Of a stretch of DNA of 64,000 nt, positions 1 through 64,000 are shown in pieces. The notes beneath the pieces were generated by a model. The model had not been told where the DNA came from. It made no database searches and worked only from the letters and a program-made list of their open reading frames with translations. Origin of the DNA: Myxococcota bacterium (GTDB lineage Bacteria > Myxococcota > XYA12-FULL-58-9 > JALHOP01); assembly GCA_022842935.1 (NCBI GenBank), contig JALHOP010000001.1:620001-684000 (forward strand), in the 5' to 3' direction. The translations under genes and the position numbers were made by a program. Within the stretch, counting starts at the first letter, position 1. Each line of letters starts with the position of its first letter.

Positions 1-1322
1 AAGTGCTCGGCGGCTTCCTGGTCGAAAGGCTCGGACTGGGCTTCGAGCACCGTGAAGAACGTGTCGATGTTCGATCGGGCCGTCTTGGGCGCCAAGAGGT
101 CGAAATCGAAAGCGGCGGGGCGCTCGAGCGGCGCGTCCGAGCGCAAGATCGGCAGCCATGGCGTGTACGCGTGTGCGCCGCGCTTGCGAACGAGAAGGCC
201 GAACCTGCGGATCACCTGTCGCAGCGCCGCGCGCATACGCGGCAGGTTGGTATCGATGTTCGCCCAGTAGGCAGCGGCAGCAAAGCGCAGGTCGCCATCG
301 GTCGGAGACTCGGGCCAGTCACGCATGGCCGCGTGGATGGTCTCGAACAGCTCGCCATTCTCCGCGGCCGCGAGCCGCATGACCAAATTCTTGAGGGTAA
401 CGCCGCGAACGGGGCGGGGCATCGTCTTGGTGAGGGTGTCGAGGCGTTTGCGCGCACGACCAATGTCGACACCGGGGTCCTGTACCTTGTCGAGGACGGT
501 CACGCGTTCTTTGGCCCGCTCGTAGCGCGGATACCACGACTCCCAGCGTGAAAGGTGTGACGACGCGGCGACGAGATTGAAGGCGTCGAAGATACGCCGC
601 CGCATGGGTTGGTCGACGCGAGCGATGGCCTCGACGAGCTCCTCCAACTCGGCGACCAAGGCGGGCGCGGTGTCCTTTGTGGCCTTGGTCCGCGGCCGTT
701 CGAGGCCCTGTCCATAGACCTGGCGATGGGTGAGCCATGCAAGAAGGTTCGCGGTCCGACCGTCGCGCTCCTCGAACGCGGCGTGCGTGAACCGGACCAC
801 GAGTGGCAAGGTGGCCCCAAGCTGGCGCCACCGCAGCAGTGGGGCACGGTGCGCTTCGAGCCAGCGAAGGAGTCGTGTGAGCGTCCGAGGTTCGACCCAT
901 TGGCTCCAAGCCAACGCCGCTGCGATGTCCCCGAGGTCGCTCTCGAGCAGGGTTCGAATGTGAGTCGCCAAAGCGGACGGCCAGCGCCCGGAGACAAGCA
1001 GCGGCTTGCGCGTCAGGTCCAGTCCCTCGGTGAGTAGGGGTTTGACCGCGTCGATGAGCGCCAGCTGCCTTTCCGCCCAAGCCCCTTCGTCACCGACGAC
1101 CTTTCGCAATGCTGCGTGGTGTTCGGCCAGCAGACGCCGGACACACAATGTCGCACGGTGGAGGTCGCGACCGTCCACTGAGCGCGCCGCCGCTGGGGCG
1201 CCAAGGCCCACGACATGCCAAGCACCTTGCATGGGAAAACCCGCCGTCCAGCCGAGGTCACGTCGGATGCGCATGCGCACCTGACCAACGGCTTCACGAT
1301 TCTTCGCGCGTTGGGTTTGCAC
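1..1322 (-). CDS. hypothetical protein, C-terminus cut by window edge
   Basis: An open frame of about 440 codons runs from a GTG at 1322 through the left edge without a stop. The translated protein is rich in Arg, Ala and Leu and has an even soluble composition, with no signal peptide or membrane span that I can see. I do not recognise a family. The reading starts 10 bases after the stop of the FtsB-like gene and lies on the same strand as the feo genes, so it is probably the last visible gene of that operon. An alternative start is the ATG at 1274, which has an AGG six to seven bases upstream; the GTG at 1322 has no clear ribosome site. The frame is supported by its length and GC-rich third positions, not by homology. 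Confidence 0.6.
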   Translation of the reverse strand, partial: MQTQRAKNREAVGQVRMRIRRDLGWTAGFPMQGAWHVVGLGAPAAARSVDGRDLHRATLCVRRLLAEHHAALRKVVGDEGAWAERQLALIDAVKPLLTEGLDLTRKPLLVSGRWPSALATHIRTLLESDLGDIAAALAWSQWVEPRTLTRLLRWLEAHRAPLLRWRQLGATLPLVVRFTHAAFEERDGRTANLLAWLTHRQVYGQGLERPRTKATKDTAPALVAELEELVEAIARVDQPMRRRIFDAFNLVAASSHLSRWESWYPRYERAKERVTVLDKVQDPGVDIGRARKRLDTLTKTMPRPVRGVTLKNLVMRLAAAENGELFETIHAAMRDWPESPTDGDLRFAAAAYWANIDTNLPRMRAALRQVIRRFGLLVRKRGAHAYTPWLPILRSDAPLERPAAFDFDLLAPKTARSNIDTFFTVLEAQSEPFDQEAAEH

Positions 1323-1331
1323 TGGGCGGCG

Positions 1332-1622
1332 CTAGCGCTTGCCGGTATCGACCTCGAGAACGAGGTCGCCGTCGCGGACATAGCCGAGCTCGCCGCGAAT
1401 GACGCGCTCTTGCACCTCAGGTCGGCTGCGCACGGCGGCAACCTCGGCGCGGAGCTGCTGCACGCGTTGTTCGCGCGCGTCGTTGGTCTCGGTGAGCTGA
1501 ACGAGATCGGCCCGAACCCGCGTACGCTTACGCCAACCATCCGATGACAGCAGCGTGTGCGCCATGAGAACGAACGCAAAGAGCAGGAGCCCCGCAGCGA
1601 GCAGCAAGCGACGAGCGGTCAT
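1332..1622 (-). CDS. ftsB: FtsB/DivIC-like septum formation initiator
   Basis: A 96-residue bitopic protein of the FtsB/DivIC family, which links FtsL and FtsQ in the divisome. The N-terminus has a single membrane span (about residues 5-24, Leu/Ala rich). A coiled-coil stretch follows with repeated charged and Leu/Val positions (about 28-65), then the family's typical end in which a Glu-Arg-x-x-Arg type segment and a Gly-Tyr/Asp-Gly-Asp turn precede a short beta-like tail. Size matches E. coli FtsB (103 residues). The ATG at 1622 was chosen because the membrane span begins right after it; a longer reading to 1727 would overlap the upstream gene. Its place directly behind feoB and the Cys-rich protein, 10 bases after the latter's stop, is unusual for a division gene. 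Confidence 0.75.
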   Translation of the reverse strand: MTARRLLLAAGLLLFAFVLMAHTLLSSDGWRKRTRVRADLVQLTETNDAREQRVQQLRAEVAAVRSRPEVQERVIRGELGYVRDGDLVLEVDTGKR

Positions 1623-1632
1623 TGGCGCGAAG

Positions 1633-1833
1633 TTACCGATTGCCGCGTGAGCCGGCAAGGAAAGGACGATCTTTGCCGCCAAGTTGAACCAGGTCGCCCG
1701 TAGGCCGCGTTGGTCCGCAGGCGCCACAGGCTTTGGTGCACGCTTCGCCGCGCCGATAAATGGACCTCGCTAGCGCCGCCGCGAGGGTGACAGCGATACT
1801 CACGATGGCGATGTCGAGCCAGGCCGGCATCAT
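1633..1833 (-). CDS. FeoB-associated Cys-rich membrane protein
   Basis: A 66-residue protein with one N-terminal membrane span (about residues 3-22) followed by a short Cys-containing segment (Cys-Thr-Lys-Ala-Cys-Gly-Ala-Cys) and a polar tail. This architecture matches the small Cys-rich membrane proteins found after feoB in many bacteria, thought to assist ferrous iron uptake in place of FeoC. The start ATG overlaps the feoB stop by one base (TGATG), a sign of translational coupling; a second ATG follows at once. The assignment rests on context and the Cys cluster, since the protein is too short for firm homology by eye. Confidence 0.75.
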   Translation of the reverse strand: MMPAWLDIAIVSIAVTLAAALARSIYRRGEACTKACGACGPTRPTGDLVQLGGKDRPFLAGSRGNR

Positions 1834-3890
1834 CAGAACCCCAACGCACGTCCGCCTTGATAGACGAGGAGGCTTGCCAAGTAGGCGAGCGTGTTCATGT
1901 AGATTAGCTGCGCGATAGGCCAACGCCAGCTGTTCGTCTCGCGCTTCACGGTCGCCACGGTGGAGAGACACTGCATGGCGAGCACGAAGAACACCATGAG
2001 GCTCACACCAACCAGCGGGGTGAACCTGGGTTTACCCGTCGCTGGGTCCCTATCGGCGAGCAGCGCATCGCGCAGAGCGGGTGAGTCGGGCTCGACGTCG
2101 GCGTCGAGCGCATAGACCTGTCCCAGCGTGCTCACCAGCACTTCACGCGCGGCGAACGACGCCACGAGGCCAATGCCGATACGCCAATCGAAGCCCAAGG
2201 GGGCGATGACTGGCTCGATGACGTGTCCCAGCGTACCACCGAAGGAACGTTCCAGGCGCTCAGCGTCCGTCGCCGCGTCGTGTGCGGGGAAGGTGAGCAG
2301 CGCCCAGAGAATGACACTCAGAGCCACGATCACTACGCCGGTTTGCGTGACGAATACCCTGCAGCGCTCGATGACCAACCGAGCGACCGCTTTGGCGGAC
2401 GGCATCTTGTATGTGGGCAGCTCCATGATGAACGGTGGCGGCGGTGCCTTCAGCGCGGTGCGCTTGAGGACGAACGCCGTGGCCAGACCAGCGAGGAATC
2501 CCACGAGATACATCGCGGCCATCACGAGGCCGCCAACCGAGACGACGCCCCCGAGCTTGGGCGAGGAGGAGAAGACAGCGGCGATGACGAGCACGTAGAT
2601 GGGCAAGCGGGCCGAACAGCTCATGAACGGCGTGACCATGATGGTCACCAGGCGGTCGCGTCGTGATTCGATGGTCCGTGCGGCCATGATCGCAGGAACG
2701 GCGCAGGCAAAGCCGCTCATCAGGGGCACGAACGCTTTGCCGTGGAGGCCCACGCGACGCATGACACGATCGAGGAGAAAAGCGGCGCGCGCAAGGTAGC
2801 CGCTCTCCTCGAGCAAAGTCAGCAACAGGAACAGGAAGGCGATCTGCGGCACGAAGACCAAGACGCTACCGACACCGGCGAGCAGGCCGTTGATGAGTAG
2901 AGAGCGCGTGAGGCTCTCGGGAATGAGCGCGTTCAGTTGGTCCGCTAAAGCGCCGATCAGCCACTCGACGCCGTCCATGAAGGGTTGGGCCCAAAAGAAG
3001 ATGGTTTGAAACACGACCATCATGGTGAGCATGAAAACGACGAAGCCCCAGATGGGGTGCAGGAGGACCTTGTCGACACGCGTGGTGAGACTGTCCTCGG
3101 TCACCAGGCGCGCGTCGAGGACACCATCGATGAGTCTGTCGATGATGGTGTAGCGCGCCTCGATAACGCGGCGCGAAAAGGATCCCGGGGTATTCGCATC
3201 GAGACTCTGACGCGCTGCCGCGACACGCTTCTCCAAATCGTCGTTCTCGGCGAAATGAAGGTCGCGGAGATTCGAGGTGAGGAGCCAGGTCACGTCGCCG
3301 GCCGTGCGCTTGAGGTCCCCCGTTAGCGCCGCGATGGTGATCCCGTCCGCTTCGGTGAGGCCGAGTGGGAAGCGCTGTGGCTTGCTGGGTGCGACGAGAG
3401 CGTCGTCGATGGTTCGCAATAACGTCTCAAGGCCTTGGCCGTAGCGTGCCGAGAGGGGCACCACCGGCACGCCGAGCCGCCGCGAGAGCTCGACGTGGTC
3501 GATCTTGAGCCGACGTTTCTCGGCAACGTCGATCATGTTGAGCGCGACGACCAGCGGGACTTCGAGCTCGATGAGCTGGAGGACGAGATAGAGCGCCCGC
3601 GCAAGGTTGGTGGCGTCGGCGACGCAGACCACGAGCTTTGGACGCTCGCCTGTGAGCCTGCCGGTCAACACATGGTGGGCGATCTCTTCTTCCGCGGACC
3701 GCGCCACCAGGCTGTAGCAGCCAGGGAGATCGATGAGCTGCGCCGTCTGCCCCGAGGGTAACGCTACGGGCGCGATTTTTCGTTCGACGGTGACGCCGGG
3801 ATAGTTGCCGACCTTGGCGCGCGCGCCGGTGACTGCGTTGAACAGCGTGCTCTTTCCCGCGTTGGGATTGCCGGCGATCGCGATCTGCAT
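1833..3890 (-). CDS. feoB: FeoB ferrous iron transporter
   Basis: A 685-residue ferrous iron permease of the inner membrane. The N-terminal G domain shows G1 (GNPNAGKST, residues 7-15), G3 (DLPG, 54-57) and G4 (NMID, 118-121), then a helical regulatory domain, then many membrane spans in the typical FeoB core with two Gate-like halves between about residues 275 and 685. Length is normal for the shorter FeoB group. The ATG overlaps the feoA stop by one base and the FeoB stop overlaps the Cys-rich protein, so the three are translationally coupled. Iron control is expected through the promoter region upstream of feoA. Confidence is high because all nucleotide-binding motifs are intact. Confidence 0.97.
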   Translation of the reverse strand: MQIAIAGNPNAGKSTLFNAVTGARAKVGNYPGVTVERKIAPVALPSGQTAQLIDLPGCYSLVARSAEEEIAHHVLTGRLTGERPKLVVCVADATNLARALYLVLQLIELEVPLVVALNMIDVAEKRRLKIDHVELSRRLGVPVVPLSARYGQGLETLLRTIDDALVAPSKPQRFPLGLTEADGITIAALTGDLKRTAGDVTWLLTSNLRDLHFAENDDLEKRVAAARQSLDANTPGSFSRRVIEARYTIIDRLIDGVLDARLVTEDSLTTRVDKVLLHPIWGFVVFMLTMMVVFQTIFFWAQPFMDGVEWLIGALADQLNALIPESLTRSLLINGLLAGVGSVLVFVPQIAFLFLLLTLLEESGYLARAAFLLDRVMRRVGLHGKAFVPLMSGFACAVPAIMAARTIESRRDRLVTIMVTPFMSCSARLPIYVLVIAAVFSSSPKLGGVVSVGGLVMAAMYLVGFLAGLATAFVLKRTALKAPPPPFIMELPTYKMPSAKAVARLVIERCRVFVTQTGVVIVALSVILWALLTFPAHDAATDAERLERSFGGTLGHVIEPVIAPLGFDWRIGIGLVASFAAREVLVSTLGQVYALDADVEPDSPALRDALLADRDPATGKPRFTPLVGVSLMVFFVLAMQCLSTVATVKRETNSWRWPIAQLIYMNTLAYLASLLVYQGGRALGF

Positions 3891-4153
3891 CAGGCTGTAA
3901 CGCGAATGAGCCGCGCCTGCGCTTTGCGCAGCGTCAACATGTAGCCGCGCAGGTTCACTTGCAGAGGGTCGCCCAGGAAGCCGCGTCGCACCAACGTGAC
4001 GCGTGTACCCCGCGTCATCCCCATCTCCATGAGACGTTCGCCGACCTCTCCGGGAACATCGACCGCGATGACGGTCGCAGTCGTGCCTGGCGTGAGGGCT
4101 GAAAGCGTCGATTGCGCAGCGTCGGACGACGCCGCGAGTGGGAGGGAGGTCAT
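3890..4153 (-). CDS. feoA: FeoA, FeoB-associated SH3-like protein
   Basis: An 87-residue cytosolic protein with the FeoA SH3-like fold: a short leader, then the pattern of Gly-Glu-Val-Gly-Glu-Arg-Leu-Met-Glu-Met-Gly-Met and Arg-Gly-x-x-Val-Thr-Leu-Val-Arg-Arg, ending with a Leu-Arg-Gly-Tyr-x-Leu-Thr-Leu-Arg segment close to the usual FeoA ending. FeoA interacts with FeoB and is needed for ferrous iron uptake in other bacteria. It is the first gene of the feoA-feoB-Cys-rich operon, with its stop overlapping the feoB start. A promoter with a Fur-like half site lies immediately upstream. Confidence 0.93.
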   Translation of the reverse strand: MTSLPLAASSDAAQSTLSALTPGTTATVIAVDVPGEVGERLMEMGMTRGTRVTLVRRGFLGDPLQVNLRGYMLTLRKAQARLIRVTA

Positions 4154-4160
4154 CTAAGAG

Positions 4161-4189
4161 TGATAATCAGTCGCAACAACGAATGTCAA
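4161..4189 (-). promoter_or_regulatory. candidate feo promoter with Fur-like half site
   Basis: On the minus strand a perfect TTGACA (4189-4184) is followed after 17 bases by TTATCA (4166-4161), placed just before the feoA start at 4153. Read on the plus strand, TGATAAT (4161-4167) is an exact Fur half site; after one base its partner AGTCGCA (4169-4175) matches only 4 of 7 positions of ATTATCA. The site overlaps the -10 element, as Fur operators often do. Iron control is an inference from this and from the gene function. Confidence 0.5.
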
Positions 4190-4219
4190 TTTGCGGCGGA
4201 GTCACCCCCCGCCGTTCGT

Positions 4220-4681
4220 TCAATCGAGCGCGACCTCTTCAACCGTGCCGGTGAACTCGCCATAGAGCGTACGGCCGTTTACGAAGCCAACGTTGAACGA
4301 GCCACTGACGTTACCGGCAGCCTCGAACTCGAAGTCCCCAAATTCCAGCTCGCCGCTCTGCACCTCGGGAAAATCACCCCCGCTCGGCGCTTCGCGTTGA
4401 ACGACCACCCGGTCCTTGAAGAGCTGACCATCGATCTTGCTGTCCTTGCCGAGCCCACGCAGGTTCTCGGTGTCGAGCACCATCTTGGCGACCTTGGTGA
4501 TGGTCGGGCCGCTCTGCTTGACGTATTCGACGATGAGACTCACGTCTTGCTTGCGGACGTTCACCGTATCGAACTCGAGCGAGAACGACGAGCTGATCGA
4601 CCCCTCGAGCCGATTCTCGAACGAACCACACCCGACAAGGACTGCTACCGCTAGAACAGACAACAACCGGCCCATACGCAT
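4220..4681 (-). CDS. small predicted lipoprotein
   Basis: A 153-residue protein with a lipoprotein signal peptide: two Arg near the start, a hydrophobic core and the lipobox Leu-Val-Gly-Cys with the lipidated Cys at residue 18. The mature part is acidic and beta-rich, with no domain I can name. Its start overlaps the stop of the 479-residue lipoprotein gene by one base (TGATG), so the two are probably co-translated and may act together in the cell envelope. The downstream feoA has its own promoter, so it need not belong to this unit. Confidence 0.8.
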   Translation of the reverse strand: MRMGRLLSVLAVAVLVGCGSFENRLEGSISSSFSLEFDTVNVRKQDVSLIVEYVKQSGPTITKVAKMVLDTENLRGLGKDSKIDGQLFKDRVVVQREAPSGGDFPEVQSGELEFGDFEFEAAGNVSGSFNVGFVNGRTLYGEFTGTVEEVALD

Positions 4682-6120
4682 CAGAAGTTTCCGTAGGCGA
4701 CCATGGCGGCGCCGCGTGTGAGGTCTTGGAAGGCGATGATGGGTTCGTCAGTCGTGGGGTCCAACACCAGCGACGTGTAGAAGCCCGAGCGGTTGTTGGC
4801 GATGTTCGCGATGTTGTACTTCCACCACTTGCCGGTGTTGTCGCGCCACGCAACGCGCAGACCATCGTTGGGGCAACCGTTGCTGCCACAGTAGTAGTAG
4901 CTCATGACCGGGCGGCTCTGGCTGTCGTAGGCGAGAGAAGGGTTTGCGCCCGCGATGAGCGTCGCTGTTTCGGGCCGCGAACAGGTTGGGAAGCTCACCC
5001 CACCGTCCGTGCTCTCGCAGAGATAGAGATCGTCGATGGTGCGGTCCGAGTTGTCCTTCAGAGCGTAGTAGGCGAGGCCAATGGTTCCGTTCGGAGCGAT
5101 CTCGAGCGCCACCCGCTCGCCGACGGTGGCCCCGAACGATTGGTCTTCGCCCGTCCAGCTTCCGTCAACCTGCTGCTTGAGGACGTAGGCGCCAGCTCCG
5201 GTCGGGTTCTTCGAAAACGCTGTGATCAGTGCACCCTGATACTCGCGGAGCACGGCCCATCGGCCGAAACCGGACCACGGACGAATGCCGCTGACGCCGC
5301 CAACCGACTGCCAGAGCTCGTAGTCGGTGGACTTCTGACCGTCTTCGTCGGTGACGAAGTGGCTGTCGCTATAGCTGACTGCCAAGGCGCCGCTTTCGCG
5401 TCGCACCACTGCAGACCAGCCGCCGACGTCGAAGCCAGAGCGGCAGGCGCCTTGGCTCGCGTTGGGGCCGCACAGCTCTAGGCTGATGGGCGGAGTGGTG
5501 TCGTCGCTGCAGCAAGCGTCGCTACTGGTGACGGGAACGCCGAAACTGTAAGCGCCCGCGCCCGTTCGCGTGGCGACGACCAGATCCGAAGAGGCGCAAG
5601 TGAATTGACCAGGCCCACCTGCGGCCATGGTCACCACGAGTCGACCGTTCGTATCGAACGTCGCGTCGAGTCCGAGGGGATTGGAGACGAAGGACTGGTT
5701 CCTATCGGCAGGGACCGAAGCTAGAGGCACCTGCTCAATCGCGAAGCTCGAAGCGCCCGCTGTCTTTACTGCGACGATGACATCCATCGCGACACTCGGC
5801 GCGCGCTCGCCGCCGAAGATTGCGATGTCGCAGGCAGCGACGGTCGGGCCAGCGCGAAAGTACGTGTAGTAAAGCGTACCCGCCGCGTCGCGCACGAGCT
5901 TGCCACCGCGGCCCGCTGGCTGCGACGGGCTCTTCACCTCGACATCTTGCACCGTGAAGCTGACGTTGGACCAAGGCGCAGGCGCCGTCAGACCACCGTT
6001 CGGATCCACAACTTCATCGTCGTCATCGCCTTCGATGACATTGTTGTTACCGCCGCCGCCACCACACGCGGCCAGCGCGATGAGGCCCGACAGGCCCAAA
6101 CCACGGAGGCTTAGCTTCAT
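4681..6120 (-). CDS. secreted lipoprotein, probable beta-propeller
   Basis: A 479-residue lipoprotein. The signal peptide ends in Leu-Ala-Ala-Cys (Cys19) and is followed by a run of Gly and Asn and an acidic linker (Glu-Gly-Asp-Asp-Asp-Asp-Glu), typical of exported myxobacterial lipoproteins. The mature domain has repeated strand pairs of the kind Ala-x-Ser-Tyr-x-Asp and Ile-x-Leu-Ala-Tyr-Tyr about every 50-60 residues, which suggests a sialidase-like (BNR type) six- or seven-bladed propeller. Enzymatic residues are not recognised, so a binding role is as likely. Several Cys pairs suggest disulfides outside the cytoplasm. Its stop overlaps the next lipoprotein gene. Confidence 0.8.
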   Translation of the reverse strand: MKLSLRGLGLSGLIALAACGGGGGNNNVIEGDDDDEVVDPNGGLTAPAPWSNVSFTVQDVEVKSPSQPAGRGGKLVRDAAGTLYYTYFRAGPTVAACDIAIFGGERAPSVAMDVIVAVKTAGASSFAIEQVPLASVPADRNQSFVSNPLGLDATFDTNGRLVVTMAAGGPGQFTCASSDLVVATRTGAGAYSFGVPVTSSDACCSDDTTPPISLELCGPNASQGACRSGFDVGGWSAVVRRESGALAVSYSDSHFVTDEDGQKSTDYELWQSVGGVSGIRPWSGFGRWAVLREYQGALITAFSKNPTGAGAYVLKQQVDGSWTGEDQSFGATVGERVALEIAPNGTIGLAYYALKDNSDRTIDDLYLCESTDGGVSFPTCSRPETATLIAGANPSLAYDSQSRPVMSYYYCGSNGCPNDGLRVAWRDNTGKWWKYNIANIANNRSGFYTSLVLDPTTDEPIIAFQDLTRGAAMVAYGNF

Positions 6121-6302
6121 GTCACAAGTCCTGAGAGTGTTACGTTCAGGCTAGCCGAACGGCGCCCGAATACCAACTGACGACAGCAGGGCAATAAAAC
6201 TTCGATTCGTGCGACGACATTGTGGGCGCGTGTCAGCGCGTCGCGCACCGAAGCGGGTTCCTGTTGTAGGAGCCTGGCGAAACGTCGGTGCCGGAGCCGT
6301 TG

Positions 6303-6620
6303 TCAGGACCCACCCACGCGATACCGTTCCAACGCCGAACCACCGCTTGCGAGGGTGCCGATCTCAAGACACTGAAGATCGATCCTCGCGTAGCCGCCGT
6401 CGCAAACACAGGAGGGCAGTCGTTCAGCGAGTGTGCATCGCCCATGCCCGCTACAACGGACACCCTCACACGGATCCACGCAGTAGTACGAAGCATCACA
6501 AACGAGCCCCGGATCGCACCCCGCTCCAACCAGCCCCTTCTCTCCGAACGGCGTCGCGGTGAAGTCGAAGCACCCGACGAGCGTCAGAACAGATCCAAGA
6601 AGAAGGGGGCGCCTCAGCAT
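6303..6620 (-). CDS. small EGF-like lipoprotein, possibly frameshifted
   Basis: A 105-residue predicted lipoprotein. Leu-Thr-Leu-Val-Gly-Cys places the lipidated Cys at 17. Residues 33-85 carry eight or so Cys, including the EGF-like order Cys-x-Gly-His-Gly-Arg-Cys and Cys-Val-Cys-Asp-Gly-Gly-Tyr. The ATG at 6620 has GGAG five bases upstream. The frame ends at 6303 soon after the EGF-like module in a run that looks less protein-like; a second frame that stops at 6233 continues with a plausible sequence (Arg-Trp-Asn-Gly-Ile-Ala-Trp-Val-Gly-Pro-Asp-Asn), so a frameshift near 6330-6360 is possible. Confidence 0.65.
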   Translation of the reverse strand: MLRRPLLLGSVLTLVGCFDFTATPFGEKGLVGAGCDPGLVCDASYYCVDPCEGVRCSGHGRCTLAERLPSCVCDGGYARIDLQCLEIGTLASGGSALERYRVGGS

Positions 6621-6760
6621 GGGGGCTCCAGACATCGAGGAATCGAGGGTAATCCGCGATCGGTCTGACGCGCTAGCGGTGACGTGAGATTCGAATCCCG
6701 CCCGAGTTTGCGCTACAAGGGCGTTCGGCAATAGGTATTTGCTACGTGGAGACGAGAAGC

Positions 6761-7588
6761 ATGAAGACATGGACGCAGCTTGGAGTGGCGGTTTGTTGTG
6801 TGGTGATGGGGGTTGCGTGTGGGGACGAGGAGGTCAGTACGGCGGAGGACCTGCCGGATGGGCCGCAGCTGGTCAACCCTGGCTTCCTCGCGTTTGGTCT
6901 GACGGCGCCGAATGCGCAGCGCGTTTCCCAGATCCCCATCGTCAACCTCGGCCGCGACCCCCTTACGATCGCGAGCGTGAACATCGCCGGACAAGACGCT
7001 GCGCGCTTTACGCTTGGCCAGCCCATCGAGAGCACCATCAATCCGCGCAGGGCCACTTCGATCCCCATTACATTTCGGCCGAACGCGGTGGGCGCTTACG
7101 TCGCGAACGTGACCATCAACAGCAACGCCGAGAACTTCCCCGAGTTCATCGTCGACGTCGTCGCGCCGTCGGGCAACGACGACGAGCCGAACCTCCAGGT
7201 TGCCGACAAGACCATTTCTATTACCGTCCCCGCCGGCGAGCCCGAGGGCCGCGGGGTGCTGCGCTACTACAACGTTGGTCGTGAGTCGCTCGTCATCACC
7301 GGCTATGCCTTCACCGGCGCGGGTGCGGCGAGCTTCAGCCTCGCGAATGGAACGCCACAGCCCGGCAACGCCTGCAAGCTCAACGACGTCGATGACTGCG
7401 CGCTGGGCCTGTTCTGCAAGCTCGAAGCACCCGATTCCGAGGATGGGATCTGCGCGCTGAGTGTTCCGGTGGCCGACCCGGTCGTGCTCGACATCTACTA
7501 CGCCGGCACTGGTAGCCAGACCGCGACCTTCCGCATTACGCCGGACGGCGGCAGTCCGGCCCAGGTGACCCTCAACGGTCAGCGCTAG
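6761..7588 (+). CDS. lipoprotein with ASH-like (choice-of-anchor D) repeats
   Basis: A 275-residue lipoprotein. The signal peptide ends in Gly-Val-Ala-Cys (Cys20) followed by an acidic linker. The mature part has two immunoglobulin-like modules of the ASH / choice-of-anchor D kind: segments such as Leu-Gly-Arg-Asp-Pro-Leu-Thr-Ile and Ile-Thr-Phe-Arg-Pro-Asn-Ala-Val-Gly followed by Asn-Ser-Asn-Ala-Glu, and a second copy with Asn-Val-Gly-Arg-Glu-Ser-Leu-Val-Ile. Between them is a Cys-rich insert (about residues 195-225) like the short Cys modules in myxobacterial surface proteins. ATG at 6761 was chosen over a GTG at 6746 because the signal sequence starts there. It faces away from the EGF-like lipoprotein gene. 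Confidence 0.82.
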   Translation: MKTWTQLGVAVCCVVMGVACGDEEVSTAEDLPDGPQLVNPGFLAFGLTAPNAQRVSQIPIVNLGRDPLTIASVNIAGQDAARFTLGQPIESTINPRRATSIPITFRPNAVGAYVANVTINSNAENFPEFIVDVVAPSGNDDEPNLQVADKTISITVPAGEPEGRGVLRYYNVGRESLVITGYAFTGAGAASFSLANGTPQPGNACKLNDVDDCALGLFCKLEAPDSEDGICALSVPVADPVVLDIYYAGTGSQTATFRITPDGGSPAQVTLNGQR

Positions 7589-7741
7589 GCCGACAAGCGT
7601 AGCAACCTGAACGGTCTGCCCTCGGGACCACCGAGGCTACCTCCGCGACGTGCCTCTTTGACACGCGTCTGCGGTCGTGTGCGACGAACGCATGGTCGGC
7701 CCCAACCGATAATGCGTTCGACCGTCGTGAGGAGCTGCCAG

Positions 7742-8038
7742 ATGACGAGCCGTGCCTGCGGTTGCACACCGAGCCCCGCCTATAATGCCTACACGTCCCA
7801 GTGGGAGATGGAGTGTCCCGGCGCGCAGCCCACCTACAATCCGTATTCGGGCAAGTTCGAGCTCGCGCAGCCGGGCGCCGTGCCGATCCACAATCCGCAC
7901 ACTGGTCAATGGGAGATGGCGAGCCCCGGCTCTGTGCCGCGGTTCAACCCCCATACGGGCGGGTACGAAGTCGCGCAGGCGTGCGCGACTCCCGTTTACA
8001 ACCCGTTCACGAGCAAATTCGAGCTCGCCCCCAAGTAA
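7742..8038 (+). CDS. protein of five 18-residue Tyr-Asn-Pro repeats
   Basis: A 98-residue protein whose residues 11-98 are five in-register 18-residue repeats with the pattern Pro-x-[Tyr/His/Phe]-Asn-Pro-x-[Thr/Ser]-[Gly/Ser]-x-[Trp/Phe/Tyr]-Glu-[Met/Leu/Val], usually ending in Pro-Gly-Ala. The copies start at residues 11, 29, 47, 65 and 83. The N-terminus has a Cys-Gly-Cys and there is no signal peptide or membrane span. The start at 7742 has a GAGGAG ribosome site seven bases upstream, so the gene looks real. I know of no function for this repeat; the regular aromatic-Asn-Pro-Gly turns suggest a small beta-repeat structure. It is convergent with cysK. Confidence 0.8.
   Translation: MTSRACGCTPSPAYNAYTSQWEMECPGAQPTYNPYSGKFELAQPGAVPIHNPHTGQWEMASPGSVPRFNPHTGGYEVAQACATPVYNPFTSKFELAPK
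7772..8035 (+). repeat. tandem 54-bp coding repeats (x5)
   Basis: Five diverged 54-base units begin at 7772, 7826, 7880, 7934 and 7988 (the last one is 48 bases). Each encodes one 18-residue unit of the small repeat protein. The DNA copies differ much more than the protein pattern, so selection on the protein, not recent slippage, keeps them alike. Confidence 0.85.
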
Positions 8039-8110
8039 AGCGGTATGCACACCGTCCCGCGCGCCCCTGTCACCCGGACGCTCGAAGGCGGCCCCACCTG
8101 AAGACCGCTG

Positions 8111-9028
8111 CTAAAACAGATTCTCGACGGAAAGGTAGCGCTCGCCCGTGTCGTAGCAAAAGGTCAAGACGCGTGACCCGTTCGGGATGTCGGCGAGCTT
8201 TTGATTGACCCCCGCGAGGGATGCGCCCGAGGAGACGCCGAGGAAGATCGCTTCTTCACGGGCTGCTCGTTTGGCGAAGGCGAATGCGTCTTCGTCAGCG
8301 ACCTGGATCGTCCCGTCGAGGATCGCTCGATTCAGGTTATTGGGGATGAAATTGGCGCCGATGCCCTGAATGGTGTGCGGTGCTGGCTGTCCGCCGCTGA
8401 TGAGCGGTGACTTCGCCGGTTCGACCGCGAAGACCTTCAGCTTTGGCCACTTCGTTTTGAGCACCTCGCCGCAGGCGCTTATATGTCCGCCCGTGCCGAC
8501 GCCCGTGATCAAGAAGTCGAGGCCCTCGGGAAAGTCCTCGACGATCTCGGCTGCGGTCGTGCGTCGATGGATCTCGACGTTCGACGGGTTGTCGAATTGC
8601 TGTGGCATCCACGCGCCAGGGGTCTCTCGGACCAGCTCCTGAGCACGCGCCACGGCGCCCTTCATACCTACCGCCCGCGGCGTTAGATCGAACTCCGCTC
8701 CATAGGCAGCCATTAAGCGACGACGCTCGACGCTCATCGATTCTGGCATGACCAGGATGAGGCGATAGCCCTTCACGGCCGCCACCATGGCAAGGCCGAT
8801 GCCCGTGTTGCCGGAGGTTGGCTCGATGATGACGCTGCCTTTCTTCAAGACGCCGCGCTTCTCCGCGTCTTCGATCATCGACACCGCGATGCGATCTTTG
8901 ATGCTGCCACCTGGATTTGCGCGCTCGAGCTTGCACCACACCTCGACGTCCGGGCGGTGCGCGAAGAGACGGTTGATGCGCACATGAGGGGTCTTTCCGA
9001 TGGTCGCGAGGATGTCATTGGCTTTCAC
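8111..9028 (-). CDS. cysK: cysteine synthase A (O-acetylserine sulfhydrylase)
   Basis: A 305-residue PLP enzyme that makes cysteine from O-acetylserine and sulfide in the cytoplasm. The Schiff-base Lys is K44 in Ser-Ile-Lys-Asp-Arg. The substrate/asparagine loop Pro-Thr-Ser-Gly-Asn-Thr-Gly lies at 70-76 and the phosphate-binding Gly-Val-Gly-Thr-Gly-Gly at 176-181. Length and motifs fit CysK; CysM or a cystathionine beta-synthase-like enzyme is less likely because of the partner gene. It starts with GTG at 9028, five bases after AAGGAG. It lies 14 bases downstream of the serine acetyltransferase gene, so the two steps of cysteine synthesis form one operon. Confidence 0.95.
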
Positions 9029-9042
9029 AGGCTCTCCTTGAG

Positions 9043-9867
9043 TTAGATGCTGAAGTCGACGATGAGGTCACCGGTGTCGGTGCGCGGACGCGCGTCACTG
9101 CGTCGATCGACGAGAGAAAACGCAGGTACGCTCTTCGTCACGAAGGCGTTTCCAGAGACCACGCTGTCATGACCGATGACGGTCTCGCCGCCGAGAATGG
9201 TTGCGTTGGCATACACAACGACCCGGTCTTCGAGTGTTGGGTGGCGCTTGCTACCAGCCTTGCGCTTCTCCACGGTCAAAGCGCCGATGGTGACGCCCTG
9301 ATAGAGCATCACGCCGTTGCCAATCACCGCAGTCTCGCCAATGACGACGCCGCAGCCGTGGTCGATCATGAAGCGTCGCCCGATCGACGCACCTGGGTGG
9401 ATGTCGACACCGGTGCGTTCGCGCGCGAGCTCGGCGATGAGTCGGGGCAGCACCGGGACCGCGGCTGCGTGCAGGACGTGGGCAACGCGATGGCAGACCG
9501 TCGCATAGAAGCCCGGGTAGGCCAGGATGACTTCGTCGATGGAACCGGCTGCTGGGTCTCCATGAAACAACGCCTCAGCGTCCTCGCGGGAGGCCTGCCA
9601 GACCGTGGGAAGAGCGGCACCAAAGGCCGCCACGGCGGAGGCCTCGCCACCAACGGCTTCGAGCAAGTCCTCTAAAGCGGATGTCGTCTCGTCGAGATCC
9701 CTAGCGACGGTCTCTGGTGTGCAGTCGCGTCCTTCCGCGAAGTGGGGAAACAAGAGCGCAAGAGTGCGTTGCAAAAACGCCTGCGTACGTGGGCGCAGAT
9801 CGGTGGGAGACAAATGCGCTCGGCGTGCTGCCGTGAGCCGCGTCAAGAACTCCAATCGATCGGACAT
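9043..9867 (-). CDS. cysE: serine O-acetyltransferase
   Basis: A 274-residue serine acetyltransferase, the first step of cysteine synthesis (serine plus acetyl-CoA). An N-terminal helical domain (about 1-130) is followed by the left-handed beta-helix of hexapeptide repeats, with the family signature [11 protein letters not shown] and Leu-Tyr-Gln-Gly-Val-Thr-Ile-Gly. The His of Asp-His and the Asp before it are the catalytic pair in known SATs. It is the longer EpsC/CysE type. It lies upstream of cysK in the same operon, and the two products usually form the cysteine synthase complex; here the C-terminus ends in Phe-Ser-Ile, and a C-terminal Ile is what CysK binds. Confidence 0.93.
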
Positions 9868-9931
9868 TCACCTATGATAGCGAGAATGACGCGCCGCGCC
9901 AGGGGGCGACGTTCACCGCGAAAATCCCTAG

Positions 9932-11275
9932 TTATTTCGGGCTGAAACGCACTGGGAGACCGTCGACGGGCTCAGCCGGTATTTTGGTGTTGTCATAACG
10001 CGGACGACCCGCGACGAGCTCGAACGCGTAACCTCGCACGAGCTCGATCGTGAAGACGCGCAGCATCAGGCTCGCGAGCTCGTGGCCCGCACACTTGTGG
10101 CCTGTGTTCACGTCGCCGCCGCCATTCGGTACGTAAGCGTGGTGGTGACGCTTTTCTTCGCGGCGTGGCTCTTCAAAGCGCGCTGGGTCGAAGCGCTCGG
10201 GGGCGTCAAACACGGGCGAGCTGTTCGAGGCGCTGGGACTCCACAACACCATCCATCCCGCCGGCACGCGATAGCCGCCCAACATGAAGTCGCGATGCGC
10301 GACACCGAAGCTTACGGGCACGACAGGGCTGACCCGGCGTATCTCCATGCTCACGCTCCGCAAGAGCGGCAGCGCGTCGACCGCGTCGATATCGTAGTCG
10401 GCCGTTAGGCGCGTAACCTCGTCAGTGAGTCGCCCGCGGAGCCCGTCGTCTGCAGCCAGCTCGATCACTGCGGTGCAGAACCAGCCCCAAACGATGTAAC
10501 CCGCGATGACGATGTGATGCAGCTCGCGTTGCAACGCGAGCTTGTCGAGGTGTTTCCCTTCGATGGTCTGCGCGAGGATGCGCGCCAAGCCGTCTTTGCG
10601 TGCGTCCCCTTGCTCGTGCTCGCGAATCGCCTTGGCATAAACGCCAAGGATACGCTCAACGGCACGCTTGCCCCGCGCGAAGTTGCTCCACGGCAAGGGT
10701 ACCGGCAGTGAGGCGACCGCGCGTACGACGCGGTCATAGTCCTCCCGCACGCGGTCAAGCTCGGGACCGGGCGCAAGTCCGATCACCATCTCGCAAATCG
10801 ACTCGATGGCGAGACGTTGGAACAGAGGCAGGCACGCGACGCTTGGCTTTCCCCTCGTGTCCGCGAGAGCGGCGCGCACGGTGCGCTGCAAAACCGGCAC
10901 ATAGCCAGCGAGTGCTTCGCGGGTGAAAGCGGCCATGACGAACGACTTGCGTTCACGGTGCTCGGCGCCATCGAGTACCGGGAGCGACTCACCGCCGAAC
11001 AGCGTCTGAATGTTGGGTGGCATAGCGCGAGCCCTGTGCACGCGCTCGGGATCGACGAAAGCGTCAGTCGCTTCGGGACCGGACAGCACGGCCGTGCGCC
11101 GACCCAGGATACGCGAGCGGAACACCGGGCCGTGCCGCCGTGCGCCATCTTCGACGAAGCCGAAGATGTCTCCGAGAAAACGTAGGGTCTCGCCGATGAC
11201 GGGCAATCCGTCTCGACCGGGTGGAAGCGGGGGAGGATTTTCGTTCAAGGTGGGCCTCGTGTCGTAATACGTCAC
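9932..11275 (-). CDS. cytochrome P450 with CYP152-like haem loop
   Basis: A 447-residue P450. The ExxR motif (Glu-Ile-Arg-Arg), the Pro-Glu-Arg-Phe segment and a haem-ligand Cys at 395 are present. The haem loop reads Asn-Gly-Gly-Gly-Asp-x-x-Thr-Gly-His-Lys-Cys-Ala-Gly, like the Gly-Gly-Gly-Asp...Gly-His-Arg-Cys loop of CYP152 fatty acid peroxygenases rather than the usual Phe-x-x-Gly-x-Arg-x-Cys loop. The I-helix lacks the acid-Thr pair needed for normal oxygen activation and also lacks the Arg-Pro pair of CYP152. No membrane anchor is evident. The start is uncertain: GTG at 11275 is used; a TTG at 11248 with GAGG upstream is a good alternative. Substrate unknown. It lies 41 bases behind the large NHL lipoprotein gene, on the same strand. 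Confidence 0.85.
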   Translation of the reverse strand: MTYYDTRPTLNENPPPLPPGRDGLPVIGETLRFLGDIFGFVEDGARRHGPVFRSRILGRRTAVLSGPEATDAFVDPERVHRARAMPPNIQTLFGGESLPVLDGAEHRERKSFVMAAFTREALAGYVPVLQRTVRAALADTRGKPSVACLPLFQRLAIESICEMVIGLAPGPELDRVREDYDRVVRAVASLPVPLPWSNFARGKRAVERILGVYAKAIREHEQGDARKDGLARILAQTIEGKHLDKLALQRELHHIVIAGYIVWGWFCTAVIELAADDGLRGRLTDEVTRLTADYDIDAVDALPLLRSVSMEIRRVSPVVPVSFGVAHRDFMLGGYRVPAGWMVLWSPSASNSSPVFDAPERFDPARFEEPRREEKRHHHAYVPNGGGDVNTGHKCAGHELASLMLRVFTIELVRGYAFELVAGRPRYDNTKIPAEPVDGLPVRFSPK

Positions 11276-11316
11276 AACCTCTTCGACGGATCCCGACCGC
11301 CAGTGCCATGCTGGCC

Positions 11317-14300
11317 TTAGCGGCGCTGCAGCAGCAACACCGCGCCCGAGCACGCATCAGCGACATAAATCTCACCATCTTCCCCGCTGAACGCGGCGGT
11401 GAGGCAACGGATGACGTCTCGTTGATTGGCGACAGCCCGGGCGTCGTAGAGCGTGCCGGCTAATGACGTGCCGCTCGGCTCACCGTTTTCATCGGCATAG
11501 ACCACGCGCAGAACTGGTCCCGCGCTCACGAGCAGATTGCCGTATTGATCGAAGGCCAACGACGTCGGCGAGTCGACCGGGAGTGTTCGCGCCGGGCCGT
11601 CACTTCCCTCGGAGCTTGCGATGCCGGTTCCAAGAACTGTGTCGATAATCCCGCGGGTGTCGATCTTGCGAACACGATGGTTGCCCTGGTCCGCGATATA
11701 GAGAGCACCGCTCGCGGCCACCGCGAGTCCGCTTGGGGTGTCGAGCAACGCAGAGCTCGCGAGACCGCCATCCCCCGCAAAGCCGACGAAGGGAGGAGTG
11801 CCTGCGAGCGCTTCAGCGGACAGGGTGATTGGGTTCAAAACGTAGATCCCATGCTTCTGATCGTCGCTCACGTAAAGCCGTGCCGAGACCGGGTCGTACG
11901 CGAGAGCCGCCGCGCCGAGAATGCCGGCGGGTCCGTCGCGAAGACGGCCACGATACAAGGCGGTCCAGGTCGTGGCCTGCTCGAAGTTCGGTGCATCGAT
12001 GGTCGCGAACTGCCCCTCTGCGGACGCGGCGAGATAGATCGTATGCGAGGCCGGGTCGACCGCGATCGCATCAGCCGCGAAGTTTAGCGGGGTCGCAAAG
12101 CGCGCGGGGACTGGCGTCACGCTCGACAGATCGCGGCCGAAGCGGCCAAAGATGCTGGGCTCGACCGCCCGTCGCGCGGTATCGACACGTCGCACGAGGC
12201 CGGTGCCGCCGTCCGTTACGAGCACAGAGGTCGCGTCGAGCCGCGCCGCGCTTCGGGGGCTGAAGAGCTCCGCGACGGCGAAGGCACCCGTGATCGAGCC
12301 GTCGATATCACCAATCACGATACGAAGGGTTCCGTCGCCTGCGAGCCTACGAATGATGCTGCGCTCGGCAAGCCGCGCACCGATGAGCAAGGGACTCCCG
12401 ACGCGTCCAGCCAACCGCACGCCCGCAAGCGGCACATCGATCGCTGGGTCACCCTCGGCGAGCTCGAAGGGGACTTCCACCGGCAGCCTTCCCGCGATCC
12501 GCGTCAATGACCCGCTGGTGATCCTGCTCACGGTGCTCGTGCCGCCGACGACGATGCCCGTCGCATCTTCGACGATCGCTAGAGGCGTGAGCGCGGGGCC
12601 TTCATCCCATCGGCCGCAGTCTGTCGTCGTGTCGAGGGTCGCTGGGCTGACACACGCGCCACTGCTCGCCACCTCGGTGATGGTCCCAGCGCGGACGACG
12701 CGGACGACGCAGCTGTCGGGATCGGTGATGTAGACACCACCGTCGTTCGAGGCGAGCACACCAAGTGGGCAGCGGAAGGTCGCGTTGAGCGCCGGACCAC
12801 CGTCGCCGCTCGACCCTGCGACGCCCGTTCCCGCGATGCGCGCTGCGCCGCCACCAACCGTCACGTCCCAGACCACGTGACTCTTCGGATCGGAGACGTA
12901 AAGATGTCCGGCATCATAGCTGATTCCGCCAATACTCTTGACCTGTGCGTTGCGCGCATCGGCAACATCGCCGCACACGGCGAAACTGCAAAGCTGCGCA
13001 GCTCCGAAGACGTGCTGTACCGTTCCGTCGCTGACCGCGAACACCTGAGCGCGGCCGATGTCCGCGACATAGAGGGCGCCATCTCCGGCATCCATGTCGC
13101 CGATCAGAGAGAACGAGAAGGAGGTCGCTGGACCGCTCGTGGTTTGGCAAGTCGCCGATCCGACATCACATCGGTCCGCTCCCGCGATCAGCTCGACGTA
13201 GTTGGTCGTCGGATCCACGGCGAAGACGTGAGCAGCTGTCGCAAAGAACAAATCGCCACCGTCGCTCCACACCGGAACCGCGCCGTCGTGACTCGTCGGA
13301 AAGGTGCGTGTCAGCGGGGGCTCGGGGCCGACGCGACCGGCAAGCGGCCCAACCGAATTCGTACCGACATCGATGACCCGGACGCGCGTCGGGGGGTTCT
13401 CGGCGGGGAGATTGAGCTTACTGTCGACATCCGTGATTGCGATGCGACCGTCGACGAGCACGGTGATGCCGTCGATGAATGAGCTCGCCGCCGCTGTCGC
13501 CGGCCCGCCATCGCCACAGCCACGCCCGTCACAGGGCGAACCGGTGCCAAAGATGATGTCGGTTCCCTGCTGTCCGAGCCGCGCGCGCCGCACCACCGAC
13601 CCAGAGTTCGCGAGCACGCCGCCGCGATCGTCGACGATGTAGAGCTCATTGCCGTTCAGGGCGAGTCCCGAGGGCGCGTTGAGCTTTCGTCCGCTGTCAC
13701 AGGCTGGCCAGTCCGTGCAGGCGGTGCCGTCCCCATAGACCGTCGTGATGCGCTCGTCTGGCTCGACGCGTCGCACGCGGTGATCGCCGAAATCCGCGAC
13801 GTAGAGATTGTCGTCGGCGTCGACCGCGATGGCGAGTGGCCCAATGAAGCGCGCGGCAGCGGCGAAGCCGCCGTCCCCGCAGCCTGTGGTCGCACAGGGC
13901 TCACTCGAGACACCGGTTCGCTGCTGAATGGTGCCATCCGCGTCGATGTAACGGACGCTTGGACCGTCGACGATGTGGAGACGACCGCGCCGGTCGAACG
14001 CAAGGCCATTCAGATCACTGAACGTGGCGTCCCGCGCGCGACCTAGGCCACCGCACGAGCGCGTATCGGGCGTGGTAAGGCAGCGCTGCTCGTCGCCGGC
14101 CACGATTGTGAGCGTCCCATCGAGGTCGAGCCGCAGGACGTACGCGCCAAAGGTGAGGAACGTCCCCGCCGTCTGGCTCGAGTAGTTGACCATGGTCAAC
14201 AGCAGGTTCCCGCGTGCGTCGGTGGTGAGGCCCGTCACCTGGCCGAGCTGGAGGCCGCGCGCCAAGCCTTGCTCCGGAACGGGCTCACCCTGTGTGCCAC

Positions 14301-15096
14301 CGTCCCGACGCGTCGCTGGCAAGACGACGTTCGCTGCGGCGGACATAAGGTAAACTCCGCCAATGGTGTAGTTCGTCTCGATGATCCCTGGGCCGCTGGT
14401 GATTCGCGACCACCCCGCGTACAGCAGGCCACTACGCGTGGCCGCCAGGGGACCCAGGCTCGTGAGTGAGGCGCTCGCGGGTGCGCCACCATCCCTCCCA
14501 AGCCCAAACGCGAGGGTGGGACGCCAAAGGTTCAAGGCGCAGAGCGAGCAGCCGTCGTTTTCGTTGCCGTTCTGGTCGTCACATTCCTCGACGGCGGCGT
14601 CGACGAACCCGTCACCACAGACGTTCCGCGCGCAGGTCGTCAGGCACGCGTCTTCCTCCGTGGTATTGCCGTCATCGCACTCCTCGACGCCCACTTGCAC
14701 GAAGCCATCGCCGCAACGCGCCTCGAGGCAGTTGATGGGGCAGGCGTCGTCGCTGTCGAGGTTGCCATCATCGCAGGTTTCGCCTTCCTCGATGACGCCA
14801 TCACCGCAGCGAATACACGCGCCTCCACGGCAGACACCGGCTGCGCCTCCGCGGGCGCAGACATTGCCGTCAGCTGCGGGGAAGAATCCGCCGTCGCGTT
14901 GATCGACGCAGCTCGTGCCGGGCTCGACACAAGCGTTGACTCCCTGCACGCACACGAGCTCCCCGGGACAAGTACCCCCCGCGGCACAGCTGATCGTGAC
15001 TCCGGGCGGCGCGTCGAGGGAGACCTGGCAAGCCCCCGCGACGAGCAGCAGTCCGACGAGACCACTAAAGCGGACGAACACAGGGCCTACTGGCAA
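11317..15096 (-). CDS. large lipoprotein: DUF4215 Cys repeats plus NHL propeller
   Basis: A 1259-residue exported lipoprotein. The signal peptide ends in Val-Ala-Gly-Ala-Cys (Cys23). About residues 35-95 hold Cys-rich linkers. Residues about 95-190 carry three DUF4215-type modules with the order Cys-Gly-Asp-Gly...Glu-x-Cys-Asp-Asp-Gly-Asn...Asp-x-Cys...Cys, which is a hallmark of myxobacterial surface proteins. The rest, about 1000 residues, is made of NHL-like strands (Asn-Leu-Tyr-Val-Ala-Asp-x-Gly-Asp-His-Arg-Val-Arg-Arg and several variants with Gly-Asp-Gly-Gly), enough for two or three propellers. It is the last visible gene of the surface-protein operon, overlapping the gene before it by 10 bases. 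It probably sits on the outer membrane and binds partners or glycans; no catalytic motif was seen. Confidence 0.9.
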
Positions 15097-17939
15097 GCCG
15101 CTGCAGGGCAGACGCCAGGACAGCCTTCGAAGTATTCGACGCGAACCGTGTACGGTTGCACTTCGTCCCAGTCGTTCGCGTTGACGTCGTTTACCCAGAT
15201 GCGAATGGGCTCGGCGCCGCTAGCACCCGTGTAGACGCACTCGGGCGATGTGGAGGTGGGTCCGGCCGAGTCGTTGAACGCCGCGTGACGACATGTCTGT
15301 CGTAGCGTATTGCAACTGCCGCCGCCCCCGCAGCCCTCCTCGCAGACGTCGTTCTGGTTGCCGACACCTGCTCCACCACCGCCTCGCGTTGCCTGCGCGC
15401 GGATGTCGACCTCGCTCGCAGGGAAGTCAACGAAGATGCTGATGCCGCCAGCGCCCAAACCAGGCGGGTTCGGGGGGCGCACTTCGAAGAAGTCCTGGTC
15501 TCCGTCGTACGAGATGTAGCCCTGGATGCTGTACGGAGGCGTGGCGCCGCCTGAGCTCACCGCTTCGCCAGGGGTGTAGACGACCCACTGGAAGATGCCA
15601 GTGTTGGCGCCCCAATCGGCGGTCAGGGTCTGGGGGTTCCCGGGCGTTGGGAAGTTGACTCGGACGTCGAATGTCTGACCGCCGGCGGGAATGATCACGT
15701 AGCAGCTGCCTGCTCCGGCGGTCGGTTTGCAGTAGCTGGGCCCGTTATCGTTCGGGCACGTCGGGTTCGTGCCGGCCGCGACACACGTGATTTGACCTCC
15801 ACCGCTTGCGACCAGATCGATCTGCGTCGCGGCGGTCGCGGCTGCGGGTAGGCGAATGCGCACCGGGGCGGAGCCGCTACCGGCAGGGGCGCCGCGTTGT
15901 GCGGCCATACCCTGTTGCGACTGGAAGTTCGTGGCGCTGCTGGTCGGAAGGAACGAATTCACCGCGCCGCTGATGTCCGTGGTGAGGGTGACCGGACCGC
16001 CGTCGGTATTGACGACGCCGATCGTCGCTGTCGCTGTGGTCGTATCGACCGATGTGATTGCGGCACCACCGCAGCTTGCAACGAAGGTCGCGTCGGCGCT
16101 GCTCAAGTTGATGGTGCGCAAGGAGTTATTGGCCTGACCGAGACCCGTGTAGACGTCGAGGGTGACAGGTGTGCAAGAGCCGGCGGTGTTGTTGACCGTC
16201 GATGCGGCGCGGGCGACCGCCATTGGACTACCGGGGGTCGACGGCGTCACGATGACGTCACCGCCCGTGACGTTCCGCCATTGCGGATTGAAGTCGCCGG
16301 CGTCGGCATCGAAAGGCCGGGACAAGAAGCGATTGTCGGGAGGGTTTGCGGCATCGCCCGGATCGGGCTCGGAGATGTGCTCCATGGTGATGCGGTAGGG
16401 GCTTGCTTTGGTGAAGTCGTAGCCGGGCACGTCGAGCAAGGTCGCAGCATTGTTCACGATGCGCACATAGACGACGTCGGCGAGCATCGGCAGCTGCGTT
16501 TCGATGTAGTTGGGCGACAAGCCACCGAGCTGAGGATCGCCTGGCCCGTCGGGCGCGGGACGTTGGGCCATAAGGTCCAGGCACACTCCCTCTTGTGAGC
16601 ACGGTCGACCTTGCGAGCACTGGTTGATGGCGCTGCACGCGGTAGTGGTCGGCCGATACAGCTGGAAGACAAGCGAGTAGGGAGCGCTGGCCGAGGCCGA
16701 GTTGATGAAGTGGAGGAGGGTGTTGTCGTCGATCGAGGCGTTGCGAGCGAGGCGGTACCAGTCCGTATCGTTCAGCGCGACGAGCGTGCGATCGCTCTCG
16801 TTGTAGAAGGTGTTGGCGCCCGGCGGGGCCGTCGCGGCGCCAGCGGGCAGCGGCGTCGCGTTGGCGATGTCATCGTTGCGGACGGCGCCTTCTTGCGGGT
16901 CGTCGGTGAGCTCGACGAGCAGCGTGTAGCGATCGGTGGTGTTGGTTGCGTTGGCGGCGTTCTGGACGCGGATGAACACAGGGTCGGCGGTGGGCGTGAC
17001 GATGCCGGCGCTCTGGCGGCGTAGCGCGGAGGCGCCCGAGTTCTCAGTGACCGCATCCGGGCCAACGTACTGGAAGCCGCCCTGAATGACGGTCCAGTTG
17101 GGCGCGATGGCGGACGTGCCGGGGTACGTGAGGTTGATGCGGACCACTGCTGGGGTCGAGAACGTCGGCGTGATGACGTACCAATCCACGTCGTCGACGT
17201 ACGACATCGCGCCCTCGACGCCGGTCCCCGAGACCAGAGGTGTGGCGAGATTGCTCAAGTCGTTCGGTTCATTGGTGTCGGGATCGGTCTGCGTCGTCAC
17301 CGTTAGCTGATACCTGGTGGTCGGCTCTTCCTCGCGCTCGGCGTGATCGTAGACGATGATGGTGTAGTCGCCCTGGGCGAAAGCCGCGTAGTTGGCGGTG
17401 AGGCGGTGCTGCAAAACCGAGCTCGGCGGGATACGAACTTGTGCGATCTGCTCGATGGCGGTTTGTGCGCCATAGCAGCTCTCGCCGGCCGTACAGTCGG
17501 TGTTCGCGAAACAGACTGGCGAGTTGGCCGCGCGACACCCGCCACGCGCGGTGTCGCAGAAGTCGAAGGCGGGTGCGCACGACTCGTTGGTGGTGCAGGC
17601 CGTCAGGGCGTTAGGCATGCAGCGGCCACGCGGACCCCAAACGTCCGCTTGGAGCTCGACGGCCGAGAGCTTTTCGTAGATGAGGTCGACGGAGATGAGC
17701 TGCTTGTCGCCACCGACGCCCGTGAGCTTCCAGTAGTCCCGATCGGCCCGTGGGCAGATGGTGTCCTGGGAGACGATGCCGAGGGTCGCAGGGCGCGTCT
17801 CGTCGAGGCTGTTGAAATCGTCCGGGTCACACTCGATCGGACGGATGTCGAGGTCGCTTTCGACATCCGGAATGCCGATTTTATTGTCGCAAGCGCCGAT
17901 GAACAGCGTCGCCGCGGCGACTAGCGCCCACGAATACAG
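15087..17939 (-). CDS. large lipoprotein with pre-peptidase-like repeats
   Basis: About 950 residues. A hydrophobic stretch ends in Leu-Phe-Ile-Gly-Ala-Cys, a lipobox. The mature part contains several beta-sandwich segments of the pre-peptidase C-terminal kind (Asp-Arg-Asp-Tyr-Trp-Lys and Asp-Asp-Val-Asp-Trp-Tyr-Val-Ile, with Glu-Pro-Asn-Asp before them), short Cys-rich inserts (Cys-x-x-x-x-x-Cys patterns near residues 120-170 and 470-500) and a Gly/Cys-rich segment near the end. The start is not clear: no ATG, GTG or TTG lies close to the signal sequence in frame, and a CTG at 17939 with GAGG four bases upstream is used. The nearest alternatives are 18033 (GTG) and 18054 (ATG), deep inside the preceding gene. 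The frame overlaps the VWA gene stop at 17921. No enzyme is recognised. Confidence 0.85.
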
Positions 17940-20900
17940 TCCACCTCGGGCCTGAAGTCCGTCGGGAAGACGAACGTTGCCTGGTCGCAGTAGCCGAACA
18001 CCGCGCCGCTGTCTTTCACACAGTTGCCGAAGGGACACTCGTCGTCTTGCCTGCATTGGAATCTCTCTTCTGATGGCAAACACCAGCCGATGTCGGCGTT
18101 GCAGCTGCCGTCAACTTGCCCGTCTGCGTCGATGTCTTGGGTACATGGCTCCGACGTGTCGCATTGTTCCGTGATGAACGAACGCCGCAAGCAGAAGCCG
18201 CGCGCGAGCGAGCAAAGCTCTCCATCCCGACAGTCCTTGTCGCTGTCGCACGCGAAGTATGGGTCGACCGAGCACACGCCGATGTCAGTCTCGCAGATGC
18301 CCGCGCTACAGTCGCCATCTCCAGCGCATTCGGTGGGCGTGAAGCCGTCGGTCAGACACCAGCCGATCGAGCCGTCGCACAAGCCGTCGCGTGCGCCTGG
18401 GGCCGTGTCGCAGTCGGAGTCTTGTAAGCAAGGTGAGCAGATGCCGCCGACACACGGGCCGGTCCCCAAGCACTGGGAGCCGTTCGACGCGACGCACGGA
18501 GCCCCACGGCAGTCCGCGCGTGAGGTGCAGTTGGTGACTGGGCCGACGCCGTTGACGGCGGTCGGCACACACTGATTGTTGACGCAAGGGGCGTAGCCAA
18601 TCGCCGCGGTGCCGCAATCGAGATTGCTGCTACACGCCTGCGGATCCGGAACTTGACCCGCGCGTGGTTTGCAAAAGCCCGCGCCGATGTCGCACTGACC
18701 GGGCTGCGCATCGGTGAAGCGTTCGCAGAAGAAACAGGTCTGTGGGCCATCTTCGTCCGGGTCGTCGCGGCTGCCGCAACCGGGGTCGGCCGGGAAGTCG
18801 CTGAGACCATCGCCGTCGTTGTCTTCACCGTCGTCGCAAGCAGGCGGACCCAGGGAGCCGTCGGAGCTGCCTTCGTCGTCGTCGTACGCCGAGTCACAGT
18901 CGGGGTCGGCGGGATAGTTGGGGGCGCCGTCACCGTCGTCGTCCACCGGCCGCGTCTGTCCGCCGATCACACCAAAGTTCGAGCACGCGCGCGGGGTGGG
19001 GCCGTCTGCTTCGTCGGTATCGTAGCCCGAGGAGCAACCCGGCTCGTTCGGCCAGTCCACGAAGCCATCGCCGTCGTTGTCGAGCCCGTCGCTGCAGGCC
19101 ACACCACTTGCTTCATCGCCGTCCACCGAGTCGAAGCAGTCGGGGTCGTAGGGGAAGTCGGTGCGCCCATCGCCATCGTTGTCGCGACCGTCGGAGCACG
19201 CTGGGCAGGGACCACAGTTGGTGCCGTCGTTGGGGTCGGTGCTGTCTTCGCGCGCCTGACAGCACGTGCAGTCACCGGTGATCTCGAAGCGACACCACAG
19301 GGTGCCGAGACCGCAGTCTTGATTGACCGAGGCCTGGCAAATGTCGTTGTTCGGACGCAGCACGCCCGACGATTCGTAGGTGTCCGATGGGCGTCGCTCA
19401 GGCAAACGGAAGCGGCCACTCGCGGGCATCTTGAGGTCGCGCTCCTGCACGTAGCGACCCTCGACGCAGGCGAGGCGGTAGAGGGGATCGCCTTCGGGCT
19501 CGTTGTAGGGCGTCTGTGCGAAGTAGAGCATGATGCGATTCACGCCTGCCGGCTCCGCGCGCGCGCTGGCGCCGCCCGCCGGGAGTGGTTGCGTCGACGC
19601 CATGCGCACGTTCTTCACGTCGAATTCGTAGCAGGCAGAACCCGCAGTGAGCGGCAGCTGACGCTGGTCGTATTGATAGGCGAACTTCGCGCGATAGGCG
19701 ACATCGTTGACCTTCGGGTCGGTGTGCCAGCGCAGCTCGTCGGCGTTTCCACCGCCGTCGGCGTCATCGTCGGCGTAGCGATCTTGGGTGCTGTTTGCCG
19801 AGCGTGGATTGCCCTCGAACGAGATCTCGATGAAGTCGGGGCTCGAGTCGTTGTCGGAGTCGAACGTCTTACGTTGCGTGCCGAGGAAGATCTCTTCGCA
19901 GTCGAGGAGCCCGTCGACATCGGAGTCGACCTGGGTGAGTGGGGTGCAGGCCGCGTCGGTCGGATCCATCGGATCGAATCCGCTCAAGCGGAAACGCCAC
20001 TCGACCATGTCGTTGAAGCCGTCGCTGTCGCTGTCGGTGCGGACTTGCGAAGAGCCGATGTTGAACTCTTCCTGGTCGGTGAGCCCATCGCGGTCGCTAT
20101 CGGCCATCAAGGTGTCTTCGACCGGACGCGCGGAGAGGTTCGAGGCCATGAAGTTCGACAGTGCGTAGATGCGGCGTGATTCGGCGAACTCGAAGTCGGC
20201 GAAGGTGATGGAGTCGCCGTTCAAGAATTGACGGAAGGTACCGTCACCGATCCCCGCCATGTCTTGCATGAGCGCGCGCGTGGTCTCGCCGATGGTGGCG
20301 AAGTTGTCGACGTACGGATCGTTCTCTGTACAGCCGCTGTTGTTGATCGCGCCGGGCGCGAACATGTCGGGCGTCGCGGCGAACACAGTCGAGAGCCGCA
20401 CGTCGATACCGTAAAGGGTACCGAGGGAGACGACGCGGTCGACGGCGCGCACGGCGTTTGACGCCGAGTTGGGCTCGCCCCGGCAGTTGTTGGGGAAAGG
20501 CTGACCGTCGGAAAGGAAGATGATCTCGTAACGGGTGCGCTCACGCGCGACCTCGTCGAGCTGCGCCATGTCGCGGTCGAGGAGCGTGAAGGCGCGACTA
20601 AGGGCGGCCTGATAGTTCGTGTTGGAGCCAGGACGCGCGAGTTGCGGCAACGCGAAGATCGCTTGACGACCGTCGCCGGTGAATCCGGGGAGGCCCCGCT
20701 CGTCACGGGTCAGCACATCGACATCGCCGAAGAAACCGATGATCGCGAACTCGATACCGGCGCGTAGCTCGAGGGTGGTCTCGTTCGCGAGGTAGTTCTG
20801 CAGGAGCTCGGTCGCGGCCGCGATGCGCCTGTTGTTCGGATCGCTCACGCTCATCGAGTTGGAGCGGTCCATGATGATGACGATCTTCAAGAAGGAGCGA

Positions 20901-21103
20901 AGGTCGTCGGCGCTCTCGGCGCAGAAGCTGCCGGTCAACTCGACGCGATTGTCGAGGACGATATCGGTCGACCCCGGCGGGACGAACAGCTCGTCCTTCG
21001 TGCATGCCGCAGCCGCGAGCAGCGCAAGCGCCGCGAGGCCATGGAAGCGGTACCTGGACGGGAGAGGTCCAGGGTGGGGGACGCCGCGCACCATGTGTTT
21101 CAT
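17921..21103 (-). CDS. large VWA/TSP3 lipoprotein, copy 2
   Basis: A 1060-residue lipoprotein. Cys34 follows Leu-Ala-Ala-Ala-Ala. Residues about 70-320 form a VWA domain with an intact MIDAS: Asp79-x-Ser-x-Ser83, a Thr in Asn-Thr-Asn-Tyr-Gln, and Asp in Leu-Ser-Asp-Gly. TSP3-like acidic repeats (Asp-x-Asp-x-Asp-Gly-x-x-Asp) follow. About residues 620-790 hold four tandem Cys-containing units with the core Asn-Asp-Gly-Asp-Gly-x-x-Asp-Phe/Trp-Pro, and the last 250 residues are packed with Cys in short spacing. These features predict a calcium-binding, disulfide-rich adhesin-like protein on the cell surface. The ATG overlaps the stop of the paralogous gene before it (ATGA), so they are coupled. 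Confidence 0.93.
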   Translation of the reverse strand: MKHMVRGVPHPGPLPSRYRFHGLAALALLAAAACTKDELFVPPGSTDIVLDNRVELTGSFCAESADDLRSFLKIVIIMDRSNSMSVSDPNNRRIAAATELLQNYLANETTLELRAGIEFAIIGFFGDVDVLTRDERGLPGFTGDGRQAIFALPQLARPGSNTNYQAALSRAFTLLDRDMAQLDEVARERTRYEIIFLSDGQPFPNNCRGEPNSASNAVRAVDRVVSLGTLYGIDVRLSTVFAATPDMFAPGAINNSGCTENDPYVDNFATIGETTRALMQDMAGIGDGTFRQFLNGDSITFADFEFAESRRIYALSNFMASNLSARPVEDTLMADSDRDGLTDQEEFNIGSSQVRTDSDSDGFNDMVEWRFRLSGFDPMDPTDAACTPLTQVDSDVDGLLDCEEIFLGTQRKTFDSDNDSSPDFIEISFEGNPRSANSTQDRYADDDADGGGNADELRWHTDPKVNDVAYRAKFAYQYDQRQLPLTAGSACYEFDVKNVRMASTQPLPAGGASARAEPAGVNRIMLYFAQTPYNEPEGDPLYRLACVEGRYVQERDLKMPASGRFRLPERRPSDTYESSGVLRPNNDICQASVNQDCGLGTLWCRFEITGDCTCCQAREDSTDPNDGTNCGPCPACSDGRDNDGDGRTDFPYDPDCFDSVDGDEASGVACSDGLDNDGDGFVDWPNEPGCSSGYDTDEADGPTPRACSNFGVIGGQTRPVDDDGDGAPNYPADPDCDSAYDDDEGSSDGSLGPPACDDGEDNDGDGLSDFPADPGCGSRDDPDEDGPQTCFFCERFTDAQPGQCDIGAGFCKPRAGQVPDPQACSSNLDCGTAAIGYAPCVNNQCVPTAVNGVGPVTNCTSRADCRGAPCVASNGSQCLGTGPCVGGICSPCLQDSDCDTAPGARDGLCDGSIGWCLTDGFTPTECAGDGDCSAGICETDIGVCSVDPYFACDSDKDCRDGELCSLARGFCLRRSFITEQCDTSEPCTQDIDADGQVDGSCNADIGWCLPSEERFQCRQDDECPFGNCVKDSGAVFGYCDQATFVFPTDFRPEVDCIRGR

Positions 21104-23250
21104 TGCAGCACCTGACAGTCGACCGCTGGGTTGAAGTAGTCGACGTCCTGCAGGTCGTTGGCGATCGGGTCCTGCGTCGCGAGATAGCGGAAGAAGCGTT
21201 GCTCGCGTTGGCGCTGCGCCGCGTCTGTCGGATTGCCGTCGCGATCCACGAGATCTCCGTTGAGACCATTGACGTCGCCCGTCGCCGGGACCTTCAAGGT
21301 CGGCGGCACGTAACGGGGGCGCAGGCAGGCGACGCGCACGAGAGGCACGCCCGAGAGATTATCCGACATGTTCTCGAGAATATAGAGCCGGATCTCGTTC
21401 ATGCCCGTGGTTGGCGGCGCGAGGTCTTCGCTCATGCCGGTCGCCGCGAGGTGAATGCGACGCACATCGAAGGAATAGCAGGTGCGGGTGTCGAGGGTCT
21501 TGCCAATTTCGTTGCGCACATAGCGGTAGTGCTCGCGGCTCTCGACGTCGCTCTGGAAGACGAGCGGGTTCAAGTGCCATTCGACCTCGCGGCCGTTGGG
21601 GATACCGTCTTGGTCGAGGTCGCGATCGTAGTCCCACTCGATGGGCGACAGACCAGCGTGTGTGTCGACGGTATCGATGAGGCCGTCAGCGTCCGTGTCC
21701 GGGATGCGCGGATCGGTTCCCACGGCCCGCTCTTCGCAGTTCTTCAGGCCGTCGAAGTCGTCGTCGAAGTAGTTGGCGCCAACCCCGAATCCCTCGTGAT
21801 CGCAGTTGACCCAGGTGCGCGGGTCATCTTCGGTGCAGAGGGTGGCGTCACCGCCGCGTGACATGTCCACGATCGCGGGCAAGCAGGGGTCGTTGGGGTC
21901 GAAGCCGAAGCCACGTTTGCTGTGCTCGATGAAGTCCCCGTAACCGTCGCCGTCGCTGTCGGCGCGCAGTGGGTTCGTACCGGCATCGTATTCGTCTTCG
22001 TCGACCATGCCGTCGAAGTCGGTATCGGCGAGGTCGCCGCCCTCGGTGAGGCGATTCGAGACTGCCTGCACGAAGAAGCCACGCACGACGCGCGTCTGCT
22101 TGAGCGAGTCGAAGTTGAGCGAGCCGAAGTCGATGCTGTCGCCGCCGTAGAACTCGAGGTAGTCGCCATCGCCGACTTCGGCGATCTGCTCCATGAGCGG
22201 GATGGCTTGTGTCGTGTCACCGAAGATCGCGATGATCGCCGGGTCGGCCAGCGGGTCGAGGACGAGCGCGGAGTTGAAGCGCATCTCGCCAACTTGGTAG
22301 CGATCCTCGAGGTCCATGATGTCCTGCACGAGCTTCAAGATCTGATAAGGCTGGTTGTAGTCGTTGCCGGCGAGGAGCGTGATGTTGCCGAGGCCACCGA
22401 ACAACGTGCTCGAGTCTTCAGGGGCGAAGCAGGCGGTGTTGCCATCCGCTGAAACGCACACGTAGGCGCCGCCGTTGCCCGGATCGGGGCCGCAGGTTGG
22501 TAGGCCGGAGCAGCCGCCGCCAGTGACGCAATCAGCGTCTGTGCGGCAGAGCGTACCATCGGTGCAAGACCCGGCCTGCATGATGCATGCGATGTAGTCG
22601 GGGTCTTCGCAGAGCCGGTTCACGCCATCGGGGAAGTTCGGATCGAAGTCATTGCCGAGGCCCACCTTGCATTGGGGATCTGGAAAGCCGTCGGACATGA
22701 AGACCATCACGTATTTCGTGCGCCCGAGCTCGGCGAAGCCACGCAGTGGGTCGTTGCGCACGCCCTCCATGTCGCGGACGAGCTCGCTATACGCAACAGA
22801 AAGAGCGCCCTGGTAGTCGGTAACGGTGTCCGCCTGAGCGACGTTATCGAGACCGGGAGCGATGCGCGCGAGATCATTGGTGAAGACTGGCTCGTCATCG
22901 GCGATGGGCGGCGTCGGCGTGACCGACGCGTTGAACACGATGATCTTGAAGAAGGTAGAGCCCGAGCCAATGAGCGACTGGATGGTCTCGGTGACGGCGA
23001 CAACACGCTGCCGATTCTGATCGGAGAACTGCTGCGAGCCGGACCCGTCGACGATGAACATGATCTTGACGGGATAGACGACATTTGCGGACGGGGAGGT
23101 ACAGAACTCACCCTGCAGGCGGAGGCTGTCGTCGACGCCAACCAGCTCTTGCTCACGCTCGGGGAACTCGAGGCGCACCTTGGAGCAAGTCGTCTGCAAT
23201 AGCAGAGCGGCCAAGAACAGCGCGGGACGACAGCGCCACAGTGAGCTCAT
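21100..23250 (-). CDS. large VWA/TSP3 lipoprotein, copy 1
   Basis: A 716-residue lipoprotein. The signal peptide ends with Leu-Gln-Thr-Thr-Cys (Cys22). A VWA domain at about 60-340 has the MIDAS residues Asp68-Gly-Ser70-Gly-Ser72, a Thr in Thr-Asp-Tyr-Gln-Gly and Asp in Met-Ser-Asp-Gly. A Cys-rich insert sits inside the VWA at about 195-275. Acidic TSP3-type repeats (Asp-Thr-Asp-x-Asp-Gly) run from about 410 to 560. The order of parts and many local phrases match the next gene, so the two are paralogs. The ATG at 23250 has a perfect GGAGG six bases upstream, the strongest ribosome site in the cluster. A hairpin lies between this gene and the MYXO-CTERM gene before it. Confidence 0.93.
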   Translation of the reverse strand: MSSLWRCRPALFLAALLLQTTCSKVRLEFPEREQELVGVDDSLRLQGEFCTSPSANVVYPVKIMFIVDGSGSQQFSDQNRQRVVAVTETIQSLIGSGSTFFKIIVFNASVTPTPPIADDEPVFTNDLARIAPGLDNVAQADTVTDYQGALSVAYSELVRDMEGVRNDPLRGFAELGRTKYVMVFMSDGFPDPQCKVGLGNDFDPNFPDGVNRLCEDPDYIACIMQAGSCTDGTLCRTDADCVTGGGCSGLPTCGPDPGNGGAYVCVSADGNTACFAPEDSSTLFGGLGNITLLAGNDYNQPYQILKLVQDIMDLEDRYQVGEMRFNSALVLDPLADPAIIAIFGDTTQAIPLMEQIAEVGDGDYLEFYGGDSIDFGSLNFDSLKQTRVVRGFFVQAVSNRLTEGGDLADTDFDGMVDEDEYDAGTNPLRADSDGDGYGDFIEHSKRGFGFDPNDPCLPAIVDMSRGGDATLCTEDDPRTWVNCDHEGFGVGANYFDDDFDGLKNCEERAVGTDPRIPDTDADGLIDTVDTHAGLSPIEWDYDRDLDQDGIPNGREVEWHLNPLVFQSDVESREHYRYVRNEIGKTLDTRTCYSFDVRRIHLAATGMSEDLAPPTTGMNEIRLYILENMSDNLSGVPLVRVACLRPRYVPPTLKVPATGDVNGLNGDLVDRDGNPTDAAQRQREQRFFRYLATQDPIANDLQDVDYFNPAVDCQVLQ

Positions 23251-23291
23251 TCCATTCCTCCGTATACCAAAAGGTTTTACCAGAGACTCGA

Positions 23292-23331
23292 AGGCCCCTC
23301 CTCTCCGATTTGCACGGAGCAGGAGGGGCCT
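23292..23331. other. strong hairpin between surface-protein genes
   Basis: An 11-base arm (23292-23302) pairs perfectly with 23321-23331, and five further pairs (CTCCG with CGGAG) extend the stem inward across a one-base bulge. It lies in the gap between the MYXO-CTERM gene and the first VWA gene. Neither side is followed by a run of T, so a simple intrinsic terminator is not supported; it may reduce readthrough or protect an mRNA end. Confidence 0.7.
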
Positions 23332-23388
23332 CGAGATGTCTCACCTGATCACACGGGTTCCTAACAGAACTCCTACGCTTTGAAGCTG

Positions 23389-24768
23389 TTAGGCCCGGCG
23401 TCGGCGCAACACGGCGGCAATCGACAGCCCGATTGCCAGAGCCGCAAGGCTTCCTTCCGCCTGAGTCGACGAGCAGCCGCCCGACGAATCCCCAGATCCC
23501 TCACCAACCTCAGCCTTGATCTCCTGGGTGGACGAGCTCAGCGGCAGACCAAGGGGGTCGCCGTTGACGAGCTCGGTCGTAACTTTGATGCTAAACGCGC
23601 CAGCCTTGTCCGCCTTGAAGCGGATGGTGCTGAAGCGCGGGTCGGTGCCGACCTGGAACGTGCCAGGATAGGTCGCCGCGCTGCCGATCGCGTTGTCCAA
23701 GGTGCTGTTCGAGCCACCAGGCTGCTGGCTGAACGTCGCCGTCCAGTTGTGGACCTCATTGAGGCGGTTCGAGAACAAACGAACCTCGATGATGTCACCA
23801 ACCTGCAGACGGGTCAGATCATTGCTACCGGCAAGCGCAAGGCGGGTCGTGAAGCCCTGGGTCGGGTCCAAGCACGACGACGACTTCTCACTGTCCGACA
23901 GGCTAGCATAGGCAGCGCGGTCGACAACGAAGCACTCCTTGTTGTCGCACGACTCGAACTGACCGTTCGTGTTGAAGTTACCGGCGTCACCAACACCGTC
24001 GTTGTCGGCGTCCACCTGGCCCGGGTTCGCAACGAACACGCAGTTGTCGCGGAAGTTCTCGCGGCCGTCGCCGTCAGCGTCCTGGTCGCAAGCGTCGCCA
24101 ACACCGTCGGCGTCCATGTCGCGCGCGGTCGCGTCAGCGGCGTCCGGGCAGTTGTCGGCGTTGTTCACCAAGCCGTCACCGTCTGGGTCGTCGTCGCACG
24201 CACCGCTGGTCGCCGTACCGGCGATCAGGCGGCAGGGATCCTGGGTGTCCAAGATGCCGTCGTTGTCGTCGTCGTTGTCGCAGATGTCGCCTTCGGTGTC
24301 GCCGTCGTTGTTAGCCTGCGACGGGTTCGGCACCAGGGCGCAGTTATCGGGCGTGGCACCAAGCGTGGGGATGCCGTCACCGTCAGCGTCGGCGTCGCAA
24401 GCGTCACCGATACCGTTGAGGTTCACGTCACCCTGGAGCTGGTTCGCGGCCGCGGCGCAGTTGTCGCACGAGTCGCCAACCTGGTCGCCGTCCGCGTCGC
24501 TCTGGTCGTAGTTCGAGATGAAAGCGCAGTTGTCGAAGTCGTCTTCGACACCGTCGCCGTCTTGATCGTCGGCGAACTGATAGGTGTCGCCGCGGTCCGT
24601 CATGGCAACGAGAATGCTGCAACCGCAACCGCAACCGCAGCCACCACCCGACTGGGTCGGTGTACCGCAGTTACCGGACGTGCACTCACCCGCCGCCGCC
24701 TGGCTCGGAACGAAGGCCGTAAGGGCCATCGCCAAGCTACAAAGTCCGATAAGTCCTAGTGCTCTCAT
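23389..24768 (-). CDS. TSP3-repeat surface protein with MYXO-CTERM-like tail
   Basis: A 459-residue secreted protein. A signal peptide (about 1-27, ending Gln-Ala-Ala-Ala) is followed by a Cys-rich stretch with alternating Cys-Gly pairs, then at least six TSP3-type calcium-binding repeats (Asp-x-Asp-x-Asp-Gly-x-x-Asp-x-x-Asp-Asn-Cys) over about 70-270. A beta-rich domain of about 140 residues follows. The C-terminus has a Ser-Gly-Gly-Cys-Ser-Ser motif, a hydrophobic segment and a final Arg-Arg-Arg-Arg-Ala: the three parts of a MYXO-CTERM signal, recognised by myxosortase and used to anchor proteins at the myxobacterial surface. The ATG at 24768 has AAGGAG eight bases upstream. It is first in the surface-protein cluster, behind a candidate sigma-54 promoter. 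Confidence 0.93.
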   Translation of the reverse strand: MRALGLIGLCSLAMALTAFVPSQAAAGECTSGNCGTPTQSGGGCGCGCGCSILVAMTDRGDTYQFADDQDGDGVEDDFDNCAFISNYDQSDADGDQVGDSCDNCAAAANQLQGDVNLNGIGDACDADADGDGIPTLGATPDNCALVPNPSQANNDGDTEGDICDNDDDNDGILDTQDPCRLIAGTATSGACDDDPDGDGLVNNADNCPDAADATARDMDADGVGDACDQDADGDGRENFRDNCVFVANPGQVDADNDGVGDAGNFNTNGQFESCDNKECFVVDRAAYASLSDSEKSSSCLDPTQGFTTRLALAGSNDLTRLQVGDIIEVRLFSNRLNEVHNWTATFSQQPGGSNSTLDNAIGSAATYPGTFQVGTDPRFSTIRFKADKAGAFSIKVTTELVNGDPLGLPLSSSTQEIKAEVGEGSGDSSGGCSSTQAEGSLAALAIGLSIAAVLRRRRA

Positions 24769-24834
24769 CTGTGAATCTCCTTCTACAGGTTCGACATCAA
24801 TTGCTGCCTGCTTGCGCAGCGCGTGAACCTTCAT

Positions 24835-24850
24835 TGCTAGTGTTGTGCCA
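24835..24850 (-). promoter_or_regulatory. candidate sigma-54 promoter
   Basis: On the minus strand TGGCAC (24850-24845) is followed after five bases by TAGCA (24839-24835). The key dinucleotides GG and GC are exactly ten bases apart, as in -24/-12 promoters; the second T of TTGCA is replaced by A. It is about 67 bases upstream of the MYXO-CTERM start codon. No test was possible here. Confidence 0.45.
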
Positions 24851-25082
24851 AGGCCTCTGTGGGCAGCTGGTCGTTTGCAAATACGCGGAGTTACGAGCTG
24901 TGTGGCACTCCGAGAAGGTTCCTGGTCGTTATGTCGTGGGGTTTCGACACCTCACGCCTCCGTACGGTGATGTGGGTGCAACCGCTGCCATGATCCACCA
25001 CAAGCGCGCTGCAAGTTGTTGAAAAACATAGTGTTTTGCCGGCACACAGCGATGGGGAGCTTGCGGGGACAACGCCCCACGG

Positions 25083-25112
25083 TTCCGAAATAACCATATA
25101 TTCCGAATGGTT
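25083..25112. repeat. short repeats in an AT-rich gap
   Basis: TTCCGAA occurs at 25083-25089 and again at 25101-25107. AACCAT (25092-25097) and ATGGTT (25107-25112) are inverted copies, with nine bases between. The cluster is unlike coding DNA and may be part of a regulator-binding region for the genes on the minus strand. Confidence 0.35.
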
Positions 25113-25200
25113 GCTGGCCTGCAAGCGAAAGTGTGGTGCGGCGACAACAATCTCGCAGAGGGCGTCACAGGTCAATAAAAACAGCCATCTAGAGACACGA

Positions 25201-25218
25201 TGTAGACAAGTGTCTACA
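25201..25218. promoter_or_regulatory. perfect inverted repeat, candidate operator
   Basis: TGTAGACA and TGTCTACA are exact reverse complements separated by two bases. Such a compact dyad suits a dimeric regulator or a sigma-54 activator site. It lies 350-370 bases upstream of the candidate sigma-54 promoter and 44 bases beyond the stop of the TPR gene. Confidence 0.45.
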
Positions 25219-25262
25219 CTTTGGCTTGTGGGGACAATACCACGCAGTTTGGGGTGGTGACT

Positions 25263-26261
25263 CTAGCCCTCGCCGAGAATAAGGGCATTGATGAAGGCTA
25301 GATGGGCCTCCGAAGTGCTGTTGGCGCGCGCGGTCGCGATTAACGTCACACGTTCGTCACCATCTTCCAGGGCGGCGAGCCGCGCCCAGACGTCTGCGTA
25401 GGTGGGTGTCGCTTCTGACGCCCGTCGAAGTTGCACCCAGGCGCCGTCACGGTCCCCGCGATGTAGGCGTAGGTGGGCACTCACCTCGAGGGCGAGGGTG
25501 GAGGTCTGTTCGATGGCCAGGGCAGCGGTGGCGGCCTCCAGTGCTGCGGCATGATCGCCGGCGCGTAGCTCGAGTCGACCGCGTTCCGCATATAAGAGGT
25601 GTCCAGCCGGGTCGAGCTCGACCGCGCGCGTCAATTCCGCGCGGGCCTCGTCAATGTCGGCGGCGGTCGCCTGAATCTGCAGCGCGAGCGCCATGGCGAG
25701 ATGGGCCTCTGGGAGCTTCGGGTTTGCGAGCTGCGCCGCCTTAGCGCTGCTTAGCGCAACGACGCGGTTGCGCTCGGCTGGGTCGGCGAACATCAGCGCC
25801 CGCTGAGCTTGGGCACAGGCAAGCCCAGCGAAGGCCTGGCCGCGAACCTCGGTCGAAACGGTCGAGGTGATCTGCTGGTAGAGGTCGGCCGCCAGCTCGT
25901 TGCTGGCTGCCTCGAAACGCAGATAAGCGGTGCGCGCTTCGGCAAGAGCCTCGTCTTCGCTGTCGCGGTGTTTGCCGGCCTTCATGCCGCCGGCTGCCCG
26001 CGTGCGCTTCTGCTCGATGTCGAGCGCCAGCCACATATTCATGCCCCCGCGCTTGCCGGAGGGGGACGACATGGCGTCGGTGAGCTCGGCCTTCGCGCGC
26101 TTGCTGCGCAAGAATCCGTCCGGCACCTCGAGTCGCTGCTCGACCGCCGCCGGCGCATCGACGTCTTTGACGTGCGTGTGCTTCTGCAGCTCTTCGACGG
26201 CGACGCCAAGCCGTTCAGCGACTGCGCGTAACGATTGCCCCTTTGGAAGCACCAGGAACAT
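25263..26261 (-). CDS. LysM-like/TPR repeat protein
   Basis: A 332-residue protein. The N-terminus (about 1-50) looks like a LysM module (Leu-Pro-Lys-Gly-Gln-Ser-Leu-Arg-Ala-Val-Ala-Glu-Arg-Leu-Gly-Val). Residues about 150-320 show TPR spacing, with Ala, Gly and Tyr at the packing positions and the segment Ala-x-x-Leu-x-Pro-Ala. No signal peptide was seen at this start, so location is unsure; a start upstream in the 155-base gap is possible. It lies behind the propeller/cytochrome lipoprotein gene on the same strand. The function is likely to be scaffolding; the LysM call is weak. Confidence 0.72.
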   Translation of the reverse strand: MFLVLPKGQSLRAVAERLGVAVEELQKHTHVKDVDAPAAVEQRLEVPDGFLRSKRAKAELTDAMSSPSGKRGGMNMWLALDIEQKRTRAAGGMKAGKHRDSEDEALAEARTAYLRFEAASNELAADLYQQITSTVSTEVRGQAFAGLACAQAQRALMFADPAERNRVVALSSAKAAQLANPKLPEAHLAMALALQIQATAADIDEARAELTRAVELDPAGHLLYAERGRLELRAGDHAAALEAATAALAIEQTSTLALEVSAHLRLHRGDRDGAWVQLRRASEATPTYADVWARLAALEDGDERVTLIATARANSTSEAHLAFINALILGEG

Positions 26262-26416
26262 TCTTGGATGTCATGGCACGTCGGGCGGCGTTGGCCAACG
26301 GCTCTCGCAGTCGCTTGGCGCCTGGTGAGCTGCGACAACCGCCTTGGCCCCGCGCGGCGCTCCTTGGGCTTTGCGGCGCGACACTCGAGACCTGCGGTGC
26401 CCGCTCCAAGCTGGGG

Positions 26417-28627
26417 TTAGAGCGTCAGGAGATACGCCAACAGATCGTTCACCTCGCCGGGCGTCAAGCTCTTCGCGTTGCCGTGTGGCGGGCTCGCATA
26501 GCGCTCGACGACCGCTCGCAAGGCGAAACGATCGTGCACCTCGAGGACCCCTCGCTCCGCCACGACGTCGAAGCCGCCAAGGCCCGTGTTGAGCATCGGC
26601 CAAACGTCCCAGGCGCCGATCAAGGCAGGGATCGAAAAGCCCGTGAAGTATTCGCTCTGCATCTCCTCGCGTAGAGGCATGCGGTGGGGAGTGCCCACTT
26701 CGATGAAGCGATTGCGGGTCGCGGCCACCTGGTCCGTCGTGAAGTACGGCGCGGGATGGCAGGACGCGCAATCGGCCTTGCCCTCGAACAGCTTCATGCC
26801 CGCGCGCGGCGCGCCCTTCGCGCCGTCCGGCAGGGTCAGCTCGGCCGGTGGAGCACCGTCTGGGCCTACGAACGGATTGGGAAGGGTGGCAAGCTCACTT
26901 GCGAAGATGGTGAGCCACGTGACCTCGTCATTGGTCTGAACGGGGTTCTGGAAGCGATTGCGGTCGCCGACTTTGCGGTTGGTCTCGGCGATGCTGAAGG
27001 TGCTCGCGGGTACGAAGTAGGGCGGCGTCTCCGCGGTCCCCCGCACGGTGGGGACGCGGTAGATGCGTAGCGGCGTCGTCTTCTCGAACAGGACGCTGTC
27101 GCCGTGACCGTCGAGGTGGCAGGCGTCGCACGACATGCCGGTGCGGCCAAGGTCTGTGTAGTACAGAATTTGGCCCAGCCGCTTCTCGCGCTGGCCGAGC
27201 GTGTTGACCAGCGCAACCTGCTTGGTGGTGAGAGTTTGTGGGGCTTGTTCGACGTCAATGATCGCAAGGGTTCCGCTAAACCGGTTCAGGACGTAGAGTG
27301 TCTTGCGATCTGGCGACAGCGCGAGGGCTTGCGGACCCGAGTGCAGCTCGACACCTGAGCGCTGATTGACGCTGAAGTCCGACGGCACGCGCGTCAGAGG
27401 GAAGTCTTTGCGAGGAGGGATGGGGAGCGACGTCACCGCGGCCTTGTCGCCGGTGATGAGCTTGGCAAGCTCGACGACGCGCACGAGGCCGGTTGCGACA
27501 TCGGCCACGTAGACACGCCCGCCTTCTTCATCGGCGACCAGCGCTTGTGGCACACCAAAGCCGAAACCCAGGTGGGACGTGACTCGATTGGCGGCGAGAT
27601 CGACGACACTGATGCCGCCGTTCATGCTCACTTCCATCTTGTCCGGGTTAGGGCCGATGTTTGGACCGATGTTCGCAGAGAGCACCTTGTCCGCTTTGGC
27701 GAGCCATACGAGATCGCGTTGTGCTTTGCCTCCCATGATGTAGCGACTGTACGGCTCTGTGTGACCACCGATGATGCGTGTCTCGGGGTCGGGGGTGATG
27801 GCCGCGATTTGTTTGCCGCTGTCGCGTTCGAGGCGCTCGATGCGACCAGTGAGCACGCTGCCCACGGCGATCGAGGTCGACGTCAGAGTGAGGCTCTTTG
27901 GGTTGGGATCGACCGTCGTCGACCACTTCAAGGCGCCGTCGGCGAGTGCGATCTTACGGACAGTGTCGAGCGCTTGTTCGGCGATGATCAGGGCGTCCCC
28001 GTCGACCACGAGCGCGCTCGCGTACGCGGGAGCTGCGAGCTCGCGCAACTTCTTCCCGGTGGCCGCGTCGCATATCCACACGGTAGGCTCGAACTGGTGC
28101 GCAATCAGCAGGCGCTTCGCCCCGTCGCTCTCCGCATAAACCGCGAGCGCGCTCGGTCCATCCCCGGCAGGCAACACCTCGACCGTCCCTTGGGCGACAT
28201 CGTAGCGATAGATGGAGTCGGTCGTTCCCGAAGCCGCGAAGACACTGCCTTCGCCGACCGTAAGCGTCGTCAGATCTGGGAAAGCCGCGTCGTTGACAAC
28301 GCGCAACCGCACCGGCTGCGTCGAGGCCTTAGCGCCAACCAAATTGACGGTGACCGCTTGCGCATCGCTACTCGCGCCGATCGCGAGATCTGCTGGCAAC
28401 CGGACATATGCGTGTGTTGCATCCACCGACGTGACCGGGAGTGCCCGCGAAAATGGGGGGCCAAGCTCGAGCTGCATCCCGTCTTTGAAGTTTTTCCCAA
28501 CGAGCGCGAGCGGTTGACTGGTTTGGTTGCTTACCAAGCGGGGGCCGATGTCGGTCAGCTCTGGGGGCTTCGAGCAGGCGAGAACGAACAGGAACAACAA
28601 AGGTGCAATGCGGGGGGCCATGGGCAA
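26417..28627 (-). CDS. lipoprotein: beta-propeller plus dihaem cytochrome c
   Basis: A 736-residue exported protein with a lipobox (Phe-Val-Leu-Ala-Cys, Cys18). About residues 110-450 look like a YncE-type seven-bladed propeller (Val-Tyr-Val-Ala-Asp and Thr-Leu-Tyr-Val-Leu-Asn strands). The C-terminal part has two haem c sites, Cys-Asp-Ala-Cys-His and Cys-Ala-Ser-Cys-His, with a MauG/cytochrome c peroxidase style segment between them (Arg-Val-Pro-Thr-Val-Arg-Gly-Thr). Two haems plus a propeller suggest electron transfer or peroxidase-like oxidation on a surface. Methionine or His ligands beyond the CXXCH could not be fixed by eye. The gene has its own upstream region shared with the divergent aldehyde dehydrogenase. 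Confidence 0.88.
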   Translation of the reverse strand: MPMAPRIAPLLFLFVLACSKPPELTDIGPRLVSNQTSQPLALVGKNFKDGMQLELGPPFSRALPVTSVDATHAYVRLPADLAIGASSDAQAVTVNLVGAKASTQPVRLRVVNDAAFPDLTTLTVGEGSVFAASGTTDSIYRYDVAQGTVEVLPAGDGPSALAVYAESDGAKRLLIAHQFEPTVWICDAATGKKLRELAAPAYASALVVDGDALIIAEQALDTVRKIALADGALKWSTTVDPNPKSLTLTSTSIAVGSVLTGRIERLERDSGKQIAAITPDPETRIIGGHTEPYSRYIMGGKAQRDLVWLAKADKVLSANIGPNIGPNPDKMEVSMNGGISVVDLAANRVTSHLGFGFGVPQALVADEEGGRVYVADVATGLVRVVELAKLITGDKAAVTSLPIPPRKDFPLTRVPSDFSVNQRSGVELHSGPQALALSPDRKTLYVLNRFSGTLAIIDVEQAPQTLTTKQVALVNTLGQREKRLGQILYYTDLGRTGMSCDACHLDGHGDSVLFEKTTPLRIYRVPTVRGTAETPPYFVPASTFSIAETNRKVGDRNRFQNPVQTNDEVTWLTIFASELATLPNPFVGPDGAPPAELTLPDGAKGAPRAGMKLFEGKADCASCHPAPYFTTDQVAATRNRFIEVGTPHRMPLREEMQSEYFTGFSIPALIGAWDVWPMLNTGLGGFDVVAERGVLEVHDRFALRAVVERYASPPHGNAKSLTPGEVNDLLAYLLTL

Positions 28628-28652
28628 AACCTAGGCGAGTCCACGCGCGCCT

Positions 28653-28671
28653 CGCAAATGAAACGTTTGCG
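28653..28671. promoter_or_regulatory. inverted repeat in divergent promoter region
   Basis: CGCAAA (28653-28658) and TTTGCG (28666-28671) are perfect inverted arms, and AAACGTTT (28661-28668) is itself palindromic. It lies between the propeller/cytochrome gene (minus strand) and the aldehyde dehydrogenase gene (plus strand), so it could control either one. This is inference from symmetry and place only. Confidence 0.4.
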
Positions 28672-28697
28672 CCCGTCACCTTGCCCTAGGGTGGCGT

Positions 28698-28767
28698 TCG
28701 TGCCGGCCTTGACCTTGCGAAGACGCGGTTGCACTGTCCGCGCTCCGGTGCTCGTACCGGCCTTCGA
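28698..28767. repeat. direct repeats upstream of aldehyde dehydrogenase
   Basis: TCGTGCCGGCCTTGA (28698-28712) recurs as TCGTACCGGCCTTCGA at 28752-28767, with one substitution and one inserted base. The copies are 54 bases apart, about five helix turns, on the same face, just before the ribosome site of the plus-strand gene. A regulator could bind both; chance cannot be excluded. Confidence 0.35.
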
Positions 28768-28778
28768 GGATTGAAAAC

Positions 28779-30299
28779 ATGCGCGACATCTTGAACGAGC
28801 TCGGCTTGGGTTCCGACAGCTTCGGCGCCTCGGCGGGTGCCCCTATCGAAACGCATGGCGACTGGCTCGACAGCTTCGCACCCGGAGACGGTTCCAAGAT
28901 CGGTCGCGTGAAGATGGCGACGCTCGACGATTACGAGGTCGTCATGAAAAAGACCCTGGGGGTCTTCGAGAAGTGGCGCGCCCTCCCGGCGCCGCAACGC
29001 GGCGAGATCGTGCGCGAGATGGGCAACGCGCTGCGCGCCAAGAAGAAAGCGCTGGGCGCCTTGGTCGCGCTCGAGATGGGGAAGATCCGCGCTGAAGGCG
29101 AGGGCGAGGTCCAAGAGATGATCGATATCGCTGACTTCGCGGTCGGTCTGTCGCGGCAGATCTACGGCCAGGTCATCGCGAGCGAGCGGCCTCTGCACCG
29201 CCTGACGGAGCAGTGGCACCCGCTTGGCTGTGTCGGCATCATCAGCGCGTTCAATTTCCCCGTCGCGGTCTGGTCGTGGAACGCTTTCATTGCAGCGGTT
29301 TGCGGGGACGTCATGGTGTGGAAGCCGTCCTTCAAGACGCCGCTGTGCGCGATCGCGGTGCAGAAGATTGTCGACGAGGTTCTCGCCAAGCACAACATGC
29401 TCGGTGTGATGTCGCTGGTTATCGGTCCCAACGAGACGATCGGCGAGCGTCTCATCCACGACGAGCGCGTGCCTCTCATCTCGGCGACCGGCTCGACCCG
29501 TATGGGGCAACACGTTGGCCAAGTGGTTGCCAAGCGCTTTGGCAGGTCGTTGCTCGAGCTCGGCGGCAACAACGCGTTGGTCGTTATGGACGACGCAAAC
29601 CAGGACCTCGCCCTGCGCGCGGTGCTCTTCGGCGCCGTCGGCACAGCCGGCCAGCGCTGCACATCGACCCGACGTCTTTTGGTACACAAGACCATCGCGA
29701 GCGGCTTCGTCGACAAGCTCGTGAAGGCTTACGACCAGGTAAAGATCGGCAATCCGCTCGCCGAAGGCACGCTGATGGGACCCTTGATCGATACCGACGC
29801 GGTGGCGAGCTTCACCCGCGCGCTCGAACAGGTGAAGGCGCAAGGCGGCGAGATCCTCCGCGGCGGCAAGCGGCTCACAGGCGACAATTACCCCGGTGGC
29901 TGTTACGTCGAGCCTGCGATCGTCCGCGCCAAGGCCGACATGCAGATCGTTCGCGAGGAGACCTTCGCGCCCATCCTCTACATCATCACAGTCGACTCGC
30001 TGGAGGAGGCGATCCGCATCAACAACGACGTGCCGCAGGGTCTTTCGAGCTCCATCTTCACGGAGTCGATGCGCAACGCCGAGCGTTGGGTCTCGGCGAT
30101 GGGCAGCGACTGTGGCATCGCCAACGTCAATGTTGGCACCAGCGGCGCGGAGATCGGCGGCGCCTTCGGCGGTGAGAAGCACACAGGCGGCGGTCGCGAA
30201 GCCGGCTCTGACTCATGGAAGGCGTACATGCGCCGTCAAACGCAAACCGTGAACTGGTCGACGGCGCTGCCGCTCGCCCAAGGAATTCAGTTCCTATGA
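28779..30299 (+). CDS. ALDH7-type aldehyde dehydrogenase (aminoadipate semialdehyde)
   Basis: A 506-residue NAD(P)-dependent aldehyde dehydrogenase. The catalytic Cys294 sits in Gly-Gln-Arg-Cys-Thr-Ser-Thr-Arg-Arg and the general base Glu260 in Leu-Leu-Glu-Leu-Gly-Gly-Asn-Asn. Gly-Ala-Val-Gly-Thr-Ala-Gly-Gln-Arg-Cys and Glu-Leu-Gly-Gly-Asn-Asn are signatures of the ALDH7 (antiquitin) family, which oxidises alpha-aminoadipic semialdehyde in lysine breakdown, though related ones handle other aldehydes. The ATG has a GAGG ribosome site nine bases upstream. The stop overlaps the pgk start (ATGA), so a lysine-type or osmotic-stress enzyme is coupled to glycolysis genes here. No lysine-degradation partner is in the window, so the substrate is an inference. 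Confidence 0.93.
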   Translation: MRDILNELGLGSDSFGASAGAPIETHGDWLDSFAPGDGSKIGRVKMATLDDYEVVMKKTLGVFEKWRALPAPQRGEIVREMGNALRAKKKALGALVALEMGKIRAEGEGEVQEMIDIADFAVGLSRQIYGQVIASERPLHRLTEQWHPLGCVGIISAFNFPVAVWSWNAFIAAVCGDVMVWKPSFKTPLCAIAVQKIVDEVLAKHNMLGVMSLVIGPNETIGERLIHDERVPLISATGSTRMGQHVGQVVAKRFGRSLLELGGNNALVVMDDANQDLALRAVLFGAVGTAGQRCTSTRRLLVHKTIASGFVDKLVKAYDQVKIGNPLAEGTLMGPLIDTDAVASFTRALEQVKAQGGEILRGGKRLTGDNYPGGCYVEPAIVRAKADMQIVREETFAPILYIITVDSLEEAIRINNDVPQGLSSSIFTESMRNAERWVSAMGSDCGIANVNVGTSGAEIGGAFGGEKHTGGGREAGSDSWKAYMRRQTQTVNWSTALPLAQGIQFL

Positions 30300-31486
30300 A
30301 AACACTACCGTCCCTGCGCGACATGCAGCTCGAAGGTCGCCCAGTCTTCATGCGCGTCGACTTCAATGTCCCCGTCGAAGACGGGAAGATCACGAGCGAT
30401 GCGCGTATTCGCGCGGCCCTACCGTCCATCAAGCACGCGCTCGGCGCCGGAGCGAGGCTCGCTCTCGCGTCGCACTTCGGCCGCCCGAAGGGCAAGCGTA
30501 ACAAGGAGTTCTCGCTCGAGGCGGTGGGTAACCGGCTGAGCGAGCTTCTCGGCAAAGACGTCGTCTTCGCGGAGGACTGCGTGGGCGATGGCGTCACCGG
30601 TCTCGTCCGCGACGCCCGCCCGGGCAGCGTCATGCTCCTCGAGAACCTGCGCTTTCACGCCCAAGAGGAAGACAACGACGCCGAGTTCTCGAAGAAGCTC
30701 GCGGCGCCGTTCGAGGTGTACGTCAATGACGCGTTCGGCGCATCCCACCGGGCCCACGCGTCGATCGTCGGCATGACGCACTTCATGAAGCAAAAATGTG
30801 CGGGCTTCCTGCTCGAGGCCGAAGTGAAGGCGCTCGGGAAGATGCTCGAAGGCGCCGAGAAGCCGTTCGTCGCGGTAGTTGGCGGCGCAAAGGTGGCCGA
30901 CAAGCTGGGCGTCTTGAAGGCCCTCATCCAGCGCGTCGATGTGCTCTGCATCGGTGGCGCCATGGCCTACACGTTTCTCAAGGCGCGCGGGGTCGAAGTC
31001 GGGTCGTCGAAGTGGGAGGGCGACAAGCTGCGCGACGCGACCGAGGTGATGAAGCGCGCCAAGGACCGCGACGTGCGGGTCTTGCTACCCGTCGACCACG
31101 TGGTCGCGGAAGTCTTCGACGAAAACGCCAAGGCGACCGTGGTCGCCGACGAGGACATTCCGGAAGGGAGCATGGGGCTCGACATCGGGCCCGAGACGCG
31201 CAAGCTGTACGCGGACGTCATCGACGACGCCAAGACGGTCTTCTGGAACGGGCCGATGGGCGTCTTCGAGTGGGACAAATTTGCGAAAGGCACGAACGCT
31301 ATCGCGGAAGCGGTTGCTGCCTCGGATGCCTACACTGTCGTTGGTGGCGGCGATTCGGTTGCAGCCATCGAGAAGGCGGGCGTCGAGTCGCGCATCAAGC
31401 ACATCTCGACCGGTGGCGGCGCTTCGCTCGAGCTGCTCGAGCTCGGGACCCTGCCCGGGATCGACGCTCTTCTAGGAAAGGGCTAA
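30296..31486 (+). CDS. pgk: phosphoglycerate kinase
   Basis: A 396-residue cytosolic enzyme moving phosphate between 1,3-bisphosphoglycerate and ADP. The N-terminal signature Val-Asp-Phe-Asn-Val-Pro and the basic patch Ser-His-Phe-Gly-Arg-Pro-Lys-Gly are present, as are the C-terminal nucleotide motifs Gly-Pro-Met-Gly-Val-Phe-Glu and Gly-Gly-Gly-Asp-Ser. Length is normal. The start ATG at 30296 overlaps the end of the ALDH7 gene by four bases. tpiA follows after a gap of four bases. gapdh is absent, so the usual gap-pgk-tpi order is broken here. Confidence 0.97.
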   Translation: MKTLPSLRDMQLEGRPVFMRVDFNVPVEDGKITSDARIRAALPSIKHALGAGARLALASHFGRPKGKRNKEFSLEAVGNRLSELLGKDVVFAEDCVGDGVTGLVRDARPGSVMLLENLRFHAQEEDNDAEFSKKLAAPFEVYVNDAFGASHRAHASIVGMTHFMKQKCAGFLLEAEVKALGKMLEGAEKPFVAVVGGAKVADKLGVLKALIQRVDVLCIGGAMAYTFLKARGVEVGSSKWEGDKLRDATEVMKRAKDRDVRVLLPVDHVVAEVFDENAKATVVADEDIPEGSMGLDIGPETRKLYADVIDDAKTVFWNGPMGVFEWDKFAKGTNAIAEAVAASDAYTVVGGGDSVAAIEKAGVESRIKHISTGGGASLELLELGTLPGIDALLGKG

Positions 31487-31490
31487 CGCC

Positions 31491-32255
31491 ATGGCACGCC
31501 GACCGATGGTCGCTGGCAACTGGAAGCTCAACAAGACGATTCCAGAGGCCTTGGCGCTGGTCACCGAGCTCAAGAACGCACTGGCATCGGTGCGCGACGT
31601 CGACATCGTCGTCGCGCCGCCGTTCACCGCGTTGTGGGCCGTGCATGAGCGGCTCGTCGGCACCAACATCGGCTTGTCGGCGCAGGAGATCTTCTTCGAA
31701 GACGCGGGCGCCTTTACCGGCAAGGTCTCGGGACCGATGGTGAAAGACGCTGGCTGTGCCTACGCCATCGTCGGCCATAGTGAGCGGCGCCAGCATTTCC
31801 ACGAGACCATCGAGACCTCGAACAAGCGCGTGCGCGCCGCTCTCAAGGCGGGGCTCATGCCGATCTTGTGTGTTGGCGAGACGCTCGATGACCGTCAGAA
31901 GAACAATACGACCAAAGTCGTCGCCGAGCAGCTCGATGGTGGTATCGCAGGGCTCTCGCTCGATGATCTCAAGCGCACCATCATCGCGTACGAGCCGGTC
32001 TGGGCCATCGGCACTGGTCACGTGGCGACACCCAAGCAGGCCCAAGAAGTCCATGGCATGATCCGCGATCGACTGCGCAGCCGAGACACCGCTATGGCGG
32101 ACGCGATGCGTATTCTCTACGGCGGTAGCGTCAAACCCGACAACGCGCATGACCTCAACGAGGAACCGGATATCGACGGCTCGTTGGTTGGCGGTGCCTC
32201 GCTGAAAGCCGCCGACTTCATTGCCATCGTGCGAGCGACGCGCGGCACGCACTGA
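31491..32255 (+). CDS. tpiA: triosephosphate isomerase
   Basis: A 254-residue TIM barrel enzyme interconverting dihydroxyacetone phosphate and glyceraldehyde 3-phosphate. Catalytic residues are all in place: Asn10 and Lys12 (Gly-Asn-Trp-Lys), His96 (Gly-His-Ser-Glu-Arg-Arg) and Glu168 (Ala-Tyr-Glu-Pro-Val-Trp-Ala-Ile-Gly-Thr-Gly), and the phosphate-binding Tyr-Gly-Gly-Ser-Val near the end. It follows pgk after four bases, in one operon. Confidence 0.97.
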   Translation: MARRPMVAGNWKLNKTIPEALALVTELKNALASVRDVDIVVAPPFTALWAVHERLVGTNIGLSAQEIFFEDAGAFTGKVSGPMVKDAGCAYAIVGHSERRQHFHETIETSNKRVRAALKAGLMPILCVGETLDDRQKNNTTKVVAEQLDGGIAGLSLDDLKRTIIAYEPVWAIGTGHVATPKQAQEVHGMIRDRLRSRDTAMADAMRILYGGSVKPDNAHDLNEEPDIDGSLVGGASLKAADFIAIVRATRGTH

Positions 32256-32440
32256 CGGCCCCTTCGGCGGCTGCTTCGCAGATCCTCGGACGCCGCGGAC
32301 GGACGAAGCTCCATCGTCGGTGCTTGCTGATTTGGCGTCAGCATGGCCCCGAGCGCCCCTGACAAAGCGACAGGGTTCGCCGCACGCCTGAACCCTCGGC
32401 GCTGTCGATAACGCGACGCTCGAGTACAGGAGTGTCACCC

Positions 32441-33331
32441 ATGATGAATGGCATCTCGCAGGTCGGCGCGACCTCGCCGTCTGACCGAACCCCACTGGCA
32501 CGAGATGCCGTGCCCCAGGTCGCGCCCCACGTGGCGACACCTGCCGTAACGCTTGCTCCTGCGCCCTTCGAGCTCATCCGAGGACGGACGACGCCCATCT
32601 TGGCGCTCGAGCCGCCGACGAGCGCGGGCGCTATCGCACGCCCAGCCGCCGTGCAGCCCCGCTACCCGTTCGTGGCGCTCGAGCCCGCTGATTCGCAGAG
32701 ACTCTATCGAAGTGTCTACGCCGAGTGCACCCGTGGGACCGAAGACGCCGAAGGCCGCTTGTTCAGCCCTGAAGAGATCCGCGAGCTTGGCCGCGCTTTG
32801 TTCGATGTGGCCCCGTTTCTGCGCTGTCCCAATCACCCGGCACGCTACGTCGCCCGCGTCGACAACCTGCTCGTCGAGACGATGGTGGTCCTCGACAGCG
32901 ACGACTGGCCTTGCGGCGTGTCTGGGAACGCTGGCGAGAGCCCGCGCAACCGCAGCTTCATTGCGCTCGGCGACCGCGCAGCGACACCCGGGTTTCACAA
33001 GACGACCGTGCATGAGGTCATCCACGCGGCCCTGCAGTCGCACGACCCCCGGACTTGCGGCAACTACCCAGACCATCAGAGCCCGTTGTTGCTCGAGTGG
33101 GCGAAGAAGATGGGGTGGAATGACAAGCTCGATGCCATCGAGCGTCCCTTGCCCGGAGAAACACCCGCGAGTGACTACGGGCACCGCAACGCGTTCGAAG
33201 ACATGGCGGAGGCCTTCGAGATGTACTTCACCGACCCCGTGGGCCTGATGGCAAAGTCACCGACGCGCTTTCGGTTCTGTCACGAGCTGGTTCTCGAGTT
33301 GAAGCGGCTGGGCGAGGTGCTGGTCGAGTAG
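32441..33331 (+). CDS. putative HEXXH metalloprotease
   Basis: A 296-residue protein. Residues 191-195 read His-Glu-Val-Ile-His in the context Thr-Val-His-Glu-Val-Ile-His-Ala-Ala, the zincin motif. A third ligand could be one of the Glu in Glu-Asp-Met-Ala-Glu-Ala-Phe-Glu (253-260), which fits the gluzincin pattern of a Glu in a C-terminal helix about 60 residues on. The N-terminus (about 1-70) is low complexity, rich in Pro, Ala and Thr, with no clear signal peptide. Four Cys are spread through the chain. The ATG at 32441 has AGGAG eight bases upstream. Activity is not proven; it could be a folded hydrolase of another kind. Confidence 0.75.
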   Translation: MMNGISQVGATSPSDRTPLARDAVPQVAPHVATPAVTLAPAPFELIRGRTTPILALEPPTSAGAIARPAAVQPRYPFVALEPADSQRLYRSVYAECTRGTEDAEGRLFSPEEIRELGRALFDVAPFLRCPNHPARYVARVDNLLVETMVVLDSDDWPCGVSGNAGESPRNRSFIALGDRAATPGFHKTTVHEVIHAALQSHDPRTCGNYPDHQSPLLLEWAKKMGWNDKLDAIERPLPGETPASDYGHRNAFEDMAEAFEMYFTDPVGLMAKSPTRFRFCHELVLELKRLGEVLVE

Positions 33332-33484
33332 GGCACGCGCGACCTCGATCGCTTCTTCGATTGTGGCTGCAGCGACGACCAGCAGCCACCGACCAACTCC
33401 CTGACGTCCTGGACACGTCTCCGCGCTTTTCTCAACCGAGCGCTCATGAGCACGCGTGAAACGTGCCCACGCCGCACTCGCTAC

Positions 33485-33931
33485 TCAGTCGCGCGCTGCC
33501 CGGAAACTCCCGATGAGCAGACCCGCGCCGCCGCCAACGCCCGCTGAGACGACCGCCCCCCCCGCGAGCGCTGCGCCGCGCCACGGCATGTCGGGGGTCG
33601 TCAGCGCCGCTGCTGCGCCCCCGATCACGGCCGCGACCAAGGCGAGGCCGACGCCCCACTTCAAGGCGTTACCCAGCACGTGGCCGGCGCGCTGCGGAAA
33701 TGGGCTCGGCCCGGCAGCGACGACCGCCCCGAGAGTGTCACGGGCCGCACGGCTCGAGGTGAGGTAGCCGGCGTCAACGCGCTCCTTGAACGCGACGAGC
33801 AGGGCATGCTCCTCCGGGGAGACATGGCCGCCGAGAACGTCGCGCGAGCAAAGGATCTCCGCATCGGCCACGTGCAAGTGGCCGTAGGCTTCCAAAGACG
33901 CGATTTCGCGACGAACGGCAGCGACGCTCAT
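33485..33931 (-). CDS. small membrane protein, C-terminal Gly/Ala helices
   Basis: A 148-residue protein. The N-terminal half (about 1-75) is soluble and charged, with one Cys and His-Leu-His. The C-terminal half has two Gly/Ala/Val-rich hydrophobic stretches (about 90-111 and 120-141) that read as membrane spans, with a short basic end. The ATG at 33931 has GAGG six bases upstream and the upstream alternative is unlikely. No family recognised. It lies between a metalloprotease gene (convergent) and the propeller gene behind it (same strand). Confidence 0.72.
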   Translation of the reverse strand: MSVAAVRREIASLEAYGHLHVADAEILCSRDVLGGHVSPEEHALLVAFKERVDAGYLTSSRAARDTLGAVVAAGPSPFPQRAGHVLGNALKWGVGLALVAAVIGGAAAALTTPDMPWRGAALAGGAVVSAGVGGGAGLLIGSFRAARD

Positions 33932-34095
33932 GGGGCACCTCGAATTTGATTGGAGACGAGCGGACGAAAGAGGAGGGAACGCAGTTATCGGCGCAGCGAG
34001 TCGACACGTTGTGTTGCCGCCCACGCGCAGCTGGCCACTCCAAGGCTGGCGGGTGCGCACGAGGGCAGCGTCTGGGGCGCGTATGGCCCATGACC

Positions 34096-34944
34096 TCAAG
34101 CGTAACGAGCGCCGAACCAACCAACGCCATCGAATCTAGCGCCGAGGTTGCCGCCAGCGACGGTCAAGTAGGTCTCCGCTCCGCTGACGCGGTAGACCGC
34201 GATGTTGTCCTTGACCGGCATGAGACGTGTTCCGGAAAGCTCCATGAGCCCGTCTTTGCCCGCGGCGATCACGATACGGTTACACCAGCACGCGATCGTG
34301 AAGAACGAACGCCCCGGATAGGGGTGTTGATGCCAATGGTCCGCGCTGCCGCGGAAGAGCGTCCCGTCCTGCGCGCAGACGAGAACATCGTTCGGTGCGA
34401 GACAGAGGACTCCAGAGAGGATCGCGCGCGTGGGTAGGGCGATTCGTCGCCAGGCTCGTCCGTCGTAGTGCGCGAGCAGCGCATCTTCGCCACACACGTA
34501 CAGGTCGTTTGGCGACGGACCCGCGATACTCAGAATCTTGGCGCCGAGGCTAGCGCCGAGGGGCTGCCAAGCCGACGCGCCGCGGGCATAGATCGAGCCG
34601 TCATCACCTCCGGCATAGATCTGCCCAGATGGTAATTGCCTGACTGTGTTCAGTGGTGAAGGCGATACCGGCTCTGCGTGCCAGACCTCGCCAGAGCCAA
34701 CATGGACGCGGCCGTCGCTGTCGCTGACGAAGAGCGTGCCGTCGACTGACCTCCAGATGTCGGTGAAAGCTACGGGTTGCTCGTAGAGAGCGTCTCTTAC
34801 GTTTTCTCCCGTTGCTCCCGAGACGTCTGACTCCCGAAACACGTACGAGTTGAAGCTCTCGCCATCGTAATACGCAGGGATCGTGTAGAGCCGTCCGTCG
34901 CCGTCCGACGCACACCCGTTACAGGTTACAGTGTAGTCCGCCAT
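34096..34944 (-). CDS. beta-propeller protein
   Basis: A 282-residue protein without a signal peptide at this start. The pattern Leu-Tyr-Val-Cys-Gly-Glu-Asp, Ile-Tyr-Ala-Gly-Gly-Asp-Asp-Gly-Ser and Leu-Phe-Val-Ser-Asp-Ser-Asp-Gly recurs about every 40-45 residues, in keeping with a six- or seven-bladed propeller. The N-terminal Cys-x-x-Cys (Cys-Asn-Gly-Cys) is of unknown use. It lies just downstream of the S9 peptidase gene, whose start is 28 bases further on the other side of the gap. No active site was found, so a binding role is likely. Confidence 0.72.
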   Translation of the reverse strand: MADYTVTCNGCASDGDGRLYTIPAYYDGESFNSYVFRESDVSGATGENVRDALYEQPVAFTDIWRSVDGTLFVSDSDGRVHVGSGEVWHAEPVSPSPLNTVRQLPSGQIYAGGDDGSIYARGASAWQPLGASLGAKILSIAGPSPNDLYVCGEDALLAHYDGRAWRRIALPTRAILSGVLCLAPNDVLVCAQDGTLFRGSADHWHQHPYPGRSFFTIACWCNRIVIAAGKDGLMELSGTRLMPVKDNIAVYRVSGAETYLTVAGGNLGARFDGVGWFGARYA

Positions 34945-34971
34945 CGCGTTGTTCTCCAGCCGTATCGGTCG

Positions 34972-36966
34972 TCAGCGCAGGTGCTGACCGAAAAAGCGGA
35001 TGCTGTTACCAACCATCGAGACGCGATTGCCCCGCTTCGAGGCGCCATGGCCTTCGTCTGCGTAAATCATGAGCTCGGCGGGAAGCTTCTTCAGCTGCAT
35101 CGCGTTGTACATGCTAACCGCCTCGCCGACCGGGACGCGCGGGTCGTTGGCGCCCTGGAGGATGAGCAAGGGCGCCCTGATGCGGTCGATGTAAGTCGAC
35201 GGTGAGAGCTTGGCGAGCGCCTCGTGATCCTTCTCAGGGTCGCCATACTCGGAGATGCGCAGCACACGACGGTAAGGGGCAGTGTTGTTCAGGAAAGTGA
35301 CCAGGTTCGAGATGCCGACGACCGACACGCCAGCATCGTAGGCGCCCGAGAACATCGTCATGCCGACAAGCGCGGAGTAGCCACCGTAGCTACCGCCGTA
35401 GATGCCAATCTTCGGCTCGACGCCACCGACGGCGAACGTCTTCTTCGCCCAGAGCGCGGCGTCTTCGATGTCCGTGATGATGTTGAGGCGCTTCGCGCCG
35501 TCGTCGGCCGCAAGATAGGTCTTGCCGTATCCATCACTGCCGCGCACGTTCGGCGCCACGTGCACGAAGCCCGCGTCGACGAAGAGCTGCGCGGTACCAT
35601 TGAAGCCGCCCATGTATTGGCCTTCCGGGCCCCCGTGGAACTCGATGATCACGGGGCAAAGGGAGCTTACGCATTGCTTCGGTCGGCGCACGAAGGCGGG
35701 GACCGCCGCGCCGTCACGCGCGGGGAAGCTCTCGAGCTTCGATGCGACGAAGCTTGCGGTGTCGATCTCTGGAATGCTCTGCTCGTGCCACGTCTCGGTC
35801 TTGCGCGCCGAGAAGTCGATCACCAGCGTCGCGGGTGGGCGGTCGCCCAGGTCGACGGTGGCGGTCCCATAGCGCCCGCCGCGCGTCAGCGAAACGACTT
35901 CGACGTGGTCGGCCTTGGGGAGAAAGGTCGTCGGCTCGGCTTGCCACGTCTTTCCACGCGCAACCATGACGAAGGGGCGAGTGAAGCCACCTTCGTTCAC
36001 GTGATAAACCAAACGCTTCTTGTCTTCGTCGACAATGAACCCGGCGACGTCGTGGGACGTTTCAGCGGACAGCGGTGTCAGGGTCCCGTCCTTCCAAAGG
36101 TAGAGACGTCGGAACTCCCCGACTTTGGGCGTCTGCACGAGGATCTCACCGGGTCGACCGTAGACCGCCTCGTACTCCACGTTTTCGCCTTGTCCGAATA
36201 GATGTTTGGGCTCAGTGGCGCCGGGTGGTAGCTCCCAATACTCCGACGGCAACGAGCCAACGGCCTTGCGCAAGAGCAGCGTGCCGTCATCGCGGACGTC
36301 GCTCACCGACCAGAGGCCGGGTCCGCTATAGAGTGCTTCGCGAGCGCCAGTGGCAAGCACGTAACGATAAACCACATAGCTGTCCTTGGCGGCGTCGTTG
36401 CTGGTGAAGTAAAGCGACGCCCCATCGCGGCTCAACGTGTGGTAACGGGTTTGCACTCCCTTCACGTGTTGCACTGCCTTCAATGCGCCGCCGCTGACCG
36501 GCATGAGGTAAATGCCCGGGTTCTCCTCGCCGTTCACGTCGCGGCTCACGACGAGCGTCTTGCCGTCGGCGGTGATCGCTTCGACGAAGGTGCGATCGTC
36601 GCCGCTCGTCAACTGCACGGGAAAGTGTTTGGCGCCGTCGATACGCCAGACCTGCTGTTGTCCGCTCACGCGCCAGGTGAACACCAAACGTTTGGCATCC
36701 GGCGTCAATAGCCCCGCCCCGGGACCGTAGAGCTCGACCATCTGCTGGACGTGTTTGGCAATGTCGGGAGGCGGCGTCTTCGGGGCGAACTTCTCGAGGA
36801 TCTCTGGCGGGACGCTCTCGAGGCCGTGTCCGCTGTACGCTTGTCCTTGCTCAACCACTGCCGGCGCGGGTTGCGCGGCCGGCGCGCCAGGGACAGGCAC
36901 CTCAGCGGTTTTGGGCGACGCACAGGCTACGGCCAACAACGACACGACGGATGCGATTCGCAGCAT
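34972..36966 (-). CDS. S9 family prolyl oligopeptidase-like lipoprotein
   Basis: A 664-residue secreted serine peptidase. The signal peptide ends in Leu-Ala-Val-Ala-Cys, so it is probably lipid-anchored in the periplasm or outer membrane. An N-terminal propeller (about 90-410) precedes an alpha/beta hydrolase domain. The catalytic triad is seen as Ser526 in Gly-Gly-Ser-Tyr-Gly-Gly, Asp608 in Gln-Gly-Ala-Asn-Asp-Pro-Arg-Val-Pro and His640 in Asp-Glu-Gly-His-Gly. These are classic S9 signatures. The start at ATG 36966 was chosen because the signal peptide begins there; a GTG at 36984 is the alternative. It lies behind the Glu/Leu dehydrogenase gene on the same strand. Confidence 0.93.
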   Translation of the reverse strand: MLRIASVVSLLAVACASPKTAEVPVPGAPAAQPAPAVVEQGQAYSGHGLESVPPEILEKFAPKTPPPDIAKHVQQMVELYGPGAGLLTPDAKRLVFTWRVSGQQQVWRIDGAKHFPVQLTSGDDRTFVEAITADGKTLVVSRDVNGEENPGIYLMPVSGGALKAVQHVKGVQTRYHTLSRDGASLYFTSNDAAKDSYVVYRYVLATGAREALYSGPGLWSVSDVRDDGTLLLRKAVGSLPSEYWELPPGATEPKHLFGQGENVEYEAVYGRPGEILVQTPKVGEFRRLYLWKDGTLTPLSAETSHDVAGFIVDEDKKRLVYHVNEGGFTRPFVMVARGKTWQAEPTTFLPKADHVEVVSLTRGGRYGTATVDLGDRPPATLVIDFSARKTETWHEQSIPEIDTASFVASKLESFPARDGAAVPAFVRRPKQCVSSLCPVIIEFHGGPEGQYMGGFNGTAQLFVDAGFVHVAPNVRGSDGYGKTYLAADDGAKRLNIITDIEDAALWAKKTFAVGGVEPKIGIYGGSYGGYSALVGMTMFSGAYDAGVSVVGISNLVTFLNNTAPYRRVLRISEYGDPEKDHEALAKLSPSTYIDRIRAPLLILQGANDPRVPVGEAVSMYNAMQLKKLPAELMIYADEGHGASKRGNRVSMVGNSIRFFGQHLR

Positions 36967-36997
36967 AGCGCGGTCAAGCCACACCGCGATCGAACGA

Positions 36998-38287
36998 TCA
37001 AGCCCGCGTCAGTGCCTCGATGATCGCGCGCGGTCGTCCAGGGAAGATCGGGTGGGGCTCTCGGGCCAGCTCGTCGGCGAGCGCGACCGCGGCTTCGCCC
37101 TCGGAGATGCCGTCGCGCTCGGCGCGCATGAGCACTTCCCGGGTAATGACCGGAATTGCGTACCGGAACTCGGTGCCGAAGTGACGCTCGATGGCCGGGT
37201 CGGGAGTCACATAGCCGTACTGCTCGTTAGCGCAGTTGACGATGCCCATGCGGTTGGTGAGGAAGTCGGGAACATAGGTGATGCCGCGCTCGCGCAGAGC
37301 GCGACCATCGCGGTCGGGGTCGTCAAGCTGATTGTTGGCGGCGCCACAGATGATCTTTGTCTGCAGGAGCGGAATGGTCGTCGCGTCAATGACGGCGCCG
37401 AGCGCGCAGGGCGCCAGGATGTCGCAGGGGGTGCTCAAGACCGACTGATCGCCGCGGGCGAGCAAACGTAGCTCGAGCGGCTTGCCTGCGAGCTCGTGGC
37501 GCCGCTTTTCGACCAGCGCGTCCGAAACGTCGCTCGCGATGACCTTGGCGACGCCGTGCTCGAAGAGCAGTGACAACAGCGGGCCACCGACGTTACCGAC
37601 GCCCTGCACGACGACCGTCTTGCCGGCGAGCGTCCCCATTTTGCGATAGGCGAGAGCTGCCTGCATGCCGGCGATGACGCCACGCGCGGTGTGCGGCGAT
37701 GGGTCACCACTTCCACCCATCTCAGGAGGGATGCAGGTGACGAATCGCGATCGCGCGTAGATGGCCGCGATGTCGCGCGTGAACACTCCGACGTCTTCGG
37801 CTGTGACGTAACACCCGCGCAGCGCCGTCATCAGGTCACCGTAGGCGTTGAACGCCGAGTCGCGCTTGGCACGATCGTCGAGCTTGCCGCCCGGCCCCAT
37901 GCCAATGACGCCTTTGCCGCCACCCCAGAAGAGTCCGGCGAGGGCATTCTTGCGGGTCATGCCCTGCGATAGGCGAAGACCGTCGCGCAAGTAGCCGCGC
38001 AGGTCATCATAGCCCCATAGACGGGTCCCACCCGCGCCGGCGCCACGCGTGGTGTCGTGCACGAAAGCGCCGAGTAGCAAATCGAGCTCCGCATGCGGTC
38101 GCAAAAAAACCGCCTCGTGGCCGGAGAAGCCGGACCGTGGATCCGCGAAGAACCCGATCAAGGGGGCGAGGACCTCATGAGAAACGCGAACGTGACCACC
38201 TTCGCGAACCGCCCAGGCGAGATTGATGCGCTTCTCGCGCAACATCGCCGCGACGCGGTCGGGGGCGAGACTCAGAACGTCGGTCAT
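36998..38287 (-). CDS. Glu/Leu/Phe/Val dehydrogenase family enzyme
   Basis: A 429-residue NAD(P)-dependent amino acid dehydrogenase. The N-terminal catalytic domain has the conserved Gly-Gly-Gly-Lys-Gly segment with the catalytic Lys, and Thr-Ala-Glu-Asp-Val-Gly, typical of Leu/Phe dehydrogenases; the C-terminal Rossmann part has Gln-Gly-Val-Gly-Asn-Val-Gly. The Glu-specific motifs are not obvious, so a Leu- or Val-type dehydrogenase is more likely than Glu dehydrogenase. It is about 65 residues longer than Bacillus LeuDH, with extra sequence at both ends. It is followed by the S9 peptidase. Confidence 0.88.
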   Translation of the reverse strand: MTDVLSLAPDRVAAMLREKRINLAWAVREGGHVRVSHEVLAPLIGFFADPRSGFSGHEAVFLRPHAELDLLLGAFVHDTTRGAGAGGTRLWGYDDLRGYLRDGLRLSQGMTRKNALAGLFWGGGKGVIGMGPGGKLDDRAKRDSAFNAYGDLMTALRGCYVTAEDVGVFTRDIAAIYARSRFVTCIPPEMGGSGDPSPHTARGVIAGMQAALAYRKMGTLAGKTVVVQGVGNVGGPLLSLLFEHGVAKVIASDVSDALVEKRRHELAGKPLELRLLARGDQSVLSTPCDILAPCALGAVIDATTIPLLQTKIICGAANNQLDDPDRDGRALRERGITYVPDFLTNRMGIVNCANEQYGYVTPDPAIERHFGTEFRYAIPVITREVLMRAERDGISEGEAAVALADELAREPHPIFPGRPRAIIEALTRA

Positions 38288-38302
38288 CGCTACAACGTCC
38301 GA

Positions 38303-38773
38303 TCAGCGAGGTGCGTCGGGATTGGAGGGCGGTGCAGTCGGACCTTTGCCAGCTTCGGTGTCCGTCTTGCTATCGGTCGTCGGAGTGGCCGCACCCGTGG
38401 CGCTCGTGGGCTCGACCTTCGGTGTCTCGCCGCCGTTGGCCTTCACCGCGTCGTCTTTGCCCGCGTCACTCGTCGGCTTGTCGTCGCTCGTCGTGTCGGT
38501 GGCCGCTGGCTTGTTGCTCTCGAGAGCGCGCTCGACCGCGGAACGCTGACGCGAGCTGATGGTCGCGAGCGTAAACGAGGTGACGAAAAAGACCATTGCG
38601 GCGCCCGAGGTGACCCGGGTCATGAAGTCGCCGGCGCCGCGGCCGCCGAAGATTTGAGCGCTCGCACCGCCGAAAGTCGAGCTCAAGCCCCCGCCCTTAC
38701 CCGACTGCAACAGAACCACCAGAATGAGGAGCACGCAGGTGACGACGTGAATGATGGTGATGAGGGTGTTCAT
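38303..38773 (-). CDS. secG: SecG, protein-export membrane protein
   Basis: A 156-residue SecG-like protein, the small subunit of the SecYEG translocon. Two membrane spans (about 4-22 and 54-74) flank the typical Gly-Lys-Gly-Gly-Gly-Leu-Ser-Ser-Thr-Phe-Gly-Gly loop, which is highly conserved in SecG. After the second span comes a long hydrophilic tail (about 75-156) rich in Lys, Thr, Asp, Ala and Pro, which is much longer than in E. coli and probably unstructured. It follows a tRNA-Leu gene by 53 bases, on the same strand. Confidence 0.93.
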   Translation of the reverse strand: MNTLITIIHVVTCVLLILVVLLQSGKGGGLSSTFGGASAQIFGGRGAGDFMTRVTSGAAMVFFVTSFTLATISSRQRSAVERALESNKPAATDTTSDDKPTSDAGKDDAVKANGGETPKVEPTSATGAATPTTDSKTDTEAGKGPTAPPSNPDAPR

Positions 38774-38826
38774 CGGAGGCCTTCAGTTTCCCGCCTCGGA
38801 GGCGGGCAAAAACAAAAAACGTCGAA

Positions 38827-38910
38827 TGCGGTAGGAGAGACTCGAACTCACACGGTATTTCTACCGCCAGCCCCTCAAGCTGGTGCGTCTACCAATTCCG
38901 CCACTACCGC
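38827..38910 (-). tRNA. tRNA-Leu (anticodon GAG)
   Basis: A class II tRNA read on the minus strand. The 7-base acceptor stem pairs (GCGGTAG with CTACCGC), a discriminator A is at 38827 and CCA is not encoded. The D arm has the typical Leu form with Gly-Gly (GG) in its loop, the anticodon stem CCAGC/GCTGG encloses TTGAGGG giving anticodon GAG, and a long variable arm follows. In the T arm, the second pair of the stem is a T-T mismatch. It is the first gene before secG. Confidence 0.95.
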
Positions 38911-38991
38911 TTGGTGACGCGCGCAAATAGCAAGTGACTTCTGGCCTGTCAATCAAAGCCGGATCGAGCTAAGGCAGGCCCAGGTTTTTTT

Positions 38992-40317
38992 ATGGGTCTG
39001 CGGGCAAAACTGGCGTTCGCCGTCCTCTCTGTCGTGGTGCTCGCGGTGACCGCCTATGGCTTCACCACCATTCGCCACGAAGAGCGGGTGCTCCAGCGTG
39101 AGACCGAGGGGCGGGCCGTTGCGCTTCTCCGCGCCTTCGCGATCCCCTGCGGGGTCGCCATGGCGAATAACGATACGCCGACGCTCGACAACTACGTCGT
39201 GAAGCTCTCCGAAGCCGCGACCAGCCTCGACCTGCGCTACATGGCTGTGCTCGACTTCCAGGGGCGTGTGGTCTCGCATACGCGTCAGGGCGAATTCGGA
39301 AAGGTCTACGACGATCCGTTTACGCGGACCGCTCTCGCGGCTGAGTCCCCGCAGACGCGCACCCTCGTCGAGGGCAGCGAGCCGGTGCTCGAAGCTGCGG
39401 TGCCCGTGGTGAGCGGTCTGCGCTGGGGCACCATCCGCGCCTCCTTCAGCCTCTCGAACGTCGAGGAGGCGATCGCGGCACGCCGTACGCGGGTGTTCGT
39501 CTTTGCGCTCGTGATGATGTCGATCCCGGGCCTCATTGCGTTTCTGACGCTCCACCGGCTCGTCGTGCGTCCCATCGAAAAGATGCAGGGAATGGCCGAG
39601 AGAGTCAGTCGTGGCGAGCTGGCGGCGCGCGTCGCCATCCGCAGTGGCGACGAGGTTGGCCAACTTGCCGAGCAGCTCAACGCCATGGCCCAGCGCATCG
39701 AGGACTACACTGCCTCGCTCGAGAAACGCGTCGAAGAGCGCACCCACGAGCTCGCCGCCGCGAATTCGCAGCTCGTCGAGGCCAATCAGCAGCTCGAGCG
39801 TCTCGCTAAAACGGACCCGCTCACGGGCTTGTACAATCGCCGGCAGTTCATGGAACAGCTCGACTTCGAGATCCGGCGTGGCGCTCGCAATCCCCACCAG
39901 TTCGCGCTCATCCTGCTCGATGTCGACCATTTCAAGAGCTACAACGACACCCACGGCCACAGCGCGGGCGACGAGCTCTTGCAGCGCATGGCCGCCCTCT
40001 TGTCCCTGAACCTGCGTGGCACGGACGTGATCGCCCGCTACGGGGGAGAGGAGTTTGTCGTCCTCCTCCTCGACACTGGGGCGGACGAGGGCTACGCGAC
40101 GGCGAACAAGCTCCAGCAAGTGGTCGAGGCGCAGCCCTTCCCCCGCGAAGAAACCCAACCGGGGGGCAAGCTCACCATCAGCGTTGGCGTCTCGTTTTAT
40201 CCCCACGACTCGCGCGACGGCCGTAAGCTCATCGATTACGCCGACAGGGCGCTCTACAAATCGAAAGAGCGTGGCCGAAACACCGTGACGCGCTGGGCCG
40301 ACGTACGAGAGAGCTGA
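38992..40317 (+). CDS. membrane diguanylate cyclase (HAMP-GGDEF)
   Basis: A 441-residue inner membrane protein. A first span (about 6-27), a periplasmic sensor of about 125 residues, a second span (about 165-187), HAMP (about 188-240), coiled coil, and a GGDEF domain (about 270-435). The active-site motif is Gly-Gly-Glu-Glu-Phe in Arg-Tyr-Gly-Gly-Glu-Glu-Phe, and an RxxD inhibitory site (Arg-Gly-Thr-Asp) lies five residues before it, so product feedback is expected. It makes cyclic di-GMP in response to an external signal. No EAL domain. The ATG is preceded by AGG and a T run. It starts about 80 bases after the tRNA-Leu gene, in the opposite direction. Confidence 0.95.
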   Translation: MGLRAKLAFAVLSVVVLAVTAYGFTTIRHEERVLQRETEGRAVALLRAFAIPCGVAMANNDTPTLDNYVVKLSEAATSLDLRYMAVLDFQGRVVSHTRQGEFGKVYDDPFTRTALAAESPQTRTLVEGSEPVLEAAVPVVSGLRWGTIRASFSLSNVEEAIAARRTRVFVFALVMMSIPGLIAFLTLHRLVVRPIEKMQGMAERVSRGELAARVAIRSGDEVGQLAEQLNAMAQRIEDYTASLEKRVEERTHELAAANSQLVEANQQLERLAKTDPLTGLYNRRQFMEQLDFEIRRGARNPHQFALILLDVDHFKSYNDTHGHSAGDELLQRMAALLSLNLRGTDVIARYGGEEFVVLLLDTGADEGYATANKLQQVVEAQPFPREETQPGGKLTISVGVSFYPHDSRDGRKLIDYADRALYKSKERGRNTVTRWADVRES

Positions 40318-40374
40318 AACGGAGACCTTGCGCCACGTTGACACGCCCAAAAGCCTTCTGTAGTTGCCTGCGGC

Positions 40375-40659
40375 ATGGCGACGATGATCACCGAAGAGTG
40401 CATTAGCTGTGGGGCCTGCGAGCCCGAGTGCCCGAACGAGGCGATCAGCGAAGGTCCGGATATTTACGTCATCGACCCGATGCGCTGCACCGAGTGCGTC
40501 GGCCACTTCGATGAAGAGCAATGCGCCGCTGTTTGCCCTGTCGACTGCTGCGTGACCGATCCGAACAACAACGAGGGCGAAGAGACACTGATCGCCCGCG
40601 CCAAGACCTTGCACCCCGACAAGTCGTTCAACGATCAGTTTCCATCGCGCTTCAAGTAA
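40375..40659 (+). CDS. ferredoxin, 2[4Fe-4S] (YfhL/FdxA-like)
   Basis: A 94-residue ferredoxin. Cluster motifs are Cys-Ile-Ser-Cys-Gly-Ala-Cys-Glu-Pro-Glu-Cys-Pro and, in the second half, Cys-Thr-Glu-Cys-Val-Gly-His-Phe-Asp-Glu-Glu-Gln-Cys followed by Cys-Pro. The insertion between Cys-x-x-Cys and the next Cys in the second half is characteristic of the YfhL type. The second cluster may have an altered potential. No ribosome site is obvious just before the ATG; TTGACA at 40338-40343, with TAGTTG 17 bases on, would give a very short leader. Its end overlaps the convergent YkgJ-type gene by 25 bases. Confidence 0.93.
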   Translation: MATMITEECISCGACEPECPNEAISEGPDIYVIDPMRCTECVGHFDEEQCAAVCPVDCCVTDPNNNEGEETLIARAKTLHPDKSFNDQFPSRFK

Positions 40660-41267
40660 GCGTCGTCGTCGAGCGACACCTGCTCGTAGTCTTCGGGCAA
40701 TGACTCCCCTGGATGGTCGGGGGTGGGGTGATGAACCGCGACGCTCGGATTGACGATGTTGAGCCCGGGACGCGTCTTCATCGCCGCTACAGACCGGGCG
40801 GCGACGCGGTAGCTGCAGTCCGGGAGCAAACTCGGCGCTCCGCGCGACGGCACTACGGGGTACGTCCTGCAGACTAACGGCCTGCGCCAATAGATGCCGC
40901 ACGTATTGTCCGCTTGCAGATGTCCGCACCGAAACAGCACCTCGCCATTCGGGCCGCGTGCGTAAGCTTCGAATCTGTGGGTCGCGCGGTGGTAGGCGAT
41001 GAAGCCGCGCAGAAGCAAAGCCGAGCGCTTGACGAGGCCGGGAGGGTCACCGACGAGGCTTCGACAGCACGCCCCGCACCGATGACAGCTGCCGAGAAGC
41101 ACATGGCTTGGCGGCGCGAGCCACCGCACGAGCGCTTGCGCGGCGAGGTCGAGCTTGATGAGACCAACGCCCACGAGCGCAACAACGCGCCTCGTGACGA
41201 AGCCGCGTGACGATAGCTCCGCGATAGCGGCTGCGAGCAGCAGCCAGGGTACGAGCACGCTGATCAT
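40635..41267 (-). CDS. YkgJ-family cysteine cluster protein
   Basis: A 210-residue protein. After an N-terminal hydrophobic segment (about 4-20) comes the YkgJ signature Cys-His-Arg-Cys-Gly-Ala-Cys-Cys, with the downstream Cys of Arg-Cys-Gly-His and Asn-Thr-Cys-Gly-Ile-Tyr...Pro-Leu-Val-Cys-Arg-Thr-Tyr-Pro. Members probably bind a metal or iron-sulfur cluster; the biochemical role is not settled. The ATG overlaps the end of the Smr gene by four bases (ATGA). The 3' end overlaps the ferredoxin gene on the other strand. The N-terminal membrane segment is uncommon in the family. Confidence 0.88.
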   Translation of the reverse strand: MISVLVPWLLLAAAIAELSSRGFVTRRVVALVGVGLIKLDLAAQALVRWLAPPSHVLLGSCHRCGACCRSLVGDPPGLVKRSALLLRGFIAYHRATHRFEAYARGPNGEVLFRCGHLQADNTCGIYWRRPLVCRTYPVVPSRGAPSLLPDCSYRVAARSVAAMKTRPGLNIVNPSVAVHHPTPDHPGESLPEDYEQVSLDDDAYLKRDGN

Positions 41268-42025
41268 GGGCCAGCGTACGGGCGGGCGCCCAAGCGACGT
41301 AGCAAAACGTAGAATGCGCCAGGGCCGCCATCGACCGAGCGCGCCGTGCAGTAGGCGAGGACGTGCGAGCGAAGAGGGAATCGCCCAAGCCAGCGGGGTA
41401 GGGCCTCGCGCAGCACCGAGATCCCGCCGGGTGAGCTCTTGCCTCGTCCGGTGATCACCAACACGCAGCGTTCGCCGTCCCGACGGGCCGCGGCGATGAA
41501 GTCCGTCAATGCGACCTTGGCGTCGTCACGCGTGTATCCATGCAGGTCGACGTGTCGGCGAAAGGGGAAGGTACCCTCCCGTAGACTCTCGACTAACGCG
41601 TGGCTGACGCCGGGTGCGGAGCCCGAGTAGAACTCCTCCGACTCGACGACGTGAAACGGTGTATCGCCCTCGACCAGCGCTTGCAGCTCGGCGAGGGCGA
41701 GCGTGTCGTCATCGGGGAGAGCCGACTCGAGGCGCTTCTCGGGCTCGACGCGCTTGGTGTTCTTCGCGGGGATGGGAGCGATGCCGCCGACAGCCCGTAG
41801 GAACTCGTCGGACTCGGAGGCGCTGACCCCAGTGTCGGCCGATGCGGGCGAGTTTCGGCTATCAGCCATTTGTGCTCGGCTATCGGTCTTCGGCGGTCGG
41901 CCGTCCGCATTCGGTGAGCGGCCACTGGCTTTGGCCGATCGGCTTTCCGCCTTCGGCGCTCCAGCGCCCAGCGTCTTCAGCTTCGCGAACGGCGAATTGA
42001 ACCCTGCCTTGTCCTTCTTCGCCAT
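41264..42025 (-). CDS. Smr domain protein with heptad-repeat linker
   Basis: A 253-residue protein. The C-terminal half holds an Smr domain: Val-Asp-Leu-His-Gly-Tyr-Thr-Arg-Asp-Asp-Ala and Val-Leu-Val-Ile-Thr-Gly-Arg-Gly-Lys-Ser-Ser-Pro-Gly-Gly, as in the Smr/MutS2 nuclease domain. The N-terminus has a linker of five 7-residue repeats (residues 26-60) and a mixed-charge region. Smr proteins act on branched or nicked nucleic acid or on RNA; the role here is not known. The ATG at 42025 was chosen because upstream reading is out of line with the kinase gene. It lies 73 bases behind the Ser/Thr kinase gene and overlaps the next gene. Confidence 0.92.
   Translation of the reverse strand: MAKKDKAGFNSPFAKLKTLGAGAPKAESRSAKASGRSPNADGRPPKTDSRAQMADSRNSPASADTGVSASESDEFLRAVGGIAPIPAKNTKRVEPEKRLESALPDDDTLALAELQALVEGDTPFHVVESEEFYSGSAPGVSHALVESLREGTFPFRRHVDLHGYTRDDAKVALTDFIAAARRDGERCVLVITGRGKSSPGGISVLREALPRWLGRFPLRSHVLAYCTARSVDGGPGAFYVLLRRLGARPYAGP
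41846..41950 (-). repeat. five 21-bp tandem coding repeats
   Basis: Residues 26-60 of the Smr protein are five 7-residue units with the shape Ala-[Glu/Asp/Ser]-[Ser/Gly]-Arg-x-x-x. At DNA level the 21-base units share the core GATAGCCGA or close variants. The last two are the most alike, so slippage may have helped to build the array. Confidence 0.7.
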
Positions 42026-42098
42026 GACGCTCGTTCCGCTCGTTTCATCGCACGTGTTTCGTGGCCTCGCCGCTCGTTCGGCCGCCTCCGACGCGGCG

Positions 42099-43040
42099 CT
42101 ACGACAATCGCTGCGTGAGGAGCTGCACGAGCTGGGCATCGCTGAACGTCTGCCCGTATTTGGTGCGGTACACGACCAGCTCGTCCATCAGCTCGCGCGC
42201 GGTCGGGAAGCGCTTGCGCTCTTTTTTGTGCAGCGCCTTCTCGAGGATCTTTGCAAGCGGCTTGGGGACCTCGGGATTGAGCTTGCGCAGGTTTGGCACC
42301 TTCGCTGCCTTGATGCGCAACATGACCTCGAGCTCGTTCTCACCGACGAAGGCGCGTTCACCCGCCAGCATTTCGAACAAGACAATCGACGCGCTCCATA
42401 GATCGATGGCTTGTGTCGGTGATTCGCCAGCGATTTGCTCGGGCGACAAGTAACCGAGCTTGCCCTTGAGCGACCCCGCCATGGTCCACCCTTCGACGCC
42501 GACGAGCTTGGCGACTCCGAAGTCGCCGAGCTTCACCTGGCCGGTCACCGAGATGTAAATGTTCGACGGCGTGACGTCGCGATGCACGATGCCAAGCGCG
42601 CGGCCCGATACCGTCTTTGCTTGATGGACGTAGTCGAGTCCCTTGAGCATCTCGATGGCGATGTGCACCGCGATATCGATGTCGAAGCGGCGGCCGAGCT
42701 GCACCAGGCGATCAGTGATCTGACCCAGATCTTTGCCGTGCACGTACTCCATCGCCATGTAGTAGCGACCGTTGGCTTCGCCCGAATCGTGAACGCGGAT
42801 GACGTTCGGATGCTCGAGGAGCAAGGTCACGTCGGCTTCGGTCAAGAAGAGGTCGACGGCGTCCCGATTGCTCTCGAGCTCCTGGTGAAGGCGCTTGACG
42901 ACCACCGGCGGCGTGTTTGGCTGTTGACCGTCTCTATACGCGAGAAAGACCTCGGCCATGCCACCCTGTCCGATTTTGCGGACAAGAGTATATGGACCGA
43001 AGCGCTCACGGAGCTCGGCAGGAGCCTCGGCTGTCGTCAC
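42099..43040 (-). CDS. cytosolic Ser/Thr protein kinase
   Basis: A 313-residue Hanks-type kinase with no membrane span. Gly-rich loop Gly-Gln-Gly-Gly-Met-Ala-Glu-Val-Phe, ATP Lys49 (Val-Val-Val-Lys-Arg), catalytic loop His153-Arg-Asp155-Val-Thr-Pro-Ser-Asn and metal-binding Asp173-Phe-Gly are intact. Val-Thr instead of the common Leu-Lys in the catalytic loop is a mild variant seen in myxobacterial kinases. Almost all of the protein is kinase domain, so partner proteins must give it input. It overlaps the histidine kinase gene before it by four bases, which suggests that both belong to one pathway. Confidence 0.95.
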   Translation of the reverse strand: MTTAEAPAELRERFGPYTLVRKIGQGGMAEVFLAYRDGQQPNTPPVVVKRLHQELESNRDAVDLFLTEADVTLLLEHPNVIRVHDSGEANGRYYMAMEYVHGKDLGQITDRLVQLGRRFDIDIAVHIAIEMLKGLDYVHQAKTVSGRALGIVHRDVTPSNIYISVTGQVKLGDFGVAKLVGVEGWTMAGSLKGKLGYLSPEQIAGESPTQAIDLWSASIVLFEMLAGERAFVGENELEVMLRIKAAKVPNLRKLNPEVPKPLAKILEKALHKKERKRFPTARELMDELVVYRTKYGQTFSDAQLVQLLTQRLS

Positions 43041-44764
43041 GGCGCACCCATGGGAGTATGGTTCTCAGAACGGGCGGCGTGCGGCAAGAGCACCTCGACC
43101 GTGGTTCCTTCGCCCGGCGCGCTTTTTATGGCGATCGAGCCGGAATGGTCATCCACGAAGCGCTTGACGATCGTGAGACCGAGGCCCGTGCCGCCCGCCT
43201 TGTCGCTGAAGAAGGGCTCGAAAATACGGGCACGTGTGGCCTCGTTCATGCCCGGCCCCTGATCGCGAACGCTGAGCCTCAAACCTTCGTCGGAGGTGGA
43301 CATGGCGATGAACAGACCGTCGCCGCGGCGCATGGCGTCGATCGCGTTCTTGGCGAGGTTATGGAGAATGCGCTTTACGCGTCCCTGGTCGACGACGGCG
43401 AAGCCCGGCACGCGCTCGATCGTCAGCTTGATTCCGCGCGGCTCGCTGGTGTGGCGCAGGGTCTCGTGCAGGTCGGCCGCGAGGTTCTCGAGGTTCACCT
43501 CAGCGGCGCGCAGGCGGGTGTCCCCCCTGGCGAAGGCGAGGAGGTCGCCGATCATCGCCATCATCGCGTCGATTTGCGTAAGGATGCGACTGCAGCGGTA
43601 CGACCTCTGGGCCGGGTCGTCGTCGTCCTCCGCCATCAACTGGGCGTAGCCGGATACCGCCGTCATTGGAGTTCGCAGGTCGTGCGCGACGCTCGCAAGC
43701 ATCTGCCCGACGGCCGCCAAGCGTTCGTTGGTGCTGCGGAGCAGACGTTCGTCGGCGTTGGTGATCACGCGGGATAGCTGAGCCGCGACCACGGTCATCG
43801 TCTTGATGTCGTCGTCCTTGAAGCCGGCTCGGACGTCCCCGCGCGGCTCGGGCTGCGAAACCTCGAAAGCACCAATGATGCGGCGGTCCCAAACCAGCGG
43901 CACGCGAAGGATGCTGTGCTCCGGCATCGAAGCGCCGTAGTCGGCGACCAGTGCCAGCGGCTCGTTGGCAGTGACTGCCTCGACGCTCAGTCGATCGTGG
44001 CCCGCGAACCGGTAGATGACCGGTGTTCCTTGACCCGGACGCAGCAGTACCGCGGCAGCGCGCGCGTGAAGCTGGGCGCAGACCAACGTAAGCGCAGAGG
44101 TGAGGAGCCCGCGGACCTCGCTCGCTGCCGAGGCCTCTTGCTCGAGCGCGTAGAGCAGATCGAGCTCGCGATTGCGTTTGAGGAGCTCCTCGGAGAGCCG
44201 TGCGTTTTCGAGCACGAAGGAGATCTGGGCCGCGATTGCGGTCAACAGACCCATGTCCTGCTCGGTGAAGGGGCCACCTCGCCGATTGAGGACTTGGACC
44301 ACGCCTAGGAGCTCGCCCTCGGGGTCGAGCAAGGGCGCTGCGGCGACCGACCGCGTTCGAAAACCCGTTGTCTTGTCGACCGCAGGGTTGAAGCGATCGT
44401 CTGCGTAGGCATCCACGACGATCGCCGGCTCACGGTGCTCGGCGACCCAGCCGGCGATGCCGAGGCCCACGCGGAGGCGAATCTCGCGAACCTCCATGCC
44501 CTCGGCAATCTTGCTCCAGATCTCGTTCGCGTCCGCGTCGTAGAGAAAAAGGGTCGTGCGGGCAGCGCGCATCAGTCGCGTGACTTGAACCACGACCTGG
44601 GCAAGCAGCTGGTCGACACCAACCGTGTGAGCCAGGGATTCACCAATGGCTCGCACTGCGGCGAGCTGCTCGGCCAGGCTTTCGCGCGAGCTAAGTCGCG
44701 GTTTTCCTGCCTGTTTCCGTGTCTGTTTCCGTGTCACACCTGATTTCTTGGTCTTAGGCGACAT
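43037..44764 (-). CDS. soluble GAF-GAF histidine kinase
   Basis: A 575-residue sensor kinase without membrane spans. Two GAF domains (about 48-190 and 205-345) are followed by HisKA, with the phospho-His361 in Ala-His-Asp-Leu-Arg-Thr-Pro, and HATPase, with Asn in His-Asn-Leu-Ala-Lys-Asn-Ala and G boxes Asp-Gln-Gly-Pro-Gly-Met and Gly-Gly-Thr-Gly-Leu-Gly-Leu. No receiver domain. It would sense an intracellular small molecule. The ATG at 44764 has GGAG four bases upstream. It overlaps the Ser/Thr kinase gene; no response regulator is nearby, so the output partner is unknown. Confidence 0.95.
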   Translation of the reverse strand: MSPKTKKSGVTRKQTRKQAGKPRLSSRESLAEQLAAVRAIGESLAHTVGVDQLLAQVVVQVTRLMRAARTTLFLYDADANEIWSKIAEGMEVREIRLRVGLGIAGWVAEHREPAIVVDAYADDRFNPAVDKTTGFRTRSVAAAPLLDPEGELLGVVQVLNRRGGPFTEQDMGLLTAIAAQISFVLENARLSEELLKRNRELDLLYALEQEASAASEVRGLLTSALTLVCAQLHARAAAVLLRPGQGTPVIYRFAGHDRLSVEAVTANEPLALVADYGASMPEHSILRVPLVWDRRIIGAFEVSQPEPRGDVRAGFKDDDIKTMTVVAAQLSRVITNADERLLRSTNERLAAVGQMLASVAHDLRTPMTAVSGYAQLMAEDDDDPAQRSYRCSRILTQIDAMMAMIGDLLAFARGDTRLRAAEVNLENLAADLHETLRHTSEPRGIKLTIERVPGFAVVDQGRVKRILHNLAKNAIDAMRRGDGLFIAMSTSDEGLRLSVRDQGPGMNEATRARIFEPFFSDKAGGTGLGLTIVKRFVDDHSGSIAIKSAPGEGTTVEVLLPHAARSENHTPMGAP

Positions 44765-44803
44765 CAGTCTCCGTGCGCCGATAATGCCGACGGGGTCACC
44801 ACG

Positions 44804-44838
44804 GTTAAACGCCCGACGTGTCCCGGGAATTGTTTAAC
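44804..44838. promoter_or_regulatory. inverted repeat in divergent promoter
   Basis: GTTAAAC (44804-44810) and GTTTAAC (44832-44838) are exact inverted copies 21 bases apart, with centres about 28 bases, nearly three helix turns, apart. They lie between the histidine kinase gene and the very large plus-strand gene. AT-rich arms in a GC-rich genome favour a protein-binding role. Confidence 0.4.
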
Positions 44839-44874
44839 ACACCAAGCCGACCGACGGGTCGACTGGGAGACCGG

Positions 44875-47800
44875 ATGAGTCAGCGGGCCGTGACTGCGGC
44901 AACGCCTCCGACGTTAGGCAGTACCGGACAAGGGGACTGGGACGCCGTTCCTTTGGCCAGTGGCAGCTCGGTCATCGAGGCGCTGCGCGCTCGCGGTGTG
45001 CCCGTCACCCGTGACGTTTTGGCGGCCATCGCCCAAGTAAATGGCATCCGTGACTTTCGCCGTATCGCGGCCGGAACGTCGTTGTGGTTGCCAAGGCGCG
45101 AGTCGATTTCTGGCGATCGCGCGCAGGTGTGGCGCGAAGCCTACCGGGGGCTCACCCCCGACAGTTTCGCCACCGTCGACAGCGATCGCGCGCGTGGCTC
45201 GGTTCGGGGACGAGCCGCCGACGGTCCCCGCCTCGCCGCGCCAAGCCCGGCCCGCGGCCCGCGGCCGCAGTCGGTACCTACCCAAGACCTCACGGTCGAC
45301 CCCCTCGACGTCCCCGCAGCCGAGAGGCCTCCGGCCCCCATCATTCCTAGCGCGCCCGTGCTCGATCCCAACGCGCCGGTCCTCGACCCGGCTCCCGTGG
45401 TCGCAGCGCCCCCAGGGGTCCTTGCCGACGCGAGCGCCGTGCCTGCCCCGACGGTCCCTGACGCGAGAGCCGCGCTTCCCGATCCAAGTGCAATCGCCGC
45501 CAACCCCGACGCGGTTGCGGCGGACCCCCTGGCCGTCCCTGCTGGCCCCGCCGCCGCAGTGCCCGATCCCTCCGCTGCAGCGGTCGCGGCTCCTGCTCCG
45601 GCGAGCCAGCTTCAGCAGCTCACCGTGGGTCTTGCCACAGAGTTGCGCGCGGGTAACCGCGACAACGTTCTGCGCATCGTCTACGCGTTGATGGCGAGCC
45701 CTGATTGGACGAACCAGGACGCCCGCCGCGCCTATGCTGCCGCTGTTGGTTCGCAGAACGAATGGCAGCTCATCGCGGATCTACGCGCATCGGGCATGTC
45801 GAGCCGCGACATTTTGCGCGCCAGTGAATACGTCTGGAACGACGAGTCGACGCCCTTCGATGGCCAGGTGAGCCCGCCGATCCGCGCCGTTCTCGCCGCC
45901 ATCGGCTACCGCGAGCGCGGCTTCATGCAGCTCGACGCCGCCGTCGGTACCGCTGACGCGAGCTTCGAAGATGCGTTGTGGGAGATCGTCGAAAGCATCG
46001 GCGTCGATGCCGCCAACGCCGTCATCGCAAGCCGGGCGGGCGCGAACCCTGCGGGCACTGTCTCGAACGCGCGCTTTACCCACGACCCGGCAAACCCCGG
46101 CATCATCGGCCGCCTTGCCGACATGGTGTACCCGCATCGGCGGCCGGCTCCGCTCGACGGCGCTATTCAGGCGGCGCCAGCCGGGAGCAACCCGTTGGCC
46201 GACATGGTCAACAGCGAGTACGCGCGCTGGAAGAACGTGGCAGGGGGCTTTAGTGGCGCGCGACGCGACCGCATGCTCGCGATCTTGCGTATGCCTCCGG
46301 GCACCGACCGGCGCTCATTCGAAATCGCTTCGCAAGCGACGGCCGCCACCGGCGAAGACTTTCTCAAGCTCTTCGAAGGCCGTACCCGCGAACAGATGAC
46401 CGCCATCACGGCGGCTTTCAACGCTGGGTTTGGTAGCGAACACGGGGGCAGCCTCGACTCCCGCGCGCTCTCAATGCTCGACGGTGACCAGATGCTGCGC
46501 TACCAGGCTCTGCTCCTGGGCACCCGGAGCGATCCGACCGCGGCCGCGCGCTATATCGCTTTGACAGTTCGCGCGCGCGCCCGCGACAGCGATGGCCTTC
46601 GCGCCGCTCTACGCCTCGTTGGCAGCACGGAGGCCGGTACTCCGACCTGGCAACAGGTGCAGGATGCCGACGCCAGACTCGACCCGACCCGCGCGAACGC
46701 AACGCCACTTGATGGCATTCTGCAGCGCTTGGGTAACGACCCCATGGTCCACGTCGTGCGCCGCGACAACGCAAGCCCCGACGAACCGGCGGGTATCGCC
46801 CGACGAATCCTCGGCAGTCGTGACCCGCGCGAAATCGAGCGTCTTCTAAAGCGGACAGACGGCGATCTCTTCAATGATCAAGAGCTCGCGATCATGAATC
46901 AGACGGCGGCGCAGCTCACGGGCGGCGACCCTGCGGCGAATCCCAGCAATCTCTATCGCCACATCGCCGAGCTCTGCGGCCCGAATAGCGAAGCTGCCCT
47001 CATCGTGCAGCGCGTAGGTGGACCGCGCGTCGATGCGCCGCTCCACGACGAGCATGGTCGGCTCTCCCCGGCGGCACAGCTCTTTTTCGCCCTTCAGCGG
47101 GGCGATGCGACGGCGGTTAGCACGCTGCTCTCGCGGACGCCGTTCGTTGCCCTGAGCGGCGTCGAGCGCGCCTACGAGCAGGTCGTGGCTCACATGAGTC
47201 AGGCCGGCGTCGCGCCGCCCGGCTCCACCGCGGATATTCGCGCTGCGGTTCGCGGTGTCTTGCGCGGCGAAGAGCGTCAGCGCGCCTTGCAGTTCTTGAC
47301 CGGTTTCGACGCCACACGCGCCGATGCCGCGAACCAAACCGGAGCCCAGCTCGCCGCCGCGGTAAGCGCCGATCTGCGATCGCGCTGTGCTTGGCTCCTG
47401 CGTCAGTTCGACCACGAGCGCGAGCCTCTCGAAGAGCGACTCATGCAGTTCGAGGTGACGCTCGCGCAGGTGCTCACCGCGGTGCAGCAGCGACGGCAAG
47501 CCTCGGGACAAGCGACCGAGCTCACCGACGAAGAGCAGGTTCGCCTCGGCGAGGCGGTTCGCCGCCTGGTTGGCCAGCGTCGCAACTTCGAGGTGGAACG
47601 GGATGCGCTGGCGCGGACCATCCAGGACACGACCATCCTGGTGTCGACCACCGTGGCATCGATCGCGGTCAGCGTTGGCACCTTCGGCGTTGGTGCGGCG
47701 CCCAGCGCCGCGCTGTGGACCACGGTTGCGACGCGCATCGCCGCAGTCGCTACGGTTGGCACTGCTGCGGGGCTTGTGACCGCGCCGTTGCAGGGGGGCG

Positions 47801-49308
47801 ACAACCGGTACTTGACGAGCGGCGCGCGTGGTTTCGCCTACGGCGCGTTCTCCGGGTTGGGCGCCGCGTCGCCGCAGGCGAACGCCATCCTGGCCCGCGT
47901 CATTCCTGGTGCCGGCATCGTCGCGGGCACTGCCCGCAACGGCATCGTCATGGCGACGGTGATGGGTGGCCTGTCGGCGTCGAGCAACATTGGTGTCGAG
48001 TTCGAGAGCACGCAGGAGGCGCTGCGCAAGGTCTCGGGCGATGCCCTCCGCGGCGCGCTTTTCGGCTTGGGCTTCGCTGGCGTCATGGGCTTTGCGCAGT
48101 GGCTCATCCGCGCCGGTGGCGGCGTTCCCAGTGTGCCTGCGGGTCACTGGGAACAACTCAACGAGAACCTACGCGGTTATATCGGCGCGCGCGATCTGCG
48201 CGGCATGGAGCGCGCGTTCGCGAACCTCTCGGGCGGACAGCTGCCTCCTCCGGGCGTCGTCATCGAGCTTACCGACGAGGCTCGCGCATTGCTGTCGCAA
48301 GGTATCAATCGACACCTAGCGACGTTGGCACAGGCACCTGCGTCGTCTGTAGCCGCGATGACAGAGCAGGCGCGCTGGCTCACCACCCTCACGCTCTACG
48401 CCAACGCCAGCGGCATCCAGCTCCAGGGTGAGGCGCTACAGCATGCCGTGGCGCTCATGCAACGCATGGGTGTCGCAGAGGCAAGCGCGCGGTTGACTGA
48501 AGCGCAGGCTCGTAGTCTGCTGCAGCAGACCGCCGAGCGTCTCCGCGCTGGCGAGCAGATCCTCCGAGGGCCGCCGCCGCCAGTGCCGACGCCCGGCTCG
48601 GTTCCGGTCAGCGGGGGCCCAGCGGCGCAGCGTGGTGTGCGCTTGCTGCATGCCTCGAGCCGAGCGCCGGTGGAGCTGCGTAGCTGGGCGCAGGTCAACG
48701 TCCACGCCCGGAACGCAGGTACGCGCGCCATGCCGCTCGAGGCCGCTTTGCACACGCGCCAGGAGCTCATCACCGTACGCAACATGCTCGAGACTCAGCA
48801 GGGGCGGGCGTCTCTCGCCGCCATGCAGCGGGAGCTGGGACCGATCGCCGCGCGTGATCTCGACGCCCTTCGCCGGGGTTACCTGAGCGCCATCGGTCGT
48901 GTCGATCAGCAGATTGCGCAGACGTTGCGCAGTGAGGCCGCGCAGCTCGCGCGCGCGAGCATCCCAGCGGGCGACATCGGTCCGTACTACACGCGCCTTG
49001 CCCGCTTGCACGAGATGCAGGTGTCGCTTGGCGCCATGCGTTCGCAGGGCATGACCCGCGAGGTGTTCGAAGCGGCCTCGCATGGCGTTGCCGAGTCACG
49101 TCGTGCTCTCGACACGGCCCTGGCGGCGCGGGTCCGCGAGACCTTCGCGAACCCCGGCGCCGATCCCCGCGGTATGCTCGGTACGGTCGTGCAGTTCCGC
49201 GACACCATGCGCGCGCAAGGCTTCGTCGAAGCTGCTCCCGAGACGATGCGCGCCTTCAACGAAGCGATTCAGCGCTTCCAGCGCGCCGCGGCCCCACGCG
49301 TGGCATGA
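44875..49308 (+). CDS. 1477-residue LysM/annexin-like protein
   Basis: No signal peptide is seen. About residues 31-77 resemble a LysM domain (Ala-Gly-Thr-Ser-Leu-Trp-Leu-Pro at the end). A Pro/Ala/Val-rich linker (about 120-250) leads to a long helical region (about 250-880). Segments such as Ala-Phe-Asn-Ala-Gly-Phe-Gly...Leu-Leu-Asp-Gly-Asp and Leu-Ala-Ala-Gly-Leu resemble annexin repeats of other myxobacterial giant proteins. A charged coiled-coil stretch (about 840-910) is followed by glycine-rich hydrophobic segments (about 918-1065) that may insert in a membrane, then more helix to the end. ATG at 44875 is used because GGGAG lies five bases upstream; a GTG at 44818 is possible. Function unknown. 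It is divergent from the kinase pair and leads to the acyltransferase and EF-hand genes. Confidence 0.8.
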   Translation: MSQRAVTAATPPTLGSTGQGDWDAVPLASGSSVIEALRARGVPVTRDVLAAIAQVNGIRDFRRIAAGTSLWLPRRESISGDRAQVWREAYRGLTPDSFATVDSDRARGSVRGRAADGPRLAAPSPARGPRPQSVPTQDLTVDPLDVPAAERPPAPIIPSAPVLDPNAPVLDPAPVVAAPPGVLADASAVPAPTVPDARAALPDPSAIAANPDAVAADPLAVPAGPAAAVPDPSAAAVAAPAPASQLQQLTVGLATELRAGNRDNVLRIVYALMASPDWTNQDARRAYAAAVGSQNEWQLIADLRASGMSSRDILRASEYVWNDESTPFDGQVSPPIRAVLAAIGYRERGFMQLDAAVGTADASFEDALWEIVESIGVDAANAVIASRAGANPAGTVSNARFTHDPANPGIIGRLADMVYPHRRPAPLDGAIQAAPAGSNPLADMVNSEYARWKNVAGGFSGARRDRMLAILRMPPGTDRRSFEIASQATAATGEDFLKLFEGRTREQMTAITAAFNAGFGSEHGGSLDSRALSMLDGDQMLRYQALLLGTRSDPTAAARYIALTVRARARDSDGLRAALRLVGSTEAGTPTWQQVQDADARLDPTRANATPLDGILQRLGNDPMVHVVRRDNASPDEPAGIARRILGSRDPREIERLLKRTDGDLFNDQELAIMNQTAAQLTGGDPAANPSNLYRHIAELCGPNSEAALIVQRVGGPRVDAPLHDEHGRLSPAAQLFFALQRGDATAVSTLLSRTPFVALSGVERAYEQVVAHMSQAGVAPPGSTADIRAAVRGVLRGEERQRALQFLTGFDATRADAANQTGAQLAAAVSADLRSRCAWLLRQFDHEREPLEERLMQFEVTLAQVLTAVQQRRQASGQATELTDEEQVRLGEAVRRLVGQRRNFEVERDALARTIQDTTILVSTTVASIAVSVGTFGVGAAPSAALWTTVATRIAAVATVGTAAGLVTAPLQGGDNRYLTSGARGFAYGAFSGLGAASPQANAILARVIPGAGIVAGTARNGIVMATVMGGLSASSNIGVEFESTQEALRKVSGDALRGALFGLGFAGVMGFAQWLIRAGGGVPSVPAGHWEQLNENLRGYIGARDLRGMERAFANLSGGQLPPPGVVIELTDEARALLSQGINRHLATLAQAPASSVAAMTEQARWLTTLTLYANASGIQLQGEALQHAVALMQRMGVAEASARLTEAQARSLLQQTAERLRAGEQILRGPPPPVPTPGSVPVSGGPAAQRGVRLLHASSRAPVELRSWAQVNVHARNAGTRAMPLEAALHTRQELITVRNMLETQQGRASLAAMQRELGPIAARDLDALRRGYLSAIGRVDQQIAQTLRSEAAQLARASIPAGDIGPYYTRLARLHEMQVSLGAMRSQGMTREVFEAASHGVAESRRALDTALAARVRETFANPGADPRGMLGTVVQFRDTMRAQGFVEAAPETMRAFNEAIQRFQRAAAPRVA

Positions 49309-49610
49309 ACGCATACCGGTGCTCGAGTCGTTCGCGTCGCGGGTCGTCTGTCGCAACGCCGAGCCCCAGCGCCAAAAACGGTGGGCTAAGCCTCGGGCCT
49401 GGCGCCGCGTTCCTGTAGCGTCCAGCGCCGCGTTCGCGATCAATCGGTGCGACTTCGTAGCCCTCGAAGGGCGCCGTTCTCCGTGTCGAGCGGTCTCGCC
49501 GCAACCCGAACCGACGCGGTGACAGGGTCGTGCCCTTGGCTCTCGCGCATCAGCGCTCGCGACCGGGCCGATACATCGAGCAATCGAAAACCAGATTGTG
49601 CGAGGTGTTT
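49309..49610. other. 302-base gap before the acyltransferase gene
   Basis: No gene, tRNA or convincing promoter was seen. A short stem (GCCCT/AGGGC) near 49460 is weak. A longer reading of the acyltransferase gene from GTG 49530 would use part of it, but the start at 49611 has a better ribosome site. Confidence 0.5.
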
Positions 49611-51167
49611 GTGGATTCGCTCGACCCCCTTAGCAAACGCAGCGCTCCCGTCGTGCCGCCCGCGGCGGCCGGGGCCTCTTCTCCATCCGTTACAGCGACG
49701 GGCCCATCCGTAGCGCGACTACAGAAGCCAGCTCCGCATTTCGCCGAAAGCGCTGCCGCTGACGTTGGAGTCACGCGCCCCGAGAACGCTGCGGCTGCGA
49801 CCGAGATGGTTGCGCGCCCCCCGAGTCAGCTCACGACCTTCGTCAGCCCCACGCCGCGGCCGGCGCTCATTCGCGCCCTAGGCGCCGTGAACCGCGTACT
49901 CTGTTTGGGCGGAATCCCTGGGTTGCGCCGTGTACCGCTGTTGAACCTCATCCCTGGCGTGCAGGGCCTGGCGAAGATCGAGAAGATCGACTTTCCGTCA
50001 AGCGATGAGGCGCGCTTGGCTCGCACGGTGAATCCGAAGACAGCCGCCTTCATGACCCCAAACCACCCCGAGTTCTTCACGGATTGGATGATCGACAAGG
50101 AGATCTCCACCCGTGTCGCGCCGCTCATGGCGAGCTGGGCGACCCACACCGTCGTCAACGGCATGGGACGGGCGATGCAGTCGTTTTGGCTGGCCAACAA
50201 CCTCGTCGCGCAGATCCCTGGCGCAGGTGGTGCGCAAGGCAAGGCGTATTCGGTGCAGTGGGCGCTCGCGGGCCATGGCGTGCTCTTGCACTCCGAAGGC
50301 ACGGTCGGATGGCATGGCGACCATGTCGCGACCCTCTTCGATGGCGCGCTCGACATGGCGATCGAGGCGTCGCGTCAGGCAGCCGAAACGGGTGATGCGC
50401 GGCCGGTCTTCGTCGCGCCTCTCGTCTGGAAGCTCTCGTTTCTCGGCGACGTCACGCAGGGCTTGAGCAAAGAGCTCGACTTCATCGAGCGTCGTCTTCG
50501 TCTTCCAAAGCGGACAGGTGAAGACCTTGGCGCGCGTGTGCACGCGGTCTATGCCGAGCTGCTCTCGCGAGACGCCACGAAGCTTGGCGCAACCATCGAT
50601 GCAAGCGCGAGCTACTTCGACAATCAAGCGAGCATCGCTCGTGCCATCACCGCGCGACTCGACCATGTGCGGGGTGCTCGCAGCGCTGAGCCGCAAGACA
50701 GCGCACTCGACGCGCTGCATGAATCCCTCCGCGCGGCATCACGTTGGTTGCGCGCCACCAACGATGCTGATGTCGCCGACAAGAAAGCTGTTCAGTCGCT
50801 CGTGCGCATGGGCCAGCGTCTCTTGCGCTTGCGACCCGAAATGTATCGCGCGGAGCGTCTCACCCAGGAGCAGATTGCCGAGAACTGCAAACGCATCCGC
50901 AGCGACTACTGCACGGGAACCCTTCGCGATGCTTTGGCCAAGTTCATTCCACGCCCGGTCGGACCGCGCGTTGCCCACATCCGCGTGCCGGAGGCGCTCG
51001 AGATCAGCAGGGAGTGGCGCGAGCTCGCCACGGACGAAGAGCGACACGCGGCGACCGTGAGCATGATTCGCCGGCGTATGCAGGATGCCCTCGACGCCGT
51101 TAATCGTGAATTTCCTTCGGTCGGTCCCACGGTCGCCAATCCGTTCTTGCGATCACACGGGGACTAG
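49611..51167 (+). CDS. PlsC-like acyltransferase
   Basis: About 518 residues. The N-terminal 100 are a Pro/Ala-rich linker. The catalytic core includes Asn151-His152-Pro-Glu-Phe-Phe-Thr-Asp158, an altered acyltransferase motif I in which His and Asp are five residues apart rather than four, and Glu229-Gly-Thr (Ser-Glu-Gly-Thr-Val) like motif III. The C-terminal third is helical. The family (lysophospholipid acyltransferases) joins acyl chains to a glycerol lipid at membranes, but the altered motif and the long ends mean another acyl acceptor is possible. The GTG at 49611 has GAGG five bases upstream. It follows the giant LysM protein on the same strand. Confidence 0.72.
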   Translation: MDSLDPLSKRSAPVVPPAAAGASSPSVTATGPSVARLQKPAPHFAESAAADVGVTRPENAAAATEMVARPPSQLTTFVSPTPRPALIRALGAVNRVLCLGGIPGLRRVPLLNLIPGVQGLAKIEKIDFPSSDEARLARTVNPKTAAFMTPNHPEFFTDWMIDKEISTRVAPLMASWATHTVVNGMGRAMQSFWLANNLVAQIPGAGGAQGKAYSVQWALAGHGVLLHSEGTVGWHGDHVATLFDGALDMAIEASRQAAETGDARPVFVAPLVWKLSFLGDVTQGLSKELDFIERRLRLPKRTGEDLGARVHAVYAELLSRDATKLGATIDASASYFDNQASIARAITARLDHVRGARSAEPQDSALDALHESLRAASRWLRATNDADVADKKAVQSLVRMGQRLLRLRPEMYRAERLTQEQIAENCKRIRSDYCTGTLRDALAKFIPRPVGPRVAHIRVPEALEISREWRELATDEERHAATVSMIRRRMQDALDAVNREFPSVGPTVANPFLRSHGD

Positions 51168-51230
51168 ATACCGGCATTCGTCGAGCGTTTTTTTGGCAAC
51201 ACCTGAGGTCTGGCGTCGATACTGGAGATA

Positions 51231-51262
51231 GACGAGCCGACCATGGGGTGGTCTAGCTCGTC
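51231..51262 (+). other. stable hairpin just before the EF-hand gene
   Basis: GACGAGC (51231-51237) pairs with GCTCGTC (51256-51262) and, inside, GACCA (51239-51243) with TGGTC (51249-51253), giving 12 base pairs with a small internal loop. It ends right before the GGAG of the next gene (51263-51266). In RNA it would lie next to the ribosome site, so translational control is possible. Confidence 0.55.
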
Positions 51263-51274
51263 GGAGCTCGCGCG

Positions 51275-51688
51275 ATGACCAACGAACCGATTACTGGGTT
51301 TTTCTCGCGTCATGACAGCTTCGACCTCGACGGCGATGGAGCAACCAGCAACGATGAAAGGGCCGTGTTTGCGACCCTGAACGTCGACGGTGACCAGTTC
51401 TTGACGTTTCACGATGCGGACATCGTGCAGAGGAACTTCACCACCGGCCGCCAACAAGCCGTCGAGCGCCTGCTGGCATCGAGTGCGTCGTACAATCAGC
51501 GGTACTCCGAGGGGCTCGAAAAGAGGCCATTCCGCGGTTTCTTGACCAACGCCCACAACCGGACCCTGGCCGAGTCGACAGCGCGCCTCGCCCACGCCTT
51601 CGCGCCCCCGGGTAGCGCTCAGCAGCAACGCGCGGGAGCAGCGTTGCTCGGCCTGAGGGCGGCGCCGGCGAAACCGATTCTACGTTGA
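51275..51688 (+). CDS. EF-hand protein
   Basis: A 137-residue soluble protein. Residues 17-28 form a full EF-hand loop (Asp-Leu-Asp-Gly-Asp-Gly-Ala-Thr-Ser-Asn-Asp-Glu) with Glu at position 12. A second loop at 36-47 begins Asn-Val-Asp-Gly-Asp and ends in Asp rather than Glu, so it may bind weakly. The rest is helical and polar with no signal peptide. Calcium sensing is likely. A strong hairpin lies just upstream. It is convergent with polA, with eight bases between the two stops. Confidence 0.85.
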   Translation: MTNEPITGFFSRHDSFDLDGDGATSNDERAVFATLNVDGDQFLTFHDADIVQRNFTTGRQQAVERLLASSASYNQRYSEGLEKRPFRGFLTNAHNRTLAESTARLAHAFAPPGSAQQQRAGAALLGLRAAPAKPILR

Positions 51689-51696
51689 GCGACCGT

Positions 51697-54525
51697 TCAG
51701 TGCGCGGCCGCCCAGTTTGGGCCGATGCCGACATCGACATCGAGAGGGACACGTAGCTTCACGACGTTTTGCATTTCGTGCTTCACGAGTGCCGTGACCT
51801 GCGCGACCTCATGCGCAGGCGCTTCGAGCACGAGCTCGTCGTGGACTTGAAGGAGCAAGCGGCCGGCGAGCTTCTCTTCCCGAAGTCGCTTGTGGATGCG
51901 CAGCATCGCCACCTTGATGATGTCTGCGGCGCTGCCCTGCATTGGCGTGTTCATGGCGATGCGCTCGGCGCCCTGTTTCACTGTTCGATTCTTGCTGACG
52001 AGATCTGGCAGGAAACGCCGGCGACCGAAGATGGTGCTCACATAGCCCCGTTCACGGGCCTCGTTGATCGTCGCATCGAGGAAATGACGAATACGCGGGT
52101 AGCGCGCGAAATACGCACGAATGTAGGCGCCAGCTTCGGTCCGGGGGATCGAAAGGTTTCGCGAGAGCCCGAAGTCGGAGATGCCGTAAAGGATACCGAA
52201 GTTGATCGCCTTGGCTCTTCGGCGCGCCTCGCGCTCGTCGAAGCCTTTCAAGATCTCGCGGGCCGTGCGCGCATGAATGTCCTCGCCGCGCGCGAAGGCG
52301 TCGATGAAGTCGGCATCCTCGGACAGGTGCGCCATGATGCGCAGCTCGATCTGCGAATAGTCCGCTGAGATCATCGTCCAGCCTGGCTCAGGCACGAACG
52401 CCGCGCGGATACGGCGACCATCCTCCGTGCGGATGGGAATGTTCTGCAGGTTCGGGTCGGTGCTCGACAGCCGGCCCGTTGCGGCTCCGGTCTGATTGAA
52501 GGTCGTATGCACGCGCCCAGTGTCGGGATTGACGATCCGCGGGAGGGCGTCGACGTAGGTGGACTTCAGCTTGGTGACGAGTCGGTGCTCGAGCACGATT
52601 CGCGGCAGCTCGTAGTCCTTGGCGAGCACCTCGAGCACCTCGGAGTCCGTCGAGAATCCGGTGCGCGTCTTCTTCACCGCTGGATACCCGAGCTTCACGA
52701 AGAACAGCTCGGCGAGTTGCTTGGGCGACCCGAGATTCACCGGCTCGCCGATGCTCGCGTGCGCGCGTATCTCGATGGCGCGGATGCGCTCGCCGAGCTC
52801 GTTGCCAAGCGCTGCTAGCACCTCGTGGTCGATTCGGATGCCCGTTCGTTCCATGTCCGCCAAAACGTACGTCAGCGGCATTTCGATTTCGTCGTAGAGG
52901 GCGTTCTGGCCGGTAAGGTCGAGCCGCGGCAAGAGCGTTGTGGCCAGCCTCTGGGTAACGTCCGCGTCTTCGGCTGCGTATTCGGTGGCGCGGTCGATCG
53001 CGACCTCTTCGAAGTTGATGCGCGACTTGCCCGTGCCCGTCACGTCGTCATAGCGGATGGTGTCGTGGCCCAAAACCTCGCGAGCCAGAGTGTCCATCGA
53101 ATACGACAGGCGTGAAGGGTCGAGCACGTAAGCCGCGATCATGGTGTCGTCGACTGCACCGTGGACGTCGACGCCGTGACGGGCCAGCACGATGATGTCG
53201 TATTTGGCGTTGTGTCCCACTTTGCGTATCGACGGGTCGGCGAGCATGGGCCGTAGACGATTGAGGACATCGACTGTCGGCAGCTGCGGGGGTGCTCCGA
53301 GATAGCGATGGCTCACCGGTACGTAGACAGCGGGAGCGCCCGCCGTACAGAGCGCGAACCCAACCAAGACCGCGCGCATGGGATCAGGCGACGTGGTCTC
53401 CGTGTCGACGGTGATCTGTCCGTTGTTGCGGGCAAGCGCGAGCAGCGTGTCGAGAGCGTCTAGTGTCGTCAGGGTCTGATAGGCGGAGCGGTCGATGATC
53501 GGCGGCTCGTCCACCATGCGCAGCGGTGAGGTGACCGCGCGCGCCTCCCGAACTTCAGCCTCCGTCGGCGTACCGAATGGATCTTCTACGCTCCCCTCAA
53601 CGGTCTCGGGGGGCGCATCTGGGTCCTCCGGTTCGATGGCTGTCGCCGTCGCTTCCGCCGGCACCTCGCTGAGGCCTAGCTCGCGCAGCAGCTGAAGCGC
53701 GTCGATCTTCCGCAGAAACGGAGCCATCAGCTCGGCTCTCGGCTTGTTATAGCGGAGCTTGTCGACATCAAGCGTGAAGGGCGCGTCTTTGGCGAGCACT
53801 GTCAGTTGCTTCGACAGACGCGCGAGGTGAGCGTTCTCCACGACCGAGAGCTCCACCGCCTTCAACTTCTGCTGCGCTTCGAGCCCGGCTATGACCTTCT
53901 CGACGTCGCCGAACGTATCGACGAGCTTCGCCGCGCTCTTCATGCCCACCTTTGGCACGCCGGGCACGTTGTCCGAGGTGTCGCCGGCGAGCGCGAGTAC
54001 GTCCGCGACGAGCTCGGGGGGCACGCCGAACTTCTCGATGACACCAGCGCGATCGTAGGTGACGTCTTTCATGGGGTCGTACATGCGGACGTGATCACCG
54101 ACGAGCTGCATTAGATCTTTGTCGGCGCTGACGACGACGACCTCGTAGCCGCGTGCGACGCCCTGATGCGCGAGCGTCGCGATGATGTCGTCGGCCTCGT
54201 AGCGTGTGTGCGCGAGGAGCGGGATCTCCATCGCCTCGACGAGCTCGTGGATCAGCGGAAACTGCGGCGCGAGGTCCTCCGGCTTCTCGTCGCGCGTGGC
54301 CTTGTAGTCGCTGTAGATCGCATGGCGGAAGTTCTCGGTGTCGGTGTCGAAGGCGATGCCGAGTAGGTGCGGCTTCTTCTCGCGCAGCAGCTTGATGAGC
54401 ATACGAGCGAAGCCGAATACCGCGTTGGTCGGAACGCCCTGCCGGTTGGAGAGCGAGCGGATGGCGTAGAAGGCACGGTAAATGTAGCCGCTGCCGTCGA
54501 CCAGATAGAGCGTTTCGCTAGCCAT
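51697..54525 (-). CDS. polA: DNA polymerase I
   Basis: A 942-residue replication and repair polymerase. The N-terminal 5'-3' nuclease (about 1-290) has Tyr-Leu-Val-Asp-Gly-Ser-Gly and Ser-Ala-Asp-Lys-Asp-Leu. The 3'-5' exonuclease has Asp-Thr-Glu-Thr and the polymerase has motif A Asp-Tyr-Ser-Gln-Ile-Glu-Leu-Arg, motif B with Arg-Arg-Arg-Ala-Lys-Ala-Ile-Asn-Phe-Gly and motif C Val-His-Asp-Glu-Leu. All key groups are present; an acidic linker near 300-340 is the one extension. It faces away from aceB and ends close to the EF-hand gene. Confidence 0.98.
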   Translation of the reverse strand: MASETLYLVDGSGYIYRAFYAIRSLSNRQGVPTNAVFGFARMLIKLLREKKPHLLGIAFDTDTENFRHAIYSDYKATRDEKPEDLAPQFPLIHELVEAMEIPLLAHTRYEADDIIATLAHQGVARGYEVVVVSADKDLMQLVGDHVRMYDPMKDVTYDRAGVIEKFGVPPELVADVLALAGDTSDNVPGVPKVGMKSAAKLVDTFGDVEKVIAGLEAQQKLKAVELSVVENAHLARLSKQLTVLAKDAPFTLDVDKLRYNKPRAELMAPFLRKIDALQLLRELGLSEVPAEATATAIEPEDPDAPPETVEGSVEDPFGTPTEAEVREARAVTSPLRMVDEPPIIDRSAYQTLTTLDALDTLLALARNNGQITVDTETTSPDPMRAVLVGFALCTAGAPAVYVPVSHRYLGAPPQLPTVDVLNRLRPMLADPSIRKVGHNAKYDIIVLARHGVDVHGAVDDTMIAAYVLDPSRLSYSMDTLAREVLGHDTIRYDDVTGTGKSRINFEEVAIDRATEYAAEDADVTQRLATTLLPRLDLTGQNALYDEIEMPLTYVLADMERTGIRIDHEVLAALGNELGERIRAIEIRAHASIGEPVNLGSPKQLAELFFVKLGYPAVKKTRTGFSTDSEVLEVLAKDYELPRIVLEHRLVTKLKSTYVDALPRIVNPDTGRVHTTFNQTGAATGRLSSTDPNLQNIPIRTEDGRRIRAAFVPEPGWTMISADYSQIELRIMAHLSEDADFIDAFARGEDIHARTAREILKGFDEREARRRAKAINFGILYGISDFGLSRNLSIPRTEAGAYIRAYFARYPRIRHFLDATINEARERGYVSTIFGRRRFLPDLVSKNRTVKQGAERIAMNTPMQGSAADIIKVAMLRIHKRLREEKLAGRLLLQVHDELVLEAPAHEVAQVTALVKHEMQNVVKLRVPLDVDVGIGPNWAAAH

Positions 54526-54685
54526 GAGCCGTGCTCGCTACCAGCTTGAGGCCCGGCATTGAAGTCGCACCGCGCGATCATCATTGTCTTCGACGCAGCG
54601 TGACAAACTGCGTCATTGGTTGGTACTTTGCCGCCGCGAAAGCACCAGGAACGTTCTTGGGCCGTCGGGAGGATTGAACAAGGTC

Positions 54686-56281
54686 ATGGGCGAGCTCGAA
54701 GTACTTGGCCGTCTCACTCCAGCGTATCGCGACATTTTAACGGCCGAGGCGCTCGATTTCGTTGAGGATCTGGCGCTTGCCTTCACCCCACGTGTGGATG
54801 AGCTCTTGAGCCGGCGTGCAGCGTTCACGGCCCGGATCGACGCGGGTGCGTTTCCGGACTTTCTCCCCGACACCAAGGGGGTCCGTGAGGGCAACTGGAC
54901 CGGGCCATCCATTCCCAAAGATCTCGAAGACCGCCGGGTCGAGATCACCGGACCGGTCGACCGCAAGATGATCATCAACGCGCTGAACTCCGGAGCGCAT
55001 GTCTTCATGGCGGACTTCGAGGACTCGAATACGCCACTTTGGGACAACCAGATCGACGGCCAGTTAAACCTCCGTGACGCCATCCGTGGGACGATCGCCC
55101 ACGAGGACAGCAAGAGCGGCAAGAGCTACAAGCTGGGCGCCAAGCTCGCGACGCTCATGGTGCGGCCGCGCGGATGGCATCTCTGGGAAAAGCACGTACG
55201 TTTGCGCGGACGACCGGTTCCAGGTGGCCTCTTCGACTTCGGCCTTTTCTTCTTTCACAACGCAAAGCCCCTCCTGGCGAAGGGGTCGGGCCCTTACTTC
55301 TACCTGCCGAAGTTACAGAGCCATCTCGAGGCGCGCCTTTGGAACGACGTCTTCGTGCGCGCGCAGCAAAAGCTTGGCGTCCCGAACGGCTCGATCCGTG
55401 CCACCGTTCTCATCGAGACGCTGCCGGCCGCGTTCGAAATGGACGAGATTCTTTACGAGCTGCGTGACCACTCGGCAGGCCTCAACTGCGGCCGCTGGGA
55501 CTACATGTTCAGCTTCATCAAGACGTTCCGCTCGCGGCCCGAATACGTCATGCCAGACCGCGCGCTGGTCACCATGGAGCAGCCCTTCATGCGTGCTTAC
55601 ACGGAGCTGTTGGTGAAGACCTGCCACCGTCGCAACGTTCACGCGATGGGCGGCATGGCGGCGCAGATCCCCATCAAGAGCGACGAGAAGGCCAACGAAG
55701 CGGCGCTCGCGAAAGTGCGGGCCGACAAGCTCCGCGAAGTGAAGGCTGGCCACGACGGCACCTGGGTTGCGCATCCAGGCCTCGTGCCCGTAGCGCTCGA
55801 GATCTTCGACACGCACATGAAGACTCCCAACCAGATCGCCAACAAGCGCGAAGACGTAAGGGTCGGACCGGCCGACCTCATCAAAGTGCCGGCCGGCGCG
55901 CGCACTGAGAAAGGCTTGCGTCAAAACATCGATGTCGGGGTGCGCTACCTCGAGGCGTGGATGCGCGGCATCGGTTGTGTGCCGCTCTACAATCTCATGG
56001 AAGATGCTGCCACCGCCGAAATCTCACGCACGCAGGTGTGGCAGTGGGTCCACTATGGCGCACAGCTCGACGACGGTCGTACCGTCACGCGTGAGCTGTT
56101 CGAGCAGGTGCTCGAAGAAGAAATGGCCAAGATCAAGGTCGAGCTCGGTGACGGCTACGGCGCCTCCAAGTTCGAGGCAGCCAAGGAGCTGTTCGCACGG
56201 CTCTCTTTGGGGGCCCGGCTCGAGGATTTTCTGACGTTGCCGGCCTACGACCGGCTCGTCGAGGTTTCAAGTCACGCTTGA
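54686..56281 (+). CDS. aceB: malate synthase A
   Basis: A 531-residue malate synthase, joining glyoxylate and acetyl-CoA in the glyoxylate bypass. Size is nearly that of E. coli AceB (533). The family segments Val-Leu-Ile-Glu-Thr-Leu-Pro-Ala, Gly-Arg-Trp-Asp-Tyr-Met-Phe-Ser and Met-Glu-Asp-Ala-Ala-Thr-Ala-Glu-Ile-Ser-Arg are present; the Asp in the last is the expected catalytic base. The ATG at 54686 was chosen by alignment length; a GGAGG lies further upstream. aceA follows after 57 bases, so both bypass enzymes form one unit. Confidence 0.95.
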   Translation: MGELEVLGRLTPAYRDILTAEALDFVEDLALAFTPRVDELLSRRAAFTARIDAGAFPDFLPDTKGVREGNWTGPSIPKDLEDRRVEITGPVDRKMIINALNSGAHVFMADFEDSNTPLWDNQIDGQLNLRDAIRGTIAHEDSKSGKSYKLGAKLATLMVRPRGWHLWEKHVRLRGRPVPGGLFDFGLFFFHNAKPLLAKGSGPYFYLPKLQSHLEARLWNDVFVRAQQKLGVPNGSIRATVLIETLPAAFEMDEILYELRDHSAGLNCGRWDYMFSFIKTFRSRPEYVMPDRALVTMEQPFMRAYTELLVKTCHRRNVHAMGGMAAQIPIKSDEKANEAALAKVRADKLREVKAGHDGTWVAHPGLVPVALEIFDTHMKTPNQIANKREDVRVGPADLIKVPAGARTEKGLRQNIDVGVRYLEAWMRGIGCVPLYNLMEDAATAEISRTQVWQWVHYGAQLDDGRTVTRELFEQVLEEEMAKIKVELGDGYGASKFEAAKELFARLSLGARLEDFLTLPAYDRLVEVSSHA

Positions 56282-56338
56282 GTTTTTTGTCACGCCAAAC
56301 TGGCAGCCCTCCATGGCTGCTACGGAGAAGAAGTCCAT

Positions 56339-57592
<1,254 letters not shown>

Positions 57593-57599
57593 CCTCGGG

Positions 57600-57685
57600 G
57601 GCCTATGGCGCTCTTCACTTGCCTTCATCCGTTCGGCCCATCCTCGACCCGACCGTCGGCTCTTGGTGAGGGCCGACGATAGGCC
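57600..57685 (+). terminator. possible terminator or 3' hairpin after aceA
   Basis: An inner stem CGTCGGC (57654-57660) pairs with GCCGACG (57672-57678) across an 11-base loop. Just next to it ATAGGCC (57679-57685) is the reverse complement of GGCCTAT (57600-57606). No T run follows, so terminator function is unproven. Confidence 0.35.
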
Positions 57686-57690
57686 TCCAG

Positions 57691-58290
57691 ATGGGATTCG
57701 AGTCGTGTTGCGTCGCACGACCGACGCTATCGCGGGCGCTGCGGACAGCGATGTTCGCGGCGCTCTTCTTGTTTTCTCGCGATGCTAAAGCGGAGTGGGA
57801 ACCGCCACCGACGCGCGGCCACGGCTGGATCGTGCGGGGCATGACTGGGGTTCGCGCGGGCGTCGTCTTGCCGGTGTGGAAGGACCTCGCTGTCGTCCCC
57901 TCGGGCTATTTGCTGGCGGAGCTCACCATCGAGGATGGCTGGTGGGAGGTCTGCGGCGGGGTCGGCGCCATGGTGGGCCTCGAGCAGAGTGACCGCGCCA
58001 TGCAGGGGGCGATCGTCGAGGTCGGGGCGCGACGCTACCTTGCGAACCTGAGCCTCGCTCCGTTCGTCGGAGCTGGCTTATCTCCTCGCCTTCTGTTCTT
58101 CGACCGCGCCAAGGTCGCGGTTACGGCCCACGCTGCATTGGGCGGACTCGTTTCTGTCGGGCAGCAAGCACTCTCCGTTGAGATGCGACTGGCCCAACAC
58201 ATCGTGCCATTGCGTTGGAGTGGTGGGAGTGACCTCGTCGATCACTACTGGCCAACCGAGCTTGGTGCCTTTGTGGGCTACTGGTGGTGA
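57691..58290 (+). CDS. predicted outer-membrane beta-barrel protein
   Basis: A 199-residue protein with a signal peptide (about 1-35, Ala-Lys-Ala before the cut) and a mature part made of short amphipathic strands, with many Gly, Trp, Tyr and Val and a terminal Tyr-Trp-Trp. A C-terminal aromatic residue is common in outer membrane barrels. No family is recognised. It lies alone between aceA and holA (convergent). The start at 57691 could also be the in-frame ATG about 20 codons on. Confidence 0.65.
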   Translation: MGFESCCVARPTLSRALRTAMFAALFLFSRDAKAEWEPPPTRGHGWIVRGMTGVRAGVVLPVWKDLAVVPSGYLLAELTIEDGWWEVCGGVGAMVGLEQSDRAMQGAIVEVGARRYLANLSLAPFVGAGLSPRLLFFDRAKVAVTAHAALGGLVSVGQQALSVEMRLAQHIVPLRWSGGSDLVDHYWPTELGAFVGYWW

Positions 58291-58320
58291 GCCGTCTGGC
58301 TCGAGCTTGCCGCGACGACG

Positions 58321-59310
58321 TCAACCTCCCATGACATCAACGAGCAAGCGGTCGAGCGTGACGCCATGCGCGAGTCGAGACGACTTCAGCTTTACGTCTG
58401 TGCGTTGCACAGCGAGTAGGGCTTCGCGAAGCTCGTGTTTGCTATAGCGGCGCGCTTGCGCCTTCAGGGCGTCGACGAGAAAGGGCCTGATTCCGAGCTC
58501 GCTTGCGAGGTCGCTGTTGCGTGCGCCCTCGTCGAGCATCTCTTTCATGCCGATGAGCTGGCGGAACTGGCGCGCGATCATGCCGAGTACCATCAGCGCG
58601 TTCTCGCCGCCGTCGAGAGCGTTGCGTAACAGGCCAGACGCCTTTGCCGCGTCACGTGCGCCGATCGCGTCGGTGAGCTCGAAGATACTATGAACGCGCG
58701 TCGGCGCGACGAGTTGCTCGACGTGCTCGGCGGTGATTGGCGTGTCGGCGCCAGCGTAAAGAGCGAGCTTGCCAAGCGCCATGTCGAGCGAGCCAAGCTC
58801 GATGCCGACCAAGTCGGCCAAGAGTTGCGCGGCGTCCGGCTCGATCGTCGCCGCATGCCGGGACGCGCGCTGTCCCACCCACTGCGCAAGCTCGTTCTGT
58901 CGTGGTGGCTCGAAGGCGAAAAGACGACCGTCTTTTGCGAGGCGTGAGCCAACCTTCGTGCGTTGATCGATCTTCTCTCCCGACAAGCAGAGCACCGTCG
59001 TCGGGGAGGGCGCATCGAGGTAGGCGAGCACGGCAGCTTGAGCATCCGCCTTGAGCTTCTCGATCGCTGCTAGGTGAACCCACCGCTTTTCCGCCATCAT
59101 GGGCAGCGTGCGCGCGGCATCGAGAACACGCTCGATCGGGGTGTCTCCAGCGCGCAGCTCGTCTCGGTTGAAGTCCGCGGCGCGCGTGAGTGTCTTCGCT
59201 CGCAAGGCTTCGATTGCGTCTCGCAAGAGGAGCGTGTCGGTTCCCACGAGCGCGACCACCGGCTCGGTCGGGTTCTTGATGTAGCGTTCGAAGTCGGTAC
59301 GCGCCGGCAT
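58321..59310 (-). CDS. holA: DNA polymerase III delta subunit
   Basis: A 329-residue clamp-loader wrench subunit. The N-terminus has the family's Val-Ala-Leu-Val-Gly-Thr-Asp-x-x-Leu-Leu-Arg-Asp-Ala. The middle and C-terminal helical parts match the HolA fold pattern (Leu-Asn/Gly-x-Leu-x-x-Leu near the mid-part, Arg-Gln-Phe-Arg-Gln-Leu-Ile-Gly). It overlaps the stop of lptE by one base, repeating the lptE-holA order found in E. coli. Confidence 0.92.
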   Translation of the reverse strand: MPARTDFERYIKNPTEPVVALVGTDTLLLRDAIEALRAKTLTRAADFNRDELRAGDTPIERVLDAARTLPMMAEKRWVHLAAIEKLKADAQAAVLAYLDAPSPTTVLCLSGEKIDQRTKVGSRLAKDGRLFAFEPPRQNELAQWVGQRASRHAATIEPDAAQLLADLVGIELGSLDMALGKLALYAGADTPITAEHVEQLVAPTRVHSIFELTDAIGARDAAKASGLLRNALDGGENALMVLGMIARQFRQLIGMKEMLDEGARNSDLASELGIRPFLVDALKAQARRYSKHELREALLAVQRTDVKLKSSRLAHGVTLDRLLVDVMGG

Positions 59311-60146
59311 CAGGGTGTCTCCGTCGTTTCGCCGGGCTCTGGGACTCGCGTGGCGGGGGTGTTGGTCGGCGACTGTGGCGGTGCGTACGTACCACCCTGG
59401 GGAGCCGTCTGCGTCGTTCCAGAGGGCGCCACCTGCGGTTGTCGCGACATGTCCTGTGTGGCGGACTGCGGACCCAGAACCGGTGCCCCCGAGGCGCTGA
59501 GTGGCGGGAGCGGGGCCCAGGGCGACATGCGTGGCACGTTTTTGCCCGGCTGAAGAGACACGGCGCGTACGCCCATGGCGCTCGACATCGCGATGCGTTC
59601 GTAGATCTCCTTCGCTGCGCGCTGCGCCACCCGGTCAAGGGCGCGGCGGCGAGAGGCCTCTGTGCCCAAGGCGAGCTGCGCCGGGTTGCCAGCCCCAGGT
59701 AGGAAGTCTTCGCTGAAGCTCATGGTCGATGCCCAAACCACCGTGCCTGCCTTGTCGACCACCTGCGCATCGATATCGACGACGATCTGATAGCCCGCGA
59801 TCGCAGCCTGCGGATCGACGACAGGCAGCGCAGCGGTGCGCCCCTGACGAACGACACCCTTGATGATGGCGTCCGCGTTGGCGGAGTCAAAGACGACCTC
59901 GGCTCCTTCATGGCCGGCCATCTCGGCAAGGTAGCGCGCGATATCCGGCGCGATTCCAAGCGACTCGTATTCCGCGAACGTGAGCACCGCGACCCGCGTA
60001 CCGCCGAAGGGTGCGCCTCCTTCGCTGAAGCCATATCCGCACGCGGTGAGCAGCAATACGCCGACCGCGAAAAAAGATCGCCGGCGCCGCCAGTCCTTTC
60101 GAACCGGCAGTTGAGCAGGGCGGTGCGAGGACGAACGCCGTTTCAC
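59310..60146 (-). CDS. lptE: LptE-like LPS assembly lipoprotein
   Basis: A 278-residue lipoprotein. After a basic start the hydrophobic core ends in Leu-Leu-Leu-Thr-Ala-Cys36-Gly-Tyr-Gly-Phe. The Cys-Gly-Tyr-x-Phe motif followed by a Val-Ala-Val-x-x-Phe strand is the LptE signature. LptE plugs LptD in the outer membrane. A Pro/Gln/Thr-rich tail of about 75 residues is extra. The start codon is GTG with no clear ribosome site. Its place next to holA supports the identification. Confidence 0.85.
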   Translation of the reverse strand: MKRRSSSHRPAQLPVRKDWRRRRSFFAVGVLLLTACGYGFSEGGAPFGGTRVAVLTFAEYESLGIAPDIARYLAEMAGHEGAEVVFDSANADAIIKGVVRQGRTAALPVVDPQAAIAGYQIVVDIDAQVVDKAGTVVWASTMSFSEDFLPGAGNPAQLALGTEASRRRALDRVAQRAAKEIYERIAMSSAMGVRAVSLQPGKNVPRMSPWAPLPPLSASGAPVLGPQSATQDMSRQPQVAPSGTTQTAPQGGTYAPPQSPTNTPATRVPEPGETTETP

Positions 60147-60334
60147 CGGGCGCGACTATCAAGCCGCGTGTGGCGGCCGCAAGGCGGTTCGGCCGCGGAT
60201 TTTCTGACATTTATGTCGTGTCGAGAGGCTATTCGGGGCATTGCGCACCAGGTTGATCATGTGGGCCGATGTAAGGCATGACCCACAGCGATTCGGGTCT
60301 CGAGCTTCAATATGGTTCGGGAATCGTTATGGAA

Positions 60335-60362
60335 TTGTGGCTTCTGGTAAGCGCTGTGATAC
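60335..60362 (+). promoter_or_regulatory. weak candidate promoter before mreB
   Basis: TTGTGG (60335-60340) and TGATAC (60357-60362) are 16 bases apart, just ahead of the mreB ribosome site. The -10 region includes the 12-base word AAGCGCTGTGAT (60349-60360), which recurs before mreC. The match to a sigma-70 promoter is modest. Confidence 0.3.
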
Positions 60363-60367
60363 CTTGA

Positions 60368-61423
<1,056 letters not shown>

Positions 61424-61489
61424 CGAAGCGTGTGGTCCTCGCCGCCGACACGGGCGAATGACGTACGCGGACCGACGTTCGCTCGTGTA

Positions 61490-61501
61490 AAGCGCTGTGA
61501 T
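61490..61501 (+). promoter_or_regulatory. shared 12-base word before mreC
   Basis: AAGCGCTGTGAT occurs here and at 60349-60360 ahead of mreB. The words sit 49 and 28 bases before the respective start codons. It may be part of a promoter or a binding site for a regulator of the mre genes. Confidence 0.35.
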
Positions 61502-61550
61502 TCGGGTTGACGCGACAGCGGCGCCGGGCGATTTCATTTCGTGAGCGCCT

Positions 61551-62519
61551 ATGGCTTCGTCGGAATTCCTACGTCGGTACCGCGACCCGCTGGTCGTTCT
61601 CACGCTCCTCGCGCTGCCGTTCGTGTTCTATGTCTCGAACGCGAAGGAAGTCCGCGACCACAACATCTTCGACAAGGTTGTGGTTACTGTCTCGGCACCC
61701 ATCCAGTGGGTCGTTCGCGGCGCGGTCGAAGGCGTGATCAACGTATGGAGTCGCTACGTTTATCTCATCGACACCGCCGAGCAGAACCTGACCATGGCCG
61801 AGGAGCTTGGCCGCTTACGCGGACAACTCGCCCGTGACGAAGAGATGCGCCTGGAAAACGAGCGGTTGAAGTCGCTCCTATCGGTCCGTCATCGAGCGAG
61901 CGGCGTGCCCATGGTGCATGCGCAGATCATCGCCATGGCCCCGACCCCTCTCTTCCGCTCCGTCCGGGTCGATCGAGGTAGCAACGACGGCGTGAGCGTA
62001 GGGTCCGCTGTCGTCAATGCAGATGGTGTCGTCGGCCGTGTGGCTGCGGTCACCATGCAATGGTCGGATGTCATGTTGCTGGTCGACGCCAACAGCTCGA
62101 CGGATGTCCTCGTGCAACGCACCCGTGCCCGCGCTCGCGTGCGGGGCTTCGGTGGCGACCGGGCGCTTGGTATCCAGGTCGAATACCTGTCACGCACAGC
62201 GGATGTGCAGCCCGGCGACGTCTTGGTCACGAGTGGGATCGGCGAGGTCTTCCCGAAGGGTCTGCGCGTTGGCAAGGTCATGGCGACCGAGACGCGCGCC
62301 TTTGGTCTGTACCAGAACGCGACCATCGAGCCCGCCGTGGACGTCGCCAAGCTCGAGGACGTGCTTGTCGTCATTGGCCGCTGGGCGCCAGGGACGACCT
62401 TCGAGACGCCTGAAGCCGACGTCGGCCCTATCGCGCCTGATGTCTTGCTCCGCGGCGAGGGCCTCTTCCCCCCCAACGCGGTCGAGCTGAGCGAGCCGGT
62501 CCGCGAGGGGACGCCTTGA
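61551..62519 (+). CDS. mreC: rod shape-determining protein MreC
   Basis: A 322-residue protein. One N-terminal span (about 14-30), a coiled coil (about 60-105) and a periplasmic beta domain (about 110-270) with the segments Val-Arg-Val-Asp-Arg-Gly-Ser-Asn-Asp-Gly-Val and Gly-Asp-Val-Leu-Val-Thr-Ser-Gly that are typical of MreC. It links MreB to the periplasmic synthesis machinery. It lies 127 bases after mreB and overlaps the start of mreD by four bases. Confidence 0.95.
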   Translation: MASSEFLRRYRDPLVVLTLLALPFVFYVSNAKEVRDHNIFDKVVVTVSAPIQWVVRGAVEGVINVWSRYVYLIDTAEQNLTMAEELGRLRGQLARDEEMRLENERLKSLLSVRHRASGVPMVHAQIIAMAPTPLFRSVRVDRGSNDGVSVGSAVVNADGVVGRVAAVTMQWSDVMLLVDANSSTDVLVQRTRARARVRGFGGDRALGIQVEYLSRTADVQPGDVLVTSGIGEVFPKGLRVGKVMATETRAFGLYQNATIEPAVDVAKLEDVLVVIGRWAPGTTFETPEADVGPIAPDVLLRGEGLFPPNAVELSEPVREGTP

Positions 62520-63028
62520 GCTCGCTCGTTTGGATCGCGGTCGCTTGGGTCGGGATGTGTCTCGTCACCGCCTTGGAGGCGCATGGCGGCTTCGGTTACG
62601 TGATGCCCGATGTCGTCATCATCGTGATCGTCTATTTGGCGCTGCGGCGCGAAGCGTTGCAGGTGGTCCTCATTGCCCTCGCTCTTGGATATCTCGTCGG
62701 CCGCCAGGACCTTGGCCCACCCGGCTTGCACCCACTCGCTCTCGGAGTCGTTGCTCTCGGCACGCAGCTCTTGGCTGGGTCGATCGCGGCCAGCGGGCCG
62801 GTATTCGCCGCGCTGGTCACGGCGGCGGCGACCGCTGCCTACCATGCGCTGCTCTTCGCGCTCCTCTACGGGCTCCGTGGGAGTGTTGGCTTTGCGAGCT
62901 TCGCGACCGCGATTCTGGTACCAGCGGCGCTCTTGACCGCGTTTGCTGGCATCTTGGTCAGTCCACTCCTCGGGGCCATTGAACGGCGCATGCAGCCCGA
63001 TACGCGGGCCTCACTCTCTTGGCGATAG
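62516..63028 (+). CDS. mreD: rod shape-determining membrane protein MreD
   Basis: A 170-residue membrane protein with about five hydrophobic spans. MreD varies a lot in sequence, so the assignment rests on place between mreC and the PBP2 gene, on size and on topology. It overlaps mreC by four bases. Its start codon is TTG at 62516, coupled to the mreC stop; no better site was seen. Confidence 0.88.
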   Translation: MSSLVWIAVAWVGMCLVTALEAHGGFGYVMPDVVIIVIVYLALRREALQVVLIALALGYLVGRQDLGPPGLHPLALGVVALGTQLLAGSIAASGPVFAALVTAAATAAYHALLFALLYGLRGSVGFASFATAILVPAALLTAFAGILVSPLLGAIERRMQPDTRASLSWR

Positions 63029-63055
63029 GCGGCGACTCGCGCATGTTAAGGGTCC

Positions 63056-64000
63056 ATGGCGCTCACTGCTGAATCCACCGGTCGCAATCCGGTCCGCGCC
63101 TTTGGGGCGCGCTTGGGCCTCGCCATGGCCATCGTCATCGTCACCTTTCTCGCGATGCTGCTGCGCCTCTACACTCTGCAGATCGTGCGCGGCGACGAGC
63201 TTTCGTCACAGGGTCAGCGAAACTTCGTTCAGCACATCCGCATTCCCCACGATCGGGGAATCATCTTCGACCGCCACGGCCGCATCCTCGTCGATAATCG
63301 ACCATCACTCGACCTGCAGATTACCCCCGCGTTTTTGGGTCGCGGCCCCAATGCGAAGTCGACGTTGGGACGTCTGCAAGAGATCTGCGGGTTGACTCAG
63401 GACGACATCGACAAGATTGCCGCGCAGGTGCTCCGCAAGAGCGGACTCAACAAGTTCCAGCCGGTGCTGGTCAAGCGTGACCTTAGCCCAAGCGAGATCG
63501 AAGCGATTGAGGCCGACCGCGCCGTGTTTCTGCTCGACGGTGTCGACATCGTCGAGGGTCGGCGTCGCGCCTATCGTTACGGCGCTTTGGCCGCTCACAT
63601 GCTCGGCTACGTCAACGAAATCGATCCGGTCTCGTTGGAAGCCGAGCGCGCCAAGAACAATCCCATGGGGTACGAGCTTGGTGACCTCGTCGGGCGCGAA
63701 GGTATCGAGCGCGCCTTCGAAGAGGATCTACGCGGAGCGGATGGCTACGAACAGGTGGTGGTCGACGCGAAGGGCCGGCGCCAACATGACGCGTTCGTCA
63801 CCTCACTCCTCGGGCAGCAGCGCCGCTTCGAGCCGAAACCTGGCAAAAACGTCTATCTTTCGGTCGACCTCGATCTCCAGCTGGCCGCCGAGGCCGCCTT
63901 CAAGAAGCAAGGCGTCGCCGGGAGCGTCGTCGCCATCGATCCGAATACCGGCAGCGTCCTCACCATGGTCTCCGCTCCCGAGTTCGATCCCAACGCCGCG
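63056..64000 (+). CDS. mrdA: penicillin-binding protein 2 (N-terminal part)
   Basis: The first 315 residues of a class B penicillin-binding protein, cut by the right edge. A short cytosolic start, one span (about 20-42), then the PBP2 N-terminal domain with Leu-Arg-Leu-Tyr-Thr-Leu-Gln-Ile, His-Asp-Arg-Gly-Ile-Ile-Phe-Asp-Arg-His-Gly-Arg, Gly-Tyr-Val-Asn-Glu-Ile and Gly-Arg-Glu-Gly-Ile-Glu. The Ser-x-x-Lys box has not yet been reached. The frame stays open to the last base. The start ATG follows AAGG. It would make the sidewall transpeptidase that works with MreBCD. Confidence 0.92.
   Translation, partial: MALTAESTGRNPVRAFGARLGLAMAIVIVTFLAMLLRLYTLQIVRGDELSSQGQRNFVQHIRIPHDRGIIFDRHGRILVDNRPSLDLQITPAFLGRGPNAKSTLGRLQEICGLTQDDIDKIAAQVLRKSGLNKFQPVLVKRDLSPSEIEAIEADRAVFLLDGVDIVEGRRRAYRYGALAAHMLGYVNEIDPVSLEAERAKNNPMGYELGDLVGREGIERAFEEDLRGADGYEQVVVDAKGRRQHDAFVTSLLGQQRRFEPKPGKNVYLSVDLDLQLAAEAAFKKQGVAGSVVAIDPNTGSVLTMVSAPEFDPNAA

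Follow-up and report, generated by a model that had tools for sequence, protein, structure and literature searches.

The window, by which we mean the whole analyzed stretch of 64,000 nucleotides, carries at 7742-8038 (+ strand) a small gene for a protein made of five tandem 18-residue units. Its open reading frame starts with an ATG at 7742 and its stop codon ends at 8038, giving a product of 98 amino acids with a pI of 6.2 and no apparent signal peptide (throughout, signal-like segments were judged by eye on the sequences). A Shine-Dalgarno-like AGGAG (7730-7734, +) lies 7 nt ahead of the ATG, in line with the good ribosome site described in the first-pass annotation, and a search around the gene revealed no sigma-70-like promoter. 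Upstream lies a gene for an anchor-D-type lipoprotein (6764-7585; NCBIfam choice_anch_D). Downstream, a convergent gene for a PLP-dependent enzyme (8111-9028; Pfam PALP), which we take to be of the cysteine-synthase type, is followed by a hexapeptide-repeat transferase gene (9043-9867; Hexapep above and SATase_N below the cut-off), presumably of the serine-acetyltransferase type. This cysteine-pathway-like pair is adjoined by a cytochrome P450 gene (9932-11353; Pfam p450, E 1.5e-34). Elsewhere, the window holds a FeoB gene (1833-4153; Pfam FeoB_N, E 9.7e-56), with a small gene upstream that we assume to be FeoA from its looks, and a single tRNA, tRNA-Leu (gag), at 38827-38910. The neighboring lipoprotein and cysteine-synthase-type genes do not seem to point to any partner of the repeat protein.

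The stretch 7742-8038 is a real gene. Its frame has the best codon score of all six (0.11 bits/codon vs -0.06 to -0.51), and 82% of its third codon positions are G or C. One could nonetheless argue for a repeat left open by chance on high-G+C DNA, or for the antisense of another gene, as there is also an open frame on the opposite strand (137 aa, 7637-8050), the codon score stays below that of long genes (mean of the long ORFs, 0.36), and none of the phylum's other 194 genomes yielded a relative. We give this next to no credence: apart from the codon score, the third positions, and the Shine-Dalgarno site, significant relatives read in the same frame and on the same strand were found (plasmid tblastn, E 6e-8).

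The protein has a simple layout, namely the residues MTSRACG, five units of 18 residues, and a closing K. The N-terminal part (7742-7762, +) forms a CGC motif together with C8, and AlphaFold2 predicts it to be disordered, with a pLDDT under 50 for residues 1-5. According to the repeat alignment, the units follow one another on the + strand as unit 1, CTPSPAYNAYTSQWEMEC (7763-7816; predicted strands at residues 11-15 and 20-24), unit 2, PGAQPTYNPYSGKFELAQ (7817-7870; 29-33 and 38-42), unit 3, PGAVPIHNPHTGQWEMAS (7871-7924; 47-51 and 56-60), unit 4, PGSVPRFNPHTGGYEVAQ (7925-7978; 65-69 and 74-78), and unit 5, ACATPVYNPFTSKFELAP (7979-8032; 83-87 and 92-96), all strands being those of the AlphaFold2 model. 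The exact period of 18 residues that had been claimed for the protein is borne out by the Asn anchors at 14, 32, 50, 68, and 86 (0-based), which are spaced by 18, 18, 18, and 18, and by a BLOSUM62 self-comparison with peaks at lag 18 (164) and lag 36 (126). Not one of 5000 residue shuffles reached the lag-18 score (shuffle maximum 31), and in periodicity the protein ranks first among all 359 window ORFs with a length of 60-400 aa (z 16.3; next 5.8). The earlier wording of Tyr-Asn-Pro repeats needs some nuance: the five 18-residue units stand, but an exact Tyr-Asn-Pro occurs in units 2 and 5 only, with YNA in unit 1, HNP in unit 3, and FNP in unit 4. The runner-up in the periodicity ranking is an ORF at 44172-44408 with a lag of 38 (z 5.8).

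At the DNA level, the units share 39-67% identity, and a tandem-repeat tool did not list the 7742-8038 array. The identical residues across units (n = 74) are encoded by the same codon in 36 cases and by a different one in 38, which agrees with the first reading of diverged DNA underneath a conserved pattern. Because the DNA has diverged and the codons differ, the units seem to be of old date, and what has been conserved is their pattern at the protein level.

We assign proteins to a YNP 18-residue repeat family when they have tandem units of ~18 residues with an aromatic-Asn-Pro, a T/S-G turn, and an aromatic-Glu. The window protein belongs to it with its five units at a spacing of 18, and each of its alignments with 34 other members, some of them near-duplicates, scores higher than any of 100 shuffles. 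A tblastn search of plasmids yielded a hypothetical protein of Allomeiothermus silvanus (E 6e-8, 88% of the query) plus two Thermus proteins, and a full reading of all three revealed the same 18-residue unit. Profile scans returned 13 viral loci and, among named genomes, 10 loci, eight of them from Thermus/Meiothermus and two from metagenome-assembled genomes (MAGs) of Bradyrhizobium; a further 6 viral matches were obtained, 4 of which lie on contigs already found. In a phage collection, the repeat was found in 7 Thermus records, including phiYS40, and a distant member is encoded by Methylophilaceae phage P19250A. The suspicion that this is a real family was thus correct, as 18-residue YNPxTGxYE proteins exist in Deinococcota, Thermus phages, uncultured phages, and Bradyrhizobium MAGs.

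Counts per phylum and genus were made with a 20-row profile at a cut-off of E<=0.001. The profile search with the repeat, which had been proposed as a check, found homologs of the same period in 22 of 111 Deinococcota genomes. In the Bradyrhizobium genus sample, 2 of 146 genomes were positive, both already known, and the Pseudomonadota sample gave matches in 2 of 398. One of the latter (G204, L049) proved to be another kind of repeat, SNPFMSRFDSALADSILA, which brings the true count down to 1 of 398. The first-pass annotation had made its case depend on same-period homologs in related genomes. These homologs do exist, but mostly in other phyla, whereas in the own phylum only 1 of 195 genomes is positive, i.e., the window's own. 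Taken together, the family is scattered over hot-spring bacteria, phages, and a few other bacteria, and it is apparently undescribed.

The unit itself is well kept among the members. In 22 representatives, 61 of the 76 successive anchor spacings are exactly 18. Over 136 complete units, position 7 is aromatic in 85%, followed by Asn at position 8 (119/136) and Pro at position 9 (106/136), an aromatic residue at position 10 (63%), mostly Thr or Glu at position 11, and Gly at position 12 (66/136); position 14 is aromatic (91%), position 15 acidic (72%), and position 16 hydrophobic (74%). Like the window protein, most members from Deinococcota and Thermus phages have no apparent signal peptide. 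A hydrophobic, signal-like N-terminal segment is present in the Bradyrhizobium members and several uncultured-phage members, and N-terminal hydrophobic segments are seen in L018, L022, L025, L053, L054, and P19250A. Two copies (L029 on Meiothermus luteus contig 126 and L031 in Thermus sp. JCM 17653) exit the repeat frame near the C-terminus and look like frameshifted, decaying copies or assembly errors.

Several other matches were rejected. The four non-self matches in 58 relatives (L003-L006) look like chance matches. That in L003 is another repeat (PTGNTG...VAAPGA) within a 474-residue frame, that in L004 lies on the strand opposite another frame (presumably a phosphoketolase), and those in L005 and L006 are stretches of another protein, which we take to be monooxygenase-like. 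The L003 repeat (1501-1653) is an observation in its own right, as it reveals a different short tandem repeat encoded by a genome of the same phylum. For the weak matches in the own genome (L007-L009, E 0.24 to 1.6), scanning both strands for the motif gave nothing. Among the phage and plasmid matches at E 2-6, that in Halorubrum phage 7 was discarded since the annotated gene is on the other strand. Viral locus L055 is a candidate only, as the frame read there differs from that of the repeat. No relatives came out of viral scans with P0001, A8, A10, and the L089 protein.

No model in Pfam or NCBIfam fits the window protein, and PADLOC gave 0 families for it at E<=0.1, hence no anti-phage defense match. 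Among the scanned members, the exceptions are two that pass kelch models (L025 and L077, discussed below) and P0004, with a marginal 2C_adapt match (22.2 vs 22) in which no stretch passes singly. The phage branch is covered by phrog_28453, a cluster in PHROGs to which no function is attached. Strong matches to this cluster (E 1.6e-67 to 7.8e-10) comprise the phage members L013, L014, and L017 and the Thermus/Meiothermus proteins. The window protein itself matches weakly (E 0.0022, 19.1 bits, two stretches, the best at residues 13-41), a six-frame search of the window's own genome with phrog_28453 gave no match, and a match in B. subtilis came up at the lenient cut-off of E<=10. In the open-access library that was searched (subscription papers lie largely outside it), no paper was found that deals with this protein or names the motif or the TROVE-YbjN pairing described below. 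The family is apparently new; the hairpin-repeat architecture as such is known.

A structure prediction with the five copies had likewise been suggested as a check, and AlphaFold2 (18-row alignment) returned one β-hairpin per unit, with a mean pLDDT of 83.0 and a pTM of 0.64. The model has ten strands of exactly 5 residues, two per unit, joined by 4-residue turns. A six-unit phage member (15 sequences; pLDDT 80.9, pTM 0.59) is predicted with the same rhythm and thus also with one hairpin per unit: twelve strands, of which the outer ones count only 3 residues, with a helix where the signal-like segment lies at the N-terminus. The earlier remark that no known fold came to mind holds in so far as, next to the missing Pfam/NCBIfam model, Foldseek matched neither model to the PDB at E<=0.001, although a failed search is no proof of a new fold. 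Alignment with VIA-align reached Z>=2 for 0 of 996 chains with the window model and for 1 of 336 (Z 3.0) with the phage-member model. In BFVD, the best match is an 84-residue viral protein (E 0.018, probability 1.00, TM 0.49/0.56, rmsd 1.9, 25% identity), which we infer from its length to be P19250A_0037. The predicted hairpin fold is therefore consistent in two members and an independent BFVD model. Some caution is appropriate, as the pTM of 0.64 leaves the global shape uncertain, AlphaFold2 can favor regular β models on repetitive sequences, and the predicted strands may join into a single continuous sheet or be arranged as stacked hairpins.

If the predicted fold is right, the protein would have two very different faces. 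The strand partners in a unit would be 8-13, 7-14, 6-15, 5-16, and 4-17, which places positions 5, 7, 14, and 16 on a common face. In 97 units taken from 22 representatives, this face consists for 76% of VILMFYWC and for 5% of charged residues, whereas the opposite face has 12% and 42%, respectively. In each unit of the window protein, these positions hold Pro, Tyr/His/Phe, Trp/Phe/Tyr, and Met/Leu/Val, spelling PYWM, PYFL, PHWM, PFYV, and PYFL from unit 1 to 5. The opposite face (positions 4, 6, 8, 13, 15, and 17) is mostly polar and contains the invariant Asn and Glu. A strip of just one layer with such an aromatic face would not be stable by itself, and for that reason the monomer model may be wrong. 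The protein further has four Cys (6, 8, 25, and 81; DNA 7742-7816 and 7979-7990). C8 and C25 open and close unit 1 and would sit side by side in the predicted hairpin, so that a disulfide or metal site is possible there.

These features bring us to a proposal for the role of the protein. We think of a small all-β hairpin-repeat binding scaffold that would dock with its aromatic face on a partner or on another copy of itself, an explanation that we prefer to any other and believe about as much as we doubt it. Each 18-residue unit would be one β-hairpin, with a strand xPxYN, a tight turn PxTG, and a strand KFELA, and a second tight turn (QPGA) would lead into the next unit. NPxTG and xPGA are classical tight-turn sequences. 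As the hairpins would be joined by tight turns, ten short strands would succeed each other along the chain, and because alternate positions point in opposite ways, an amphipathic strip with an aromatic and a polar face would result. The aromatic face could then pack on a partner or on another copy of the protein, the number of units would set the length of the surface, and the role would be that of a passive binding scaffold. The window protein is probably cytoplasmic. The variation in both neighbors and export among the members speaks for a binding surface of a general kind and against an enzyme.

That variation is most evident from the gene neighborhoods. In Deinococcota, 17 loci chosen from the matches in the 22 positive genomes were fetched, of which 6 have TROVE and YbjN genes, 4 have IspD, 3 have PspA, 2 have an M29 peptidase, and 2 have none of these (Pfam confirmed two TROVE and two YbjN representatives, and a single one for IspD, PspA, and M29). 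The TROVE gene, a Ro-type gene, mostly occurs in the order TROVE-YbjN-repeat, as seen in the Thermales loci L083, L084, L085, L090, L091, and L092. A second type of repeat gene precedes a PspA/IM30 gene in three Meiothermus-type genomes (L080, L081, and L082). Partners thus seem to vary between lineages, with TROVE and YbjN, IspD, PspA, M29 peptidase, or helicase genes adjoining, and in the loci examined, no neighbor that would point to a binding partner is constant across lineages.

The helicases deserve separate attention, as they lie at the basis of the main rival explanation, in which the gene is a mobile accessory gene of phage/plasmid type, its product acts as an adaptor for replication/recombination helicases, and the window copy is a stray transfer. 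A replication or recombination gene was found within about 3 kb in 7 of 8 phage contexts, a count for which no control set was made and which leaves out the viral loci L015, L016, L018-L020, L023, L024, and L055. DnaB overlaps the repeat gene by 14 nt in phiYS40, and the other contexts show DnaB/Toprim (L053), a helicase (L054), AAA_24 (L022), RecA (L014), an annotated recombinase (P19250A), and a RecT-like match below the cut-off (L025). In addition, a RecQ/DEAD/exonuclease fusion directly follows the repeat gene in 3 of the 17 Deinococcota loci (with a 4-nt overlap in L093), and the distribution is patchy (1/195, 2/146, and 22/111 genomes). However, phage early regions are full of replication and recombination genes, so the association could arise without any coupling, and the eighth context (L013) has no such gene among the part of its neighbors that was scanned. 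Moreover, the hydrophobic N-termini of six phage members are unsuited to a cytoplasmic helicase partner, and the window copy has no helicase neighbor. We therefore regard an adaptor function as rather unlikely and retain the binding scaffold.

A bolder form of the scaffold proposal, to which we attach only limited belief, is that phages, Thermales, and scattered bacteria have in common an unsolved fold, in which hairpins of 18 residues line up at least ten antiparallel strands of 5 residues each into a strip with an all-aromatic face, offering a length-tunable surface recruited by Ro/TROVE-YbjN operons, phage replication modules, and PspA loci. If the prediction holds, this would be a very small and highly regular hairpin-repeat family for which we found no fitting Pfam/NCBIfam model and no solved relative. 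Such a regular, two-faced strand ladder would be of interest to repeat-protein design and to the boundary between folded and aggregating sheets, and the TROVE-YbjN-repeat order that recurs in Thermales offers a way into Ro-type RNA-binding operons. As proteins from thermophiles and cultivated Thermus phages are usually easy to make, both fold and partner are directly testable.

When the family is compared to known systems, the choline-binding repeats (CW_binding) come to mind, which are likewise tandem, aromatic-rich arrangements of a hairpin and a short linker. They bind choline between aromatic residues of adjacent hairpins. In a passage of PMC4471590, choline-binding modules are described as a β-β-solenoid of hairpins with short linkers. 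By analogy, the window family could be a ligand-binding module in which aromatic pockets between hairpins hold a cell-wall or surface component, and the hairpin plus linker of about 18-20 residues, the regular aromatic ladder, and the secreted appearance of several members would suit this idea. It is nevertheless improbable in our view, somewhat more so than the helicase adaptor: no choline-binding Pfam model matches the window protein at E<=10, the LytB choline-binding module appears in Foldseek at E 7.1 with a TM of 0.12 only, and a signal peptide is not apparent in the window protein or in most members from Deinococcota. The window family also differs in having tight turns at both hairpin ends.

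A second resemblance is to kelch, as the YNPxTGxWE stretch resembles a piece of a kelch repeat, and each unit might be imagined as one turn of a kelch blade in a degenerate or miniature repeat. Members L025 (Kelch_6, 27.7 vs 25.3; Kelch_1, 23.6 vs 20.1) and L077 (Kelch_1, 22.5 vs 20.1) pass the Pfam cut-offs, kelch chains are the sole PDB matches of the family profile (best E 0.0037), and kelch proteins or kelch-derived designs head both Foldseek lists (best E 0.089, probability 0.10) as well as the phmmer list of the window protein. On inspection, however, the matches are 11-25 residues short, mostly with none passing singly, the TM-scores are 0.13-0.21, and the low phmmer E-values of SAKe designs reflect the added scores of six identical copies, each worth 8-9.5 bits; Pfam gave no kelch match for the window protein at E<=10, and no blade is predicted for the family. 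A kelch unit counts about 44-56 residues and has a double glycine. With a period of 18 instead of about 50 and no double glycine at a fixed place, membership of the kelch family is ruled out, and even a distant, miniaturized relation strikes us as highly implausible.

In terms of architecture, a close class is that of the β-hairpin repeat proteins (Roche et al. 2018, cited in PMC7778985). These share one hairpin per repeat with the window protein (by prediction), and Foldseek matched no solved member at E<=0.001. In terms of sequence, the hypothetical proteins encoded on plasmids and chromosomes of Thermus, Meiothermus, and Allomeiothermus (e.g., WP_013159691.1) have the same 18-residue unit, a length of 88-92 aa, and, again, no apparent signal peptide. 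They differ by a third unit that is often degenerate, with a 17-residue spacing, by a more acidic pI (4.5-5.2 vs 6.2), and by genes that often adjoin YbjN/TROVE genes, whereas the window gene does not. Finally, the phrog_28453 protein of phiYS40 (gp15, YS40_015, ABJ91409.1) has the same repeat as the window protein, with units spaced by 18, 19, 19, and 18 residues in the phage and by exactly 18 in the window protein.
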